DNA of 64,000 nt, from assembly GCF_000421265.1 (NCBI RefSeq), contig NZ_ATWN01000010.1, positions 1 to 64,000 of the forward strand. Reading direction: 5' to 3'. This document shows, one piece after another, positions 1 to 64,000 of the stretch. The number at the start of each line of letters is the position of its first letter. The first letter of the stretch is position 1. The notes beneath the pieces were generated by a model. It was given only the letters and a program-made list of their open reading frames with translations. It was not told where the DNA came from and searched no databases. Position numbers and translations under genes: made by a program. This stretch comes from Thalassospira lucentensis MCCC 1A00383 = DSM 14000. Lineage in GTDB: Bacteria > Pseudomonadota > Alphaproteobacteria > Rhodospirillales > Thalassospiraceae.

Positions 1-318
1 CATCCCCTGATCCATCATTCTGACCGGGGATTACAGTACTGCTCTGGCTGCTATCAATCTGTCTTGCGCAAACACAGGATCACTCCGTCGATGACAGATG
101 GATATGATTGCTATCAGAACGCGCTGGCCGAACGCATCAACGGCATTCTCAAACAGGAATTCCTGTTTCACCGCTGCAAGACATTCGAAGATCTCAGGCA
201 ACTGGTCAAGGAGGCCATACAGACATACAATACCATGCGACCGCACTTCGCACTGGCGATGCAAACACCAGAACAAGTGCATCAAAAAGCCAGCGGACGA
301 TATCCGCTGGCTCCTTGA
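1..318 (+). mobile_element. IS3-family transposase OrfB, C-terminal fragment (cut by window edge)
   Basis: Frame 1 is open from the first base to a stop at 318. It encodes the end of an rve-type integrase core: HHSDRGLQY carries the second catalytic Asp, and NALAERINGILKQEF carries the catalytic Glu in the setting usual for IS3-family OrfB. The C-terminal YNTMRPH region is also typical. The start and the first Asp lie outside the window, so I cannot say whether the element is intact. The bases after the stop (about 319-350) probably include its right inverted repeat, but the boundary is not certain. Confidence 0.88.
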
Positions 319-370
319 AAACCGTCAACGTATTTTAGGACGGCACAAACCAAAACGTTCAGTTCGCCAC

Positions 371-829
371 TTAAGGACGATCGCGATAAATCCAGCCCTT
401 TTCGGATTTCACCAGACGGATTTCATTTTCAACAACCCGGCGGTCCCCGGCTTTGAACGCGCCTTCCTTTAGGGCCAGCATCTTGGTTTTCACCAGATCA
501 ATGGCATCGCTGACGGTATCGCCAACCGCATCCACATCGCCTGCTGCTTTTCCCTTTTCCGTCACGTCATCAGCAAATTCCGACACCGTACGATCAAACA
601 CCAGTTCGTAACGCACCATGGCAATGACTTCGTCATCGTCTTCGGAAATGCTGTTGGTCTTGGTAACATTTTCCACATGACCGACCTTGGCATAGGGGTC
701 TTCGCGGAAACGTTCGATCACAGCCGTGGTAATTTCATCCGGAGTTGGGCCTTTGGCCTGTTCCCCTTCACAGGCAGCAAGCAACGGGAACAACATCAAA
801 ACGGCAAAAAATCGGGTCATTTGGCCCAT
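371..829 (-). CDS. putative lipoprotein of unknown function
   Basis: A 152-residue protein. It begins with a lipoprotein signal peptide: hydrophobic core, then lipobox LAAC with the lipidated Cys at residue 20. The mature part is acidic and charged (residues 25-150) with no recognised domain. The start is supported by an AGGA motif 8 bases upstream; an in-frame Met at residue 4 is the alternative. It lies just beyond the IS fragment and is divergent from the next gene. No function can be assigned; a periplasm-facing, membrane-anchored location is inferred from the lipobox. Confidence 0.75.
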   Translation of the reverse strand: MGQMTRFFAVLMLFPLLAACEGEQAKGPTPDEITTAVIERFREDPYAKVGHVENVTKTNSISEDDDEVIAMVRYELVFDRTVSEFADDVTEKGKAAGDVDAVGDTVSDAIDLVKTKMLALKEGAFKAGDRRVVENEIRLVKSEKGWIYRDRP

Positions 830-1136
830 GAAAAATTTCCTATTTTCTAACAGAACGGCAAAGATGACCTTATTTTACCCACGCCATGCGGCGAAAATCA
901 GGCCAAGACAAACGTCATATTTTTACTTTGGCCCTTTTAGGCTCAGGACCCTGCGTTCAAGTCTGGAACAGATTATCACAATCGCGGTCCTTTCCACATA
1001 CGCTCGGTAAAACCGCACTATCTTATGACCTAACGACACCCTATATTCTGCTTAAAATCAAGGCTCTGCATCAAATGCCTCTCCTGTATCGCCCCTATGC
1101 GCACCATTGGTAAAATGATCCTTGGTATAAACCCTC

Positions 1137-2342
1137 ATGACATTTGATTTGATCATCGCATTAACCACACTTGCTGTCGGTGTGGTTTTGGTGCTGCCAC
1201 GTGTCGCCCATTTCACCCTTTGGCGCGCGGTTGTCACCCCGCTGGCTTCAATCATCGGCAGCGGGTTTTTGTTACTTGGCCCGGTTTTAAGCCATGCATT
1301 TGGCGGGTTTGCGCCATGGGTCATGGGTGGGCTCTGTGTTGTCGCCTACATGTTTGGCGGCGTCATCCGATCCAATATTGCGACAGGCGAAGACGCAATC
1401 ATCACAGGCCAGCACGGCACATTGGCCAAAAGGATTGAGACCATCTCATCCTGGGCCTTGGCATTTGCCTATATTATTTCTGTTTCCTATTACCTGAATT
1501 TACTCGGCGCCTTCGCGCTCAGCATGACACCGTTTGATAGCCGGTTTGACGCCAAACTTTTAACCACCGGCGTTTTCATCCTGATCGTTCTGATCGGCTG
1601 CACCAACGGCTTTAAAAGCCTCGAACGGATGGAATATTTTTCAGTCGCCATCAAACTGGCGATCATTGCCGGACTGGTGATTGGCTTGATTGTCAATTTT
1701 GGCGATCAGGCAATCCATGAAACGCTGATCTTTAACCCCGAAACCGTCACCGGTTGGCCGGCCATAACCATGGCGCTGGGGTTGCTGATCACCGTACAGG
1801 GGTTTGAAACGTCCCGATATCTTGGTGCGGTCTATGATGCGCAAACACGCATCCGGTCGATGCGTATGGCCCAATGGCTCTCGACCGTGATTTACGTGGT
1901 CTACATTGTCCTGATTGCCTATGTGTTTCGCCCCGACCAAATGTCGATGACCGAAACCGGCATCATCAATATGATGCAGATCGTCGCGCCGATTTTGCCC
2001 TTCTTGCTGGTTGCTGCCGCCCTGGCCTCACAGCTTAGTGCCGCCATCGCCGACACCAGCGGTTCGGGCGGATTGTTTACCGAACTGTCGCGCAATCGCA
2101 TCAGCGAACCACAGGCTTATTTCATTTTGGCCGTGATCGGGATTGCCCTGACATGGGCGGCCGACATTTTCGCAATTGTAAATTACGCCTCACGCGGGTT
2201 TGCCATCTATTACGGCCTGCAATCGGGGCTCGCCGCCGTTATTGCCATCAAACAGAAATCAGGTTTGCCCAAAGTCATCTGGTATCTGGCCCTTGCGACC
2301 CTTGGCGCAGCCATTGCGGTATTTGGCCAAACGATTGAGTAA
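1137..2342 (+). CDS. APC-superfamily-like multi-pass membrane protein
   Basis: A 401-residue, very hydrophobic protein with about 11 predicted membrane segments. The segment near residues 38-55 (ASIIGSGFLLLGPVLSHAFG) resembles the broken first helix of LeuT-fold/APC transporters, where the glycine-rich turn binds substrate. A similar helix containing VQGFETSRYLG (about residues 219-229) fits TM6 of that fold. This suggests a secondary transporter for an amino acid or similar solute, but the substrate is not readable from sequence. It converges with maeB and shares the intergenic terminator. The ribosome-binding site is weak, so the start is probable rather than certain. Confidence 0.7.
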   Translation: MTFDLIIALTTLAVGVVLVLPRVAHFTLWRAVVTPLASIIGSGFLLLGPVLSHAFGGFAPWVMGGLCVVAYMFGGVIRSNIATGEDAIITGQHGTLAKRIETISSWALAFAYIISVSYYLNLLGAFALSMTPFDSRFDAKLLTTGVFILIVLIGCTNGFKSLERMEYFSVAIKLAIIAGLVIGLIVNFGDQAIHETLIFNPETVTGWPAITMALGLLITVQGFETSRYLGAVYDAQTRIRSMRMAQWLSTVIYVVYIVLIAYVFRPDQMSMTETGIINMMQIVAPILPFLLVAAALASQLSAAIADTSGSGGLFTELSRNRISEPQAYFILAVIGIALTWAADIFAIVNYASRGFAIYYGLQSGLAAVIAIKQKSGLPKVIWYLALATLGAAIAVFGQTIE

Positions 2343-2383
2343 CCTCAAACGTTTGGCATCCAATTCCCACACCAAGCCGTCAT

Positions 2384-2419
2384 AAAAAATGGCGGGAATG
2401 CCTATGCACCCCCGCCATA
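2384..2419 (-). terminator. Rho-independent terminator of maeB
   Basis: A hairpin with arms ATGGCGGG and CCCGCCAT is followed, on the minus strand, by a run of T (plus-strand AAAAAA at 2384-2389). It lies between the converging ends of the membrane protein gene and maeB. Confidence 0.8.
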
Positions 2420-2442
2420 TTCAACCGTCGATCAATCCGGTC

Positions 2443-4710
2443 TTAGTTATGTTCGGCGTCATGTGCAGCAAGCGCTGCCAGATTAACCAGATCATTGACC
2501 GTTGCCCCCATCTGGGCAATCTGGGCCGGTTTTTCCAGCCCGATCATCACCGGACCAACCACCGTCCCACCGCCCAGCTTATCAAGAAGCTTGGACGCGG
2601 TCGTCGCCGCATGAAGGGCAGGCATCACCAGAACGTTTGCCGGACCCGACAGACGACAGAACGGATACAGCTTCAAAAGCTCGGTATCGAGCGCAACATC
2701 CACCGCCATATCGCCATCAAATTCGAAATCAACATTGCTGCGTTCAAGAATGCCAACCGCCTCACGGATACGGTCGGTATCTTCGCTGTACGGGTTGCCA
2801 AACGTCGAATGCGATACCAACGCTACACGCGGCTCATGACCAAGCTGACGGGCCTTCTCGGCCGCCTGAATGGCAATCTCGGCAAGCTGTTCGGCATTGG
2901 GCACATTATGCACGCGGGTATCGGCGATAAACACCGTCCGGCCCTTGGCAATCGCAATCGAAAGACCCATCGGGATTTCGCCTTCTTTGGCGTCAATCAC
3001 GCTGGCAATATCGGTAAAGCTGCGATTGAAGTTCCGGGTCAGCCCGGTGATCAACCCATCTGCATGCCCCTTTGCCACCATGACAGAAGCAAAAACGTTG
3101 CGTTTCTGGTTCACCATCCGCTGGCAATCGCGCCACAGATACCCTTTGCGCTGCAGGCGTTCATACACGAACTCGGCATATTCCGCATTGCGATCCGAAA
3201 GGGCCGCATTGCTGATTTCCACCCCTTCAAGCGTTTCAATGCCAAGGTTCTTGGCACTGGCATGAATGCGGTCTTCACGCCCGATCAGGATCGGCGTGCC
3301 ATAGCCCGAATTGCGATAGGCAACAGCAGCACGAATAACGGTTTCTTCTTCGCCCTCGGCAAAGGCGATCCGTTTGGGATGTGCGCGCACATAATCGGAA
3401 ATCAGCTGAAGATGTGCTGCCGTCGGATCAAGACGCCCGCGCAGCTGATTTTCATATTCCGCCATATCAATGATCGGACGACGCGCCACACCACTGTCCA
3501 TCGCGGCCTGTGCCACCGCCTTGGGGATTGCAATGATCAGGCGCGGGTCAAACGGGGCCGGAATGATGTATTCCGGACCATACTGCAAACGGCGCCCGGA
3601 ATAGGCCGCGGCCACCTCATCAGGCACATCTTCACGCGCCAGAGATGCCACCGCATGGGCTGCGGCAATTTTCATGTCCTCGTTGATGGTGGATGCCTGC
3701 ACATCAAGGGCACCACGGAAAATATATGGGAAACCCAGCACATTGTTGATCTGGTTGGGATAGTCCGAGCGCCCAGTGGCACAGATCGCGTCATCGCGGA
3801 TTGATGCAACTTCTTCCGGGCTGATTTCCGGGTCCGGGTTGGCCATGGCAAAAATGATCGGCTTTTTGGCCATGCTTTTGACCATCTTGGTCGTCACCGC
3901 CCCCTTGGCCGACAGACCAAAGAACGCATCCGCCCCATCCATCGCATCGTCAAGCGTGCGGGCATCGGTGTCGGCTGCGTGGGCTGATTTCCACTGGTTC
4001 ATGCCATCTTCGCGACCCTTATAAATCACGCCGCGCGTGTCACACATAATAACGTTATCGTGCGACACACCCATGCTTTTGACCAACTCGCAGCAGGCAA
4101 TCGCCGCCGCACCAGCGCCATTGATCACAAGCTTGATGTCTTTCAATTTGCGCCCGGTAAGGTCGCAGGCATTGATCAATCCCGATGCGGCAATGATCGC
4201 TGTGCCGTGCTGATCATCATGGAATACCGGAATATCCATGATTTCGCGCAGGCGTTGTTCAATGATGAAACATTCTGGCGCCTTGATGTCTTCAAGGTTA
4301 ATGCCGCCAAATGATGCGCCAAGGAAGCGCACGCAATTGACAAACTCGTCAACGTCTTCGGTCGAAACTTCAAGGTCGATGCCGTCAACATCGGCAAAGC
4401 GTTTGAACAAAACAGCCTTGCCTTCCATCACCGGCTTGGACGCCAGCGCGCCAAGGTTACCAAGGCCAAGAACGGCGGTGCCGTTGGAAATCACCGCAAC
4501 AATGTTGCCCTTGGAGGTATAATCATATGCCGTCGCCGGGTTCTTGGCGATTTCAAGACAGGGCACCGCAACACCCGGCGAATACGCCAGGGACAAATCG
4601 CGCTGAGTGGTCAGCGGCTTGGACGGCGTAATTTCGATTTTGCCCGGACGGCCGCTGGAATGAAACAGCAGCGCTTCGCGGTCGCGAACCTTGATTTCTG
4701 AATCTGACAT
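2443..4710 (-). CDS. maeB: NADP-dependent malic enzyme (malic enzyme-phosphotransacetylase fusion)
   Basis: A 755-residue protein with the two-domain layout of MaeB. Residues 1 to about 430 form the malic enzyme part: SLAYSPGVAVPC and FHDDQHGTAI motifs, and a Rossmann NAD(P) loop INGAGAAAIACCELV. Residues about 435-755 form a phosphotransacetylase-like domain that in this family is regulatory, typically responding to acetyl-CoA. It catalyses oxidative decarboxylation of malate to pyruvate with production of NADPH, in the cytoplasm, linking the TCA cycle to gluconeogenic and NADPH supply. Length is normal. It is monocistronic, with its own terminator downstream. Confidence 0.97.
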   Translation of the reverse strand: MSDSEIKVRDREALLFHSSGRPGKIEITPSKPLTTQRDLSLAYSPGVAVPCLEIAKNPATAYDYTSKGNIVAVISNGTAVLGLGNLGALASKPVMEGKAVLFKRFADVDGIDLEVSTEDVDEFVNCVRFLGASFGGINLEDIKAPECFIIEQRLREIMDIPVFHDDQHGTAIIAASGLINACDLTGRKLKDIKLVINGAGAAAIACCELVKSMGVSHDNVIMCDTRGVIYKGREDGMNQWKSAHAADTDARTLDDAMDGADAFFGLSAKGAVTTKMVKSMAKKPIIFAMANPDPEISPEEVASIRDDAICATGRSDYPNQINNVLGFPYIFRGALDVQASTINEDMKIAAAHAVASLAREDVPDEVAAAYSGRRLQYGPEYIIPAPFDPRLIIAIPKAVAQAAMDSGVARRPIIDMAEYENQLRGRLDPTAAHLQLISDYVRAHPKRIAFAEGEEETVIRAAVAYRNSGYGTPILIGREDRIHASAKNLGIETLEGVEISNAALSDRNAEYAEFVYERLQRKGYLWRDCQRMVNQKRNVFASVMVAKGHADGLITGLTRNFNRSFTDIASVIDAKEGEIPMGLSIAIAKGRTVFIADTRVHNVPNAEQLAEIAIQAAEKARQLGHEPRVALVSHSTFGNPYSEDTDRIREAVGILERSNVDFEFDGDMAVDVALDTELLKLYPFCRLSGPANVLVMPALHAATTASKLLDKLGGGTVVGPVMIGLEKPAQIAQMGATVNDLVNLAALAAHDAEHN

Positions 4711-5086
4711 TGTGTTTTCACTGACGCTTGCGTGGTGGGATGGAAAGCTGTGTGTAGTTCATTTCGTTCGACAAGTTTGCGGTGTGGGACCGCCTCATCG
4801 AACCGAACAATAAAACAGGCTTCGCGCCCATGGTCAAAGGCGACGTTAACGGCAACCGCAGAATTACGTAGCGTTTTCCGTATGTTGCGCCGCAGCAACC
4901 CTCTATTTGGGCAGGTCAGAACTGACCATCTCTTTGTATCCTCGCCGCCATAACAGACCGCATCAAGACAATGATCTGGCGGAATTATCGTTTTTTTTCA
5001 GTGCGATAATTACATCGCCCCCAACATCACCAACCTGATCCCGTTTTGCCAAGCAATACCGCCTTATGCGATCATTCCACAGAGTG
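4711..5086. other. Intergenic region upstream of maeB
   Basis: About 375 bases without a convincing gene. It should hold the maeB promoter and leader. A T-rich run (about 4990-4998) is visible. Short ORFs here have no ribosome-binding site or recognisable product. Confidence 0.5.
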
Positions 5087-5118
5087 AAAAAAGGCGACCA
5101 CCATGGGCCGCCTTTAAA
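5087..5118 (-). terminator. Rho-independent terminator of the stress-like gene
   Basis: A hairpin with arms AAAGGCG and CGCCTTT; on the minus strand the second arm runs into TTTTTT. It lies about 40 bases past the stop of the gene at 5160-5660. Confidence 0.75.
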
Positions 5119-5159
5119 ATCAGGATCGTTTTCAACTGTGCCTAACCTGCAATCGGGCG

Positions 5160-5660
5160 TTATTTTGCCTGATGCAGGTGGATGTTGGTCGCGCCATGCT
5201 TTTGCAAAATCGCCTGCGCAGCACTCTCACCGGTTTTATTGTCCGGGGCAATCCGCACCCACAGGATCACCGACCCGGCATCAATCGCACGGGCAAAATC
5301 ATCGATATGTGGGGTGGATGTGACTTCGCCGATAAATTCGCGCAGGGCCACCGCCCCAACACCAGCCCCCACCGCAATTGCCGCCGGCGCGGTTGCCGCC
5401 CCACCAAACAATGCAATCGCGCCCGATGCCACCAAGGGCACCTCATATTTGACTTCCCCGACAAGTGCTGTCAGCACATCACCCCATGATCGGCCGTCTG
5501 ATCCGGCGACATCAATCGATTCGTGGGAACTCAAAACCGAAAGATCCGTGCGCTTAAAACCGCTATCACGCAATTCGCGCACGGCCGCGTCAAAACTGTC
5601 TTTGGTGTCGAACAAACCTACCAGTTCCGGGGCCTGCGTCGTGGTCTGGTCTTCTGACAT
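5160..5660 (-). CDS. General-stress-type (YflT/DUF1269-like) protein with a glycine-rich hydrophobic stretch
   Basis: A 166-residue protein. Residues about 12-45 (ELVGLFDTKDSFDAAVRELR and following) have the ferredoxin-like pattern seen in YflT/general stress protein 17M-type domains, where a short beta strand is followed by a helix that senses spacing. A central Ala/Gly-rich hydrophobic segment (about residues 73-105) could be a membrane hairpin. The start is set by a strong AAGGAG 8 bases before the ATG at 5660; an upstream in-frame ATG at 5687 lacks such a site. The biochemical role is unknown; family naming is tentative. Confidence 0.65.
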   Translation of the reverse strand: MSEDQTTTQAPELVGLFDTKDSFDAAVRELRDSGFKRTDLSVLSSHESIDVAGSDGRSWGDVLTALVGEVKYEVPLVASGAIALFGGAATAPAAIAVGAGVGAVALREFIGEVTSTPHIDDFARAIDAGSVILWVRIAPDNKTGESAAQAILQKHGATNIHLHQAK

Positions 5661-5813
5661 TTTGCTGTCTCCTTGATGACTGGTCATCCGTTCGTTTTCA
5701 CGCCATCATGCCGTCTGGAACGAAAGATCCCTTACTATCTATATTTTACGGAAATTCAGGCGTTGCAATGGCATAGATCAAGTTTTATCACCGCGGCTCC
5801 TTGCCCCTCGTAA

Positions 5814-8567
5814 ATGCCTTCAGGGTTTGCTATCAAAACCATCATGAACAATATCGCTGACACATCCGATACCACACCCATCGCACCATCCTTTTCGCTG
5901 GAGGGTGCGACCCCGATGATGATCCAGTTCCTTGAAATCAAGGAACAGTATCAGGACTGCCTGCTGTTTTATCGGATGGGCGATTTTTACGAGCTGTTCT
6001 TTGACGATGCGGTCAAAGCCGCCGAAGCCCTTGATATTGCCCTGACAAAACGCGGCAAGCATCAAGGTAACGAAATTCCCATGGCCGGTGTTCCCGTCCA
6101 TAGTCACGAAACATATCTTCAGCGTCTGATCCGCAAAGGATTCCGTGTCGCCGTCTGCGAACAGATGGAAGACCCGGCCGAGGCCAAAAAACGCGGGGCC
6201 AAATCCGTGGTCAAGCGCGGTGTCGTGCGCCTGATCACGCCGGGCACCCTCACCGAAGACAGCCTGCTTGATGCGCGCCGACACAACTATCTGGCTGCGG
6301 TGTCCGAGCTGCGCGGCAAGGTTGGCTTGGCATGGCTTGATATGTCGACCGGTGATTTTTACGTTCAGCCGACCGATATGGGCGGATTGCCTGCCGCACT
6401 TGCCCGGCTTGATCCCGGTGAAATCCTGTTTTCCGACCGGTTGCTCAACCGCCCGGACGTTTTTGACCTTTATTCCGAATATAAAAACATCATCACCCCG
6501 CAGCCTTCTGCGCGCTTTGATGCCGAAAACGCGCAATTGCGCTTGAAAAAGCTGTATCAGGTCGAGGCACTGGATGCCTTTGGCGGCTTTGAAGTTGCCG
6601 AACTGTCTGCCGCAGGCGCCCTGATTGACTATGTCGAATTGACCCAAAAAGGTCAGATGCCGCGCCTGTCCCCGCCGACCCGCCTTGCCGCCGGGGCGGC
6701 TATGGAAATTGATGCCGCCACCCGACGATCCCTCGAACTGATCCAGACCCAGTCAGGGGATCGCAAGGGATCGTTGCTGTCGGTCATTGACCGCACCAAA
6801 ACCGGGGCCGGTGCACGTTTGCTGGCCGCCCGTCTGTCGGCCCCGCTGACCAGTGCCGATGACGTTAACAAACGCCTTGATCTGGTGGAATATTTCCATG
6901 ATCGCGATGGATTGCGGTCTGATTTGCGGTCCGGTCTTGGCGAATGCCCCGATATTGAACGCGCCCTGTCACGACTGTCGGTCGGGCGTGGGGGGCCGCG
7001 CGACTTGGCCGCCATGCGCGATGGGCTGGCCTGCGCCTTTGCCATTGGCAATCTGCTTGAGAAGCCCGATGGCGGCAATGATGGCCTGACAGCCCAACCC
7101 GAATCACTTGCCGATCACGTCACCCGCATGGGCCATCACGGCGATCTGATTGATCTTCTGCGCCGTGCCATTGCCGAAAGCCTGCCTTTGATGGCGCGCG
7201 ATGGCGGCTTTATTGCCGGGGGATATCACCCCCCCCTTGATGAATTGCGCATGCTCTCAAGCGAAAGCAAAAAGCTGATCGCCAATCTTCAGGCCCGCTA
7301 TACCGAGCAAACCGGCATTGCCAACCTTAAGGTCAAACACAACAACGTTCTGGGCTATTTCATCGAAGTGTCGGCCAAAAATGCCGACAAGATGATGGAA
7401 GTTGATGAGTTTATTCACCGTCAAACCATGGCCAATGCGGTACGTTTTACGACCGTGGAACTGTCCGAACTTGAAAGCAAGGTTTCCAAGGCTGGCGATC
7501 AGGCCCTCGCCCTTGAACTTGAACTGTTCGAAGAACTGGTTCAGGCCGTTCTTGCCAAGGCCGACGACATTGCCAAATGTGCACAGGCACTCGCCGGGCT
7601 TGATGTTTCGGCCGCCCTTGCCGAACTGGCGCGTGATCGAAACTGCATCCGCCCGCAAATTGATGACAGCCTGTCGTTTGATATTACCGCCGGGCGCCAC
7701 CCGGTGGTTGAAGCCGCCCTCCGCGAAAATGCCGACTCGCCCTTTGTCGCCAATGATTGCCGCCTTGAGGATGAACAAAGCCTATGGCTGATCACCGGTC
7801 CGAATATGGCTGGTAAATCGACCTTCCTGCGTCAAAACGCCCTGATTGCGGTTCTGGCCCAGATCGGGGCCTTTGTCCCGGCGGCCAAGGCCCATATCGG
7901 CGTGATTGACCGGCTGTTTTCACGTGTCGGGGCTGCTGATGATCTGGCACGTGGTCGTTCGACCTTTATGGTCGAGATGGTCGAAACCGCCTCGATCCTT
8001 AATCAGGCAACCGACCGCTCCTTGGTCATCTTGGATGAAATCGGCCGTGGGACGGCAACCTTTGACGGGCTGTCGATTGCCTGGGCGGTGGTCGAAAACC
8101 TTCATGAAATCAATAAATGCCGCGGCCTGTTCGCCACCCACTATCACGAACTGACCGCCCTTGCCGCCAAGCTGGATCATCTGTCATGCCACACCATGCT
8201 GATCAAGGAATGGCAGGGGGAGGTTGTCTTCCTCCATGAAGTCGGCTTGGGCAGTGCCGACCGGTCTTATGGTATTCACGTCGCCCAATTGGCCGGCCTG
8301 CCAAAACCGGTGATCAAGCGCGCCGAACAGGTACTTAAAACCCTTGAAAAGGGCCAACAGGGCGGCGCGGTTTCAAAACTGGCCGATGACCTGCCCTTGT
8401 TCGCCGCCGCCATTGAGCAGGCCGCACAGGAAGACCGCGCAGCCACACCTGCCCTGTCGGACGATCAAAAGGCATTGCTCGATGCCCTTGGTGATATCAA
8501 TCCCGATGACATGACCCCGCGCGAAGCGCTTGAGGCGCTCTATCGCCTACAGGCATTGCGCGGATAA
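5814..8567 (+). CDS. mutS: DNA mismatch repair protein MutS
   Basis: About 907-917 residues, normal for MutS. The N-terminal mismatch-binding domain has the Phe-x-Glu motif in MGDFYELFF. The ATPase domain has the Walker A loop GPNMAGKST near residue 662, then the STFMVEM and [12 protein letters not shown] motifs, followed by the helix-turn-helix dimer region. It recognises mispaired bases and recruits MutL. Neither candidate start (5814 or 5844) has a clear ribosome-binding site; the sequence MNNIADT at 5844 is the main alternative. It is followed by a hairpin terminator and then glnD, an order frequent in alphaproteobacteria. Confidence 0.98.
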
Positions 8568-8610
8568 GCCGATAAAACGCAGGTCGCGGCCAATTGCAAA
8601 AAAGCGCATG

Positions 8611-8654
8611 AAAAACAGGCACCTTGCCCCCATATCAGGCAGGTGCCTGTTTTG
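8611..8654 (+). terminator. Terminator after mutS
   Basis: An inverted repeat AAAACAGGCACCT ... AGGTGCCTGTTTT forms a 13-bp stem and ends in a T-rich run, 44 bases past the mutS stop. Confidence 0.85.
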
Positions 8655-8812
8655 ATTTAACCGCACCGCCGGCCAGCATCCGCATGATCATGCCGGTCCG
8701 GCCTTTGGCATGGCACATGCACTGATGCAGCCAAAACCAATTCCCGCTATGGTGCGAAAAATGGTATTGCAGAACCAGCAGTCAAAAAGGCGCAAGGAAA
8801 CGGCAGCCCGCT

Positions 8813-11551
8813 ATGTATAAAATCAAGAAACAGCGCGAAATCATTGACCGCAAAAAGGTCTTTGCCGATCTCACGGCAATTGCCAATGATCCCGATCTGA
8901 ATAACTTCAAACAGCGCAGCGCCCTTCTGACCAAGCTGAAATCGGTGATGGAAAGCGGACGTGACGTCATCCGTACGCGGTTCGAAGAAAGCAATTCCGG
9001 GCAGGACACCGTCTTTTCCAACAGCTTCCTGATGGATCAGATTGTCCGCCTTATCCATGATTTCGCCACCAATTTTATCTATCCGCTGCACAATCCGACC
9101 AATGAACAACGCATGTCAGTGGTCGCGGTCGGCGGCTATGGCCGGGGCGATATGGCGCCGCATTCCGATGTCGATATCCTGTTTCTGTTTCCCTACAAAC
9201 AAACCGCCAATGGCGAACAGGTGGTCGAGTTCATCCTCTATATGCTGTGGGATCTTGGCCTGAAGGTCGGCCATGCGACCCGATCAGTTGATGATTGCCT
9301 GCGCATGGGCAAACAGGACATCACCATCCGCACCAACCTGCTCGAAAGCCGGTTCGTCTGGGGCGATGAGGAAACCTATAACGTCTTTCGTGCGCGCTTC
9401 ATGGATGAGCTGGTCAAGGGCAGCGGCATTGAGTTTATTGAAAAGAAACTCGGCGAACGCGATGACCGCCATGTGCGCATGGGCGATTCACGCTATGTGG
9501 TTGAACCCAATGTTAAGGACGGCAAAGGCGGCTTGCGCGATCTGCATACGCTGTTTTGGATTGGCAAATATCTGTACCGCGTCAATTCCCCGATGGAACT
9601 GGTTGACCTTAAAGTCCTGACCCGCAAGGAAGCTCAGGGGTTTTTAAAAGCCCAGAACTTCCTGTGGGCCGTGCGCTGCTGGCTGCATTATCTGTCAGAT
9701 CGCGAAGAAGACCGTCTGACGTTCGACATGCAGCGCGATATCGCCGAACACCTTGGCTACACCGATCATGCCGGGGCATCGGGCGTCGAACGGTTCATGA
9801 AACACTACTATCTGATGGTCAAACATGTCGGCAACCTGACCCGGATTTTCTGTGCCGCGTTGGAAGAACGCCATCAGCGCCGCCCGCTGATCCGGTTTCC
9901 CGGCAAACTGTTTGGCACCAAGGAAATCAACGGGTTTGAGCTGCGCAATGACCGGCTAACGGTTGAAAACCTCAATGTTTTCAAAAAAGACCCGATCAAG
10001 ATTTTGCGCCTGTTTCTGGTGGCCAATCAAAACGGGGTCGGCATTCATCCCGAAACGCTGCGCTGGGTCACCCAAAGTTTAAAACATATCGATCACAAGC
10101 TGCAAAACGACCCGGACGCCAATGAGGTTTTCCTTGAAATCCTCACCCAGCGTCAAAACCCCGACATTGTCCTTCGTAAAATGAACGAAGCCGGGGTGCT
10201 CGGGCGATTTATCCCTGATTTCGGCCGTGTCGTGGCGCAAATGCAATACGACATGTACCACACCTATACCGTGGATGAGCACACCATCCGCGCGATTGGC
10301 GTGCTCAATCAGATTGAAAATGGCGAACTGGTCGATGATGCGCCGGTGGCCACCCGGATCATGGGCAAGGTGATTTCACGGCGTGTACTTTATGTCGCAG
10401 TTTTGCTGCATGATATCGCCAAGGGACGGGGCGGCGATCATTCCGAACTGGGGGCTGAAGTCGCCGAAAAGCTCTGCCCGCGTCTGGGATTATCCCCCGC
10501 CGACAGCGAAACCGTCGCATGGCTGGTCAAGGCCCACCTGTGGATGAGCCTGACGGCGTTTAAACGTGACCTCAATGATCCGACGACGATCAAGGCATTT
10601 GGCGATCTGGTACAATCGCAGGAACGGTTGCGCCTGTTGCTGTGTCTTACCGTCGCCGATATCCGGGCAGTGGGACCAAATGTCTGGAATGGCTGGAAAG
10701 CCACCCTTCTGCGCGAACTTTATTATGCTGCCGAGGATCGCCTGTCAGGCGGGCTTAATGCCGACAGCCGCGATTCGCGCGTTGCCAATGCCCAGATGGC
10801 GCTCCGCGAAGCACTGGTCGACTGGCCAACCGATGACATCGAAGATTTCATTGATCGCGGTTATCCGTCCTATTGGCTCAGTTTTGATACCGACGTTCAC
10901 GTTCATCACGCCCATCTGACCCGCGACGCCAAGAAAAGCGGCGCTGACATCACGGTCGATGTGCGCATTGATACTGAAATTGACGCCACCGAAATCACCG
11001 TTCACACCACCGACCATCCGGGGCTGTTTTCCCAGATTGCCGGGTCAATGGCGCTGTGCGGGGCGAATATTGTCGATGCAAAAATCCTGACACTGGCCGA
11101 TGGCATGGCGCTTGATACCTTCTTTATTCAGGATGCCAACGACGAAGCCTTTAACGACAAGGCCAAGCTTGAAAAGCTGCGTGAAACCCTCGAACAGGTG
11201 ATTTCCGGGCGCGTACGCCCCAGTCAGGAACTCGAACGCCGCCAGATCAAGGATAACAAACACAGAACCGCGGTCTTTAAGGTCGAACCCAATGTCATTA
11301 TCGACAACAAGGCCAGCCGCACCCACACAGTGATTGAAATTTCCGCCCGCGACCGCCAAGGATTGCTCTATGACATCACCCGTGCTTTGCGTGATCTGTC
11401 ATTGCAAATCGCCTCGGCCCGCATTTCGACATTTGGCGAACGCGCAGTGGACGTTTTCTATGTGAAGGATGTGTTCGGGCTTAAAATCGACAGCCGCACC
11501 AAGTTTGTGCAGGTCAAGGAAACCCTTAATCAGGCGATCCAGAATAATTAG
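8813..11551 (+). CDS. glnD: Bifunctional [protein-PII] uridylyltransferase/uridylyl-removing enzyme
   Basis: A 912-residue protein with the full GlnD layout. The nucleotidyltransferase domain shows GGYGRGDMAPHSDVD near residues 105-119, with the metal-binding DxD. The HD hydrolase domain shows VLLHDIAKGRGGDH near residue 530. Two C-terminal ACT domains begin near residues 726 (TVHTTDHPGLFSQIAG) and 841 (VIEISARDRQGLLYDI); these sense glutamine. It uridylylates PII proteins under nitrogen limitation and reverses this under excess, and so controls glutamine synthetase and Ntr regulation. All catalytic motifs appear intact. Confidence 0.97.
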   Translation: MYKIKKQREIIDRKKVFADLTAIANDPDLNNFKQRSALLTKLKSVMESGRDVIRTRFEESNSGQDTVFSNSFLMDQIVRLIHDFATNFIYPLHNPTNEQRMSVVAVGGYGRGDMAPHSDVDILFLFPYKQTANGEQVVEFILYMLWDLGLKVGHATRSVDDCLRMGKQDITIRTNLLESRFVWGDEETYNVFRARFMDELVKGSGIEFIEKKLGERDDRHVRMGDSRYVVEPNVKDGKGGLRDLHTLFWIGKYLYRVNSPMELVDLKVLTRKEAQGFLKAQNFLWAVRCWLHYLSDREEDRLTFDMQRDIAEHLGYTDHAGASGVERFMKHYYLMVKHVGNLTRIFCAALEERHQRRPLIRFPGKLFGTKEINGFELRNDRLTVENLNVFKKDPIKILRLFLVANQNGVGIHPETLRWVTQSLKHIDHKLQNDPDANEVFLEILTQRQNPDIVLRKMNEAGVLGRFIPDFGRVVAQMQYDMYHTYTVDEHTIRAIGVLNQIENGELVDDAPVATRIMGKVISRRVLYVAVLLHDIAKGRGGDHSELGAEVAEKLCPRLGLSPADSETVAWLVKAHLWMSLTAFKRDLNDPTTIKAFGDLVQSQERLRLLLCLTVADIRAVGPNVWNGWKATLLRELYYAAEDRLSGGLNADSRDSRVANAQMALREALVDWPTDDIEDFIDRGYPSYWLSFDTDVHVHHAHLTRDAKKSGADITVDVRIDTEIDATEITVHTTDHPGLFSQIAGSMALCGANIVDAKILTLADGMALDTFFIQDANDEAFNDKAKLEKLRETLEQVISGRVRPSQELERRQIKDNKHRTAVFKVEPNVIIDNKASRTHTVIEISARDRQGLLYDITRALRDLSLQIASARISTFGERAVDVFYVKDVFGLKIDSRTKFVQVKETLNQAIQNN

Positions 11552-12098
11552 GACCACACGCACTAAATGCAGGGTCAGGGCATCAAGGCGACCGTCAGGA
11601 TCATTGTCCTGACGGGTCCCGCTCGACCGGTTTGATCCCCACTCCTGTGCCACGCAAGGTGACACCCCAGAAAGGATCAAATCCAGTCGAACTGGTCGAC
11701 TATTTTTAAGCGCGTATCTTTTGGAATTTTAGACGGACGGGGAAGGGCAATCCAAAACTGACGTCGTGACCTGTTATTCACGACATCGCTTTCCTCGGAG
11801 TGCAGCAGGTTAAGGTGGACTCCCTTATAATCCCCGACCATCCAAATAATGAGGCTCGCGTCCCAACGAATCTCAGCAAGAGGGAACTTATCGTTATTGA
11901 ATGCATTTTTCTGTGACGGTCGTCACAGTTGTGAAAATGAATCATTCGCAACAACAGGTTTCATATTTTTGTGACATTGACGCCGCCCCAGATCGCCCTT
12001 GATTACGACTTCTTCACTTTCCCCTGTCAGATTTCCCCATGCCAATACTGGTCCGATACCAGGCCGATACCGGCTCCTTGAAACGGATTAAACACGCA
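11552..12098. other. glnD-murJ intergenic region with nested inverted repeats
   Basis: About 550 bases without a gene. A perfect hairpin CGTCAGGA/TCCTGACG lies at 11593-11614. An outer helix pairs TTTGATCC (11631-11638) with GGATCAAA (11674-11681). AGTCGA/TCGACT (11685-11701) is followed by ATTTTT and may be a weak terminator of glnD. GTCGTG/CACGAC pairs at 11763-11784. The rest should hold the murJ promoter. No RNA family is recognised. Confidence 0.45.
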
Positions 12099-13658
12099 AT
12101 GTCGCTTGTACGCTCCATCGCCACCGTCAGTGGCTTTACCCTGATCTCGCGCCTTTTGGGGTTCTGTCGTGATATCCTGATTGCCGGGATGTTGGGTGCA
12201 GGTGGCATTGCCGATGCGTTTTTTGTCGCGTTTAAATTTCCCAACCTGTTTCGCCGCCTGTTTGGCGAAGGCGCATTTTCCGCCGCCTTCATCCCGCTTC
12301 TGGCCGGGGACATCGAAAAACGCGGACTTGATGTCGCACGTGAATTTGCCGCACGCGCCATGTCGATGCTGGTGCTCATCACCGGTTTTCTGGTCGCGAT
12401 CATTGAAATCATCATGCCGTGGGCGATGTATGTCTTTGCCCCCGGATTTGCCGAAGACCCGGAAAAATTCGCGCTTGCTGTCGAACTGTCGCGCATCACC
12501 TTCCCCTATCTGGCATTTATTTCCGCCGTCGCCCTGATGTCGGGTGTTCTCAACACCTTGCACCGCTATGCCGCTGCTGCTGCGGCCCCGATTGTCCTGA
12601 ACATCTGTCTGATTGGCGCGCTGCTGGGTCTGACACCCATGACCGAAACGCCTGCCCATGCGTTGGCGTGGGGCGTTGCCTTGGCCGGGGTGGCGCAATT
12701 TATCTTTCTGGTGATTGCCTGCAAACGTGCCGGATTTGCGATTAAATGGCAGCTTCCCAAAATTGATGACCGGGTCAAACTGCTCGGCAAACGCATGATC
12801 CCGGGCATGATTGGTGCCGGGGTGTATCAGATCAACCTTTTGATCGATACCATGCTGGCCTCTCTTGTGTCTGACGGCGCGGTATCGTGGCTGTATTACG
12901 CCGACCGGGTTCAACAACTGCCATTAGGCGTGATTGGCATTGCGATTGGCACGGCCCTGCTGCCCACCCTGTCGCGCCAGTTACAGGGAACCGATCCCGC
13001 AGTTGCCATGTACAGCCAAAATCGCGGCATTGAAATCGCCCTGCTTCTGACCCTGCCCGCGGCCGTTGCCCTTGGCGTGATGGGCATTCCGGTGATCAAT
13101 GTTCTGTTTGAACGCGGTGCCTTTGGTCCCGATGAAACCCTGATGACCGGTCTGGCGCTGACTATTTTTGCCTTTGGCCTGCCGGCATCGGTTCTGGTTA
13201 AAGTCCTCGCGCCGGGCTTTTTCGCCCGCGAAGATACCAAAACCCCGATCCGCATTGGCATCTTTGCCATGGTGCTCAACATTGTTCTGATCATTGTTTT
13301 AATGCCGCAATTCGGGCATTTGGGCATTGCCGCGGCCACATCGACCTCGGTCTGGGTCAATGCATTTTTACTGGGCTATTTATTGCGCAAACGCGGCGAT
13401 TTGACCTTTGATGCCCGGTTGCTTAAACGCGTCCCGCGCATTCTGATCACCTCGGCCCTGATGGGGGCGGCCCTTTGGTTTGCCATTGATATGTTCTGGC
13501 AAAATGATGCCTCCTCAATCACGCGCATCTTGATCATGGCCGCCTGTGTCTGTGGTGGAATTGCGGTGTACGCGCTAAGCGCACAGCTGCTCGGTGCGAC
13601 CAGCTTCCCGGAACTCAAAGCAACCTTGAAGCGCGGAAAACCCGCCTCACAGGAATAA
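12099..13658 (+). CDS. murJ: Lipid II flippase MurJ (MviN)
   Basis: A 519-residue polytopic membrane protein with about 14 membrane segments. The N-terminus MSLVRSIATVSGFTLISRLL and the FFVAFKFPNLFRRLFGEGAF region are characteristic of MurJ; the positively charged cavity residues lie in this part. It flips the peptidoglycan precursor lipid II across the inner membrane. An upstream in-frame ATG at 12039 would add 20 residues, but family members start at the position chosen. It lies directly upstream of trpS, an arrangement common in alphaproteobacteria. Confidence 0.96.
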   Translation: MSLVRSIATVSGFTLISRLLGFCRDILIAGMLGAGGIADAFFVAFKFPNLFRRLFGEGAFSAAFIPLLAGDIEKRGLDVAREFAARAMSMLVLITGFLVAIIEIIMPWAMYVFAPGFAEDPEKFALAVELSRITFPYLAFISAVALMSGVLNTLHRYAAAAAAPIVLNICLIGALLGLTPMTETPAHALAWGVALAGVAQFIFLVIACKRAGFAIKWQLPKIDDRVKLLGKRMIPGMIGAGVYQINLLIDTMLASLVSDGAVSWLYYADRVQQLPLGVIGIAIGTALLPTLSRQLQGTDPAVAMYSQNRGIEIALLLTLPAAVALGVMGIPVINVLFERGAFGPDETLMTGLALTIFAFGLPASVLVKVLAPGFFAREDTKTPIRIGIFAMVLNIVLIIVLMPQFGHLGIAAATSTSVWVNAFLLGYLLRKRGDLTFDARLLKRVPRILITSALMGAALWFAIDMFWQNDASSITRILIMAACVCGGIAVYALSAQLLGATSFPELKATLKRGKPASQE

Positions 13659-13818
13659 TTGGCCTAAAACCCCGCATTTACCGACAAGCTGCTTGACCAA
13701 ATCGGATCAGGCGGCTTAACTCCGCGCGTTGGTTTGCAGCTCGTCCGCCGGCGGGTGTCCACAACCTGGCGGAGCTTGCAAACCCGGTTTTGTTTTTATT
13801 GAAATGGACGACAGCATA

Positions 13819-14820
13819 ATGGAACGTGTGTTTTCGGGCGCTCAGCCCACCGGTAACCTTCATCTTGGCAACTATCTTGGCGCAATCCGCAACTGGGTTG
13901 CCCTGCAAAAAGATTTCGAATGCATCTTCTGCGTTGTGGATATGCATGCCATCACAGTCTGGCAAGACCCCAAAGAACTGCGTTCCAACATCCGCGAACT
14001 GGCCGCCAGCATGATCGCCTCGGGCATTGACCCGGAAAAACATGTTCTGTTCAATCAAAGTCAGGTATCCGCCCATGCCGAACTGGCGTGGATCTTTAAC
14101 TGTGTCGCACGCATCGGTTGGCTCAACCGCATGACCCAGTTCAAGGAAAAGGCTGGCAAGCACCGCGAAAATGCTTCGCTTGGCCTCTATGCCTATCCCA
14201 GCCTGATGGCCGCCGACATTCTGACCTATAAGGCCACGCATGTTCCGGTGGGTGAAGACCAGAAACAGCATCTTGAACTGGCCCGCGATATCGCGTTGAA
14301 ATTCAACAATGATTACGAGGTCGAAGGGTTCTTCCCGCAGCCCGAACCCCTGATCCTCGGTCCGGCGACGCGGGTGATGTCGCTGCGCGATGGCTCGAAA
14401 AAGATGTCAAAATCCGATCCGTCGGAAATGGCACGCATCAACATGACCGATGACGCGGATACCTTAAGCAAAAAAATCCGCAAGGCCAAAACCGATCCGG
14501 AACCCCTGCCGTCCGAGGCCGCTGGTCTTGAAGGCCGCCCCGAAGCCAAAAACCTGATCACCATCTTTGCCGCGCTGACCAACAGCACGGTGGATAAAGT
14601 TCTTTCTGAACATGGTGGCACCCAGTTCTCGGGCTTTAAACAGGCCCTGACCGACGTGGTTGTAACAAAACTGGCCCCGATCACCGAAGAAATGGCCCGT
14701 CTGAACAACGACAACGCCTATATCGATGCGGTTCTGGCCAAGGGTGCCGAACGCGCCAACGCCATCGCCCAGCCAATCCTGCGCGACGTCAAGGAAACCG
14801 TCGGCTTCCTGAATTCATAA
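13819..14820 (+). CDS. trpS: Tryptophanyl-tRNA synthetase
   Basis: A 333-residue class I aminoacyl-tRNA synthetase. The HIGH-like motif is in [16 protein letters not shown] near the N-terminus, and the KMSKS loop is KKMSKSDP near residue 194. It charges tRNA-Trp. Start choice: the ATG at 13819 gives [12 protein letters not shown], matching family N-termini; ATG 13804 and a further upstream start are less likely. It follows murJ by 160 bases and ends in a strong terminator. Confidence 0.97.
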
Positions 14821-14841
14821 TCGACCTTGGCCTGAAACACC

Positions 14842-14890
14842 AAAAGCCCGTTTGTCCAAGCTTTTCAAGCACGGCAGACGGGCTTTTTTC
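14842..14890. terminator. Terminator after trpS, probably bidirectional
   Basis: Arms AAAAGCCCGT and ACGGGCTTTTTT enclose a 26-base loop. T-runs occur on both strands, so it can serve trpS and the converging gene at 14923-16482. Confidence 0.85.
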
Positions 14891-14922
14891 ATCAGCGAAA
14901 CACCATAGGCGCAAACATCAAA

Positions 14923-16482
14923 TCAGATGGCGTTTGCCGGGTTTTGGCGGTTTTGCTGCATGTCCTGATATTTCTTCAGACCATCCATCATGGTTTGGCT
15001 AAACCAGGCACCCACTGGCGCATCGCCTTCGATATGGCTGGTGGCTTGCTCCATCAAAGGATGCACGACGGGTGTTGCCGCAGTCTCTTCGTGTTGGACA
15101 CCAGTATTGCTGCTGGTATCGCGGTTAAAGCTTCCGGAAATTTTACCCTGTGCGGCGGCGGTGTTGCCCGATGATACAGCATCTTGTGCCGGGGTTTGGG
15201 CCATGGCTTGCGACGAGTCCCGGCCAAGGGCCGCGTTAAACTTTGCTGCCATTTCGGCTGCTGACAACGGCGTTCCACCATTCCTGAAATCAGCAATCGC
15301 CTGTGCCGGGCTTACCGAATTTTCCCGGAGCGCGTTTTGATCTGCTGATGGGCTCTGCCCGCTCATGTCCTCAACGGCATCGACATTGCCCATACCCCGT
15401 TTTGCCTGACGGGCTTCGTATTGGGCCATTTCCGCCGATATCGCGATAGTATTTGCGGTTCGGCTAACACGGCCACTGCTTTGTGCCCGGGCCCACACCG
15501 TATCGCCGCCTTCACTGCTAAAGGATGCCGGGCGGATCGGGTTGTTGCCATTCTGCGGTGAATGTGTCGCCGCTGTTGTCCGGGTCAAGCTCGATACCGG
15601 GCTATTGCCGCCAGCCGATGCCATGGCAACGGCCAGTTCGGCCGGATCACTCTGCACCGCCTCCGCCATCTCCTGAAGCGCGGTCGTGCTTTGCGCTGAG
15701 GCCTGTGCTGAGGCGGAAGCTTGAGCTGATTTTTGTGGTGCGTTTTCGGCTATAGTCGCAGCCGGTGTTGCTTGCGCCCATGGGGTATTAAGATCAGATG
15801 CCTTTGGCCCAGAAATGGTCGAAGCGGCGTTTTGCTGTCCCGCATCAAGGGCGGCATATTCAACACCGCCCACAGGCGCGGCCTGAACGATCGTCGATTG
15901 TTCTGCTGCTGTGGCAGCAATTCCCGCAGGTCGGCCTTGGCTTGCCTGTCCTGCCATCCACGGCAGAACAAGATCACCCTGATATGTCCCGTCAAAAGAA
16001 GCACTGGCCGTCACCGCATCGGGCGCGGCACCAGACGGCGCGGCATCGACAACAGCTGTGCCGTCATCGGTTGGCGCCCCATTAAAACTGTCTCCAAGGA
16101 AAGCCATGACATGTTCGCCGGTATCTTCACCGGTCACCGCATCGACAACCGCATCAATTGCCGCCCCGGCCAGGCCAAATACGCCACCAAACAAACCACC
16201 GCCAACAACGCGTGCGCCATTGCCGATCTCATCGCCAGTGAGTGACCGATACAGCATCCCGACACCGGGAATATGTTGCAGCGGATTGATAACGTCGAGC
16301 ACATCGGAAAACTCAAACCCGTCTTCGCCGAACATATATTCGGAAAAGTCGCGCCCTTCTTGCGCGCCATCAACAAGTTGCTCACCCGGACCCGAATTTG
16401 CGAATTTGTTGCTCGCAACATCCTTGGTCAGGCCCGCAACACTGCCGGGCGAATTTTGCCGCCAATCTGCACCAATCGACAT
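14923..16482 (-). CDS. Large Ala/Ser/Gln-rich protein of unknown function
   Basis: A 519-residue protein with no recognised domain. Residues about 50-115 look ordered and end in a glycine-zipper-like hydrophobic stretch, GGGLFGGVFGLAGAAIDAVV (about residues 94-113). The remaining C-terminal 380 residues are low-complexity, rich in Ala, Ser, Gln, Thr and Asn, and probably disordered. There is no signal peptide. The start is fixed by a strong AGGAGG 7 bases before ATG 16482; an upstream in-frame ATG at 16533 is poorer. The composition recalls secreted or surface-assembly proteins, but this is only an impression. Confidence 0.7.
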   Translation of the reverse strand: MSIGADWRQNSPGSVAGLTKDVASNKFANSGPGEQLVDGAQEGRDFSEYMFGEDGFEFSDVLDVINPLQHIPGVGMLYRSLTGDEIGNGARVVGGGLFGGVFGLAGAAIDAVVDAVTGEDTGEHVMAFLGDSFNGAPTDDGTAVVDAAPSGAAPDAVTASASFDGTYQGDLVLPWMAGQASQGRPAGIAATAAEQSTIVQAAPVGGVEYAALDAGQQNAASTISGPKASDLNTPWAQATPAATIAENAPQKSAQASASAQASAQSTTALQEMAEAVQSDPAELAVAMASAGGNSPVSSLTRTTAATHSPQNGNNPIRPASFSSEGGDTVWARAQSSGRVSRTANTIAISAEMAQYEARQAKRGMGNVDAVEDMSGQSPSADQNALRENSVSPAQAIADFRNGGTPLSAAEMAAKFNAALGRDSSQAMAQTPAQDAVSSGNTAAAQGKISGSFNRDTSSNTGVQHEETAATPVVHPLMEQATSHIEGDAPVGAWFSQTMMDGLKKYQDMQQNRQNPANAI

Positions 16483-16747
16483 GTTTGTCCTCCTCTTGCC
16501 CCATACTTTGCAAAAGGAGTGCCAAACTGGCACATATTTAAGTTATTGTTATATATGAGAAATATTCAAATTCCGCAGACGCCATTTCTGCCTGTCGGAA
16601 TCTTCTGCCGGGTACGGGACCAAAAGCGTCAATCCGTGCAGAACGTGCCGAAAATGATGGGTTCACGCGCATCGGAGCGCAGCGTACTAAAAGTACGTGA
16701 GCACCGAAGCACAGGGAAACCGCCATTTGCAGGCCGTTCGGGGCGGA

Positions 16748-17905
16748 TTAAAACAGGTGACCCGCACGGTCTTTCTTGGTCTGAAGATAAAATGCATTAT
16801 GGCCGTTGGACGGGAATTTGTGCGGCACACGTTCGGCAACCTTAACGCCCCAACCTTCAAGCCCTTTAAGCTTTTCCGGATTGTTGGTCAGCAACCGGAC
16901 CGAACCAAAACCCAACTGACGCAGCATTTCAGCTGCCGGGCGATAGACCCGTTCGTCGGCATCAAAGCCAAGTTCCTCGTTGGCATCAAGCGTATCAAAC
17001 CCGCGATCCTGAAGGGCATAGGCGCGCAGCTTATTGACAAGCCCGATGCCCCGCCCTTCCTGACGCAGATACAAAATAATGCCACCCTGCCCGCTTTTGG
17101 CGATTTCCGAAATCGCCCCGCGCAGTTGCGGCCCGCAATCACAGCGCAGCGACCCGATCAAATCGCCGGTAAAGCATTCCGAATGCAACCGGATCAAAAC
17201 AGGCTGATCCTTGGCCGGTGCGTCAATCACGATGGCCAGATGTTCCTGACCGCCATCTTCGGGGCGAAAGGCAATCACCGTGGCATTTTCTGCATCTTCA
17301 AGCGGTACACGGGCCTGACTGACTTCGCGGAGGCTCGCGGCCGATGCATCTTCGTAGCCGTTAATGCTTTCAGATTGCAAAACGAGTAAATTCTGCGCCC
17401 GGGCCAAGTTTTCGAGCTGATCGGCCCCAACTGGCACCGTGACAACAGCGGGCAACAACCGGGCAAGCTTTGCCAACCGGATTGCCGCTGTTTCAGCCAT
17501 GCTCACTGCACGCCAGTCGCCCGCAGGCAACTGATCAAGATCAAGCAACGGATTGGCGATTTCGCCCAAGCGGGCCGCATCAATCTCTGACTGCCTTTTA
17601 CTGACAAAGGCAACAAACGAGTCTTGTTCGCACGCACCGCCCAGGGATCTCGCGCGCACCCGCGGCAAAATAATTGCCGGGCTTTCGGTGTTGTGGGTGA
17701 TGTCACACAGGCGCTCAAACCCGGCTTGCGACAAGGGCTCGGCGGCAATCACCGCAACGCTATGGACCGCACCGTCCAAATGGCCCTGAACCAGAACAAT
17801 TTCACCGCGGCGTAAATCCGCAACCGCACGCGATACTGTCACCAGATCGGTGGCCGGGATTGAATTGCTGTCATTCTGGGCCGTGGCGGCAAAGCTTTGG
17901 GTCAT
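16748..17905 (-). CDS. ribA: GTP cyclohydrolase II with degenerate N-terminal RibB-like domain
   Basis: A 385-residue protein. The C-terminal half (about 190-385) is a typical GTP cyclohydrolase II: the zinc ligands are in HSECFTGDLIGSLRCDCGPQ, and LRQEGRGIGLVNKLRAYALQ forms the substrate loop. It opens GTP to start riboflavin synthesis. The N-terminal 190 residues resemble the fold of DHBP synthase (RibB), but the acidic metal-binding motif of active RibB (DDEDREN-type) is absent, so this half is probably not catalytic. Start ATG 17905. It is a single gene, not in a rib operon. Confidence 0.93.
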   Translation of the reverse strand: MTQSFAATAQNDSNSIPATDLVTVSRAVADLRRGEIVLVQGHLDGAVHSVAVIAAEPLSQAGFERLCDITHNTESPAIILPRVRARSLGGACEQDSFVAFVSKRQSEIDAARLGEIANPLLDLDQLPAGDWRAVSMAETAAIRLAKLARLLPAVVTVPVGADQLENLARAQNLLVLQSESINGYEDASAASLREVSQARVPLEDAENATVIAFRPEDGGQEHLAIVIDAPAKDQPVLIRLHSECFTGDLIGSLRCDCGPQLRGAISEIAKSGQGGIILYLRQEGRGIGLVNKLRAYALQDRGFDTLDANEELGFDADERVYRPAAEMLRQLGFGSVRLLTNNPEKLKGLEGWGVKVAERVPHKFPSNGHNAFYLQTKKDRAGHLF

Positions 17906-18316
17906 TGTTATCTTATCGTTAGGGGTCAGAGGCCATTTAAGCGATCACAACATCGCGATCTGGTCGTAAGGGGCTAGATAACGGGCCGTAATGATTAATA
18001 TAAGCGAACAGTTCAATCGGGTTTATTCTGATGTCTCGCGAAAATCGCAGGAAGATAGACATCTTTCAAGGTTTTGTGACGCGGCCAACCAACAGATCAT
18101 AGCGTTTGGTGGTTGGGATGTATTAATTAATCCGGGTCGGGCAGAGGTCAATGGGTTAAAACGAAAACAGTTTGTTCTTGAAATAGCATTATGCGACGCT
18201 CACTCCAGATATATGGCGGCGCATGAACGGATATTCCACAAAAACAATGGCGCGCCGAAGCGCCATGTCTGATCAAGAAATTGATCCGGGATCTGACAAG
18301 CAGCAAGGGATGGTGA
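17906..18316. other. Intergenic region between ribA and the response regulator gene
   Basis: About 410 bases between divergent genes. An open frame at 17991-18272 (93 codons) lacks a ribosome-binding site, uses codons rare in the neighbouring genes (ATA, AGG, TTA, AGA), and resembles nothing known; I do not call it a gene. The region presumably holds both promoters. Confidence 0.45.
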
Positions 18317-19006
18317 ATGTCGACAGGTAAACAGGTTCTCGTCGTTGAAGATGATGCAGCACTCAGCCAGTCTTTGACCGAGCAGCTTCGACTGCACGAG
18401 GAATTCGAATGTGTTGTTGCCAACAGTGGCAAGGATGCACTCGATGCCGCGAAAGAAGCCTATTTTGACATGATTTTGCTTGATGTCGGCCTGCCTGATA
18501 TGGATGGCCGCGATGTCTGCAAACTGATGCGCCGGGCGGGCGTTAAATCCCCGATTATCATGCTAACCGGGGCCAATAGTGATTCCGACACCATCCTTGG
18601 CCTTGAATCGGGTGCCAATGATTATGTCACCAAGCCGTTCCGCCTCAATGTGCTTTTGGCGCGCATCCGCGCCCACATCCGCCAGCATGAACAAAGCGAG
18701 GACGCGGTCTTTGTCATTGGCCCCTATAGCTTCCAGCCCAGTGCAAAAATTCTGATCGAAACGGTCAGTGAAAAGAAAGTCCGCCTGACGGAAAAGGAAA
18801 CCTCGATCCTGAAATTCCTGTTCCGGGCAGGCGACAAACCGGTGACCCGCGAAACCCTGCTTGATGAAGTCTGGGGCTATAACGCCGGGGTTACCACCCA
18901 CACGCTTGAAACCCACGTCTATCGCCTGCGTCAGAAAATCGAAAAAGACCCGTCAAACGCGACGATTCTGGTCACCGAGCCGGGCGGTTACAAGCTGATC
19001 CCGTAA
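18317..19006 (+). CDS. OmpR/PhoB-family response regulator (orphan)
   Basis: A 229-residue two-domain protein. The receiver domain (1-120) has the acidic pair Asp12/Asp13, the phospho-acceptor Asp56 in MILLDVGLPDMDG, Thr84 in MLTG and Lys106 in YVTKPF: a complete active site. The C-terminal winged helix (about 130-229) has the usual ETHVYRLRQKIEKDP recognition helix region. No histidine kinase gene lies beside it, so its partner is elsewhere. It is monocistronic, ending in a strong terminator. Alphaproteobacterial orphans of this type often act in cell-cycle or envelope control, but the target here is unknown. Confidence 0.93.
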   Translation: MSTGKQVLVVEDDAALSQSLTEQLRLHEEFECVVANSGKDALDAAKEAYFDMILLDVGLPDMDGRDVCKLMRRAGVKSPIIMLTGANSDSDTILGLESGANDYVTKPFRLNVLLARIRAHIRQHEQSEDAVFVIGPYSFQPSAKILIETVSEKKVRLTEKETSILKFLFRAGDKPVTRETLLDEVWGYNAGVTTHTLETHVYRLRQKIEKDPSNATILVTEPGGYKLIP

Positions 19007-19034
19007 GGTTGGAATATCGCGTGATCATCGGTTT

Positions 19035-19067
19035 TAAAAAATCCCGCGATAAAAAGCGGGATTTTTT
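19035..19067 (+). terminator. Terminator of the response regulator gene
   Basis: A compact hairpin AAAAAATCCCGC/GCGGGATTTTTT with an 8-base loop, 30 bases past the stop; strong on both strands. Confidence 0.92.
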
Positions 19068-19238
19068 GTCACAAACTTGAATGTCGCACGTCTTGGATAT
19101 CGCGCCGATTATCCACAGAAACCCGAAAAATCCGATTTTATCTGTAATTAACAGGAATATCGCATTTTAAACGCCATTTTTGCCAATTTTTTGGGTTAAA
19201 ATGAAATTATGGCCATTTAAAACCACCTTAATTGCCAG

Positions 19239-19934
19239 TTAATACCCACGAGATCCGAAAATCGCTGTCCCAACCCGGACATGCGTCGCACCAAACCGAA
19301 TTGCGGCCTCATAATCACCGCTCATACCCATGCTTCTGATCGCAATCCCGCGACGATCGGCAATCTTGCCCAACAATAAAAAATGCGGTGCCGGTTCTTC
19401 ATCGACCGGTGGAATGCACATCAATCCCGTAATCGGCAAATTCAACTCATCGCGGCACATGGCGATAAATTCATCCGCATCGCCGGGGGCGATACCAGCC
19501 TTTTGCGGTTCTTCACCTGTATTGATCTGAATGAAAAGATCCGGGCAAGAACCGGTCGCATCACGGTGCTTTGCCAAGGCGCGCGCCAATTTTGGACGAT
19601 CCACCGTCTCAATCACATCAAACAATCGGGCAGCGTCCTTGACCTTATTGGTTTGAAGCGGCCCGATCAGATGCAATTCCACATCGGGAAATTCATCGCG
19701 CAAGCCCGGCCATTTTCCCGCCGCTTCCTGCACCCGGTTTTCACCAAAAACCCGTCGTCCTTCAACCAATGCCGTGCGCACATGATCTGCTTCGTGGTTT
19801 TTTGACACACAGACCAGCGTCACCGCATCTGGATCACGATCAGCCGCCTTACAGGCGGCATTGATATTGTCCTGAATATCGCGCAGGTTCTGTGCAACAT
19901 CGCTATTGCCAGATGACAGATCATGATCGCTCAT
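19239..19934 (-). CDS. YggS/PLPBP-family pyridoxal phosphate homeostasis protein
   Basis: A 231-residue protein of the YggS/PROSC family. VTLVCVSKNHEADHVR carries the PLP-binding Lys; FGENRVQEA, LIGPLQTNKVK and FIQINTGEEPQKAGI are family signatures, and the C-terminus SMGMSGDYEAAIRFGATHVRVG holds the phosphate-binding loop. It has no known enzyme activity and buffers cellular PLP and amino/keto acid pools. It is divergent from the ThiE-like gene with 54 bases between them. Confidence 0.95.
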   Translation of the reverse strand: MSDHDLSSGNSDVAQNLRDIQDNINAACKAADRDPDAVTLVCVSKNHEADHVRTALVEGRRVFGENRVQEAAGKWPGLRDEFPDVELHLIGPLQTNKVKDAARLFDVIETVDRPKLARALAKHRDATGSCPDLFIQINTGEEPQKAGIAPGDADEFIAMCRDELNLPITGLMCIPPVDEEPAPHFLLLGKIADRRGIAIRSMGMSGDYEAAIRFGATHVRVGTAIFGSRGY

Positions 19935-19988
19935 GGATGATGGATCCTAATGGTTTGAAATACGCCTTACGAAATCGGGATACTATCA

Positions 19989-20621
19989 ATGGACGCCTCC
20001 CTGTTAAAGCAGGCACACCAACTGAATTTACGCAATCGCGTTACCAATGGCCCTTTCCCACCGGTTATCCTCATGACCGATGACCAAAGACTGCCCGATC
20101 CGGTTGCGGCAATGACAAAACTGCCCCGTCACAGCATGGTGGTTTTTCGCCATTATGATCACCCTGGCCGGGCCAGCCTTGCGGCAAAACTGCGTTCGCA
20201 ATGCCGCCGTCTGGGCCACCGGATGCTGATTGCCAATGACGTTGCACTGGCACTGACCCTTGGGGCCGACGGGGTGCATCTGCCCGAATATCGCATCTGG
20301 CAGTCGCCATCGATCTATCGACAAATCCCAGACGGGTTGATCGTCACATCGGCCTGTCACAGCATGCCGACAGCGCGCAAACTGTGCCTTTTACCGGCAA
20401 GATTTCGCCCCGACGGCCTGTTCATTTCCCCGGTTTTTGCCACCCAAAGTCACCCCGGCGCATCCACCATGCCGTTTGACATTGTCCAGCGTATTGCCCG
20501 CATCTGCACACATCACGACATCAGCCCGATTGGACTTGGTGGAATCAATCGCGAAAATGTTGGGAAACTGCGCGGCTCAGCCCTTGCGTCTTTGGCCGGG
20601 ATCGGGTTTTCTGGGGCTTGA
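19989..20621 (+). CDS. Thiamine phosphate synthase (ThiE/TenI)-like TIM-barrel protein
   Basis: A 210-residue protein matching the TMP-TENI fold: LIANDVALALTLGADGVHLP, LFISPVFATQSHPGAST and PIGLGGINRENV correspond to the LINDR, GPVFPT and GGI phosphate-loop motifs of ThiE. The N-terminal pyrimidine-binding residues of true ThiE (RxKD-type motif) are not evident, so it may be a TenI-like or repurposed member rather than an active thiamine phosphate synthase. The gene is 17 bases upstream of the GT9-like gene, so the two are probably cotranscribed. Confidence 0.8.
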   Translation: MDASLLKQAHQLNLRNRVTNGPFPPVILMTDDQRLPDPVAAMTKLPRHSMVVFRHYDHPGRASLAAKLRSQCRRLGHRMLIANDVALALTLGADGVHLPEYRIWQSPSIYRQIPDGLIVTSACHSMPTARKLCLLPARFRPDGLFISPVFATQSHPGASTMPFDIVQRIARICTHHDISPIGLGGINRENVGKLRGSALASLAGIGFSGA

Positions 20622-20637
20622 TCACCCCCGCCGGTGC

Positions 20638-21897
20638 ATGGAGTATCGCCCCGCAATGCCCGCAAAGCCACACCATAAGCTGCATCCTGCCCGCAAGAAA
20701 TTCACCCGATTCGCATCCAAGGTGCCGTTTCAGTTCGGCCTACCCAATGTCAGCCCGACACTGGGTCAATCCTCGGACGGCAGCCCGATTTATTTCACGC
20801 GCACCACATCCTTGCTGCGCCAGCAGGCCTTGGCGACAGCACCCTCGGTCCAGATCAAGTCGGATGCCTTCCACCCCCGGGTCTTGCCCCGTGCGGCATG
20901 GTCGGAAACCGACTTTGCCAAATCCAGTGTTTTGTTTCTGATCCCCGATGATGCACTGGGCGATTGTGTTGGCATGGTGTTGTTCTTTCGCGCCTTTGCC
21001 CAAAAATACCCGGATGCAAAAATCGCTGTGCTTAACAGTGCCAGCGCATCGGATATTTTCGCCACGGTTGCCAACATCGAAATCTTCCAACTGTTCATAT
21101 CGTCAAAACAGCTCGCCCGGTTTGATCACGTGATTGATCTCAGCGAAATGGAAGGCTGGGATACAATCGCCCAGATGCCGGTTAACCCCGAAGAATCCCT
21201 ATGCACGGCCTTTGCCCTATCACCCATTACCCTGCCGGCGCGCCAACCAATGGCAAAGCCGGGCATGAACATCGGCATTTTGCCCATGGCCTCATCCCCC
21301 TTGCGCACCCTGCCCCCGGCATTGGTCCGCGACATCGCACAGATGCTTGGCGATGCTGGCCATAACGTCACCCTGATTTTAAACGCCTATCAGGGGGTCA
21401 TGCGCGCCTATAAAGACAGCATTGCCGCCGATGAGCTTGAAAATGTCACCATCATTGACGGGTTTCCCACGATTGGCCAACTGATCGGCTTTATGGAAAA
21501 ACAAGATTACGTCGTGCTGGCCGACAGCGGCCCGGCCCACATCACCAAGCTGTTTCAAACACCGGGCCTTGGGATTTACACATCCGCCGCGGCCAAGGTC
21601 CTGCAAGGCCGCCACACAAATTTACGCAACTGGCAAAGCAGCTATAGCGGCGACTTTTGCACCGCTCCCTGCGGCCTTGCCAAACTGCGTGCGACATCCA
21701 ATGGCCAGATCGGCTGCATGGGCAGCCTCAAAGTGCCATTTGACCAACTGGGCGATCTTCCCACAAGCAGCAACAAAGCTTTGGCCGAAAAGCTGGTTGT
21801 CGAATCAACCGTGCCCTGTGTCTCGCATTTGCAGTCTGATCAAGATGCGATTTTTCAAATGCTGGACGAAGATTTGAAAATGCCGACGACGCCATAA
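20638..21897 (+). CDS. Glycosyltransferase family 9 (heptosyltransferase)-like protein
   Basis: About 419 residues. The central part has GT9 features: LIPDDALGDCVGMVLFFRAFAQKYPDAK resembles the N-terminal D-x-x-G-D motif, and VVLADSGPAHITKLFQTPGLGIYTSA resembles the SGPxHxA nucleotide-sugar site of ADP-heptose transferases. The N-terminal 100 residues and a Cys-containing C-terminus (CTAPCGL) are less conserved. ATG 20638 follows the ThiE-like stop by 16 bases; ATG 20656 is an alternative. A role in envelope polysaccharide synthesis is inferred from the family only. It ends before the converging porin terminator. Confidence 0.75.
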   Translation: MEYRPAMPAKPHHKLHPARKKFTRFASKVPFQFGLPNVSPTLGQSSDGSPIYFTRTTSLLRQQALATAPSVQIKSDAFHPRVLPRAAWSETDFAKSSVLFLIPDDALGDCVGMVLFFRAFAQKYPDAKIAVLNSASASDIFATVANIEIFQLFISSKQLARFDHVIDLSEMEGWDTIAQMPVNPEESLCTAFALSPITLPARQPMAKPGMNIGILPMASSPLRTLPPALVRDIAQMLGDAGHNVTLILNAYQGVMRAYKDSIAADELENVTIIDGFPTIGQLIGFMEKQDYVVLADSGPAHITKLFQTPGLGIYTSAAAKVLQGRHTNLRNWQSSYSGDFCTAPCGLAKLRATSNGQIGCMGSLKVPFDQLGDLPTSSNKALAEKLVVESTVPCVSHLQSDQDAIFQMLDEDLKMPTTP

Positions 21898-21949
21898 GTC
21901 ATCGCGTCTTAATCGGTGCAATCATCAGCATCAAGCACGTCAGGCAGAC

Positions 21950-21985
21950 AAAAAAGAAGGAGGCGGCCAAAGCCACCTCCTTCAC
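21950..21985 (-). terminator. Terminator of the first porin gene
   Basis: On the minus strand, GAAGGAGG pairs with CCTCCTTC and is followed by TTTTTT. It is 24 bases past the porin stop. Confidence 0.9.
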
Positions 21986-22008
21986 ATCTGTCATCCAATT
22001 CCGAAGAA

Positions 22009-23040
22009 TTAGAAGTCGAGACGCAGACCGGTTACAACGCCGTAGCCGTCATTGTCGCCGCTGATGCCGCTGGTAGCAGAATTGTTGGTGCTGTCTGCTT
22101 CCTGGTCAAACCAATAGACAGAAGATTTCCAAGTCACGCCTGCACCAAGGGTGTAAGCCATGCCGAGGTCAACCGTGCTGATATCACCGCTGTTGTCAAC
22201 TTCTTCGTAACCATAGCCCAAGGACACGGTTGCTGCGTCCATCGCATAGGAAACACCAAGGTCAAACGCATCGAGGTCTTGGTTGGTAGCGTTCAGACCG
22301 TAGTCGTCTTCGGTGTGACCATAAGAACCACCAACGGTGAAGTTGCCAAAGCCAACAGTCGAACCAAGACCGTACCAGTAACCGTCTTCAGAATGTTCGC
22401 CGGTGGCAGAAAGACCAAGAGCAACACCGTTGAAGTCATGATCAAAGGCAAGTGCACCAGAAACGATGCTATCACCGCCGCCGTCTGTGCCATTGTAGCT
22501 GTTGCTACCATTGCGCTGGCTGTCGTCAGCATACGACGCACCGGCACGGAAACCACCGAAGGACGGGGTGAAGTAGCTAACGCGGTTCTGATCGCCACTC
22601 GAACGGATGGTATCGATCAAATATGCATCGACCCAGTTTGACAAATCACCATCGTTGACGCCAACCGGACCAACCGACGGTGCCCGCAGAGCCATTGAGT
22701 CAGCTGCACTGTCGTTCTTACCCATTTCGATGCGACCAAAGCCACCGTTTACGAACAGGTACTGTTCGTCAATCTGATCGCCAGAGGTTTCGCCTTCGAG
22801 CTCGATTTTGGCACCAACTTCAATGCCGTTATCAAGGGTGGTTTTGCCCGAGAAGTAAACTTCGGTATCGGACTGGAATGCATTGTTACGGCCACCTGAC
22901 GGAGTGTTGTCCTGGTCAGAGAAACCAGCCCACTGTTCCATGTAACCACCAACTTCAAGCTGGATTTTTTCGGACGCCTGTGCGGAACCGGCAAAAGCAA
23001 CGGCGGCGAGTGCGCTGGAAGCAAAAAGAATCTTTTTCAT
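22009..23040 (-). CDS. Outer-membrane porin (paralogue 1)
   Basis: A 343-residue protein with an N-terminal signal peptide (MKKILFASSALAAVAFAGSA, cleavage after AQA) and a mature part made of alternating Gly/aromatic/acidic beta strands ending in a C-terminal Phe (GLRLDF), the outer-membrane insertion signal. This fits the 16-strand general porin family of alphaproteobacteria. It shares the N-terminal GGYMEQWxGFxDQDN and the TLDNGIEVGAKIELEGE segment with the second porin at 23687-24751, so the two are paralogues. A GAGGG ribosome site precedes ATG 23040. Its promoter overlaps a palindrome. Confidence 0.94.
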   Translation of the reverse strand: MKKILFASSALAAVAFAGSAQASEKIQLEVGGYMEQWAGFSDQDNTPSGGRNNAFQSDTEVYFSGKTTLDNGIEVGAKIELEGETSGDQIDEQYLFVNGGFGRIEMGKNDSAADSMALRAPSVGPVGVNDGDLSNWVDAYLIDTIRSSGDQNRVSYFTPSFGGFRAGASYADDSQRNGSNSYNGTDGGGDSIVSGALAFDHDFNGVALGLSATGEHSEDGYWYGLGSTVGFGNFTVGGSYGHTEDDYGLNATNQDLDAFDLGVSYAMDAATVSLGYGYEEVDNSGDISTVDLGMAYTLGAGVTWKSSVYWFDQEADSTNNSATSGISGDNDGYGVVTGLRLDF

Positions 23041-23114
23041 CGTAACCCTCGAGATAAAAATTGGTTTGAGACGAAGGGGAATGAACCGAGCGGCCCTTCG
23101 ATCTGTCGAGAGCC

Positions 23115-23143
23115 ATAAAACCCATCAAATGACCCTGGGTCAA
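23115..23143 (-). promoter_or_regulatory. Predicted porin-1 promoter with overlapping palindromic operator
   Basis: Read on the minus strand, TTGACC (23143-23138), a 17-base spacer and TTTTAT (23120-23115) form a sigma-70-like promoter. The -35 element lies inside the perfect palindrome TGACCCTGGGTCA (23130-23142). A regulator bound there would block or modulate the polymerase. Confidence 0.5.
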
Positions 23144-23314
23144 TATTAATAAATGACCATTAGTTATTTATATATCGCAATGTTGCATTTTTGTCACTCA
23201 ACTGGCCGTATAGTCTATATTTTTACTGATTACTCGTCTTATTATTTCATCATACACACCTACATGATCAGGAAACCACATAAATAAGTCACATAAATAA
23301 ATAATGGTCATTTA
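23127..23314. repeat. AAATGACC repeats and a 13-bp inverted repeat upstream of porin 1
   Basis: AAATGACC occurs at 23127-23134 and, exactly 24 bases on, at 23151-23158. Its complement GGTCATTT occurs at 23306-23313. The longer form TAAATGACCATTA (23150-23162) is perfectly inverted as TAATGGTCATTTA at 23302-23314. These look like binding sites of one regulator, possibly acting through a DNA loop. Confidence 0.55.
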
Positions 23315-23629
23315 AATATGATGAAAAACATATTCCCTACAGTCGATTGAAAAATCACAGGGATTTAGCGATTGAGGGAATGATAATGCGGCATGTGTGG
23401 ACGTTGTGGATGGTCTAGGACCTAGCCTCTTACCTTGGGGAAACCTGCACACACTTGAACGATTTGCCAGAACCGGTTTCACGTAAGCCATCGTTAAAAA
23501 CGGTTGGAAAGCCCAACAACCCACTTATCTAGAACCCGAAACCGCGAAGAAATCTATTAGCCCGCAAAATCTTAACGTCCCACCAGCAGTTTGATCGCTT
23601 TAGGATTTGCTCAACATAGCAACAAACAA
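23315..23629. other. Unassigned intergenic segment between the two porin genes
   Basis: About 315 bases without a credible protein gene. Its composition is less AT-rich than the flanking promoter region. It has several short hairpins (CTAGGACCTAG near 23415, AACGAT/ATCGTT around 23458-23494, GTTGG/CCAAC around 23503-23517). It could be a small RNA or decayed coding sequence; I recognise neither. Confidence 0.3.
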
Positions 23630-23662
23630 AAAAAGAAGGGGGTGGAAAATCCACCCCCTTCA
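23630..23662 (-). terminator. Terminator of the second porin gene
   Basis: GAAGGGGGTGGA pairs perfectly with TCCACCCCCTTC around a 3-base loop; the minus strand then reads TTTTTTT. Very strong. Confidence 0.95.
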
Positions 23663-23686
23663 ACTCTTCAGCTAATCCGATAAGGA

Positions 23687-24751
23687 TTAGAAGGAAAGAG
23701 CAAGACCGGTAACAGCGCCGTAACCTTCGTTATCGGCAACACCAGCAAGGTCACGCTCGTTCTCGAACCAGAATACCGAGGATTTCCAGCTCACACCAGC
23801 ACCGAGGGTGTAAGCAAGACCCAAGTGAACATGGTCCAAAGTAGATTCGCCACGGCTCGTTACGGTGCCAGCAGCATTGGTGATGGTAGCACCACCTTCG
23901 TCTTCACCGTGGAAGTAGGTCAGGGTCACTTCAGCGGCATCCATGCTGTAGCCAACACCAAAATCATAACCGTCGGTTGCGCGGTTGGTTGCGCCAACAC
24001 CAGCATTGTACTCGTCATTGGCTGCACCGTAAGAACCGCCAACAGAGAACGCACCGAAGCCAACATTGGCACCGACATGGTAGTTACGACCATCGTCCGA
24101 ATCGCCTTCGGCCATACCGGAAACTTTGATCGAAACCGCATCGAAATCGCCGATATATTCAACGCCGGCTGCATAACGTGAATCGCCGCCGTTTGCCGTG
24201 TCGTTGTTTTCCGAGGTATCGTCATCGGTGTAGGAAAGACCAGCGCGGAAACCGCCAAGAACCGGGGTGTAATAGGTGACTTTCTTGGCATCGCTGTAGC
24301 CATAGATGTTGGCCTTAACGTTGCCATCAATGTCAACCCAGTTACCCAGATCGCCATCCTGTGCGTTAACCGGACCGGTCGACGGTGCGATGGTCAGCAT
24401 GTCGGTCTGCGGGCCATCTTCAGCACCAAGCTTGACTTGGCCAAAGCCACCATTGACGTACAGGTACTGTTCGTCAACCATGGTGCCGGAGTTGCCGCCT
24501 TCACCTTCGAGTTCGATTTTAGCACCAACTTCGATGCCGTTATCGAGCGTGGTCGAACCCGAGAAGTGAACTTCGGTGTCAGACTGGAAAGCGTTCGGAC
24601 GACCGCCAGCAGCATAATTGTCCTGATCAGCAAAACCCATCCACTGTTCCATGTAACCACCAACCGAAAGGCTGATTTTTTCGGAAGCCGAAGCCTGGCC
24701 TGCGAATGCGACAGCGACGAGTGCGCTGGAAGCAACAAGAATCTTTTTCAT
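23687..24751 (-). CDS. Outer-membrane porin (paralogue 2)
   Basis: A 354-residue porin with signal peptide MKKILVASSALVAVAFAGQA and a C-terminal beta strand ending in Phe (GLALSF). Its architecture is the same as that of the neighbouring porin 1, with the closest similarity in the first 80 residues and the last strands, and variable loops between. ATG 24751 is preferred because GAGGG lies 5-7 bases upstream; a TTG four codons earlier is the other option. It forms channels for small hydrophilic solutes in the outer membrane. Tandem porin pairs of this kind commonly arise by duplication. Confidence 0.94.
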   Translation of the reverse strand: MKKILVASSALVAVAFAGQASASEKISLSVGGYMEQWMGFADQDNYAAGGRPNAFQSDTEVHFSGSTTLDNGIEVGAKIELEGEGGNSGTMVDEQYLYVNGGFGQVKLGAEDGPQTDMLTIAPSTGPVNAQDGDLGNWVDIDGNVKANIYGYSDAKKVTYYTPVLGGFRAGLSYTDDDTSENNDTANGGDSRYAAGVEYIGDFDAVSIKVSGMAEGDSDDGRNYHVGANVGFGAFSVGGSYGAANDEYNAGVGATNRATDGYDFGVGYSMDAAEVTLTYFHGEDEGGATITNAAGTVTSRGESTLDHVHLGLAYTLGAGVSWKSSVFWFENERDLAGVADNEGYGAVTGLALSF

Positions 24752-24860
24752 CTTTTCCCTCAACGTCTTTGCAAGCGTTTTACGCTACAAAAATTATTTG
24801 GACAGCTTATGCCGCCCGGTTCGAGAAGCATGGAGCCATCAAACGATCGCACCGTCAAGC

Positions 24861-24899
24861 AACACTGTGTCCAAAATGATACATTGATCAAACACTGTG
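24861..24899. repeat. Direct repeat AACACTGTG, 30-base period
   Basis: AACACTGTG occurs at 24861-24869 and 24891-24899, with a start-to-start distance of 30 bases (about three helical turns). It lies in the divergent promoter region between porin 2 and the DUF3576 gene, just upstream of the predicted -35 at 24924. An operator role is inferred. Confidence 0.4.
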
Positions 24900-24923
24900 G
24901 CACAAAAAGCACACCGGTTTTCT

Positions 24924-24952
24924 TTGATCACAAACCCGATCCGCCCTATATT
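24924..24952 (+). promoter_or_regulatory. Predicted sigma-70 promoter of the DUF3576-lptE-holA operon
   Basis: TTGATC (24924-24929), a 17-base spacer and TATATT (24947-24952) lie 40 bases before the first start codon at 24992. Confidence 0.6.
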
Positions 24953-24991
24953 CGCAGAAATTTTGCATCACAATGATCTTAAAGGCCGGAA

Positions 24992-25555
24992 ATGGTGACC
25001 TTTTCTTCGTTCAAATCTTTGGTCCTTGGCGTCGGATTCGCCGTAGTATTGGCGGGCTGTTCTTCAAGCTCTGTCGATTATGACCAGTTCCCCGGATCAG
25101 CAAACTCAAACGAGCGTGTAAATGGTCGCACCATGACCCGTGCGCAGGAGAACGAACAAGGTACCATCTTTGGTGACGGTCTAAACCTGTTTGGCGGCGA
25201 GGATTCCAAGAAAGGCACCGGATCGGGCATCGGCGTAAACAGCTTCTTATGGCGTGCGACACTCGACACCCTGTCCTTTATGCCTCTTAACTCAGCCGAT
25301 CCGTTTGGCGGGGTGATCATTACCGACTGGTACACGCCCGGTGAAACGCCAAATGAGCGGTTCAAGCTGACGGCTTATATCCTTGGCACAGCCCTTCGGT
25401 CGGACGCGATTAAGGTTTCGGTTTTCCGCCAAGTCAATGTCGGCCCCAATCAGTGGCAGGATGCCGTGGTCGAACCGGGTACAGTCACATCGATGGAAGA
25501 CGCCATCCTCACCCGCGCCCGCCAGTTGCGAATCGATAGCGCAACCGCCGAGTAG
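24992..25555 (+). CDS. DUF3576 domain lipoprotein
   Basis: A 187-residue protein with a lipoprotein signal (lipobox LAGC, Cys23) and a DUF3576 body: SFLWRATLDTLSFMPLNSADPFGGVIITDWY and the ERFKLTAYILGTALRSDAIKVSVFR region are typical. The function is unknown. In alphaproteobacteria this gene usually precedes leuS, lptE and holA, which suggests a link to outer-membrane assembly. Here it is followed four bases later by a LeuS-like remnant, then lptE and holA, so the operon order is kept. A promoter is predicted at 24924-24952. Confidence 0.93.
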   Translation: MVTFSSFKSLVLGVGFAVVLAGCSSSSVDYDQFPGSANSNERVNGRTMTRAQENEQGTIFGDGLNLFGGEDSKKGTGSGIGVNSFLWRATLDTLSFMPLNSADPFGGVIITDWYTPGETPNERFKLTAYILGTALRSDAIKVSVFRQVNVGPNQWQDAVVEPGTVTSMEDAILTRARQLRIDSATAE

Positions 25556-25559
25556 GCTG

Positions 25560-26243
25560 ATGGACGATACCTCTTTATATATATCGCCTGAATACAACCC
25601 CCATTCGCTGATACGCGATTGGGGGTTCTTCGTTGAACAGCAACGCCCCGATATATATGCAGCACTTTCCGGACCACTTAGCCCCCTGCGCCAGACACTT
25701 GCCGCCTCCATTACCACAATGGCAGGCGGAGAGTTTGTCGCAACCCCGACCACTTCGGGAAAAGTCACCACGGATTTTGTTGTACCAGATGCCCGAACGA
25801 TGTGTCAGGAAGTCGGTCTTGATGTCCTCACCCTTGCCTTGCTGGCAGATGTCCCGCTGCACAGACCGCTTCAAATCACACAAAACGCTCTGATTGGCCA
25901 TTGGCGCTGGCTGCGTCTGGTCTGGCGTACATTGGCTGATGCAAAACCCGCAACCAGATGCGTTGACACAATGCCAGCGACACCCAAAAGCACCTTTGCC
26001 ACACTATATCCGGCACTGGTGGCAGGACGGAGTAACGTTGCCATCGCCAATCTTCGAACAATGTTTCAAAACCTGACAGCTCATTACGAGACAGAAAGTG
26101 TGCAAAACAGCCTCCCAGAAAGCCAGGATGCCCTTCATTCTTTCCTTGCCAATCTCACTCTGTTTTGCCCTTTTATCGGTTACGACCTATTGTGTCGCCA
26201 CGGTCTGATGAAAGCTCCTTGGATAAAAGGTTCTATCGAATGA
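25560..26243 (+). CDS. Truncated leucyl-tRNA synthetase-like protein lacking the catalytic core
   Basis: A 227-residue ORF at the position where leuS sits in related genomes. Residues about 67-122 align by eye with the LeuS stretch from after KMSKS into the anticodon-binding domain: VVPDARTMCQEVGLDVLTLA matches the DP-x-M-x-E-x-YGAD-x-x-RLF pattern, and GHWRWLRLVWRTL matches GA-x-RF-x-x-R-x-WRLV. Residues 148-162 (SNVAIANLRTMFQNL) and 203-221 (CPFIGYDLL ... APW) match later LeuS helices. YNP and Trp21 near the N-terminus resemble the LeuS start. HIGH, the editing domain, KMSKS and the C-terminal tail are missing (LeuS is about 860 residues), so it cannot be an active synthetase. The frame is intact, four bases after DUF3576 and overlapping lptE by ATGA. 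Codon use is looser than its neighbours (ATA, GGA). It could be a decaying remnant or a repurposed RNA-binding protein. Confidence 0.75.
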   Translation: MDDTSLYISPEYNPHSLIRDWGFFVEQQRPDIYAALSGPLSPLRQTLAASITTMAGGEFVATPTTSGKVTTDFVVPDARTMCQEVGLDVLTLALLADVPLHRPLQITQNALIGHWRWLRLVWRTLADAKPATRCVDTMPATPKSTFATLYPALVAGRSNVAIANLRTMFQNLTAHYETESVQNSLPESQDALHSFLANLTLFCPFIGYDLLCRHGLMKAPWIKGSIE

Positions 26244-26749
26244 AATTGCGCGCCCTTTTCCCGGTAATCACCATGGTTGCCCTGATGTCTCTGAGTGCCT
26301 GCGGCTTTCGCCCGCTCTATGCAGAAGATCGCAGTGGACAAAGCACGACAACCGATATGTCACAGGTTGAGGTCAGCTTGATCAATGACCGTGTTGGTCA
26401 AATAACGCGCAATCTTTTGATCGAAACCCTCACACCCCGTGGTCAAGTTACCAACCCGGCCTACACATTGGATGTCAAAGTATCCGAGTCGACCAGCGAA
26501 CAGGGCTTTACCAAAGACAACGAAGCGACAATTGCCGACTATTTGCTTGAAGCAACCTATCAACTAACCCGCAAGTCCGACGCCACACTGTTGCGTCAGG
26601 GCTTCGTAAGGGCACGCACTAGTTACAACATCGTCGATTCGGACTTCGCCAGCCTCGAAGCAGAAAAAGCCGCCCGTCGTGACGCCGCGCGCAATCTGGC
26701 ACAGCAAATCGCCAATCAGGTTGCGGTTGGCCTGCGCGCCATTCCGTAA
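26240..26749 (+). CDS. lptE: LPS-assembly lipoprotein LptE
   Basis: A 169-residue lipoprotein: lipobox LSAC with Cys21, then the family signature CGFRPLY. It plugs the LptD barrel that inserts lipopolysaccharide into the outer membrane. The start ATG overlaps the stop of the LeuS-like ORF (ATGA), implying translational coupling. holA follows after 27 bases. Length and C-terminal helix (AARRDAARNLAQQIANQV) are typical. Confidence 0.95.
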   Translation: MKLRALFPVITMVALMSLSACGFRPLYAEDRSGQSTTTDMSQVEVSLINDRVGQITRNLLIETLTPRGQVTNPAYTLDVKVSESTSEQGFTKDNEATIADYLLEATYQLTRKSDATLLRQGFVRARTSYNIVDSDFASLEAEKAARRDAARNLAQQIANQVAVGLRAIP

Positions 26750-26776
26750 GGCCTCTCTGGAAGACATATCTGATCC

Positions 26777-27808
26777 ATGAAACTCAAGGCAGCCCAGGTC
26801 GAAACCTTTCTCCGTGCGCCCGACGCCAAGGCACAGCTCGTGCTGATCTATGGCGAGGACGAAGGTCTTGTGCGCGAACGCGCAGTAAAGCTTGCCAAAA
26901 CCGTGGTCGAAGACCTCAAGGATCCTTTTCGGGTAATCGAAATGGGCAGTGCCCAGCTTAAAGAAGACAGCAGCCGCCTGCGCGACGAAGCCGCCGCCAT
27001 CAGCTTTGGCGGCGGACGCCGTGTCATCCGGCTCCGCGACATTGGCGATGCACAGGCACCGGCAATTGCCGACTTCCTCAAAGACCCTGCGGGTGACGCG
27101 CTGATCGTGATCGAAGCCGGCAGTTTACCATCCCGTTCCAAATTGCGTCAGGCGGTTGAAAAGGCCGGTAACGGCATGGCGCTGCCGTGCTATGCTGACA
27201 GCGGCCGCGACCTTGAAGGTCTGATCAGTGCGGTGATGGAGGATCACAAACTGCGCATTGACCGCGACGCCACCCGTTATCTGGTCGCCAATCTTGGTTC
27301 GGACCGCATGATATCGCGAAGCGAGCTTGAAAAACTCGCCCTTTATGCGCTCAAGGACGGTCAGGTCACACTGGCCGATGCGATGGATTGCGTTGGCGAC
27401 AGCTCAGCCCGCCACTATGACGATGTCATTCAAGCTGTTTCGCAGGGCAATGTCGTCAATCTCGACACGGCCCTCACCCGCCTCACCGAAGAAGGCCTCA
27501 ATCCGGTTGGCGCGCTTCGCATGATGCTCGGATATTTCCAGAAACTACATCTGGTTAAGGGACAGATCACCCAAGGAGCCAATACGGAACAGGCAATGAA
27601 ATCCCTGCGCCCGCCGCTGTTTTTCAAGGCCGCCGATCAGTTCCGGGCCAATCTGAACAATTGGGCCGTTCCAACCTTGCAACGCGCGCTGCAAATCCTG
27701 CTCGAGGCCGAAAAAGACTGCAAAAGTGGTCTTGCCGTTCCTGAAACCATCGCGCACCGTGCCATGATCAAAATCGCCGTCGCCCGGCAAAAGCAGGCAC
27801 GTCGCTAA
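26777..27808 (+). CDS. holA: DNA polymerase III subunit delta
   Basis: A 343-residue clamp-loader delta subunit. The N-terminal LVLIYGEDEGLVRERA is the degenerate AAA+ start typical of HolA; SFGGGRRVIRLRD and the C-terminal helical collar (EEGLNPVGALRMMLGYFQKLHLVK) also match. It opens the beta sliding clamp. It is the last gene of the DUF3576 operon and converges with parB. Confidence 0.95.
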   Translation: MKLKAAQVETFLRAPDAKAQLVLIYGEDEGLVRERAVKLAKTVVEDLKDPFRVIEMGSAQLKEDSSRLRDEAAAISFGGGRRVIRLRDIGDAQAPAIADFLKDPAGDALIVIEAGSLPSRSKLRQAVEKAGNGMALPCYADSGRDLEGLISAVMEDHKLRIDRDATRYLVANLGSDRMISRSELEKLALYALKDGQVTLADAMDCVGDSSARHYDDVIQAVSQGNVVNLDTALTRLTEEGLNPVGALRMMLGYFQKLHLVKGQITQGANTEQAMKSLRPPLFFKAADQFRANLNNWAVPTLQRALQILLEAEKDCKSGLAVPETIAHRAMIKIAVARQKQARR

Positions 27809-28005
27809 AACATCACAGGGCCGCCTCGGCAAAAGCCTGACTTAACCTGTAAATGGCATGACTCAACACCCAGGATGCGCGACAAAAAGTGCTCGGAGCG
27901 GCTGTATAGTACCGAGTCCCCGGTTTTTAAAGCCCTTCGCTTTTCGTATGAGTCTATAACCCGGTTCAAATATCGACGCTGAGACGGTATGCCGGGCTTT
28001 AAACC

Positions 28006-29358
28006 CTAAAGAATGCGCTTCACTTCAACCGTAGTCCCGTTGGCCTTGGCTCTGGCTTTATCCTGCTCTTGCTTAAGCGCCTTAAGCGCGTTCATCTTGT
28101 CGCGATCAAGATCTTGCATGCGGATTTTGCGTTCCGGCTTTTTTCCGGTGCCATCGGCCACCTCCTCCAGCGCGTCTTCGCCAACCTCTTCCTGTTCGAT
28201 CGGCGCATCCCCTTCGGGCTCATCATCCATGATCAGGTCGTCGTCAAGCACGTCCCCAGCCATGTCTTCAGTGCCGTGCACCGCATCAGCAATCGATTCG
28301 AGCTCAACCGTCAGCGCATCCTCATCATCATTTCCCGCACCGCTACCGGCTTCATCGTCTTCGATAAACATCGAGTCGAATTCGTTTTCATCAGAATCAG
28401 ACGGATCAGCACCGGAGTCGTCACCCGCCATTTCCCCCGCCTTCCCGTGGGTCAGGCGTTGTAAAATGTCGTCAAGCTGCTCAAGCGTTTCATAGCGGAT
28501 CGAAATTTTCCCCGCCGCGCCGTCAAAGTCGATATTAACCGCCAACCCCAACATGTTGCTAAGGTCGCGCTCCAAAGACACTGTATCTGGGTCTTTATCG
28601 GCAGAACGCCCCCCTGATGACTTCTTCGGACGGGCTGTTTTCCCGCCGTCGGTTTTCACCAGTTTTTCCGTCTGGCGGACGTTCAAACCTTTTTTGACAA
28701 TTTGGGTTGCCAACTCAACCGCATTCTCAGCACCCAGCAAAGCACGCGCATGACCCGCACTTAAAACCTTGTCTGACAGCATCTGCTTGATCGGTGCAGC
28801 AAGCGCCAGAAGACGCAAGCTGTTGGCAATATGGCTTCGGCTTTTGCCCAGCGCCTGACCCAGCGCTTCCTGCGTATGGGCAAACTCGCTCATCAGGCGG
28901 TTATAGCCCTCAGCTTCTTCCAGCGGCGAAAGATCCTGACGCTGCAGGTTTTCAATCAGGGCAATTTCAGCGGTTTCACGGTCATCAAAGTCGCGCACCA
29001 ATACTGGCACTTCATGCAGCTGGGCACGCTGTGCGGCGCGCCAGCGCCGTTCGCCAGCAATGATTTCATAGGTGGTTTCACCGGTTGACGACGCGCGGAC
29101 GAGAATCGGCTGGATAATACCCTTCTCGCGGATTGAGGCCGCGAGGTCATCGATTGCTTCATCGTCAAAATTACTGCGCGGCTGGAACGGCGACGGCTTC
29201 AGATCGGTAATCGCAATATGCTGCGTCGTGCCACCCGGCCCCGGGTGTGCGACCGCCGCGTCGGCATTGGCGGCAACGGCAACCCCGACATCCTCGTCTT
29301 CTTCACCCAGAAGGGCCGACAGCCCGCGACCCAACCCACGTTTTTTTGCTTCGCTCAT
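28006..29358 (-). CDS. parB: Chromosome-partitioning protein ParB with long acidic C-terminal extension
   Basis: 450 residues; usual ParB is about 280-310. Residues 1-303 are canonical: an N-terminal GLGRGLSALLG motif that engages ParA, a CTP-binding domain with GERRWRA (102-108) and ENLQR (137-141), a helix-turn-helix with SRSHIANSLRLLAL, and a dimer domain ending in YETLEQLDDILQRL. After this comes a stretch of about 100 Asp/Glu-rich residues (310-405), then a basic helix (about 407-450, rich in Lys/Arg). ParB spreads from parS sites as a CTP-dependent clamp. Four parS sites lie in this window. The start overlaps the parA stop by four bases. Confidence 0.95.
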   Translation of the reverse strand: MSEAKKRGLGRGLSALLGEEDEDVGVAVAANADAAVAHPGPGGTTQHIAITDLKPSPFQPRSNFDDEAIDDLAASIREKGIIQPILVRASSTGETTYEIIAGERRWRAAQRAQLHEVPVLVRDFDDRETAEIALIENLQRQDLSPLEEAEGYNRLMSEFAHTQEALGQALGKSRSHIANSLRLLALAAPIKQMLSDKVLSAGHARALLGAENAVELATQIVKKGLNVRQTEKLVKTDGGKTARPKKSSGGRSADKDPDTVSLERDLSNMLGLAVNIDFDGAAGKISIRYETLEQLDDILQRLTHGKAGEMAGDDSGADPSDSDENEFDSMFIEDDEAGSGAGNDDEDALTVELESIADAVHGTEDMAGDVLDDDLIMDDEPEGDAPIEQEEVGEDALEEVADGTGKKPERKIRMQDLDRDKMNALKALKQEQDKARAKANGTTVEVKRIL

Positions 29359-30182
29359 GCTTTCACCCCTTCACGTTTCAAGACTTCACTGGCGAGATTA
29401 AGATAGGCCCGTGAACCGGGGCATTTCATATCGTAAACCAGAACCGGCGTGCCGTGACTTGGAGCTTCCGATACCCGGACATTGCGCGGAATCACGGTGC
29501 GATAAACCACATCGCCAAAATAATCACGTACATCATTGGCAACCTGTGCAGACAGGTTATTACGCTTGTCATACATGGTCAGAACAATGCCCTGAATCTC
29601 AAGATCCGGGTTAAACGCCTTTTTGACCCGCTTGATCGTACGTACCAGATGACTGATGCCTTCAAGTGCAAAGAACTCACACTGCAATGGCACCAAAACT
29701 GCGTCAGACGCCACCAGTGCATTCAGGGTCAAAAGCCCCAAAGACGGCGGACAATCAATCAGCACGTAATCAACGTCATGCGGCAACCGGGCCAGTGATT
29801 CTTTAAGCTGGGTTTCGCGCCGCTCGAAATCAACCAGCTCAATCTCCGCCCCCGTCAAATCCATGCCCGCGGGCACAATGCTCAGACGCGGGATCGGCGT
29901 ATCAATCCGCGCTTCTTCAAGGGTCTTGCCGTTGATCAACACGTCATAGGAACTGATCTGACGATCCGACGGTCGCAAGCCAAGACCGGTGCTGGCATTG
30001 CCCTGCGGGTCAAGATCAACAATCAAAACCCGCTGGTTCACCGCCGCCAGGGCAGTCGCCAGATTAATCGTCGTCGTTGTCTTACCAACCCCACCCTTTT
30101 GATTGGCCACCGAAATGATGCGCGGGCGATGTCCGTCACCCTTGGCTTTGGTCGAAAGCGGCAAGTCAATTACGTCGGTCAC
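29355..30182 (-). CDS. parA: Chromosome-partitioning ATPase ParA
   Basis: A 275-residue deviant Walker A ATPase: ANQKGGVGKTTTTINLATAL near residues 26-45 with both signature lysines, Walker A' LIVDLDPQGNAS and Walker B YVLIDCPPSLGLLT. It forms a nucleoid-bound gradient that pulls ParB-parS complexes apart. It overlaps both rsmG upstream and parB downstream by four bases, so the three are a tightly coupled operon. Confidence 0.98.
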   Translation of the reverse strand: MTDVIDLPLSTKAKGDGHRPRIISVANQKGGVGKTTTTINLATALAAVNQRVLIVDLDPQGNASTGLGLRPSDRQISSYDVLINGKTLEEARIDTPIPRLSIVPAGMDLTGAEIELVDFERRETQLKESLARLPHDVDYVLIDCPPSLGLLTLNALVASDAVLVPLQCEFFALEGISHLVRTIKRVKKAFNPDLEIQGIVLTMYDKRNNLSAQVANDVRDYFGDVVYRTVIPRNVRVSEAPSHGTPVLVYDMKCPGSRAYLNLASEVLKREGVKA

Positions 30183-30814
30183 CGGCTTACTCCTTTTAAG
30201 ATCATCACAACGCCGTCCGGATCGACCAGGCTGGCATGCGTGGTTACATCAAATGTCCAACCAGCGTCGCGTGCGTCCGCCAGTTCATCCTCAAAGGCAC
30301 GTCCTTTTAGCAACACATAATGGCCACCCGGCTTCAGGTGTCTTTGGCCAAACTCCAGCAGCTTTGGCAATGGTGCGAAAGCACGTGCCGTCACCACATC
30401 GGCTTCGCACGGCTGGGCCGCTTCGATTCGCTCGCGGGCAATCTTGGTCTGCCCAAGAACACCACACACCCGTGCTGCTTCCATCAGAAAGACGGTTTTC
30501 TTGGTGTTGGATTCCATCATCGTGATATCGCCTGCCCCTAGTATGGCAAGGACAATGCCGGGGAAACCAGCGCCAGACCCAAAATCGACGATTTTACCAG
30601 TGGTCGCGACGTCCTGAAGATGCGGCCAAAGCTGCGCAGAATCCTGTAAATGACGTCCCCAAACGTCTTCTGCTGTGCTGGCGCCGACAATATTAATCCG
30701 CGGCTGCCACTTCACAACGAGGTCTGCATACTGGCTCAAGCGGTCCAATGTTTCACGTGAAACACTCAAATCGCGCTCAAACCATGTTTTTACGGGTTCG
30801 GAAATGGATTGCAT
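30179..30814 (-). CDS. rsmG: 16S rRNA m7G527 methyltransferase RsmG (GidB)
   Basis: About 211 residues from ATG 30814. The SAM-binding motif IVDFGSGAGFPGIVLAI is present, with VVTARAFAPLPKLLEF further on. It methylates G527 of 16S rRNA. Without a clear ribosome-binding site, the start is chosen by family length; a TTG at 30916 would add 34 residues not seen in relatives. Codons for VSRETL contain parS site 1 (30749-30764), as in many gidB genes. It is followed by parA with a four-base overlap. Confidence 0.94.
   Translation of the reverse strand: MQSISEPVKTWFERDLSVSRETLDRLSQYADLVVKWQPRINIVGASTAEDVWGRHLQDSAQLWPHLQDVATTGKIVDFGSGAGFPGIVLAILGAGDITMMESNTKKTVFLMEAARVCGVLGQTKIARERIEAAQPCEADVVTARAFAPLPKLLEFGQRHLKPGGHYVLLKGRAFEDELADARDAGWTFDVTTHASLVDPDGVVMILKGVSR
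30749..30764. promoter_or_regulatory. parS site 1 (inside rsmG)
   Basis: Perfect 16-bp palindrome TGTTTCACGTGAAACA, the conserved ParB binding site, within the rsmG coding sequence. Confidence 0.97.
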
Positions 30815-30918
30815 AAACGATTTATACGCCGCGTTTTCAAAACACGCCAGCTTTGACTTCACATTGACGCATCTTTTTATCTCCCAGAGCAGCGAAAATA
30901 GATCAATTTTTGCCAAAA

Positions 30919-30934
30919 TGTTTCACGTGAAACA
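30919..30934. promoter_or_regulatory. parS site 2 (upstream of rsmG)
   Basis: Perfect TGTTTCACGTGAAACA, 170 bases from site 1, in the rsmG-parA-parB leader, where it may also serve autoregulation. Confidence 0.97.
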
Positions 30935-31226
30935 TTGAAAAAGATGTTTTTCGTCAGAAAAATGCATCGGCTTACTTCCTCATGAGCCTGCGCTCGCGGG
31001 CACGCATCTGAATATCGAGACACCTACCCTTTACCTCTTGGTCGCTGGGTTGGTCGCTGGGTTGGTGATCGATTCTTGGCGTTTGGTGGCGCGGCTTGAT
31101 CTTATTGAAAGATACCTTACTTCCTTCGGATGACTTCGCCCCCTCTCCATCAAAGGTTACCCCATAAGGACGCAGATACGGCTTGGCGCTTTAGGTGTGA
31201 TGTTCGGTTGCACTGACCTAAACGAA
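30935..31226. other. Intergenic region between mnmG and rsmG
   Basis: About 290 bases without a gene, upstream of the rsmG-parAB operon. It contains a 12-base tandem repeat TTGGTCGCTGGG, two copies plus TTGGT, at 31038-31066. Nothing else is recognised. Confidence 0.5.
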
Positions 31227-31262
31227 AACAGCCCGATCGGAGTGAACCGACCGGGCTGTTGA
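31227..31262 (-). terminator. Terminator of mnmG
   Basis: AACAGCCCGgTCGG pairs with CCGAtCGGGCTGTT on the minus strand and is followed by a TTTTCGTTT run. Confidence 0.85.
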
Positions 31263-31338
31263 TCTTTGTCGATGGCGCGAATTTTGTCAGAGGCGACAGG
31301 TTGCCTCGCGCGCCTACGCATCTATCGGCCTTGAGGCT

Positions 31339-33237
31339 TTATGCGCTGCGGGCGTTTTTGACCTGATGCTTGTGACTTTTGATATGACCCAACAGGGCGG
31401 TGACCGCCGCCGGGGTTACACCGGGAATGCGCGATGCGGCACCGATGGTTTCCGGCTGAATTTCTTTCAGCTTAATGCGAATTTCCGCCGAAAGACCACC
31501 GACCTTATCGAAATCAAGACCGCGTGGCAGGCGCAATTCTTCGTCCCGGCGGAAGGCCGCAATGTCGGCCGACTGACGGTCAAGGTAGCCTTTATATTGC
31601 GCGTCAATCGCCACCTGTTCTTTGATCGCCGGATCAATCGTCGCAAGCTGCGGCCAAACCTGTGTCAGGGTATCAAAGTCGATATCAGGATAAGCCAGCA
31701 GGTCATAGGCACTGCGGCGCACGCCATCAAGATTGATTTTGATGCCAAATTTCACCAGCGTATTGGGTGTTTCGGCCAAGCTGGACACATCACTCTTAGC
31801 AGCCTGAAGGGCAGCTTTTTTATCGCCCCAAACCTGTTCTCGGGTCGATGCAACACAACCGATTTCAAGCCCGCGATCCGTCAAACGCTGATCGGCGTTA
31901 TCGGCGCGCAGCATCAACCGGTATTCGGCGCGCGAGGTAAACATGCGATAGGGTTCGCGCGTCCCCTGCGTCACCAGATCATCAATCATCACCCCGATAT
32001 AGGCGTCCGCCCGATCCAGCCGGAATTCACGTTCGCTGCCATCACATAACAGGGCAGCGTTGACCCCAGCGACAAGCCCCTGCCCGGCGGCTTCTTCATA
32101 GCCGGTCGTGCCATTGATCTGCCCGGCAAAGAACAGCCCGGCGATTTTTTTGGTTTCCAGCGTATGGCGCAATTCACGCGGATCAACGAAATCATACTCC
32201 ACGGCATAACCGGGGCGGAAGATTTCGACCTTTTCCAGACCCGGAATGGTCACCAGCATGGCGAGCTGAACGTCCTCCGGCAATGAGGTTGAAATGCCAT
32301 TCGGATAGACGGTCGGATCATCCAAGCCTTCGGGCTCAAGGAAAATCTGGTGCTGGTTTTTCTCGGCAAAACGCACGACCTTGTCTTCAATCGACGGGCA
32401 ATAGCGCGGGCCGCTGCTGTTGATCTGGCCACTATACATTGGTGCGCGGTGCAGGTTGGCACGAATGATTTCGTGGGTGGCTTCCGTCGTCCAGGTCAAA
32501 TGACACGGGATTTGCGGCACGGTGATTTCAGAAGTCAGGAAGGAAAACGGATCGGGCGGTGTGTCGCCCGGCTGTTCCTGCAGGCTGGCCCAATCAATGG
32601 TCCGGCCATCAAGGCGCGCCGGTGTTCCGGTTTTAAGACGGCCCAGTTTGAAGTCGTATTTTTCCAGCGTCTCGGAAAGCCCCATCGAAGGTGCATCACC
32701 AATGCGCCCCGCCGGCGTGGTTTTTTCACCGATATGAATAAGCCCGCGTAAGAATGTGCCGGTGGTCAGAACGACTGCGCCCGCATGATAGCTGCTGCCA
32801 TCGCCAGTGATCACACCCGCAACGCGATGGTTCTCATCAATGATCAGATCCTCAACACCGCCTTCAAGGATGGTGAGGTTTTCTTGCTCAGCCAAGATAT
32901 CCTGCACCGCCTGGCGATACAGTTTGCGGTCGGCCTGCGCACGCGGTCCGCGTACGGCCGGGCCCTTGGAACGATTGAGCATACGGAACTGAATACCAGC
33001 GCGGTCAATGGCACGTCCCATCACCCCGTCCAGCGCATCAACTTCGCGGACCATATGCCCCTTGCCCAGACCACCGATGGCCGGGTTACACGACATTTCC
33101 CCGATGCGATCGGCACGGTGCGTGACCAGTGCGGTGTTGGCCCCCATGCGGGCAGCGGCAGCCGCGGCTTCGCAACCGGCATGGCCTCCGCCAACCACAA
33201 TCACATCAAAACGGTTCTGCTGCTCAGTCTGAGACAT
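31339..33237 (-). CDS. mnmG: tRNA uridine-34 5-carboxymethylaminomethyl modification enzyme MnmG (GidA)
   Basis: 632 residues. The N-terminal FAD loop is [28 protein letters not shown], the Cys-containing [11 protein letters not shown] motif and EYDFVDP are MnmG signatures. With MnmE it forms the cmnm5 modification of wobble uridine. ATG 33237 is preferred because GAGGA sits 5 bases upstream; ATG 33249 is possible. parS site 3 lies in the short gap to mnmE. Confidence 0.97.
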
Positions 33238-33328
33238 CGACTTCCTCATTCCATCCCCCGCCGTCGTTTTGCGGGATCGAACCTTTTAGGGGTTCTAAAC
33301 GTCAAACACGCGTCATCGGAACAGCCGA

Positions 33329-33344
33329 TGTTTCACGTGAAACA
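33329..33344. promoter_or_regulatory. parS site 3 (mnmE-mnmG gap)
   Basis: Perfect TGTTTCACGTGAAACA in the gap between mnmE (ends 33358) and mnmG (starts 33237). Confidence 0.97.
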
Positions 33345-33357
33345 CTTTCTGGTAATC

Positions 33358-34731
33358 CTATTTGCCGATACAGAAGTCGCCGAAAATAATATCGAGCAAG
33401 TCTTCTACATCGACACGTCCGGTAATCTTGCCGATTTCCCGCACCGCGAGGCGTACATCCTCAGCAGCAAGTTCGGCGATATCGGTCTTCATTCCGCGAT
33501 CCAGATGGTCGCTGGCACTTTCAAGTGCCCGGCGGTGCCGCAACCGTGTCAGGGGTACGGGACCGGCAAAATCGAGCCCTTCTTTTACGCGAGTCTCCAG
33601 CAGTTGCAAGAGGCTTTCCATCCCCTGCCCGGTCATGGCCGATATGGGCAAAACGGGAAGCTCCAGCTTGGCCCCGCCCGCAGACGCGCCGTTCCAGACC
33701 TTGGGAATATCGGCGCTGCCAAGATCATCGACCTTGTTGATCAGCAATATGGTACTGCCATCAATCAAACGGGCGGCTTCGGGATCAATGGTCGGCCAGT
33801 CGTCGCGGTCAATCACCACAAGGCGCAAATCGGCATTATCGGCCCGCGCCGTCGCACGGCGCACGCCTTCGGTTTCAATCACATCACCGCTTTCGCGAAG
33901 CCCGGCGGTATCAACCATGGTGACCGGGAACCCACCCAGATCAAGATGGACTTCGATCATGTCGCGCGTCGTCCCGGCAATTTCCGACACAATGGCGGCA
34001 TCGCGCTGGGCCAGGCGGTTAAGCAAGCTTGATTTCCCGGCATTGGGCGCGCCAAGGATGACAATCTGGAACCCTTCGCGCAGACGTTCCCCCCGGCGAT
34101 TATCGGCCAGATGGTTGGTCATTGCGTCGCCCACCGCAATCAAATCACCGCGCACCACCGGCACAATGCCATCGGGCAAATCTTCGTCGGGGAAATCAAT
34201 ATCGGCCTCAATATGGGCCAAGGCCTTCATCAGGCGTGCGCGCCAATCTTCATACAGCGCGCCCAACTCCCCGGCCATCTGGCGCACGGCCTGACGGCGC
34301 TGGGCGGCGGTTTCCGCATCGATCAAATCGGCAATGCCTTCGGCCGCGGTCAAATCCATCTTGCCGTTTTCAAAGGCGCGCTTGGTATACTCGCCCGGCT
34401 CGGCAATCCGCAGGCCCGGTTGGCGCGACAGGCATTCCAGCACCCCGTCAATCACGGCCCGCCCACCGTGGGTATGAAGCTCCACCACATCTTCGCCGGT
34501 AAAGCTGGCCGGACCGGCAAAATAGATCGCCACCGCATCATCAAGCCGTTCGCCGCTTTGCGGGTCGCGGATCGGCGCATAGACCGCATGGCGCGGTTTG
34601 GGCAGGTGATCACGTCCCAGCAACGCACAGAGCGTCTGGCCCGCCGCAGGACCCGAAAGACGGATGACGGCAACGCCGGCACGTCCGGCCCCGGATGACA
34701 GGGCAAAAATGGTGTTTTGGTGTGCAATCAT
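33358..34731 (-). CDS. mnmE: tRNA modification GTPase MnmE (TrmE)
   Basis: 457 residues. The N-terminal formyl-THF-binding domain starts FALSSGAGRAGVAVIRLSGP. The G domain has the P-loop GAPNAGKSSLLN, the GTTRD switch, DTAG and NKVD. The C-terminal CIGK holds the conserved Cys. It partners with MnmG. ATG 34731 starts at the conserved MIAHQNTIFAL; an ORF extension to 34788 is not conserved in character. It precedes mnmG in the usual alphaproteobacterial order. Confidence 0.97.
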   Translation of the reverse strand: MIAHQNTIFALSSGAGRAGVAVIRLSGPAAGQTLCALLGRDHLPKPRHAVYAPIRDPQSGERLDDAVAIYFAGPASFTGEDVVELHTHGGRAVIDGVLECLSRQPGLRIAEPGEYTKRAFENGKMDLTAAEGIADLIDAETAAQRRQAVRQMAGELGALYEDWRARLMKALAHIEADIDFPDEDLPDGIVPVVRGDLIAVGDAMTNHLADNRRGERLREGFQIVILGAPNAGKSSLLNRLAQRDAAIVSEIAGTTRDMIEVHLDLGGFPVTMVDTAGLRESGDVIETEGVRRATARADNADLRLVVIDRDDWPTIDPEAARLIDGSTILLINKVDDLGSADIPKVWNGASAGGAKLELPVLPISAMTGQGMESLLQLLETRVKEGLDFAGPVPLTRLRHRRALESASDHLDRGMKTDIAELAAEDVRLAVREIGKITGRVDVEDLLDIIFGDFCIGK

Positions 34732-35118
34732 CGTCTGTCCGTCGTTTTGGCTGTGGCAACCGCTGCGGCCTGCGTGATGGCATGGCAACGCGATCAGTCA
34801 ATCTGTGCTGTCGATATCGGTCAGACAGACCGAAAGGTCAACATATCGCTTTAAATACCAACAGGTCTTTAAGGCCGGAACAGAAGAATAAAAAGGATTT
34901 CCCCCGTCACCCGTCATGACCGCGAAGGCGGGTATCCAGACCGCGTTCTCATAGGCCCGAAGACAAGCGGTCGGCGCTTGCAGCACCATGGACTCCCGCC
35001 TACGCGGGAGTGACGGTTTGAGATGATGGCTGCTCAGGAGTCACGACACAGCAATCGGTGTCGGAAAATTTAGCGGTCAAAACCTTAGAAACCCGGGACC
35101 GTGACGTCGTCAGGATCG
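34732..35118. other. Intergenic region upstream of mnmE
   Basis: About 390 bases without a gene. It contains the dispersed palindromic element described at 34911-35016. The mnmE promoter should lie near 34740-34900. Confidence 0.55.
34911..35016. repeat. MITE-like palindromic element with CCCGC-type ends
   Basis: Left end CCGTCATGACCGCGAAGGCG and right end GGACTCCCGCCTACGCGGGA, followed by GTGACGG, are inverted versions of the dispersed repeat GTCAtTCCCGCGaAgGCGGG seen widely in alphaproteobacterial intergenic DNA. Each end folds into its own hairpin (e.g. TCCCGC/GCGGGA at the right). It is about 106 bases with no coding capacity. Confidence 0.6.
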
Positions 35119-35442
35119 TCATTGATCCACCGCAAGCCGCAACCGTTCGACCACCTGCCCACCGACAAGGTGGTCGTTGAGGATGGTGTCGATGTCTTCC
35201 ATGCTGTCATAGCGATACCAGATGCCTTCAGGGTAAATCACCATCACCGGCCCCAATTCGCAGCGATCAAGGCACCCGGCGGTGTTGATCCGCGTCATCG
35301 GCAGGCCCAGTTCCCTGGCCCGCACCTTCATATAATTGCGCAGTTTGGTGGCACCCTTGGAGTTGCAACATCCGCGCTCATGCCCGCTTGGGCGTTCGTT
35401 CTGACAGACAAACACATGTGCCTGATAGTAATGGTCGCTCAA
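35119..35442 (-). CDS. Thioredoxin-like [2Fe-2S] ferredoxin
   Basis: 107 residues from TTG 35442. The four cluster ligands are visible: FVCQNERPSGHERGCC at the N-terminus and NTAGCLDRCELGPVMVIYPE near residue 60. This is the thioredoxin-like 2Fe-2S family. The TTG start is supported by AAGGA eight bases upstream; no ATG is available nearby. The gene follows the DUF6489 gene with four bases between, so the pair is an operon. An electron-transfer role is inferred; the partner is unknown. Confidence 0.88.
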   Translation of the reverse strand: MSDHYYQAHVFVCQNERPSGHERGCCNSKGATKLRNYMKVRARELGLPMTRINTAGCLDRCELGPVMVIYPEGIWYRYDSMEDIDTILNDHLVGGQVVERLRLAVDQ

Positions 35443-35446
35443 CAAT

Positions 35447-35725
35447 TCAGTCCTTATCGCTTTTTTTGCCCGGTTTTCCGCCCTGCCCGGTTTGTCCGGC
35501 GGCGTTGAACTGGCCCCAGAATGCCTTTTGCATCTGATCCCAGTTCTGCATGCCCTGAGGCAGCCAGGTATTGACCATGGTTTCGGGGTCCATCGCCGCA
35601 AGATTGGCTTTCATGCGGTCTTCGATTTCTTTCATCATCGCCTGTTGCATCGGCTGAACATCTGGCAAGCCAAAGAAGGTGCGCAGTTCTTCCGGGCTGC
35701 AATCTATATCGACGGTTACTTTCAT
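35447..35725 (-). CDS. DUF6489-type small protein
   Basis: A 92-residue protein beginning MKVTVDIDCSPEELRTFFGL, followed by a helix rich in Met/Gln (DVQPMQQAMMKEIEDRMKAN) and a Gly/Lys-rich tail. This pattern matches a small alphaproteobacterial family of unknown function (DUF6489, recalled rather than searched). A GGAG ribosome site precedes the ATG. It is cotranscribed with the downstream ferredoxin. Confidence 0.75.
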   Translation of the reverse strand: MKVTVDIDCSPEELRTFFGLPDVQPMQQAMMKEIEDRMKANLAAMDPETMVNTWLPQGMQNWDQMQKAFWGQFNAAGQTGQGGKPGKKSDKD

Positions 35726-36011
35726 CGCCCCGATCTCCTTGTTCTTTTCTGTTATCTGGTCGCAATCATTATGACTTGCCCTAGCGGCATCTCAATCATA
35801 ATCGGGCATAACCGGGCATAATCAGCAAATCCGCGCCGCAAAAACCACTTTATCGGGTCACCCGACAAAGAATTACCGCCGTTGGCCTTTAAGTATGATG
35901 GTTCTACCCTTAGGATAAACACCATAACAAAGAGTTACGGATCATGAACGCCACCTGATTCGCACCTGCCCACCAAACGCCCGCCACCCGATTGGCGGCA
36001 CAGGAAATGAC

Positions 36012-38051
36012 ATGGATCTCGCGACAAACAATCTTGGATCAGAAACCAGCCCCTATCTGCGCCAGCACGCAGATAACCCGGTGCACTGGCAACCCTGGAA
36101 CACGGAGGTTCTGGCTGCGGCCAAGGCCGCCAACAAGCCGATCCTTTTGTCTGTCGGCTATGCGGCGTGTCACTGGTGCCATGTCATGGCCTATGAAAGT
36201 TTCGAAGATGACGACATGGCCGGGCTGATGAATGAGTTGTTCGTCAACATCAAGCTTGACCGTGAAGAACGCCCCGATCTGGATGCGGTGTATCAAAATG
36301 CGCTGGCGTTACTCGGTCAACAGGGCGGCTGGCCGCTGACCATGTTTTTGACCCCGGATGGGGAGCCGTTCTGGGGCGGGACGTATTTTCCCAAAACCGC
36401 GCGTTATGGCCGCCCCGGATTTGACGAAGTCCTTAAAACAATCGCCAAGCTTTATGCCGAAAAGCCCGAAGATATCCGCCACAACGTCACGCAGATTTCG
36501 GGCGCACTTCAAAAAATGAACAGCGGTGCCAATGGGGCCGTCCCGAGCTTGGAAATGATTGATCGTTGCGGGCATGGCTGTTTGCAGATCATGGATGCGA
36601 AAAATGGCGGCACAACCGGTGCGCCGAAATTCCCGCAGCCCAGTTTGTTGTCGCTGATTTGGCGGACCGGGGTGCGCAGCGACGATGATGAGCTTAAACG
36701 CATCGTCAAACACAGCCTTGATCGCATGTGTCAGGGCGGCATTTATGATCATCTGGGCGGCGGGTTTGCCCGCTATGCGGTGGATGACCAATGGCTGGTG
36801 CCGCATTTTGAAAAGATGCTTTATGACAATGCGCAGCTGATTGATCTTTTGTGCGATGTCTGGCGGGTCGATGCCAATCCGCTTTATGCCAAGCGTGTGG
36901 AAGAAACCATCACCTGGATCTTGCGCGAAATGCGCATTACCGGCGGCGCCTTTACCGCCAGCCTTGATGCCGACAGCGAAGGCGTTGAAGGCAAGTTCTA
37001 TGTCTGGACAGAGGCCGAAATTGACGCGCTTTTGGGCGATGACGCCGATCTGTTCAAGAAATTCTATGACGTGTCAAAAGGCGGCAACTGGGAAGGCAAT
37101 ACCATCCTTAACCGCACCCAGTCGGGCTTGGGCCTTGCCGATGAGGCGACCGAGGAAAAACTGGCGAACCTGCGCCAAATATTGCTGACCGAACGCGCCA
37201 GCCGCATCCGTCCGGGCTGGGATGACAAGGCCCTGACCGACTGGAACGCGATGACAATTGCCGCCATGGCCGAAGCCGCCATGACGTTCAAGCGCGCTGA
37301 TTGGCTGGATTACGCCAAGCTGGCCTATAATTTCGTCACCAATACCCTGATGAAAAATGACCGGTTCCTGCACAGTTACCGCGATGGTAAAGCCCAGCAT
37401 ACCGGGATGCTTGAAGACTACGCCCATATGATCCGGGCTGCTTTGCGCCTGTTTGAATGCTTTGGCGAGGATGCCTATCTGCGTGAGGCGGTTGCATGGT
37501 CTGACACGGTTGAAACCCTGTTTGCTGATGCCAAGGGCGGCTATTTCCAGTCGGCATCGGATGCCACGGACCTGATTGTCCGTCAGAAACCGCATATGGA
37601 TAACGCAGTCCCGTCGGGCAATGCGATTATGGCGCAGAATTTGGCCAAGCTCTATGCGCTGACCGGGGATACGACCTATCGCGACCGCACGGAAATCACG
37701 CTTTCGGCCTTTGGCGGGCGTTTGACCGAACAATTCCCCAATATGCCGGGATTGCTTCTGGCCGCGGAAATGCTGCAAAACCCGGTGCAGATTGTCCTGA
37801 TTGCCAAGGACCGCAGCCAGATTTATCTTGAGATGCGCCGTGCGATCTTTGCCGCCTATCTGCCCAACCGGGCGATCACCATCCTGTCAGAAGCCGATAC
37901 CCTGCCCGCGGGTCACCCGGCATCTGGCAAAACCGCGATTGATGGCAAGGAAACCGCCTATGTCTGTCAGTGGCCGGTTTGCTCTGCGCCGGTGACAAGT
38001 GTAGACGCGCTGACCAAATTGCTTACCGATTTGCCGTCCAAGGCGGCATAA
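36012..38051 (+). CDS. DUF255/YyaL thioredoxin-domain protein
   Basis: 679 residues. The N-terminal thioredoxin-like domain has NPVHWQPW and the CHWC pair at residues 53-56 ([18 protein letters not shown]). The rest is the alpha/alpha six-barrel (glycosidase-like) typical of the YyaL/SSP411 family: [28 protein letters not shown] and [13 protein letters not shown]. The biochemical activity of the family is not established. ATG 36012 has AGGA eight bases upstream. It is divergent from the DUF6489 gene. Confidence 0.93.
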
Positions 38052-38227
38052 GGCCCCAACAGGCTGCGTTAACGGGTGAAGATGGAGCGGAGGACTTGAA
38101 ACCGCAATCGCGCTATATCGCGCTCTATCTCACCCGCAATGCCGCCCACCACTGCACCACCGCACTACCCCCCATTGCCGCACCTGACCGCTTTTAAAAA
38201 GACCCGCTTTCAACAGGATGACACGCC

Positions 38228-38713
38228 ATGCCCCAGATTTCGATCAACAGCCCTGTCGGGGCGCTGACACTTTTTGAATTTGACGACAAGATCGTTGCGC
38301 TGGAATGGGGCTATGTCGAGGACATGGAAACAAGCCCGGTTTTGGAAGAAGCCAAAAAGCAGCTTGCCGACTATTTTGCTGGCAAACGCACTGATTTTGA
38401 CCTGCCGCTGGATGCCGATGGTACCGATTTCCAAAAGGCGGTCTGGGATGCCATGCGCAAAATTCCAGCGGGTACAACCGCGACCTATAAGGAACTGGCC
38501 GAAGCCGCCGGATCGCCAAAGGCATTTCAGTCAGTTGGATCGGCCTGTGGTGATAACCCGATACCGATCATCATCCCGTGTCATCGGGTTTTGGCATCGG
38601 GTGACAAGCCAGGCGGCTATTCCGGCGATGGCGGGCTTGAAACCAAGCGCATGCTTCTTAAGATCGAAGGTGTCGAGCTCTCGCTGCCTGGTGATCAGGC
38701 TAACTTGTTTTAG
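38228..38713 (+). CDS. ogt: Methylated-DNA-[protein]-cysteine S-methyltransferase
   Basis: 161 residues. The active-site motif IIIPCHRVLAS is present, with the conserved FQKAVWDAMRKIPAGTTATY and the Asn/Glu-supporting GGYSGDGGLETKRMLLKIE. It removes alkyl groups from O6 of guanine in a single-turnover reaction. AGGA precedes ATG 38228. It is short of an Ada-type N-terminal domain, so Ogt-type naming is preferred. Confidence 0.95.
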   Translation: MPQISINSPVGALTLFEFDDKIVALEWGYVEDMETSPVLEEAKKQLADYFAGKRTDFDLPLDADGTDFQKAVWDAMRKIPAGTTATYKELAEAAGSPKAFQSVGSACGDNPIPIIIPCHRVLASGDKPGGYSGDGGLETKRMLLKIEGVELSLPGDQANLF

Positions 38714-38926
38714 AGATCTGCACTCATAAATAACGATCCGAGAGTTTTCTTACCTATTGACGTCATTATTGATTGCATTTTTTCAACCTTTGCGATAATA
38801 AGATTGTTCTGTTTTAAATTTATGCGCACTTCTACGGTGCGTGTACTGAGCCGAAAATAGTGACCAGCCGTGCATGCCTTTTTTCCAATGTTGTTGAAAA
38901 TCCACATTGAATCAGGAGAAAGACCA

Positions 38927-39178
38927 ATGCCATTGATTAAACTCGAACCGAAAAAATCCGTTCCGCTCAGCGAATGCAAAGACCGTGATCCGATGGCGGA
39001 AACAACGATCTCCAACAAAACCGATAAAACCGCAAAGTATGTGATCAGCTATGATTCCATGCCACTTTCGGTACAAAATACCCTGAACGCGCACCAGTCG
39101 GTAACGATGTGCTCACCAGCAGGCTCAATACTAAATGACGGTGATGTTGAACTGATCGTCGAAACACCCGGACTGTAA
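38927..39178 (+). CDS. Small protein of unknown function (83 aa)
   Basis: An 83-residue soluble protein starting MPLIKLEPKKSVPLSECKDR. It has two Cys residues and polar beta-type sequence but no recognisable domain. The start is well supported: AGGAG lies 8 bases before ATG 38927. The ribosome site and codon use in line with the other genes make it a likely real gene. It stands alone between ogt and a VOC gene. Confidence 0.6.
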   Translation: MPLIKLEPKKSVPLSECKDRDPMAETTISNKTDKTAKYVISYDSMPLSVQNTLNAHQSVTMCSPAGSILNDGDVELIVETPGL

Positions 39179-39356
39179 CCTTCTCGAAAATCGATAAAAC
39201 TTTTGGGATATAGCCCGAACAAATTTGGCTAACAGATATCAGCTGCTTATAACGAGTAAGCATAGCCGATGCCTGTTGGCCATTTTGCCACTTGCGGTTG
39301 TAATTTTTCGACACGCCAAGTCAGTTTGGTAAACACTTTTCTCCTTACGTCTATTC

Positions 39357-39743
39357 TCAACAATAGCAAACGGCCTGTAATTTATTGCCATCGGGATCAC
39401 GGACGTAGGCCGCGTAGTAATTCGGGCCGTAATGGCTGCGCAATCCCGGTGGGCCTTCGTCCATGCCACCATTTTGCATGGCGGCGGCGTGAAAGGCATC
39501 GACCTGTTGGCGGGTGTCGGCGGTAAAGGCGACATGGGTGCCATTGCCCCAAGTCGCCGGGCGACCATCCTCGGGCGTATAGATATAAATGGTCGGCATT
39601 TGCCCATTACGGTCATACGCCAGAGGCTTTTCAGCGGGCTTTGGCACGCGTTTAAAGCCGATGGCCCCCAGAGCGGCGTCATAAAAGGCTTTAGAACGCG
39701 ATTTATCGTTTGTTCCCAATGTGATGTGACTGATCACAGACAT
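39357..39743 (-). CDS. VOC-family (glyoxalase/bleomycin-resistance-like) protein
   Basis: About 128 residues. The betaalphabetabetabeta module is evident: HITLGTNDKSRSKAFYDAAL at the start, HVAFTADTRQQVDAFHAAA in the middle and YYAAYVRDPDGNKLQAVCY at the end. His and Glu metal ligands are partly conserved. GGGGAG is 7 bases from ATG 39743; ATG 39746 is next to it. The substrate is unknown. Confidence 0.9.
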   Translation of the reverse strand: MSVISHITLGTNDKSRSKAFYDAALGAIGFKRVPKPAEKPLAYDRNGQMPTIYIYTPEDGRPATWGNGTHVAFTADTRQQVDAFHAAAMQNGGMDEGPPGLRSHYGPNYYAAYVRDPDGNKLQAVCYC

Positions 39744-40034
39744 CATAAAACTCCCCGTTAAAGACCAAATTACGCCCGAAAACGCATAGACTTCTGCTCA
39801 TCAAGAGCAAAGCCGTTGTAAAGAAGCTTAGCAGAAGCTCATGACAGGATGAGTCAGGAGCCCGCAAGAAGCCACCGACATTTTCAGTCGTCCGGCGCGA
39901 GCCCCTTGTCCTCTGCATCACTGCACAACAGTTCGGCGTAATCCCCTGCTGCAAAACACCAAGTTCTGACCTACACTCCTGCCATTGACGCAACAGACGT
40001 TCACAGAACGCGAACAAATAACGGGAGGTCTTAA

Positions 40035-41009
40035 ATGACCAAAGCATTCCGCTTTCATGAGGCCGGCGGCAGTGATGTGCTGCGCTTTGAAGACGTCGAG
40101 GTTGGCGCACCGGGCGAAGGTGAAGTCCGCCTGGCGCAAAAGGCCGTTGGCCTGAACTATATCGATATTTATTTCCGTTCCGGGGTCTATCCGGCCCCGT
40201 CCCTGCCATCCGGGCTAGGGCTTGAGGGGGCTGGCGTGATTGAGGCGGTTGGTGCCGGGGTTACGGACTTGGCCGTTGGGGATCGGGTGGCTTATGCCGC
40301 ACAGCCGCTGGGTGCCTATGCCGAGGCCCGCGTCATGCCGGCCAAGGGGCTGGTCAAAATTCCCGATGATGTCAGTTTTGAACTGGCCGCGGCCGCCATG
40401 CTGCAAGGCATGACCGCACAGTACCTTTTGCGCCGGACCTACACCGTTAAAAAGGGTGACACCATCCTGATCCATGCCGCCGCAGGCGGTGTTGGCCAGA
40501 TTGTCTGTCAGTGGGCCAAGCATCTGGGTGCGACCGTGATTGGCACAGTTGGATCGCCCGAGAAGGCCGAGATTGCCAAGGCAAAGGGCTGCGATTACCC
40601 GATCCTGTACCGTGACGAGGTCGTGTCCGAACGGGTGATGGAAATCACCAAGGGTCAAGGCGTTGAAGTTGTTTACGATTCGGTCGGGAAAGACACGTTC
40701 GATGATTCGCTTAAATGCCTGAAACGGCTGGGCATGATGGTTACTTTTGGTCAGTCATCCGGGCCTGTCCCACCCGTGCCGATCAAGGCGCTGGCTCCCG
40801 GTGCCTATTTCCTGACCCGACCCAGCATCTTCCACTATACCGCGACCCGCGAAGAATTGCTGGCCACGGCCAATGATCTGTTTGATGTGCTGAAATCCGG
40901 GGCGGTCAAAATCGACATTACCGCGACCTATCCGTTGGCAGATGCCAAGCAGGCCCATGATGATCTCGAAGGCCGTAAAACCAACGGATCGATTGTCTTT
41001 ACAGTATAA
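40035..41009 (+). CDS. qorA: NADPH:quinone reductase, zinc-independent MDR family
   Basis: 324 residues with the QOR layout: GLNYIDIYFRSGVYP, a GLEGAGVIEAVGAGV strand and the Rossmann loop IHAAAGGVGQIVCQWAK. No zinc ligands are seen. It reduces quinones with NADPH. GGGAGG is 7 bases before ATG 40035. A terminator follows at 41051-41089. Confidence 0.94.
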   Translation: MTKAFRFHEAGGSDVLRFEDVEVGAPGEGEVRLAQKAVGLNYIDIYFRSGVYPAPSLPSGLGLEGAGVIEAVGAGVTDLAVGDRVAYAAQPLGAYAEARVMPAKGLVKIPDDVSFELAAAAMLQGMTAQYLLRRTYTVKKGDTILIHAAAGGVGQIVCQWAKHLGATVIGTVGSPEKAEIAKAKGCDYPILYRDEVVSERVMEITKGQGVEVVYDSVGKDTFDDSLKCLKRLGMMVTFGQSSGPVPPVPIKALAPGAYFLTRPSIFHYTATREELLATANDLFDVLKSGAVKIDITATYPLADAKQAHDDLEGRKTNGSIVFTV

Positions 41010-41050
41010 AATACCTACCTAAGATAAATTATATAATCTTAGATTTAAAT

Positions 41051-41089
41051 AAAGGCAGAGGCTGGATTAAACTCCGGCTTCTGCCTTTT
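41051..41089 (+). terminator. Terminator of the quinone reductase gene
   Basis: AAAGGCAGAGGC pairs (one G-U) with GCTTCTGCCTTT and runs into TTTTG. It overlaps the 3' end of the converging HD gene. Confidence 0.7.
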
Positions 41090-41630
41090 GTTGTTCTTCG
41101 GGGGTGTGGAAGGCCCGGACATCGCGTGCAATGGCGTCAAAGCGTTCTGACAGATTATCACTGACCACACGGCACGGGGCGACAACCGCCTCGGCCCAAG
41201 TGACATAGGCAAGGATTTGGTCCTCGTCCCAGCCAATCGGGGTGTCGGTCAACATCGCCCCGACATTGGCGACCTTATCGGCAAGGCGGACCAGTTTGGC
41301 CGCCTCGGTCAGGTCGGGGGCAGTTTCGATCTGCTGTGCTTTACGCTCATCACGCGGCAAGGCCTTGTCATCGCTGACTTCCAGCACGATATCGGCGACC
41401 GTATCATTGAAACAGGCGGCAATTTCATCGCGGGTCGCGCCGCAATCTTCGATCACGTCATGCAGGATGGCGGCACAGAGGATGTCTTCATGCGTGTGTG
41501 GTTCGCATTCGACAATCAGGCGCGAAACCTCAATCGGGTGGTTGATATAGGGTTCTTCTGCCGGGCCTTTGCGCCGCTGATCGCGGTGCGCGCGGGCGGC
41601 AAAATCAACAGATTTGAGTAAAAGCTGCAT
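41067..41630 (-). CDS. MESH1-type HD phosphohydrolase (small alarmone hydrolase-like)
   Basis: 187 residues with the HD hydrolase pattern of the SpoT/MESH1 family: AHRDQRRKGPAEEPYINHPI, AAILHDVIEDCGATRDEI and EVSDDKALPRDERKAQQIE, then AKLVRLADKVANV. There is no synthetase or TGS domain, so it is a stand-alone hydrolase. By family it is expected to hydrolyse (p)ppGpp, or NADPH as in human MESH1; which substrate applies cannot be read here. ATG 41630. Confidence 0.88.
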   Translation of the reverse strand: MQLLLKSVDFAARAHRDQRRKGPAEEPYINHPIEVSRLIVECEPHTHEDILCAAILHDVIEDCGATRDEIAACFNDTVADIVLEVSDDKALPRDERKAQQIETAPDLTEAAKLVRLADKVANVGAMLTDTPIGWDEDQILAYVTWAEAVVAPCRVVSDNLSERFDAIARDVRAFHTPEEQQKAEAGV

Positions 41631-41778
41631 CAAGCTCGCAACCGTCGTGAATGAAGACCATCAGAATCACATGGCTGTTGGCGGGTTTCAAGCATTGATC
41701 CCCTATCGCATCGGAAAATCAATTCCTACATAGGGATTGTGCCCCGGTTCACCAACGTCCCGACCAAGGAGGCCCGCC

Positions 41779-42084
41779 ATGTCCCATGCCATGCAACTGA
41801 AATTGACCTTGCGCAATGGCAATACCAAACAGGCACTTAGTCTGACCAGTCTGGCGCCCCAAACCGGCTGGGACAGTGCCCCACCCCATCATTTAGCCGG
41901 TGGAGACAGCGCGACCTGCATGATTGAAACCAGTGATGAGCTGGCGATTACCCTGTGCTATGGCCCGCACCATATCGGCATTCGTCTGGGCGATGGTAAA
42001 CTTAGCATCGATCCCGGCGATGCGATGGTCGAGCAGCAACGGCTGGACGGATATGGTGCCGAGGTGGCACTGGTGCTGATGTAA
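41779..42084 (+). CDS. Small protein of unknown function (101 aa)
   Basis: A 101-residue protein beginning MSHAMQLKLTLRNGNTKQAL. It is rich in beta-strand-like sequence with DPGDAMVEQQRLDGYGAEV near the end. No domain is recognised. A strong AAGGAGG lies 6 bases before ATG 41779, making it a likely gene despite lack of recognised homologues. Confidence 0.62.
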   Translation: MSHAMQLKLTLRNGNTKQALSLTSLAPQTGWDSAPPHHLAGGDSATCMIETSDELAITLCYGPHHIGIRLGDGKLSIDPGDAMVEQQRLDGYGAEVALVLM

Positions 42085-42104
42085 AGCCTGTCTGGGTTCA
42101 GAAC

Positions 42105-42755
42105 CTAATTGCGCAAATCGCGCAGGCCATCAATCAAAAGACGTCCGCCAATCACCCCGAAAACCGCACCGAACAGGCCATCAATTGTTCGGAAAAACCG
42201 TTGATAGGCCCGAACGGCAACGCCGGTCGAAAACAGCACGGCATAGGTGCCATAAATCATCATTGCCGATATCGCCGCCATCCCCCCAATCAGAACCAAT
42301 GCGGCGTGTGCCCCGTGTGTTGTGGCCAGAAACATCGATACCGCTACCCACATCAGTGCTGCCTTGGGATTGGTCAACACCACCAGAAGTCCGGTGCGAT
42401 AGGCATCAAGACCCGACCTCTGCGCGGTTTGACCGGCAGATACCCCCTGTTGCAGGCCATTTCTGTGTTTCAGGCAGGCCCGCAAGGATTTCAGGGCAAG
42501 ATACAGAAAATAGGCCCCGCCAAGCAGCTTCATCGCGGTCAATGTTTGCGGGAAAGCATCAATGACGGCACCGATGCCAAAGGCAAACAGCACCGACCAT
42601 ATGAACACGCCCGTCGCAATGCCCACCGCACTCAGCAAACCGGGCCGCCGCCCACCTGACAGCGCAGCAGAAGACACCGCCATCATGTTCGGCCCCGGCG
42701 ATATCTGCGCCAGCGCAATACCAAACATGACCGTGGCAATTTCGACACCATTCAT
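42105..42755 (-). CDS. LysE-family translocator
   Basis: 216 residues, about six membrane segments. The N-terminal ISPGPNMMAVSSAALSGGRRPGLLSAVGIATG is the LysE/RhtB signature. It is expected to export amino acids or related metabolites; the substrate is not known. GGAG is 7 bases upstream of ATG 42755, and a CCTGAG repeat lies just before that at 42772-42804. Confidence 0.92.
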   Translation of the reverse strand: MNGVEIATVMFGIALAQISPGPNMMAVSSAALSGGRRPGLLSAVGIATGVFIWSVLFAFGIGAVIDAFPQTLTAMKLLGGAYFLYLALKSLRACLKHRNGLQQGVSAGQTAQRSGLDAYRTGLLVVLTNPKAALMWVAVSMFLATTHGAHAALVLIGGMAAISAMMIYGTYAVLFSTGVAVRAYQRFFRTIDGLFGAVFGVIGGRLLIDGLRDLRN

Positions 42756-42771
42756 CCGTTAACTCCTACGT

Positions 42772-42804
<33 letters not shown>

Positions 42805-42846
42805 AGATAGCAGTATGATCGCGGGAAAGCAGAATTCAAGCCATAC

Positions 42847-42862
42847 TGTTTCATGTGAAACA
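42847..42862. promoter_or_regulatory. parS site 4 (one mismatch)
   Basis: TGTTTCATGTGAAACA differs from the parS palindrome at one base (T for C at position 8). It lies between the LysE gene and the rho terminator, about 8 kb from the predicted oriC. Confidence 0.8.
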
Positions 42863-42887
42863 ATGACCATCCTATGCGTCAGCCAAC

Positions 42888-42917
42888 AAAAAAACGGGGC
42901 CCGAAAGGCCCCGTTTA
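42888..42917 (-). terminator. Rho-independent terminator of rho
   Basis: ACGGGGCC/GGCCCCGT hairpin with a short loop; the minus strand reads into TTTTTTT. Confidence 0.95.
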
Positions 42918-42963
42918 ATCATCAGACGATTGTCACATAGCGGTTTAGAACCAAAGGGTTGGC

Positions 42964-44226
42964 CTAGCCGTTCATGGAATCGAAGAAATCGTCGTTGCTT
43001 TTGGTTGTTTTGAGCTTGCCCAAAAGGAATTCCATCGCGTCCTGCGGCCCCATCGGGTTGAGGATACGGCGCAGAACCCACATTTTCGACAGCACCGATT
43101 TGTCGACCAGCAGTTCTTCCTTACGGGTACCCGATTTAAGGATATCAATCGACGGGAAGATACGTTTGTCAGACAGTTTACGATCCAGGATAAGCTCGGA
43201 GTTACCGGTCCCTTTGAATTCTTCAAAGATGACCTCATCCATGCGCGAGCCGGTATCGATCAGGGCGGTCGCAATGATGGTCAGCGAGCCGCCTTCTTCG
43301 ATGTTACGGGCCGCACCAAAGAAGCGTTTTGGACGTTGCAGCGCGTTGGCATCAACACCCCCGGTCAGCACCTTGCCCGAGCTTGGCACGACGGTGTTAT
43401 ACGCACGCGCCAGACGGGTAATCGAATCGAGCAGAATGACGACATCATGCTTGTGTTCAACGAGGCGTTTGGCCTTTTCAAGCACCATTTCGGTGACCTG
43501 AACGTGGCGCTGTGCCGGTTCATCGAAGGTCGAGCTGATGACTTCACCTTTGACCGAGCGGTCCATGTCGGTGACTTCTTCGGGGCGTTCATCAATCAGA
43601 AGAACGATCAAATAAGCTTCCGGATGGTTTTCCTCGATCGCGTGCGCAATATTTTGCAGCATCACGGTCTTACCGGTCCGGGGCGGTGCCACGATCAGGG
43701 CACGCTGACCTTTACCAAGCGGAGCAACAAGTTCGATCACCCGGTTGGTGGTGTCCTTGTTGCCTTCCTGATCGATATTACGCTCCATCTTGAGCGGCTC
43801 GTCAGGATACAGCGGGGTCAGGTTATCAAAGTTAACGCGCTGACGGACTTTTTCGGGCGCGTCAAAGTTGACCTTGTCGACTTTGAGCAGTGCGAAATAC
43901 CGTTCGCCTTCTTTGGGCGAGCGGATCTGGCCTTCCACCGTGTCACCGGTGCGCAAGCTAAAGCGGCGCACCTGACTGGGGGAGACGTAAATATCGTCGG
44001 GTCCGGCAAGGTAGTTTGCCTCGGGGCTCCGCAAAAAGCCAAAGCCATCCGGCAGCACTTCAAGAACACCCAGACCAAAAATGGCGTGGTCGTTCTCGGC
44101 CAACTGTTTGAGAATGGCGAACATCAACTCCTGCTTACGGAGCGTGCTGGCATTTTCGATTTCAAGTTCATCGGACAGAGCAAGCAGCTCGGTCGGTGAT
44201 TTCTTTTTAAGGTCTTGAAGATGCAT
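42964..44226 (-). CDS. rho: Transcription termination factor Rho
   Basis: 420 residues, normal. The N-terminal RNA-binding domain includes [29 protein letters not shown]. The P-loop is [11 protein letters not shown]; Walker B is [16 protein letters not shown]. It is a hexameric RNA helicase that terminates transcription. The upstream 400 bases are a long leader, which may allow autoregulation. It lies next to parS site 4. Confidence 0.98.
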
Positions 44227-44626
44227 ATGTGCGTTTAATGATCTGTGGTTGCCGGAAGGGCGAAGACGTCAATGGGATAGGATAGGATGTGCGGTTGACC
44301 GTCGGGCAAGGCACTCAGACAAATGCTGGGGCGTGCGGACGGTTCGAAACCTTGTAGTTGCATAAAGGCAGGGTTTTTTCATGTTTCTGGATCGAAACAC
44401 CCCCGATTGATAACCGCGATAATCACAATAGTCAAACCGTGTTTCGCGCCATGTTGCTATTTTAGTGCCTCTGATGCACAAAAAACACGATTCTGTAACC
44501 AACTTGCGGTTTTAGGGTCATAAAACGTGTCAAAATCCCTCAACCAGAACAGTAAATTTGTCCGACAGTTGATCTGGCTGCTTGGTCCGGCATCGGATCG
44601 GTTTGGGTTTGCCTGCCCTAAAGCCC
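44227..44626. other. rho leader / intergenic region
   Basis: About 400 bases without a gene between rho and the HTH gene upstream. The minus strand here is relatively C-rich in parts, which would suit Rho autoregulation, but no specific structure is identified. Confidence 0.4.
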
Positions 44627-44986
44627 TTAGGATGGTCGTTCGCGGACAATGTCGAGCATGCGCGACAGCTGATCGTCACTGAGACCTGCGATCCGTTCAG
44701 ATAAAAGATTGGCAAGTTCGGTGGCTTCGGGTTCCAGCCCGGCGGTATCGACGGTGATTTTCGGGTGCGAAAGCTGGGCCAGACGTTTGATATCGTCGAC
44801 TTCATCCCAGACCAGATTGAAATAGCCACAAATCTGTTGCACCAGACCGGGGCTGGGCCGGCCACGATGGCCGTGTTCAAGGGCGGACAAATAAGCCGAT
44901 GAGAGCTGCAATGCGCTTGCCATGTCGGTCAGGGTGACATCGTTGCGGGCCCGTAATTCCCTGATGCGGTTGCCAAAAGGTGTCAC
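44627..44986 (-). CDS. Helix-turn-helix (XRE-type) transcriptional regulator
   Basis: 119 residues from GTG 44986. The N-terminal HTH is VTPFGNRIRELRARNDVTLTDMASALQLSSAYLSALEHGHRG, read in two parts: helix 2 DMASALQL and recognition helix SAYLSALEHG. The C-terminal half is helical and may dimerise. GTG has GGAG seven bases upstream and overlaps the Smr-gene stop (GTGA), so the two genes are translationally coupled. The target is unknown. Confidence 0.88.
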   Translation of the reverse strand: MTPFGNRIRELRARNDVTLTDMASALQLSSAYLSALEHGHRGRPSPGLVQQICGYFNLVWDEVDDIKRLAQLSHPKITVDTAGLEPEATELANLLSERIAGLSDDQLSRMLDIVRERPS

Positions 44987-45630
44987 GGGCGTCTCCGTTT
45001 CAACAATACATAAAAGGCCCCGGCCCCGCCGTGCTGAATCTGGGCTTGATGGATGGCAAGAATGCGGGTGCGCAAGCGCGGGGCGCTCAGCCATTGCGGG
45101 GTACGTGACCGCAAAAGCCCGGTCCGGCCATATTCATCGGGGCGCGATCCCTTACCCGTGATCACCAGCACACAGCGTTTTCCCGCCCGCCAGCTGTCTT
45201 CGATAAAGGAATTGAGCGCATTATGGGCGACTTCCTGCGTCATGCCATGCAGATCGATGCGGCCATCGATGCTCATTTTGCCTTTTTGGAACTTATTGGC
45301 GGTGGAGCGGTCAATCCCGTCGGTTACACCGGGTTTGAGGTCTTCAAGCTTACGGTTTTTAACCTGCGGGCCGCGATCAGCATTGCGCGCCGAGGGCAAA
45401 TTGCGCACCGCCCGACTTTCTTCGGATTTTTGCAGGTTGTCGGCAAGACTGTCGGGCAACGGGATGGCGGTATCGCTCATATGGCCGTCGTCATCAGGAT
45501 CAAACACGGCATCGCCGCCTTTGCGCTTTTTACTGCGCAAGGGTTTGACGTCACGGGTAAAGACCTCCCACAGGGCCTTTTCCTCCTCATTGACGGCACG
45601 GCGTCGTTTCTGCGTCTTTTTCTGTGTCAT
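44983..45630 (-). CDS. Smr/MutS2-domain protein
   Basis: About 215 residues from ATG 45630 (MTQKKTQKRRR); an in-frame start at 45699 would add 23 residues. The N-terminal third is basic; the C-terminal Smr domain (about 130-215) has the signature RIDLHGMTQEVAHNALNSFI and the LVITGKG loop. Smr domains nick or bind nucleic acid, and stand-alone bacterial members act in RNA or DNA processing. It is coupled to the downstream HTH gene. Confidence 0.88.
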   Translation of the reverse strand: MTQKKTQKRRRAVNEEEKALWEVFTRDVKPLRSKKRKGGDAVFDPDDDGHMSDTAIPLPDSLADNLQKSEESRAVRNLPSARNADRGPQVKNRKLEDLKPGVTDGIDRSTANKFQKGKMSIDGRIDLHGMTQEVAHNALNSFIEDSWRAGKRCVLVITGKGSRPDEYGRTGLLRSRTPQWLSAPRLRTRILAIHQAQIQHGGAGAFYVLLKRRRP

Positions 45631-45818
45631 CGGACCAGATCGATTAACCTTAGTGCGCTCTGGGCTGCGGCCCATTGCTGTGCTCATTCCTGAGCCCATT
45701 CCTCTGCCCGGCGCAATTTTCCCGCAAAAACCCCATGGTTTTCAAGAAAATACGCTGCCTGTTACAGGATAAGGAGCCATAAGCCAAAGGGGTTTGAATT
45801 GAAAACCGCCTCAGAGCC

Positions 45819-45862
45819 GGTATCAGTTTGCAAAGGCATAAAGCCTTTCGCGTGCTGATACC
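45819..45862. terminator. Nested hairpin between the Smr and SBP genes
   Basis: GGTATCAG (45819-45826) pairs with CTGATACC (45855-45862), enclosing an AAAGGC/GCCTTT helix. It is probably the terminator of the SBP gene at 45912-46847, on the minus strand, but the T-tract is short. Confidence 0.45.
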
Positions 45863-45911
45863 ACGCCTGTTTGAAGATTTTTAGTCAAACAGAACGCCCC
45901 AAATTGGCGGT

Positions 45912-46847
45912 CTAGTCGTCGTCGCCATCGCCGTTCAGATCGACACAGCTGACACCGTTATTATCCAGATCGAGCATGGCACTTAGGAACGATCCTGACT
46001 GATTGGTCGACAGGCCGTGATTGCGGCGGTTTTCAACGAAAAATCCATCGCGTTTGAAATCATCAAGCTGTTGTTGCAGCTTTTGAATATCACTGTTTGG
46101 CATATCACCACTGATGGCGGCGTAGAGATAACAACTGCGATAGGCCAAAGCCCCGTCAATCTTTGGCAGTTTTCCGGGCGTATCACTGATGTCGATGGCA
46201 TTAATGTAATGACGTAAAATATTGCCACCGATGGCAATCAGATCGACCCGATCGGCCAGCAACATTGGCAACAGTAATTCTTCACGCGGGACCATGATCA
46301 ATTGCGCCGCACCGCGTTGCTGCAGATATCCTTGCCGGGCTGATCCCAACAACACACCGATCCGGGCCTCATTCAAAACCTGTTCAAACCCGTGTTCGCC
46401 CCAGTTTTCGGTGGAAATCCCGTATAAGTTCCAGATTGTCCGGCTGATCGGGCCGACCCAGTTAAAGGCGTCTTCGCGTGATTCTGTGCGTGTGGTGGGA
46501 TAAATGACGTGACCGGGTTCTTTGGTCGCCAATTCCATCACCCGTTTCCACGGTACTTGCGCGACCAGCTGGCTTGGGATTCCGGCCTTTTTGAAAACTT
46601 CAATAACAAGATTGTCAAAATAACCGGGTTCTGGACGCCCCGACGATCTGATTTTGGGGTTTTCGGACAAATGGATTTTATAGGTTCCGTCAAATCCCGA
46701 CACCGGACTGCCGAGCGGATCATCTTCGGCGGTGGCAATGGTGGGATTTAAAACCGCCAGAACAAAAAGAGACGTAAAAACAGCCTTCACACGATGCCGA
46801 CACCATCCGTTCGACCGGGTTGCCCACCGTGAAAAGCGATTAATCAT
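45912..46847 (-). CDS. Periplasmic solute-binding (SBP family 3-like) protein with acidic Asp-rich tail
   Basis: 311 residues with an N-terminal signal peptide (about 1-40, cleavage near ATA). The body matches family 3 binding-protein folds: PEPGYFDNLVIEVFKKAGIP and PWKRVMELATKEPGHVIYPT, with ISRTIWNLYGIS. The C-terminus carries DLDNNG and DLNGDGDDD, which look like EF-hand-type calcium loops but are adjacent, not separated by helices. It starts one base after the dnaQ stop, so it is coupled to dnaQ. No ABC permease is nearby, so it may be a sensor or orphan. Confidence 0.75.
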   Translation of the reverse strand: MINRFSRWATRSNGWCRHRVKAVFTSLFVLAVLNPTIATAEDDPLGSPVSGFDGTYKIHLSENPKIRSSGRPEPGYFDNLVIEVFKKAGIPSQLVAQVPWKRVMELATKEPGHVIYPTTRTESREDAFNWVGPISRTIWNLYGISTENWGEHGFEQVLNEARIGVLLGSARQGYLQQRGAAQLIMVPREELLLPMLLADRVDLIAIGGNILRHYINAIDISDTPGKLPKIDGALAYRSCYLYAAISGDMPNSDIQKLQQQLDDFKRDGFFVENRRNHGLSTNQSGSFLSAMLDLDNNGVSCVDLNGDGDDD

Positions 46848-46848
46848 A

Positions 46849-47553
46849 TCACGCCTCTTTTGTTTTTAGCCAAACCGCATCTATGACCTTGCTTTCGATA
46901 TAAGCCTGATGGGCGGCAAGTTCAGTGTCACTGATGATATGGGGGCGTGGTTCCAGACGATTTTCCTTTGGCCCCAGAACGCGTTCTGCGCCGTCTTCAT
47001 CATCGCCGCGCGCATTGGGATCAAGTGACAGGCCGTGCTGACGCCCGCCCAGAAGTTCAAGATAGACCACCGCCAGAAGATCGGAATCAAGCAGTGCGCC
47101 GTGCAAGGTCCGGTTGGAGTTATCAATCTTGAACCGGCGACACAGCGCATCAAGGCTGACCGGGGAGCCGGGGAATTTTTTACGCGCCATTTGCACGGTA
47201 TCAAGGGCGCGGTCCATGGGAATTGTCGGTTTGTTCAGCCAGCCAAGTTCCGCATTGAGGAACTTCATATCAAAGGGCGCATTGTGAATGACCAGGACCG
47301 AATCATCGCCAATGAACTCGATGAAATCATCGGCAACCTCGGCAAAGACCGGCTGATCTTTCAGGAAATCATCGCCAAGCCCGTGCACGTCAAACGCCTC
47401 TTTGGGCATCGGACGTTGCGGGTTGATATACTGGTGATACTGACGCCCGGTGGGCATGTGATTGATCAGTTCGATACAGCCAATTTCCACCAAACGATGG
47501 TCGGAATACGGATCAAGACCAGTGGTTTCGGTATCGAGGACAATTTCACGCAT
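46849..47553 (-). CDS. dnaQ: DNA polymerase III subunit epsilon (3'-5' exonuclease)
   Basis: 234 residues. DEDDh exonuclease motifs are intact: EIVLDTETTGLDP (Exo I), LVIHNAPFDMKFLNAEL (Exo II) and RTLHGALLDSDLLAVVYLEL (Exo III). It proofreads for the replicative polymerase. It is downstream of coaE by 30 bases, and the following SBP gene begins one base after its stop. Confidence 0.96.
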   Translation of the reverse strand: MREIVLDTETTGLDPYSDHRLVEIGCIELINHMPTGRQYHQYINPQRPMPKEAFDVHGLGDDFLKDQPVFAEVADDFIEFIGDDSVLVIHNAPFDMKFLNAELGWLNKPTIPMDRALDTVQMARKKFPGSPVSLDALCRRFKIDNSNRTLHGALLDSDLLAVVYLELLGGRQHGLSLDPNARGDDEDGAERVLGPKENRLEPRPHIISDTELAAHQAYIESKVIDAVWLKTKEA

Positions 47554-47583
47554 GTATCAGGGTCCGATGGTCATAGAGGGTCA

Positions 47584-48165
47584 CTAAAATTGGGCACAAA
47601 TCGCACAAATATGATCAAACGTCACCGCACGCCCCAGCCCTGTCGGGATGATAAAATCGGCGCGCTGTCGTTTGTCATGGTCGGGCATCTGTTTTGACAG
47701 GATGGCGGAAAATTTGCTCGGCGTCATCCCTTCTCGACGCATGACACGTTGGCGTTGAATGAATGCCGGGGCCGATACCACCGCAACGATATCACAGCGC
47801 TTTTCACCGCCGGTTTCATATAAAAGCGGGATATCAAGCACCACAAGATGGCGGCCAAGGGATCGTTGTTGATGCAAAAACCGGATTTCGGCCGCCCGGA
47901 TCAGGGGATGAAGGATTTTTTCCAGGGTGCGCAAAACACCCGGATCGGCAAAGGCCTTTTTGCTGAGGAGCTTTCGGTCAATCCGGCCATTGGTGATAAT
48001 ATCGGGAAAGGTTTGGGCAATCAGATCAAAAGCCGCACCATTTGGTGCCATCAAATCATGGCTGGTCGCATCGGCGTCATGGACCGGCACACCGAGATAG
48101 CGAAACATCCCGGCCGCGGTCGACTTCCCCATTCCGATGGACCCGGTAAGTCCCATTATTATCAT
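47584..48165 (-). CDS. coaE: Dephospho-CoA kinase
   Basis: 193 residues. P-loop GLTGSIGMGKST at the N-terminus; HDADATSHDLM and VLDIPLLYETGGEKRCDIV are CoaE features. It performs the last step of CoA synthesis. It lies 21 bases after aroE in the run aroE-coaE-dnaQ, the usual alphaproteobacterial order near oriC. Confidence 0.96.
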   Translation of the reverse strand: MIIMGLTGSIGMGKSTAAGMFRYLGVPVHDADATSHDLMAPNGAAFDLIAQTFPDIITNGRIDRKLLSKKAFADPGVLRTLEKILHPLIRAAEIRFLHQQRSLGRHLVVLDIPLLYETGGEKRCDIVAVVSAPAFIQRQRVMRREGMTPSKFSAILSKQMPDHDKRQRADFIIPTGLGRAVTFDHICAICAQF

Positions 48166-48186
48166 AATAAGATTACTCTTGAACGC

Positions 48187-49053
48187 TTAATCAGGTGATA
48201 AGACAAAGTCGCGTAGTTCCTGTGTCACTTCAGGATCAATGCCAAACCAGCGATGAAAACCCGGCCGGGCTTGATGCAGCAGCATGCCCAGACCATCGAC
48301 AATCGGGTTGCCACGTTTTTTCGCCTGCATCAGCAAATCGGTCATCAGCGGCGCATAGACGATATCGGTGACAAGGGCAGATGGTGGCAATCCGGTCAGA
48401 TCAATTTCAAGGGCAGGTTGGCCCACCATGCCAAGGCTTGTGGTATTGACGACAAGCGATGCGTTTTCCAATGCGGTCGGTGCGACCGGCCAGCCAATAA
48501 CGGTAATGCGCGGATCGTTGATTTCCGCGGCCAGATCATCAGCACGTTTGCGGGTCCGGTTGGCAATGCGGATTTCCGGGCTGCCTTCATCAAGCAAGGC
48601 GACCAAAACCGCCCGCGACGCCCCGCCCGCGCCCAGCACCACCGCCGGGCCAGAACAAAATGCGATATCGGGCGCTTCCTGACGCAGGTTTTCGATAAAG
48701 CCGAACCCGTCGGTGTTGTCGCCCAGCATCCGGCCATCCTTGGCAAAGGTGACGGTATTGACCGCGCCGATGCGCCGGGCACGTTCAGACAATTCATCAC
48801 ATTCAGGCATCGCCATTTCCTTTTGCGGAATGGTGACATTAACCCCGGAAAAACCAAGATTGCGCAGGGAGTTCAGAGCGGCCTGAAAGTTTTTCGGCTC
48901 AACCGGCAGCGGCATATAGCTGCCATCAATGCCGTATTTCGCCAGCCAGTAGCCATGCAAACGCGGCGATTTGGAATGCGAGACGGGCCAGCCCATGACA
49001 CCGGCCAGACGCGAATTGCCCGAAAGGGTGCGATAAGGAATGCGTGATGTCAT
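48187..49053 (-). CDS. aroE: Shikimate dehydrogenase
   Basis: 288 residues. AGVMGWPVSHSKSPRLHGYW and the catalytic Lys in NVTIPQKEMAM are present, along with the NADP loop GAGGASRAVLVALL. It reduces dehydroshikimate in the aromatic pathway. It follows maf by 50 bases. Confidence 0.96.
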   Translation of the reverse strand: MTSRIPYRTLSGNSRLAGVMGWPVSHSKSPRLHGYWLAKYGIDGSYMPLPVEPKNFQAALNSLRNLGFSGVNVTIPQKEMAMPECDELSERARRIGAVNTVTFAKDGRMLGDNTDGFGFIENLRQEAPDIAFCSGPAVVLGAGGASRAVLVALLDEGSPEIRIANRTRKRADDLAAEINDPRITVIGWPVAPTALENASLVVNTTSLGMVGQPALEIDLTGLPPSALVTDIVYAPLMTDLLMQAKKRGNPIVDGLGMLLHQARPGFHRWFGIDPEVTQELRDFVLSPD

Positions 49054-49103
49054 GACGATGGTGTTCCTGCCGGTTGGTTTTTTGTTCTATGCCACTGCTA
49101 TTA

Positions 49104-49703
49104 TTAAGCTTTCAGCACACCATGATCACGCAAAAAACCGATCAGGGGCAAAAGTGGCAAGCCCAGAACGGTAAAGTAATCGCCGCGCACCTCGGTAAAC
49201 AGCTGGGCACCGATACCTTCAAGCTGATAACCGCCGACACAGTCAAAGATGTCCTCGCCCGCGGCATCAAGATACCAATCAAGCCATTCTTCGGTGAAAT
49301 TGCGCATGGTCAGATGGGCGGTATCAATCGTGCCCCATATGCGTGAGCCTTCTTTATATATAACGGCGGCTGAGACCAATTGATGGGTTTTGCCGCGCAG
49401 GGCCAGAAGCTGTGCGCGGGTATTGTCGCGGTCTTTGGGCTTATCAAACCAGATGCCATTGCATTCGAGCATCTGATCGGCGGCAATGACAATGCCGTCG
49501 GGTTGCTGGCGATACATGCGCAGCGCCTTCATTTCCGCCAATGTTTCGGCGGCTTCGGCCGCATTGGCACCCTCGGCCTTCATTGATTGTTTATAGCCTT
49601 CCTCGTCAATCATCGAGGCAATGGCATCGCAATCGACCCCGGCATTTTTAAGCATGGCGTGGCGGGTTTTGCTGCTGGAGGCCAGAATGAGGCGGTGGTT
49701 CAT
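49104..49703 (-). CDS. maf: Maf-family nucleotide pyrophosphatase
   Basis: 199 residues. LILASSSKTRHAMLKNAG corresponds to the LASASPRR start of Maf (more divergent here), and VIAADQMLECNG to the conserved Asp loop. Maf proteins hydrolyse certain nucleoside triphosphates and are linked to septum control. It lies 81 bases downstream of ppsR. Confidence 0.9.
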   Translation of the reverse strand: MNHRLILASSSKTRHAMLKNAGVDCDAIASMIDEEGYKQSMKAEGANAAEAAETLAEMKALRMYRQQPDGIVIAADQMLECNGIWFDKPKDRDNTRAQLLALRGKTHQLVSAAVIYKEGSRIWGTIDTAHLTMRNFTEEWLDWYLDAAGEDIFDCVGGYQLEGIGAQLFTEVRGDYFTVLGLPLLPLIGFLRDHGVLKA

Positions 49704-49784
49704 GCGGTACTTCCCAAATTCAAGAATTTTGCGTCACTCTATATAGAGTGTCCGGATATAGAGTTTCGGGTCAAAGCAGGTTTT

Positions 49785-50609
49785 CTAATGACCGCGTCGG
49801 TCATACATGGTGGCCATGATCATGGCCGCCGTTTCCTCGATGGAGCGTCGGGTGACATTGATAATCTTCCAACTGCGATCGGTAAAATAGCGTCGCGCCT
49901 GATGGACTTCATCACGCACGGCAACCGGGTCGACATAATCCCCGCCCTCGCCGCGGTCGATTTGGCGCAGGCGGTTTTTACGGATCGAAACCAGCTGATC
50001 GACATCCTTGATCAAACCAACAATCAGCGGCTTTTTAAGCTGATCAAGATCGGGCGGCAGCGGACAGCCCGGCACAAACGGAATATTGGCGGTTTTAATC
50101 CCGCGATTGGCCAGATAGACCGAGGTCGGGGTTTTTGACGTGCGCGAAACACCAACAATCACCACATCGGCTTCTTCAAGATCCCAGCCAGACTGCCCGT
50201 CATCATGCGACAGGGTGTAATCAATGGCCTCGATCCGGCTGAAATATTCCTCGTCCATTTTATGAAGTGCGCCCGTGCGGCCGCGTGATTGTTGCCCCAG
50301 ATAACCGGCCATCATGGTCACTGTATTATCAAGCACATGGCTGTGCGGAACTTGTAACCGGCGACAGCCTTCTTCGAGTTTGCGGCGGATTTCGCTGTCA
50401 AACACGGTGTAAAGGACAATGCCCGGATTGCGTTCAATATCGGCCAAGACGCGCGCCAGCTGGGCGTCGGTTCTGATCAGTGACCAGACATGTTCATGGG
50501 CCCGGACATCAGGAAACTGGGCAATACAGGCCCGTGCCACCCCATCAACCGTTTCGCCGGTCGAATCGGAAACCAGATGAAGATGGAAAATTTTATCTGT
50601 TTCGGCCAT
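49785..50609 (-). CDS. ppsR: Pyruvate, phosphate dikinase/PEP synthase regulatory protein (DUF299)
   Basis: 274 residues. HLHLVSDSTGETVDGVARAC, PHSHVLDNTVTMM and the P-loop-like GVSRTSKTPTSVYLANRG are DUF299 signatures. The family is a bifunctional kinase/pyrophosphorylase acting on PPDK or PEP synthase. This gene flanks oriC in many alphaproteobacteria, as it does here. Confidence 0.94.
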   Translation of the reverse strand: MAETDKIFHLHLVSDSTGETVDGVARACIAQFPDVRAHEHVWSLIRTDAQLARVLADIERNPGIVLYTVFDSEIRRKLEEGCRRLQVPHSHVLDNTVTMMAGYLGQQSRGRTGALHKMDEEYFSRIEAIDYTLSHDDGQSGWDLEEADVVIVGVSRTSKTPTSVYLANRGIKTANIPFVPGCPLPPDLDQLKKPLIVGLIKDVDQLVSIRKNRLRQIDRGEGGDYVDPVAVRDEVHQARRYFTDRSWKIINVTRRSIEETAAMIMATMYDRRGH

Positions 50610-50639
50610 GGCCCATCCGTCTTTTGGCGATTTTTAGCG

Positions 50640-51120
50640 ATGCAAGCACGTAGTTATCCACTTTTTGCCGCCCAAGCGATTTTTGCACTCTTTATTTTAG
50701 GTGTTCGATATCTCGATCACTAGACGGATGGATAAGGCATATTAGTCCAACCCGGGGTTAGGGGTGCGGAGTCGCCCCTGTGGATTAATGTGGATAACGG
50801 GTGCGACTCCGGGTCCATTTTTTCCACAGGATTTATCCTCCCCGTCATACAAAGTTTCTCATACCCTCTGTCCCGAGCGGGATAACTGATTATTTTTTCC
50901 CGTAATAGCAGGGATAAAGAGGCAAAAACCAGCTTTATCCACGTTATCCCCACTCTTCAAAACGGGCTTATCCCAAGGCAGAGTCTGGGAGTCGTTCGGA
51001 GTCGTCCCCAGTTTTCCCCAAGACCGCTTGAGATGGATCATTTTTCCCGAGTCGAATTGTGAATAAACTGTGCGTTAAATTTAATCCCTGTTATCCACAG
51101 GTATCCACCTACAAACAACA
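50640..51120. other. Predicted chromosomal replication origin (oriC)
   Basis: A gene-free, AT-rich stretch between ppsR and hemE, the standard alphaproteobacterial oriC position. DnaA boxes TTATCCACA (perfect) are at 51091-51099 and, inverted, 50789-50797; TTATTCACA is inverted at 51058-51066. One-mismatch boxes are at 50654, 50779 (inverted), 50820, 50935 and 50944. GANTC methylation sites occur at 50769, 50805, 50981, 50989, 50999 and 51049. TTAAATTTAA (about 51075) and the AT-rich 51121-51137 may be the unwinding element. Genes on both sides point away. Confidence 0.85.
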
Positions 51121-51295
51121 TCCTTTTTAATTAAATAAGGGTTTGGTAGGCAGAACGTGGAAAACGTCCCGGCCAAGGCCACAGGACAAAATTAACGGGG
51201 TCAGAAGATCAAAATCTGAGCCACGGGCACTGAGCCCGGGGGTCAGGCCTTGGTCAGCGATAAAAACCGATCGGGACAGAGAAACAGGAAACCAG

Positions 51296-52330
51296 ATGCC
51301 CAATTCGAATAAGACTTTCTTGCGTGCCCTGAATGGTGAAACACTGCCGGTGCCACCCATCTGGCTGATGCGCCAAGCCGGTCGCTATCTTCCGGAATAC
51401 CGTGCGACACGTGCCGAGGCAGGGTCGTTCCTTGATCTTTGCTACAATCCTGATCTTGCCTGCGAAGTCACGTTGCAGCCGCTTCGGCGCTATGACTTCG
51501 ATGCGGCAATTCTGTTCTCCGATATCCTCGTTATTCCGAAGGCACTTGGACAGCATTTGGCCTTCAAGCAGGGTGAAGGCCCACAGCTTGAGCCCATCCG
51601 AGATGCTTCAGGCCTTGGCAGATTGTCGATTGATGGCATTCATTCATCGCTTGGACCCATCTATGAGACCGTTTCAAAGCTGTCTGACGCCATTCCCGAC
51701 CATACCGCCCTCATTGGGTTCGCAGGAGGTCCGTGGACTGTGGCGACCTATATGGTCGAAGGCAAAGGCAGTAAGGATTTTGCCAATATCCGTCGGTTTG
51801 CCTATGGCGATCCCCAAGGGTTTGATCAGCTGATTGATATTGTGGTTGAGGCGACAACGCAATATTTGCTCAAACAGGTTGAGGCCGGGGCGGAATGCAT
51901 CCAGCTGTTTGAAACCTGGGGTGGCGTTTTGTCGGAAAACGGCTTTAAACGCTGGGTGATTGAGCCGACCAAAAAGATTGTCGCCAGTTTGCGCGCCGTT
52001 CATCCGGATTTGCCGATCATTGGCTTTCCGCGTGGTGCCGGATTGCACATGATTGATTTCAAGCAACAAACAGGTGTGACGGCGGTCGGGCTTGATAGTG
52101 GTGTTCCGTTAAAATGGGTTGCGGAAAACCTTCAGAAGCTTGGCCCCGTACAGGGAAACCTTGATCCGATGTATTTGATCACCGGCGGTGATGAAATGAT
52201 CGATGAAACGCGCCGTATTCTTGAAACGCTGAAAAACGGGCCGTTTATTTTCAATCTTGGCCATGGCATTACCCCGGAAACGTCCCCCGATAATGTCGAT
52301 AAGCTGGTGAAATTCATCCGCAACCAATAA
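51296..52330 (+). CDS. hemE: Uroporphyrinogen decarboxylase
   Basis: 344 residues. [13 protein letters not shown] and the [14 protein letters not shown] motif are family hallmarks, with [13 protein letters not shown]. It converts uroporphyrinogen III to coproporphyrinogen III in heme synthesis. ATG 51296 has AGGA six bases upstream and matches family starts; the open frame extends to 51143 but that part is not conserved. It borders oriC. Confidence 0.97.
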
Positions 52331-52338
52331 GACCTGCA

Positions 52339-52394
52339 CGCAGTTATTTCAGCCGTCCGGTGATGAATGAACTGAAATAACTGCGTTTTATTTT
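52339..52394 (+). terminator. Terminator of hemE
   Basis: A 15-bp perfect stem, ACGCAGTTATTTCAG with CTGAAATAACTGCGT, is followed by TTTTATTTT. Confidence 0.92.
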
Positions 52395-52567
52395 GTGATT
52401 TTTGAAATCAATCAAATCGATTGGAAAATTCAATGCGTATAGTGGGTTAATTCCGTTGCGTCCGCGGCTTGTTTGACCAGAATAGGTCCGGAGCGGAGCG
52501 GGTTTTATCCATCAATTGACTTCCGGTTTGTCGGGAACTGGTCAAAACGCCATGAAGGATACGCCAA

Positions 52568-53677
52568 ATGTCCGAAACGACGCGTAAGAAACGCGCTATT
52601 GTTCTTTTCAATCTCGGTGGGCCGGACAGCCCGGAAGCGGTCGAGCCGTTTTTGTTCAATCTGTTCAATGACCCGGCGATTATCAGCCTGCCGAACCCGT
52701 TTCGATATTTGCTGGCCAAATTGATTTCACATCGGCGCGCACCGGTCGCACAGGAAATCTATGCCCATATCGGGGGTAAATCACCACTTCTGGAATTGAC
52801 CCAGGAACAGGCAGATGCTCTTCAGGCGGCGTTGAATGCCGATGAGGGTGATACCAAGTACGAAAACCGCTGTTTCATCGCCATGCGCTATTGGAAGCCG
52901 TTTGCCGATCAGACGGCTGCTGAGGTCAAGGCATGGGGCGCGGATGAACAAATCCTGTTGCCGCTGTATCCGCAGTTTTCAACCACCACCAGCGGATCGT
53001 CGGTCAAGGATTGGAAACGGGCGTGCCATGAGGTGGGGCTAAGCGCGCCGATTAAAACCGCATGCTGCTATCCGACCAATCCGGGCTTTATCGATGCCTC
53101 GGCCGAGATGATTAAAATCGGCTATGATACGGCGGTGGCAAAGGCCAAAGAACTTGGTATTGCCGCCCCACGGTTGTTGTTCTCAGCCCACGGTGTGCCC
53201 AAGGCGGTGATTACCAAGCGCGGTGATCCCTATCAGTCGCAGATTGAAAAAACCTCTGCCGCGGTTGTTGAGAAACTCGCAATTGAAGGCTTGGACTGGA
53301 AGGTTTGCTATCAAAGCCGGGTTGGGCCGATGGAATGGATTGGTCCGTCGACCGAAACCGAGATCGAGCGAGCCGGCAAAGAAGGTGTCGGGCTTGTGAT
53401 TGTGCCGATTGCCTTTGTCACCGAACATTCCGAAACGCTGGTTGAGCTCGATATCGAATACGGCGAACTGGCGCATGAGAAAAACGTGCCGATCTATGAA
53501 CGGGTCCGCACCGTGTGCTCACATCCGAAGTTCATTAACGGTTTAGTTTCGGTTGTGAAACAAACGCAAGTTGAACTCGATCAAAACGGATCGGATGATT
53601 ACACGGTTGAAACGCGCGGTTGGTGGTGCCCGGACGAACATTCCTGTGCGGTTGCCAAGCAACCTGGCGGCGCATAA
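52568..53677 (+). CDS. hemH: Ferrochelatase
   Basis: 369 residues. IVLFNLGGPDSPEAVEPFLF, the active His in LLFSAHGVPK and the C-terminal FVTEHSETLVELDIEY motif (catalytic Glu) are present. It inserts iron into protoporphyrin IX. AAGGA is eight bases before ATG 52568. It forms a heme cluster with hemE and hemJ. Confidence 0.97.
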   Translation: MSETTRKKRAIVLFNLGGPDSPEAVEPFLFNLFNDPAIISLPNPFRYLLAKLISHRRAPVAQEIYAHIGGKSPLLELTQEQADALQAALNADEGDTKYENRCFIAMRYWKPFADQTAAEVKAWGADEQILLPLYPQFSTTTSGSSVKDWKRACHEVGLSAPIKTACCYPTNPGFIDASAEMIKIGYDTAVAKAKELGIAAPRLLFSAHGVPKAVITKRGDPYQSQIEKTSAAVVEKLAIEGLDWKVCYQSRVGPMEWIGPSTETEIERAGKEGVGLVIVPIAFVTEHSETLVELDIEYGELAHEKNVPIYERVRTVCSHPKFINGLVSVVKQTQVELDQNGSDDYTVETRGWWCPDEHSCAVAKQPGGA

Positions 53678-53693
53678 GCACAGACATCGTTAA

Positions 53694-53730
53694 AAACAAG
53701 GCCGGTTACCGCTTAGGAACCGGCCTGTTT
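53694..53730 (+). terminator. Terminator of hemH
   Basis: AAGGCCGGTT and AACCGGCCTGTTT form a stem with a 10-base loop 17 bases past the stop. Confidence 0.75.
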
Positions 53731-53803
53731 GCTGATATGGTTTTGGTATCGCGAAGATTACGACAACCATCCCACCCGCAAACGTCATTCAGAGAAGAGA
53801 GAG

Positions 53804-54232
53804 ATGGACAGTTACAGCGTTATTAAATCCTTACATGTCATCAGCATCATTGCCTGGATGGCGGGGCTGCTTTATTTGCCGCGTCTTTATGTCTATCACT
53901 GCGAAGTTGCGCCGGGCTCGGAAGCCAGTGAGAAATTCAAGGTGATGGAACGGCGTTTGTTGCGCGCCATCATGAATCCGGCGATGATCGCGTCATGGAT
54001 TTTTGGCGGTTATTTGATCCATGCAGCCGGTGTGATGACCGAAAGCTGGTTCCACGTCAAATTGCTGTGTGTGGTTCTGATGACGGTATCGCACATGATG
54101 CTGGCGCGCTATCGCCGGGCGTTTGAGGCCGATGCCAATACCAAATCCCAGAAATTCTTCAGGATTTTCAACGAAGTCCCGACGATCCTGATGGTTATCA
54201 TCGTCTTTATGGTGATCGCACGTCCGTTCTGA
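53804..54232 (+). CDS. hemJ: Protoporphyrinogen IX oxidase HemJ
   Basis: 142 residues, four to five membrane segments. SVIKSLHVISIIAWMAGLLY carries the conserved His, and LPRLYVYHCE follows. HemJ oxidises protoporphyrinogen IX in the membrane. ATG 53804 has a purine-rich GAGAGAG leader; an upstream in-frame extension (from 53729) is not conserved in character. The gene lies next to hemH, completing the cluster. Confidence 0.95.
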   Translation: MDSYSVIKSLHVISIIAWMAGLLYLPRLYVYHCEVAPGSEASEKFKVMERRLLRAIMNPAMIASWIFGGYLIHAAGVMTESWFHVKLLCVVLMTVSHMMLARYRRAFEADANTKSQKFFRIFNEVPTILMVIIVFMVIARPF

Positions 54233-54291
54233 TCGCGCTTTTGGGCACAGTATTTTCGGTCGGCAGCGATCATTCATTACGGTATTAAAAT

Positions 54292-54325
54292 AAAAAGGCC
54301 GCCAGATTGGCGGCCTTTGTTTTGA
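54292..54325. terminator. Bidirectional terminator between hemJ and secB
   Basis: AAAGGCCGCC/GGCGGCCTTT with a 5-base loop; T-rich on both strands. Confidence 0.9.
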
Positions 54326-54344
54326 TATCACACCAAATAGAGGA

Positions 54345-54836
54345 TCAGGCGTTGCCCGCAGGCTGGCCGTCCATCTGTTTGGCGAATTTCTTACGGAAAA
54401 GATCAGCAAAATCAATCTGCTGCATCATCAGCGGCGGGAAGCCACCATCGGCAGTCAGGTCTGATACGATTTTGCGCACATAGGGGAACAGAAGACGCGG
54501 CACTTCGATCATCAGAACTGGCAGGCGGTGCTGTTCTTCGACATTCAGCGTCACAACGGCGCCATACTGAAGTTCGGCAATGAAGGCGACCTTATCGGCA
54601 ACGTCGGCTTTGACGTTGATTTTGAGGGTCACTTCATGAAGCTTCTGATCCTGGGTGGTGCGGGCTTCGACATCGACGTCGATATTGATCTTTGGCTGCT
54701 GCTGAAGCGCAACGCTTTCCGGTGCATTCGGATTTTCAAACGAAAGATCCTTGATGTACTGGGTATGGATCGTAATCGGATTTGCCGCGGGCTTCTGTTC
54801 GCCGCCCTGCTCTGCACCAGTGGTATTCTCGGCCAT
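54345..54836 (-). CDS. secB: Protein-export chaperone SecB
   Basis: 163 residues. TQYIKDLSFENPNAPESV and INIDVDVEARTTQ start the fold; LLFPYVRKIVSDLTADGGFPPLMM is the conserved C-terminal signature. It keeps preproteins unfolded and delivers them to SecA. ATG 54836. Confidence 0.97.
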   Translation of the reverse strand: MAENTTGAEQGGEQKPAANPITIHTQYIKDLSFENPNAPESVALQQQPKINIDVDVEARTTQDQKLHEVTLKINVKADVADKVAFIAELQYGAVVTLNVEEQHRLPVLMIEVPRLLFPYVRKIVSDLTADGGFPPLMMQQIDFADLFRKKFAKQMDGQPAGNA

Positions 54837-55158
54837 TAAGTTTCGCTCCCATTAAAGTCGGTCTTGATCAGAAATAAGCCATTCAGGCCCGAAGGACAGA
54901 GCACACCGCAAATTTGTGTAAATGTGGCGTTCGATATTGAACAATACCGGCTGAAATGCTTGTTTCTGACGCCGCAACCCTGCGGCAGATGATCTGGGGT
55001 AGCATGTCTTAACCATGCGGGCAAGCCAATCAGATGCCGTGTAAAGCCCACGGTTCTGCGGTTCTACCGGGCAATCATCAATGCTGCCATGTCAAAACCG
55101 GGCGATGACCCGGAAATGACAGGCAACATGCTGTTATGGGATTGGTGGTGTGATTTTC
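54837..55158. other. Intergenic region between secB and fxsA
   Basis: About 320 bases between two minus-strand genes. It should include the secB promoter. I see no gene, repeat or clear terminator. Confidence 0.5.
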
Positions 55159-55755
55159 TTATGAATTGTGTGGGGGCAAATTGCGCGGACCCTGATCAGG
55201 ATCTTTGCTGTCCTTTTTGTCGTCATTTGCTGATGACGGCTTATCATCGGGGCTGACATCTTCGAAGTCGCCATCAATGATCGGTCCTCTGCCCGGACGA
55301 CGGGAGTTTTGACCGCCGCCAGTGCGACCTGGACCACCCGGACCACCTGGATGACCCGCGCCACCGGCCCCGCCGCCAAAGTTCGTACGGATATTGCCCG
55401 ACTGGACCAATTTCATGATCAGTTTTGCGCCAACAACCTGACGAAGCGGCGGGATCAGAAGCAGGAAGCCCATGGTATCGGTGACAAAGCCCGGGGTCAG
55501 CAGCAACACGCCGGCCACCAGAATGCAAATCCCGTCAAACATCGCGCCGATGGGCATTTCACCCTGATCCATCTGGCTTTGTGCTTTGGCCAGCGTTTGC
55601 AATCCCTGAGCACGCATCAGCGTGGTGCCAAGAATTGCGGTCAGAATAACCACACCAATGGTCGGCCACAGACCGATAACTTCGCCTGCTTGAATAAATA
55701 CGGCGATCTCAATGATCGGCATGGCGACAAAGATGGCCAGAAAATACACGCCCAT
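55159..55755 (-). CDS. fxsA: FxsA-family membrane protein
   Basis: About 198 residues from ATG 55755; ATG 55800 would add 15 residues but has a weaker ribosome site, whereas GGAG lies 5 bases before 55755. Four membrane segments: LAIFVAMPIIEIAVFI, TIGVVILTAILGTTLMRAQG, and LVAGVLLLTPGFVTDTMGFLLLIP. The tail is Gly/Pro-rich and then charged, unusual in length. FxsA proteins can relieve phage exclusion by F plasmids in E. coli; the normal role is unknown. Confidence 0.88.
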   Translation of the reverse strand: MGVYFLAIFVAMPIIEIAVFIQAGEVIGLWPTIGVVILTAILGTTLMRAQGLQTLAKAQSQMDQGEMPIGAMFDGICILVAGVLLLTPGFVTDTMGFLLLIPPLRQVVGAKLIMKLVQSGNIRTNFGGGAGGAGHPGGPGGPGRTGGGQNSRRPGRGPIIDGDFEDVSPDDKPSSANDDKKDSKDPDQGPRNLPPHNS

Positions 55756-56108
55756 TATTGCTCCGATATTTGGGGAATGACCCGCTTGTTGGTTCGACAT
55801 TTGCGGCGGATGTCACCGCCAGATCACGTTCATCTGAATAATTATTACAGAAAACAACTTGGATTTCAGTTATTTCCGATTAATCTGCTATGCTCTGTAG
55901 ATAACTAATTGTCGAACAATTAAATATATAACGCGACGAAATTACGGCAGTTTGCCCGTAACAGACATCTTCGAGGGTGAAGATGATCACATTTAAGGTG
56001 TGATGATTGGTTGCCCTTGCATTTGGTTGGGTTCATACCATTTCTCGTCCACGGTCGTTTTGTTAAACGCGACCTTTTTTGAAACCTCAAAGATCAAGAG
56101 TCCGGATC
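55756..56108. other. Divergent intergenic region between fxsA and the Tim44-like gene
   Basis: About 350 bases, AT-rich in its middle (55840-55930). It should contain both promoters. No gene or repeat is recognised. Confidence 0.45.
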
Positions 56109-56813
56109 TTGCAATATTTCGATATTTTTCTTTTCGCTCTGATCGCTGTTTTTCTCGTGCTGCGTTTGCGCGGTGTTCTTGGCCGTCGTACCGGTAACGA
56201 GAAACAGAACCAGTCCGATGTCTTTGGCCGTCAAAAGCACGAAGACAATGGCAGCACCGCCCAGAATGGCGCTGCGCCGCAGACCGATAACGTTTATCGC
56301 CTGCCGGATTCTGAAAACGCAGACGCGCAGTCAGATGTTCCATCTGGCACGTTCGCAACGTTGCAGAAAATTCAAAAGGCTGATCCGAGCTTTACCCAGC
56401 AAGATTTTCTTAATGGTGCGCGCATGGCGTTTGAAATGATTGTTGAGTATTTCGCCAAAGGCGACAAGGACGCGCTTAATCCGCTTCTGTCAGCCGAGGT
56501 TTACAAGAATTTCTCTGCGGCGATCGATGCGCGCTCTGAAAAGGGTGAGCATGAGGAAACGACACTGGTTGGGATCAAAAGTGCGACGATCCATGACGCC
56601 AGCTTTGAAGAGCGTACGGCGTATGTGACGGTCAAATTTGTTTCCGAAGAAGTCTCGGTCATTCGCAATGCCGAAGGCGACGTTGTTTCGGGCGATCCCA
56701 ATCAGGTGGTTGAAGCCGAAGATCTTTGGACGTTTGCGCGCAATACGCAAAACAATGATCCGAACTGGCAGCTGGTGGCAACCGAAACCCCGGAAGACGA
56801 ACCGTCGGAGTAA
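56109..56813 (+). CDS. Tim44/TimA-family protein
   Basis: About 234 residues from TTG 56109, which has AAGAG eight bases upstream; a further TTG at 56079 is possible. An N-terminal membrane anchor, QYFDIFLFALIAVFLVLRLRGVLGRRTG, is followed by a polar linker and the Tim44-like domain (about 95-225) with LNGARMAFEMIVEYFAKGDKDAL. In bacteria it is proposed to act at the inner membrane in protein handling. A terminator follows at 56861. Confidence 0.9.
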   Translation: MQYFDIFLFALIAVFLVLRLRGVLGRRTGNEKQNQSDVFGRQKHEDNGSTAQNGAAPQTDNVYRLPDSENADAQSDVPSGTFATLQKIQKADPSFTQQDFLNGARMAFEMIVEYFAKGDKDALNPLLSAEVYKNFSAAIDARSEKGEHEETTLVGIKSATIHDASFEERTAYVTVKFVSEEVSVIRNAEGDVVSGDPNQVVEAEDLWTFARNTQNNDPNWQLVATETPEDEPSE

Positions 56814-56860
56814 TCTGACGCACCGTCGCGTAACCAGTTCCAGCCGAGCACACGATATCA

Positions 56861-56892
56861 GGCGACCCGCATCAGACGGGTCGCCTTTTTTA
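56861..56892 (+). terminator. Terminator of the Tim44-like gene
   Basis: GGCGACCCG/CGGGTCGCC hairpin followed by TTTTTT. Confidence 0.92.
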
Positions 56893-57073
56893 ATGGGCCA
56901 CTTTTAATGAGCCACGTGGAAATCACCTTTTTATTGCGGTTTAACGGCAAAACAGCGGTTCAAGATTATCGGCTTGTTAAACATGTTTCTGGAAAATCCG
57001 ACTGGCGTGATGTTGTGTGTTTGCGACAGCGCGGGTTTCGTATTTTTGGCCTTTGCATTTAACGGGTTCCATC

Positions 57074-58342
57074 TTGAAAAGACGTCTGGTTCTGTCGCGC
57101 AGCCTTTCCTTTTTGTCGATTTTTGTCGGGGTGATATGTGCCCTTGTGTGGATGTTTTGGCCCGATATCAGCGGGTTGATCACAGAAACGACGAAGGAAC
57201 CGGCCCCACAAAAAGAAGAATTGACCCTGCGCGCGGTGCCGTATGGCCAACTTGATGGCTGGCAAAGTGATGACATGCGCGGATCGGTCCGTGCGTTTCA
57301 GCGGTCATGTCGGGCGATGGTCCGACGTTCTGATGACCGTGGGGTTGGTCCAGATGCCCGTATGGGGACGATTGGCCAGTGGCGTGGGCCATGTGAGACC
57401 GCGCTCGCACTGGATGCTGATACCCTGCGCAAAGACGATGCACGTGCGTTCTTCCAAAGTGATTTCACCCCGTATCTTGTCGGCAATGGCAAAACATCTG
57501 AGGGGCTGTTTACCGGATATTACGAGCCGGAACTGCGCGGGAACCTGACGCGGGACGGCAAATATCAGACAGCGATCTATCTTAAACCTGATGACATGGT
57601 GTCGGTCGATCTTGGCGAGTTTAGCGACGAGCTTAAAGGCAAAAAGCTGGTCGGGCGCCTGTCGGGCAGCAGTTTGAAACCCTATTACGACCGGGCTGAA
57701 ATCGAAGGCGGGGCGCTTTCGGGGCGCAATCTTGAAATGGTCTGGGTTGATGATGCGGTCGATGCGTTTTTCCTGCAAATTCAGGGATCGGGGCGCGTGG
57801 TACTGCCCGATGACAGCGTACTGCGGGTGGGCTATGCCGCGACCAATGGCCAGGCCTATTACGCGATTGGCCGTGAGTTGATCGAGCGCGGGGCGTTAAC
57901 CCGTGAAACCGTGTCGCTTCAGACGATCCGCAAATGGCTGCATGACAATCCTGATGAGGCCGATGCGGTGATGAACACCAATGCATCCTTTGTCTTTTTC
58001 CAACCGCTTAAAACCGATCCCGATGATCCCGATGCCGGGCCGCTGGGATCGCAAGGGGTGGCACTTGAACCTGGCCGGTCGTTGGCGGTGGATCTCCGGT
58101 TCCATGCGATGGGCGTTCCGGTGTGGCTGGAAACGTCTGATCCGATGAATGCGGATCGCACGTTTCATCGTTTGATGGTGGCACAAGACACCGGCGGGGC
58201 CATTCGTGGGCCGGTGCGCGGGGATATATTCTTTGGCCCGGGGGAAGACGCAGCCCTGTTTGCCGGACATATGAATAGAACCGGTCAGAAATTCATTTTA
58301 CTGCCCAAGGTAATTGATCCTGCTCAGTGGCCGGATCAGTAA
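57074..58342 (+). CDS. mltA: Membrane-bound lytic transglycosylase MltA-like
   Basis: About 422 residues from TTG 57074; GTG 57017 is an alternative. An N-terminal anchor or signal (LKRRLVLSRSLSFLSIFVGV) precedes the MltA domain: EGLFTGYYEPELRG and FFLQIQGSGRV. The C-terminal 3D domain shows FHRLMVAQDTGGAIRGPVRGDIFFG, with the catalytic Asp in this region. It cleaves peptidoglycan glycan strands. It follows the Tim44 gene as in most alphaproteobacteria. Confidence 0.93.
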   Translation: MKRRLVLSRSLSFLSIFVGVICALVWMFWPDISGLITETTKEPAPQKEELTLRAVPYGQLDGWQSDDMRGSVRAFQRSCRAMVRRSDDRGVGPDARMGTIGQWRGPCETALALDADTLRKDDARAFFQSDFTPYLVGNGKTSEGLFTGYYEPELRGNLTRDGKYQTAIYLKPDDMVSVDLGEFSDELKGKKLVGRLSGSSLKPYYDRAEIEGGALSGRNLEMVWVDDAVDAFFLQIQGSGRVVLPDDSVLRVGYAATNGQAYYAIGRELIERGALTRETVSLQTIRKWLHDNPDEADAVMNTNASFVFFQPLKTDPDDPDAGPLGSQGVALEPGRSLAVDLRFHAMGVPVWLETSDPMNADRTFHRLMVAQDTGGAIRGPVRGDIFFGPGEDAALFAGHMNRTGQKFILLPKVIDPAQWPDQ

Positions 58343-58366
58343 GGTTTGGATGGAAAAAGCGTTGTA

Positions 58367-58744
58367 ATGTTACGCCATATTGTTCTGTTGCAGGTTGCCA
58401 GCGATGTTGATCTGGCCAGTGTTGACCTGATCATCAGCCAGATGGAAAAAGCCGCGCTGGCCGTGCCCGGCGCAATTGCCTTTGGCGGTGGGCCGAAAAA
58501 ACCCGGCAGCGGCATGAGTCAGGGTTTTACCCATGGCTACACCATTGATTTTTGTGATGAAAAATCACGTGATACCTATTTGGCGGAGCTTGATCGCGAC
58601 CATGTTGGTCGCCGCCTTTCCGATATTACCGTGGGTGGGCTTGGCGGGATTTTGGTGATGAACGTTGATGTCAGAGATATTCGAACACCGGGGGTGGAAC
58701 CCTTAAAAGACCCGGATAAAAAGCCGCAGTTGCGCTGGGTTTAA
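58367..58744 (+). CDS. Dabb-family (stress-responsive A/B barrel) protein
   Basis: 125 residues from ATG 58367. MLRHIVLLQVASDVDLASVD and HGYTIDFCDEKSRDTYLAEL show the dimeric alpha/beta barrel pattern. A TTG at 58346 would add seven residues. It is 24 bases after mltA and converges with the EamA gene. The function is unknown. Confidence 0.85.
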   Translation: MLRHIVLLQVASDVDLASVDLIISQMEKAALAVPGAIAFGGGPKKPGSGMSQGFTHGYTIDFCDEKSRDTYLAELDRDHVGRRLSDITVGGLGGILVMNVDVRDIRTPGVEPLKDPDKKPQLRWV

Positions 58745-58780
58745 TTTTCAAAATAGAATCATATAAATGATCCTGCATGG

Positions 58781-59671
58781 CTAAAAAGTTGTGTTTCTGG
58801 CTGGAAATAGCGCCATCAGCCTTGCCCCAAAAACGTTAATCAACAAACCAGTCATGACCAGAATGGCCGAGACGATCTTGATTGGTCCGAAATCCTCGCC
58901 CAGAACAAGGGCCGATGTTGCCATGCCGACAATCGGCACCAGCAGGCTAAACGGTGCGACCAGCCCGACCGGCAGGGTCGAGAGCAACCGGCCCCAGATG
59001 GCAAAGCCCAACAATGTCACCGGATAGGCCAGATACAGAACCGACCCAACCCCAATCCAGCTGATCTGGTCGGTAAACAGGGCAAGGCTGGCGCGGTCTT
59101 CGGTCAGGAATGACAGGATCGCAAGCGGGATGGGTGGCACCAGACTGGCCCAGACGACAAAAGACAGCATCTTGATCGGTCCGGCCTGTTTCATAATGAT
59201 GTTGGCGACCCCCCAGGCGGCTGCAGCGGCAATCACAAGGGTCAGACCAATGGCGGTGATGGAGCCGTCCGAGACCAGCAGCAACACGCCAACACCGCAA
59301 AAGGCAACGACCATCGCAACGATTCGATGGGGACCGATTTTTTCGCCGAGTACGAAAAAGCCAAGGATGACGGTAAAGAACGCCTGAAGTTGTAAAACCA
59401 GCGACGAAATCCCGGCCGACAGCCCAAGATCCATGCCCAGAAACAGCAATGAAAACTTGATACAGCCCAGCACCACGCCAAAGCCAACCACATATTTCCA
59501 GTGGCATTTGGGTTTGGGCAGGAAAAATACGGCCGGTAAGGCAGCAAAGGCAAAGCGCAGGGATGACAGCAAAATGGGCGGCATTTCGCCAAGACCCAGT
59601 TTGATGACGGTGAAATTCGCACCCCAGATGGTGACAACCAGAAGGAGCGCAAAAAACTGACCGAACGACAT
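58781..59671 (-). CDS. EamA-family (DMT) transporter
   Basis: About 296 residues from ATG 59671, ten membrane segments in two EamA repeats: VVTIWGANFTVIKLGLGEMPP in the first, and VASWGVANIIMKQAG-type sequence in the second. Drug/metabolite exporter; the substrate is unknown. A TTG at 59737 would add 22 residues with no support. Confidence 0.9.
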   Translation of the reverse strand: MSFGQFFALLLVVTIWGANFTVIKLGLGEMPPILLSSLRFAFAALPAVFFLPKPKCHWKYVVGFGVVLGCIKFSLLFLGMDLGLSAGISSLVLQLQAFFTVILGFFVLGEKIGPHRIVAMVVAFCGVGVLLLVSDGSITAIGLTLVIAAAAAWGVANIIMKQAGPIKMLSFVVWASLVPPIPLAILSFLTEDRASLALFTDQISWIGVGSVLYLAYPVTLLGFAIWGRLLSTLPVGLVAPFSLLVPIVGMATSALVLGEDFGPIKIVSAILVMTGLLINVFGARLMALFPARNTTF

Positions 59672-59793
59672 GTGTCTGAAACCTTGTGACCATTTCGTGG
59701 GGAAGGTCACGCTATGTTGCCCTGAGAGGTTCGACAATCAAAACAATGTCATGGTGACACTTTTGCGCAAGGATGTGAAAAGGACCCACCATA

Positions 59794-59826
59794 CAAAAAC
59801 ACCGGATAGCGGGGCCATCCGGTGTT
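59794..59826 (-). terminator. Terminator of rlmN
   Basis: AACACCGGAT/ATCCGGTGTT hairpin; the minus strand then reads TTTTTG. Confidence 0.9.
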
Positions 59827-59857
59827 GATCTGTCTGAAAGTTTTGTCGGAGGGCGGC

Positions 59858-61102
59858 TTATTGCGCAGCAACCACACCGTCATTGCCGGCATCCGGTTTG
59901 GCACAGCCACCAACGCGTGATTTGCGCTGACGCTGGCTTTCAGATTTGAGCTGACCACAGGCGGCAAGGATATCGCGCCCACGTGGCCAGCGGATCGGGG
60001 CTTCGTAGCCGTTATCAAGCAGGATCTGGGCGAACTTCTTGATGTCGTTGGTCGGCGTGCATTCGTAATCCGACCCCGGCCATTTGTTGAACGGGATCAG
60101 GTTGAACTTGCAGTGAACGCCTTTGACCAGTTTGGCCAGTGCACGGGCATGTTCGGGCTTGTCATTAATGCCCTTGAGCATGACGTATTCCATGGTGATC
60201 GGCCGCGAATTGGACATGCCCGGATAATGCCGGCAGGCATCCATCAATTCCTTGAGCGGGTATTTTTTGTTGATCGGCATGATTTCATTGCGCAGATCGT
60301 CTTCGGGCGCATGTAGTGAAATTGCCAGACCCACACCAAGTTCTTCGCCACAGCGCACGATTTCAGGCACCACACCGGATGTCGAAAGCGTCACACGGCG
60401 GCGCGAAATCGAAATGCCTTCGCCGTCCATGGCAATGCGCAGCGCATCGCGGACGTTTTCATAGTTAAATAGTGGTTCGCCCATGCCCATCATCACGATG
60501 TTTGACAGACGGCGGATGCCGTTGGACGGGGTTGGCCATTCGCCGTAACTGTCACGTGCAATCATGAACTGACTGACGATTTCACCCGGTGTCAGGTTGC
60601 GCACCAGAAGCTGGGTGCCGGTGTGGCAGAATTTACAGGTCAGCGTGCAGCCGACTTGCGATGAAATGCACACCGCACCGCGGTCTTCGTTGCGATCCGG
60701 GATATAGACAGTTTCGGCTTCATTCCCGTCATGGAACTTCATCAGCCATTTATGGGTGTCATCCGTACTTTTCTGATCGGCAGTCAGGACCGGACGCCCG
60801 ACATAGAAATCTTGTGCCAGACGGTCACGCAGTTTCTTGGAAATGTTGGTCATGTCCTCGATGTCGGTGACACCACGGTAATAGACCCAGTTCCACAGCT
60901 GTTTGACGCGGAACTTGCTTTCGCCCATGGCGGCCATCAGTTCGGTCAGTTCTTCGCGGGGAATGCCCACCAGATCACGACGTCCGTCGGCTGCCTGCCC
61001 GTTGGCGGCGCGCGTCACGAAGTCCGACAGCGAAGGACCATTGGTCGCGGTGCTGTCGGTAGCTGGCTGTGCGGATGCGTTTTCAGTCAGGACGTCGGTC
61101 AT
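59858..61102 (-). CDS. rlmN: Dual-specificity 23S rRNA/tRNA C2-adenine methyltransferase RlmN
   Basis: 414 residues. The radical-SAM cluster motif is [19 protein letters not shown] and the catalytic Cys near the C-terminus (ILAACGQL) are present. It methylates A2503 of 23S rRNA and A37 of some tRNAs. The N-terminal 45 residues are a polar extension. Start ATG 61102. It is followed by a strong terminator; ialB precedes it. Confidence 0.97.
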
Positions 61103-61252
61103 CCCGGTCTCTCTCTTGGTTCTGGTGGTCGTGTGTCATGTTGCTATCTGGTGATTTTGCCGATCACGCACAACGTGCCTTGTGTTTTCGTGATCATAGC
61201 AGAAAATCGATCAGAGCGCGTGCGCGGGCACGCAAAATCCAAATGCAATGAA

Positions 61253-61279
61253 CTCAGCCCCGCATATAGCGGGGCTGAG
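61253..61279. terminator. Perfect hairpin after ialB
   Basis: CTCAGCCCCGC and GCGGGGCTGAG form an 11-bp stem with a 5-base loop, 118 bases past the ialB stop. The T-tract is weak, so termination is probable but not certain. Confidence 0.5.
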
Positions 61280-61396
61280 CCAATTTAGAAATGATAAATT
61301 TCACATTGCAGCCATCGCGCATGCGCAATCACGGTTGTAATGCGTATCGCAGAAGGTGAACCCCTGCGTTTATCTAGCCTGACCCCTAAGCTGTGC

Positions 61397-61960
61397 CTAG
61401 TTCACCGGCTTGACGCTGCAAGCCTTTGAAATCGCGTTATAGGCGGCAGTAAACCCGGACAATGAATAGGTGTCTGTGGTTTTGGTGTCACGCGATGAGT
61501 AGCCGACAACAACCATCGTTGATCCGGCTTTCATGGCCTTAATCAATTTCTGATCGCCTTCGCTGGTCGAGGCCCATGCGGAATCATCATGGGTGAACAG
61601 CTTGAAGGATGTGGAATCGATTCGGAGATCGACCTTGCTATCAGACTTATAGGTATAGCCGGTGATGAAGCTGACTTCGTTGAGAAGCTTAAGCGACGGA
61701 CGATGGGTGACCATCGCGTAAATCCGTCCACGTTGGGTATAATCACCTTTTGCCGAGGTTGGCTGACTGCCCATATAGCAGACTTTTTGGCCTTTCTCGG
61801 AATAGGTATAAGCTTCCCATTTGCCGAAGACATCAATCAGCTTGGGAGTGTTTTGGGCCTGTGCGCTGGTGACAGGGACTGCCACGCAGAAAGTGCTTAT
61901 CAGCGCGATAAAGGCAGCAGCCAGCGAAGTTCTGACGAGACGATGGGCGTGTTTTTTCAT
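61397..61960 (-). CDS. IalB-family (invasion-associated locus B) protein
   Basis: 187 residues with a signal peptide (about 1-36, ending SAQAQ). The mature part fits the IalB family: FGKWEAYTYSEKGQKVCYMGSQP and a C-terminal LSGFTAAYNAISKAC, with two Cys that probably form a disulfide. In Bartonella the family aids invasion; in free-living relatives it is periplasmic and of unknown role. It often neighbours rlmN, as here. Confidence 0.85.
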   Translation of the reverse strand: MKKHAHRLVRTSLAAAFIALISTFCVAVPVTSAQAQNTPKLIDVFGKWEAYTYSEKGQKVCYMGSQPTSAKGDYTQRGRIYAMVTHRPSLKLLNEVSFITGYTYKSDSKVDLRIDSTSFKLFTHDDSAWASTSEGDQKLIKAMKAGSTMVVVGYSSRDTKTTDTYSLSGFTAAYNAISKACSVKPVN

Positions 61961-61999
61961 GAGGTCGCGTATCGTGTCTAGAAGTTTCGGGACGGGCCC

Positions 62000-62065
62000 T
62001 TAGGGTCTGTACGCAATGGACTGTTCTAAAACGTGTTTAGCCATTCAATTGCGTACAGACCCTAA
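62000..62065. repeat. 18-bp perfect inverted repeat (MITE-like or attenuator)
   Basis: TTAGGGTCTGTACGCAAT (62000-62017) is perfectly inverted at 62048-62065, around a 30-base loop. It lies between ialB and the lipoprotein gene. The arms look like terminal repeats of a small IS-derived element or a stable hairpin. Confidence 0.75.
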
Positions 62066-62219
62066 AGGACCATGACTGGACGAATAAAGTCGCCTGATGT
62101 GGCGAATTTATGAGGTTGCTTATCGACCCTGCCAACAAAAGGTAAATATTCAACCAAGGAAATCAGATCGTATCGGCGAAATCGGCATTCAATTGGGTTC
62201 AAACCCTAAAACCAAGATG

Positions 62220-62789
62220 TTATCCGCGCGAAAGACGTTGTTTCCGCACCTGATCAAGACAGTCCTGGATGGAGATTTTTTCGTTCCCGCGGCGCATTCG
62301 GGCTAGCATATGATGCAATTCGCGGTCATCGGTTTTGGCATCTGACTGTGCAGCGGGCGAAAAGAACATATCAAACGAACATTCATCAGACCGATATTGC
62401 CAGACGCGGATGTCACCTTCGCCGCGCATCAGTTCCGGTTCGCCGACTTTTTCCAAAACAGCCTTTTCCGACAACCCGGTAAGCGTTTCGGCCGCGATGG
62501 GTTTAAACGGAATGGCGGCTGTTTTTTTCGGAGTGGTTTTGGGTTTTTGCGTTTGGCTACGGCGCGGGACGTCTTGTGTGAACGATTTTGTCGATCTGCC
62601 GGCCACGGTCCCCGTTTTGGGACCAGATACAGTGCTGGTTGCTGTCTTGCCGTAGCTTGTATTGGTGGTGCCCGGTGGCACCGCATTTCCGCCACACGCG
62701 GTGAGCGCTGCGCCGATCACAGCCAGAAGCACCACCACCCCGAAGGCACGCCAGGCATGCGTTCGGGGCTGGGTTATATTTGATCGCAC
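62220..62789 (-). CDS. Putative lipoprotein of unknown function
   Basis: 190 residues from GTG 62789, 14 bases after the bactofilin stop. Lipobox LTAC with Cys32, then a basic Thr/Pro/Lys-rich linker, and a C-terminal part (about 95-190) with LSEKAVLEKVGEPELMRGEG and VWQYRSDECSFDMFF, reminiscent of SmpA/BamE-type folds. The open frame extends upstream to 62969 but that overlaps bactofilin and is not plausible. Probably cotranscribed with bactofilin. Confidence 0.72.
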   Translation of the reverse strand: MRSNITQPRTHAWRAFGVVVLLAVIGAALTACGGNAVPPGTTNTSYGKTATSTVSGPKTGTVAGRSTKSFTQDVPRRSQTQKPKTTPKKTAAIPFKPIAAETLTGLSEKAVLEKVGEPELMRGEGDIRVWQYRSDECSFDMFFSPAAQSDAKTDDRELHHMLARMRRGNEKISIQDCLDQVRKQRLSRG

Positions 62790-62802
62790 GGCGAACACGG
62801 GA

Positions 62803-63528
62803 TCAGGAATCGTCCGATTTGCGCGGAATGGTGATTGCCGCACTGTTGCCGCTGCGCGACGTGCCATCATCGCTGCTTTCGACGTAATCAAGGCTGCCCT
62901 TGATGCGTGCGCCATTTTCGATCTGAAGTGCACCGTAGGTGATTTTGCCGCTGATTTCAGCCGAACCAATGATCACAACGCGGCGTGCGTTCAAATCACC
63001 GTCAAATTTGCCGCTGATTTCGGCTTCGTCAACCTGGGCTGAACCGACAAAGGTGCCACCGTTGGAAATTTCCAAACGTGCGCAATCCTTGATCTGGGCT
63101 TCAACGTGTCCTTCGACGACCAAAACGTCGCAAGAACCGATTTCGCCAGCCAGACGGATATCACGACCAACTGTCAGCTTTTTGCCGTCTGAATTGTGAC
63201 TGGCGCTGGCAGGGCGTCCTGAGCTGCCGCGGGTTGGAATCTCAAGCGGGCGTTTTGGGATTTCCGGGCGGAAGCTGGTGGAGTGCGGTTTACTGGACAT
63301 TTGTGGTTCATCCTTTGTACGCGGCTTGCTGAAAAGCTGCGGCTCAGTACGTTTTTCTGTTTTTACGGCAGGGCCGGTATTGACGCTATTTTTGTTGGCG
63401 GCGCCAGAAGACTCGATCTTGGTCTCGTTGTTTACCGCGGAAAGAGCACCTGACTCTCCTGAGGGAGATGTATCTGACGAAGCCGGACGGCTGTCGACTG
63501 TTTTGTTGGCTTTTTTCTTTCCAAACAT
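62803..63528 (-). CDS. Bactofilin-family protein
   Basis: 241 residues from ATG 63528 (MFGKKKANK); the frame is open to 63633. The N-terminal half is disordered, basic and Ser/Pro-rich. The C-terminal bactofilin (DUF583) beta-helix shows VVEGHVEAQIKDCARLEISN and GSAQVDEAEISGKFDGDLNA, whose repeating beta strands polymerise. Bactofilins scaffold cell-shape and peptidoglycan machinery. Its neighbour downstream is a lipoprotein. Confidence 0.93.
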   Translation of the reverse strand: MFGKKKANKTVDSRPASSDTSPSGESGALSAVNNETKIESSGAANKNSVNTGPAVKTEKRTEPQLFSKPRTKDEPQMSSKPHSTSFRPEIPKRPLEIPTRGSSGRPASASHNSDGKKLTVGRDIRLAGEIGSCDVLVVEGHVEAQIKDCARLEISNGGTFVGSAQVDEAEISGKFDGDLNARRVVIIGSAEISGKITYGALQIENGARIKGSLDYVESSDDGTSRSGNSAAITIPRKSDDS

Positions 63529-63610
63529 TGGATGACCAGATCCTTTGAGCATTTGTTTCGGTACTTGGGTCGGTATTCGGGCGCGCGGTCTGACAGCAAT
63601 TTGCAGAACG

Positions 63611-64000
63611 TCAGACCGCAGTTTCCGGGACATATGTTCCCAGGCGAACAGAGTAGTGAACCATAAAGGCCGTGGCGATAATCGGTGCGACCAGATTGAC
63701 CAGCGGAATGGTCATTAAAAAGGTCAGGCCGACACCGGCAAGCCATAGCTTTTTCTGGCGGCTTTTGCGGATGGCCTCAACCGTGCGCGCATCATAACGG
63801 CGTATGGCGACCAGTTCAAAATATTCACGCGACAGAAGATAGCCGTTCATGCCGTAAAAGGCGATGATATAGACCGGTCCCGCCAAAAGCAGCGGCAATA
63901 TCAAAATGTTAAGGGCCAGTGCGGTTGCGGCAAATTTCAGACCGCTGATCAGGGCCTCGCTGATGGGTTGCGGGCGGGTTTCGGGCAGGGTCGGATAATG
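63611..64000 (-). CDS. EI24-domain membrane protein (cut by window end)
   Basis: The frame is open from the window end to a stop at 63611, 130 codons shown; the start lies outside. LILPLLLAGPVYIIAFYGMNGYLLS, the LREYFELVAIRRYDA loop and PLVNLVAPIIATAFMVH are typical of the EI24/CysZ-like family. In alphaproteobacteria these are uncharacterised inner-membrane proteins. Confidence 0.88.
   Translation of the reverse strand, partial: HYPTLPETRPQPISEALISGLKFAATALALNILILPLLLAGPVYIIAFYGMNGYLLSREYFELVAIRRYDARTVEAIRKSRQKKLWLAGVGLTFLMTIPLVNLVAPIIATAFMVHYSVRLGTYVPETAV

Follow-up and report, generated by a model that had tools for sequence, protein, structure and literature searches.

The open reading frame (ORF) of 227 residues between a DUF3576 gene and lptE in Thalassospira lucentensis MCCC 1A00383 (= DSM 14000) raises the question of what became of leucyl-tRNA synthetase (LeuS, LeuRS) at this place: whether the ORF is a remnant of leuS in decay or a protein which this marine genus has kept. 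A sequence-only reading had offered both, a young remnant that is decaying and retained for coupling alone and a repurposed non-catalytic protein, and the comparisons reported here favor the latter. They were made with the window, which is the whole stretch of 64,000 nucleotides analyzed, and with genomes of the genus, the order and the class. The features of the locus are summarized in Table 1.

Table 1. Coordinates of the ORF, its neighbors and its parts within the window
Feature	Coordinates	Strand	Basis
LeuS-derived, putatively non-catalytic protein, 227 aa	25560..26243	+	sequence, profile searches, predicted fold
DUF3576 protein, upstream neighbor	24992..25555	+	PF12100, E 1.8e-42
lptE, downstream neighbor	26240..26749	+	LptE PF04390, E 3.2e-6
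holA	26777..27808	+	name from gene order; adjoins lptE in relatives, conserved
ATGA stop/start overlap of ORF and lptE	26240..26243	+	present in 21/29 genus genomes
Residues 74-217, matching native LeuS profile 625-778 of 860 (post-KMSKS and anticodon-binding helical bundle)	25779..26210	+	hhalign, PDB profile search, Foldseek
Residues 66-70, columns aligned to KMSKS, signature lost	25755..25769	+	alignment with 24 native LeuS
Residues 12-21, YNPHSL..(R)DW, conserved N-terminal motif; resemblance to LeuS N-terminus not significant alone	25593..25622	+	alignment
Residues 115-122, WRWLR..W	25902..25925	+	W115, R116, W122 common to native LeuS; W117, R119 invariant, ORFs only
Residues 202-206, FCPFI	26163..26177	+	F202, C203 invariant in ORFs only; P204 common to native LeuS

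The ORF and its relationship to LeuS

The ORF starts with ATG at 25560 and stops with TGA at 26241-26243 on the (+) strand; its length and its ATGA overlap with lptE are as first read. The gene order in the window is DUF3576-ORF-lptE-holA. Both the ORF and this order were found in all 29 genomes of the genus searched, the own genome included, and a protein of Thalassospira lohafexi is 94% identical. The presence of the short form in the slot in all 29 genus genomes excludes an assembly deletion, which the earlier reading had named as a case that would speak against it. In the 16 nt that precede the start, an AGG was counted by eye for 17 of the 29 genomes. Judged from this AGG and the ATGA overlap, translation of the ORF may be coupled to that of DUF3576 and lptE. 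No known RNA element reached the gathering score in 24700-26900. Just upstream of the operon, two adjacent Porin_4 proteins with similar N-termini are encoded at 22009-23040 (-) and 23687-24763 (-).

When searched alone, the window protein matched NCBIfam leuS_bact weakly (E 0.0082, 14.3 bits, profile positions 615-755 of 843), did not reach the curated cut-off of TIGR00396 (548.4) and matched no Pfam family. A family profile was built from the 29 ORF members of the genus (alignment A1). Searched against the PDB, it found the LeuRS of T. thermophilus (E 2.2e-8) and E. coli (E 1.6e-6). Compared with native alphaproteobacterial LeuS by hhalign, a profile check that had been proposed from the sequence, it matched the post-KMSKS and anticodon-binding part with a probability of 96.9 (E 1.5e-10, 134 columns), the remaining two stretches reported having a probability below 1%. 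It also matched full LeuS frames in other families of the order (best E 9.6e-15). In place of the three segments aligned by eye with LeuS (residues 67-122, 148-162 and 203-221), the homology covers one continuous stretch of about residues 74-217. The N-terminal YNP..W, said to recall the LeuS N-terminus, lines up with it by position only, without significance (hhalign E 0.23; 3.9 bits in the PDB profile search).

Native alphaproteobacterial LeuS (TIGR00396) has about 870 aa with catalytic core, editing domain, KMSKS and C-terminal tail. As had been noted, the HIGH/Rossmann part, the editing domain, KMSKS and the tail have no counterpart in the ORFs by hhalign and by alignment with native LeuS. 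The columns of residues 66-70 read K/M/S/K/S at 96-100% in the 24 native LeuS, a signature lost in all 29 ORFs. Among the features of a functional LeuS as defined by TIGR00396, the anticodon-binding helical body is present, while HIGH/Rossmann, editing, KMSKS and the score are lacking.

Structure prediction, likewise proposed as a check, agreed. The AlphaFold model of the window protein (pLDDT 84.0, pTM 0.84) gave moderate Foldseek matches (best E 6.9e-5, TM over query about 0.5, rmsd 5.8-11.5), with LeuRS as 49 of the 50 PDB matches listed and MetRS as the 50th. For the model of a divergent member (L033; pLDDT 88.6, pTM 0.87), all 50 PDB matches listed are LeuRS. A search for viral relatives by fold found none at E <= 0.001, the first six matches being class I tRNA ligases (E 0.037-0.48). 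Descent of the ORF from LeuS is well supported by these comparisons.

The native slot and the long-type LeuS

Among 317 genomes of the order, 94 matched the family profile, namely the 29 genus members and 65 others. The match lies in a frame of at least 637 aa in 64 of these 65 (in G056 within a long-type LeuS) and in a frame of 69 aa in one. From the 65, 24 loci with a native-type LeuS were chosen for comparison of the slot. In 22 of them, all from other families, a full LeuS fills it in the order DUF3576-leuS-lptE-holA; therefore the ORF occupies the native leuS slot, as had been claimed. The two exceptions end at a contig end (L076) or are without a DUF3576 match (L077). In one of the 22, L074 (G267), leuS and lptE lie about 2 kb apart (3352-5406), unlike in the other loci examined. 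An ordinary alphaproteobacterial leuS in this slot, between DUF3576 and lptE, is well supported for the ancestor of the genus.

Standalone relatives of the ORF were not recognized in the 288 non-genus genomes of the 317 of the order or in the 383 non-genus genomes of the 385 of the class, the latter being a sample that overlaps the order set in part. This absence is not strict, because at most 9 (order) or 7 (class) candidates per genome were scored, and 223 and 319 genomes, respectively, were without any match. Short frames outside the genus are those of G457 (178 aa, ending at a contig end), G087 (69 aa, E 0.0053), G365 (546 aa) and G589 (424 aa). Plasmid records contained no relatives of the ORF at E 1e-3.

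The full leuS that had been expected elsewhere was located: each of the 29 genus genomes has one long-type LeuS outside the slot, in a frame of 1002-1108 aa in 28 of them and split over two frames in G020 (88% complete). These proteins are 81-97% identical to the copy of the window genome, whereas the ORF proteins are 31-94% identical to that of the window. They share the homologous helical region with the ORF (family profile E 6e-9 to 6e-8, 12 of the 29 genomes). No second, native LeuS was seen in any of the 29 genomes among the matches listed (down to about E 9e-18), and a native LeuS used as query against five of them found the long LeuS and no other.

A gene that flanks the long leuS (in the own genome it encodes DUF5610) recurs as a counterpart in each of the 10 other loci compared, which suggests that the long leuS was acquired once, ancestrally. 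Near the long leuS on contig C4 of the own genome (L009), an 824-aa DUF4062/HEAT-repeat protein is encoded at 1402-3876 (-) and a 1092-aa KAP P-loop NTPase at 9264-12542 (+). Neither gene has a counterpart in the fetched stretches of the 10 other long-leuS loci; the spot is variable and possibly defense-like.

Few genomes outside the genus carry the long type. In the order it was recognized by identity and coverage in G056 only; G073, G078 and G204 also pass E 1e-100, with 41-42% identity over residues 223-1000 and frames of 854-861 aa. In the class, 7 of the 385 genomes carry it at E 1e-110. From this distribution, the long LeuS would have come from outside. Among plasmid records, the two best matches to it are actinobacterial (Nocardia and Tsukamurella, 48% over 99% of the query), and rhizobial matches start only from about residue 220. 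G056, from another family of the order, keeps a native leuS in the slot and has a long-type leuS elsewhere (L139, L098), which represents a transitional state or contamination.

The native leuS appears to have been displaced by the long-type version in the genus. From the distribution, a long-type leuS of another kind would have been gained elsewhere in the genome and have taken over leucylation. It is well supported that the native gene lost its Rossmann/HIGH and editing parts, KMSKS and the tail at the C-terminus, and that the anticodon-binding helical body stayed behind as an ORF of the operon.

An outside comparison is available in another family, where two genomes, G337 and G468, each 87% complete, have a long-type LeuS with 50-52% identity; that of G468 is divided between two contigs, and one of its pieces contains a stop. 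A native LeuS was not found in either genome, and the DUF3576 frame leads directly into the lptE frame with no remnant between them (L157, L158). Displacement can therefore leave an empty slot, and coupling needs no ORF. This arrangement was seen in two of seven long-type genomes outside the order, the other five having given no DUF3576.

Selection, possible role and alternative origins

None of the 29 genus ORFs has an internal stop. The nucleotide difference from the window is 0.39-0.57 for 27 of the 28 relatives and 0.05 for the closest. In a neutral simulation at 0.5 substitutions per site, 3 of 2000 frames stayed open, a comparison in which the 29 ORFs share ancestry and are not independent trials. 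Alignment A1 contains 32 invariant columns, the start Met included, between variable linkers; within the N-terminal motif N13, P14, H15, L17 and W21 are invariant in all 29 ORFs.

The pooled dN/dS of the ORF is 0.31 (7 disjoint pairs). By region it is 0.11 in residues 76-125, 0.19 in 188-216, 0.31 in 7-25 and 154-172, 0.47 in the linker 26-65 and 0.61 in the tail. The neighbor genes are under tighter constraint, with median dN/dS of 0.09, 0.10 and 0.04 compared to 0.32 for the ORF. These values refer to the 23 pairs with an ORF dS <1, the medians requiring dS >0.05 (22/21/21/23 pairs, overlapping), and the neighbor genes were taken as best tblastn pieces, some of which are not whole genes. The close trio L027/L028/L031 has dN/dS 0.83-1.05 at dS 0.04-0.07.

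Apart from this trio, the open frames and the pooled dN/dS do not agree with a decaying pseudogene, which was rejected. The young remnant of the sequence-only reading is contradicted in addition by the constraint in residues 76-125 and by the empty slots of G337 and G468, and the proposed comparison of dN/dS and conservation in the genus favors its other option, a repurposed non-catalytic protein. That purifying selection kept the short protein through the genus is well supported. As far as maintenance can be judged from sequence, the two marks of an aaRS-like protein, synthetase descent and maintenance as a protein, are present.

The same residue is found at 90% or more, in the ORFs as in native LeuS, at G86, D88, L92, L95, D97, P99, R102, W115, R116, W122, N159, A161, A163, R166, P204, E209 (D in the window) and G215. 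Ten positions are conserved at 97-100% in the ORFs and are other or variable in native LeuS: V98, P103, W117, R119, F169, F195, F202, C203, L211 and R213. Residues whose conservation is confined to the ORFs are for the most part aromatic, hydrophobic or Cys. Because the shared columns are kept, KMSKS is lost and new residues are fixed, a kept fold with a changed job would fit these data; the short protein probably has a new job.

It is established for LeuRS that the retained segment lies on the side of the enzyme that faces the tRNA. The most favored explanation, with about an even chance, is displacement of the native leuS and retention of its helical body as a binding protein without catalysis, perhaps an adapter for tRNA-Leu or RNA. 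The step by which the old tRNA-Leu-facing helical body would have become such a binding protein falls somewhat short of even. Its target would probably be tRNA-Leu or a tRNA-like RNA held for a partner, with the long LeuS, an enzyme that modifies tRNA or the mRNA of the protein itself as candidates. The full form of this proposal, in which displacement and not duplication turned the tRNA-binding body into a separate adapter for tRNA-Leu (or RNA), present across the genus and with residues fixed anew, is tentative; by extension, the incoming enzyme possibly requires the protein in order to work with the tRNA-Leu set of the host.

The median pI of the ORF proteins is 6.71, not basic, and this near-neutral value together with the ORF-only residues would suit a protein partner equally well. 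Given this pI and the fixation of aromatic residues in the ORFs, it is possible, if rather doubtful, that the LeuS body was repurposed for protein-protein contact without any RNA role. The surface formerly packed against the lost catalytic domain would then bind a partner, the long LeuS or another protein. W117, R119, F169, F195, F202 and C203, invariant in the ORFs and not native residues, accord with such contact; retention of the tRNA-facing side speaks against it.

A relaxed remnant that mainly couples translation of DUF3576 and lptE, its sequence mattering little, would account for the ATGA overlap in 21 of the 29 genomes, the variable linkers and a dN/dS above that of the neighbors. It is improbable in view of the 32 invariant columns and the low dN/dS in residues 76-125, the 8 genomes without the overlap, and the direct passage from DUF3576 into lptE in G337 and G468.

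The native LeuS profile scores best for 24 of the 29 ORFs, while five (L034-L038) are matched better by the profile made from other long-type LeuS. In the tree, a long branch carries the ORFs as a single clade (100/100), and the long LeuS form a separate clade (100/99) without ORFs. Alignment A2 contains 20 of the 29 ORFs. A constraint of native LeuS to one clade was not rejected (p-AU 0.371); the tree thus gives no placement of the ORFs within native LeuS, and synteny, the slot being that of native leuS, decides for the native origin. An origin of the ORF as a partial copy of the long-type LeuS, inserted into the slot, could explain the five ORFs that prefer the other profile and a native clade apart from ORFs and long type; it is very unlikely given the slot, the profile preference of the majority and the exclusion of the ORFs from the long clade. 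An unrelated helical protein resembling LeuS by chance, which would be in line with the weak single-sequence matches and the lack of one in Pfam, is rejected as extremely unlikely by the agreement of profile, profile-profile, fold and synteny.

Comparison with known LeuRS relatives

The open-licence literature, outside which most subscription journals lie, yielded no paper on leucyl-tRNA synthetase with Thalassospira and, among the matches listed, no description of such a LeuS-derived protein, which is no proof of novelty. LeuRS relatives without normal charging are treated in PMC9437257: aminoacylation is lost in LeuRS-I of Sulfolobaceae and strongly reduced in LeuRS2 of haloarchaea, with tRNA-Leu binding reported as retained. 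Those proteins are described there as second LeuRS copies, whereas the present ORF is the helical body alone in the slot of the displaced gene. Transfer and duplication of LeuRS in haloarchaea are described in PMC3436685, and PMC7373986 is a general aaRS review.

DALRD3, named for an anticodon-binding domain, helps the modifying enzyme METTL2 to recognize particular arginine tRNAs, according to PMC7237682. It is a human protein with another domain name and is likened to the ORF by mechanism only.

Across the genus, the locus exemplifies the apparent displacement of an essential gene whose old copy was kept as a small, putatively non-catalytic protein. Together with the family in which a long-type LeuS accompanies an empty slot, it allows a test of whether the body of a synthetase, once free of catalysis, acquires functions after displacement. 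If true, the adapter proposal would describe a route to aaRS-like proteins via displacement rather than duplication.
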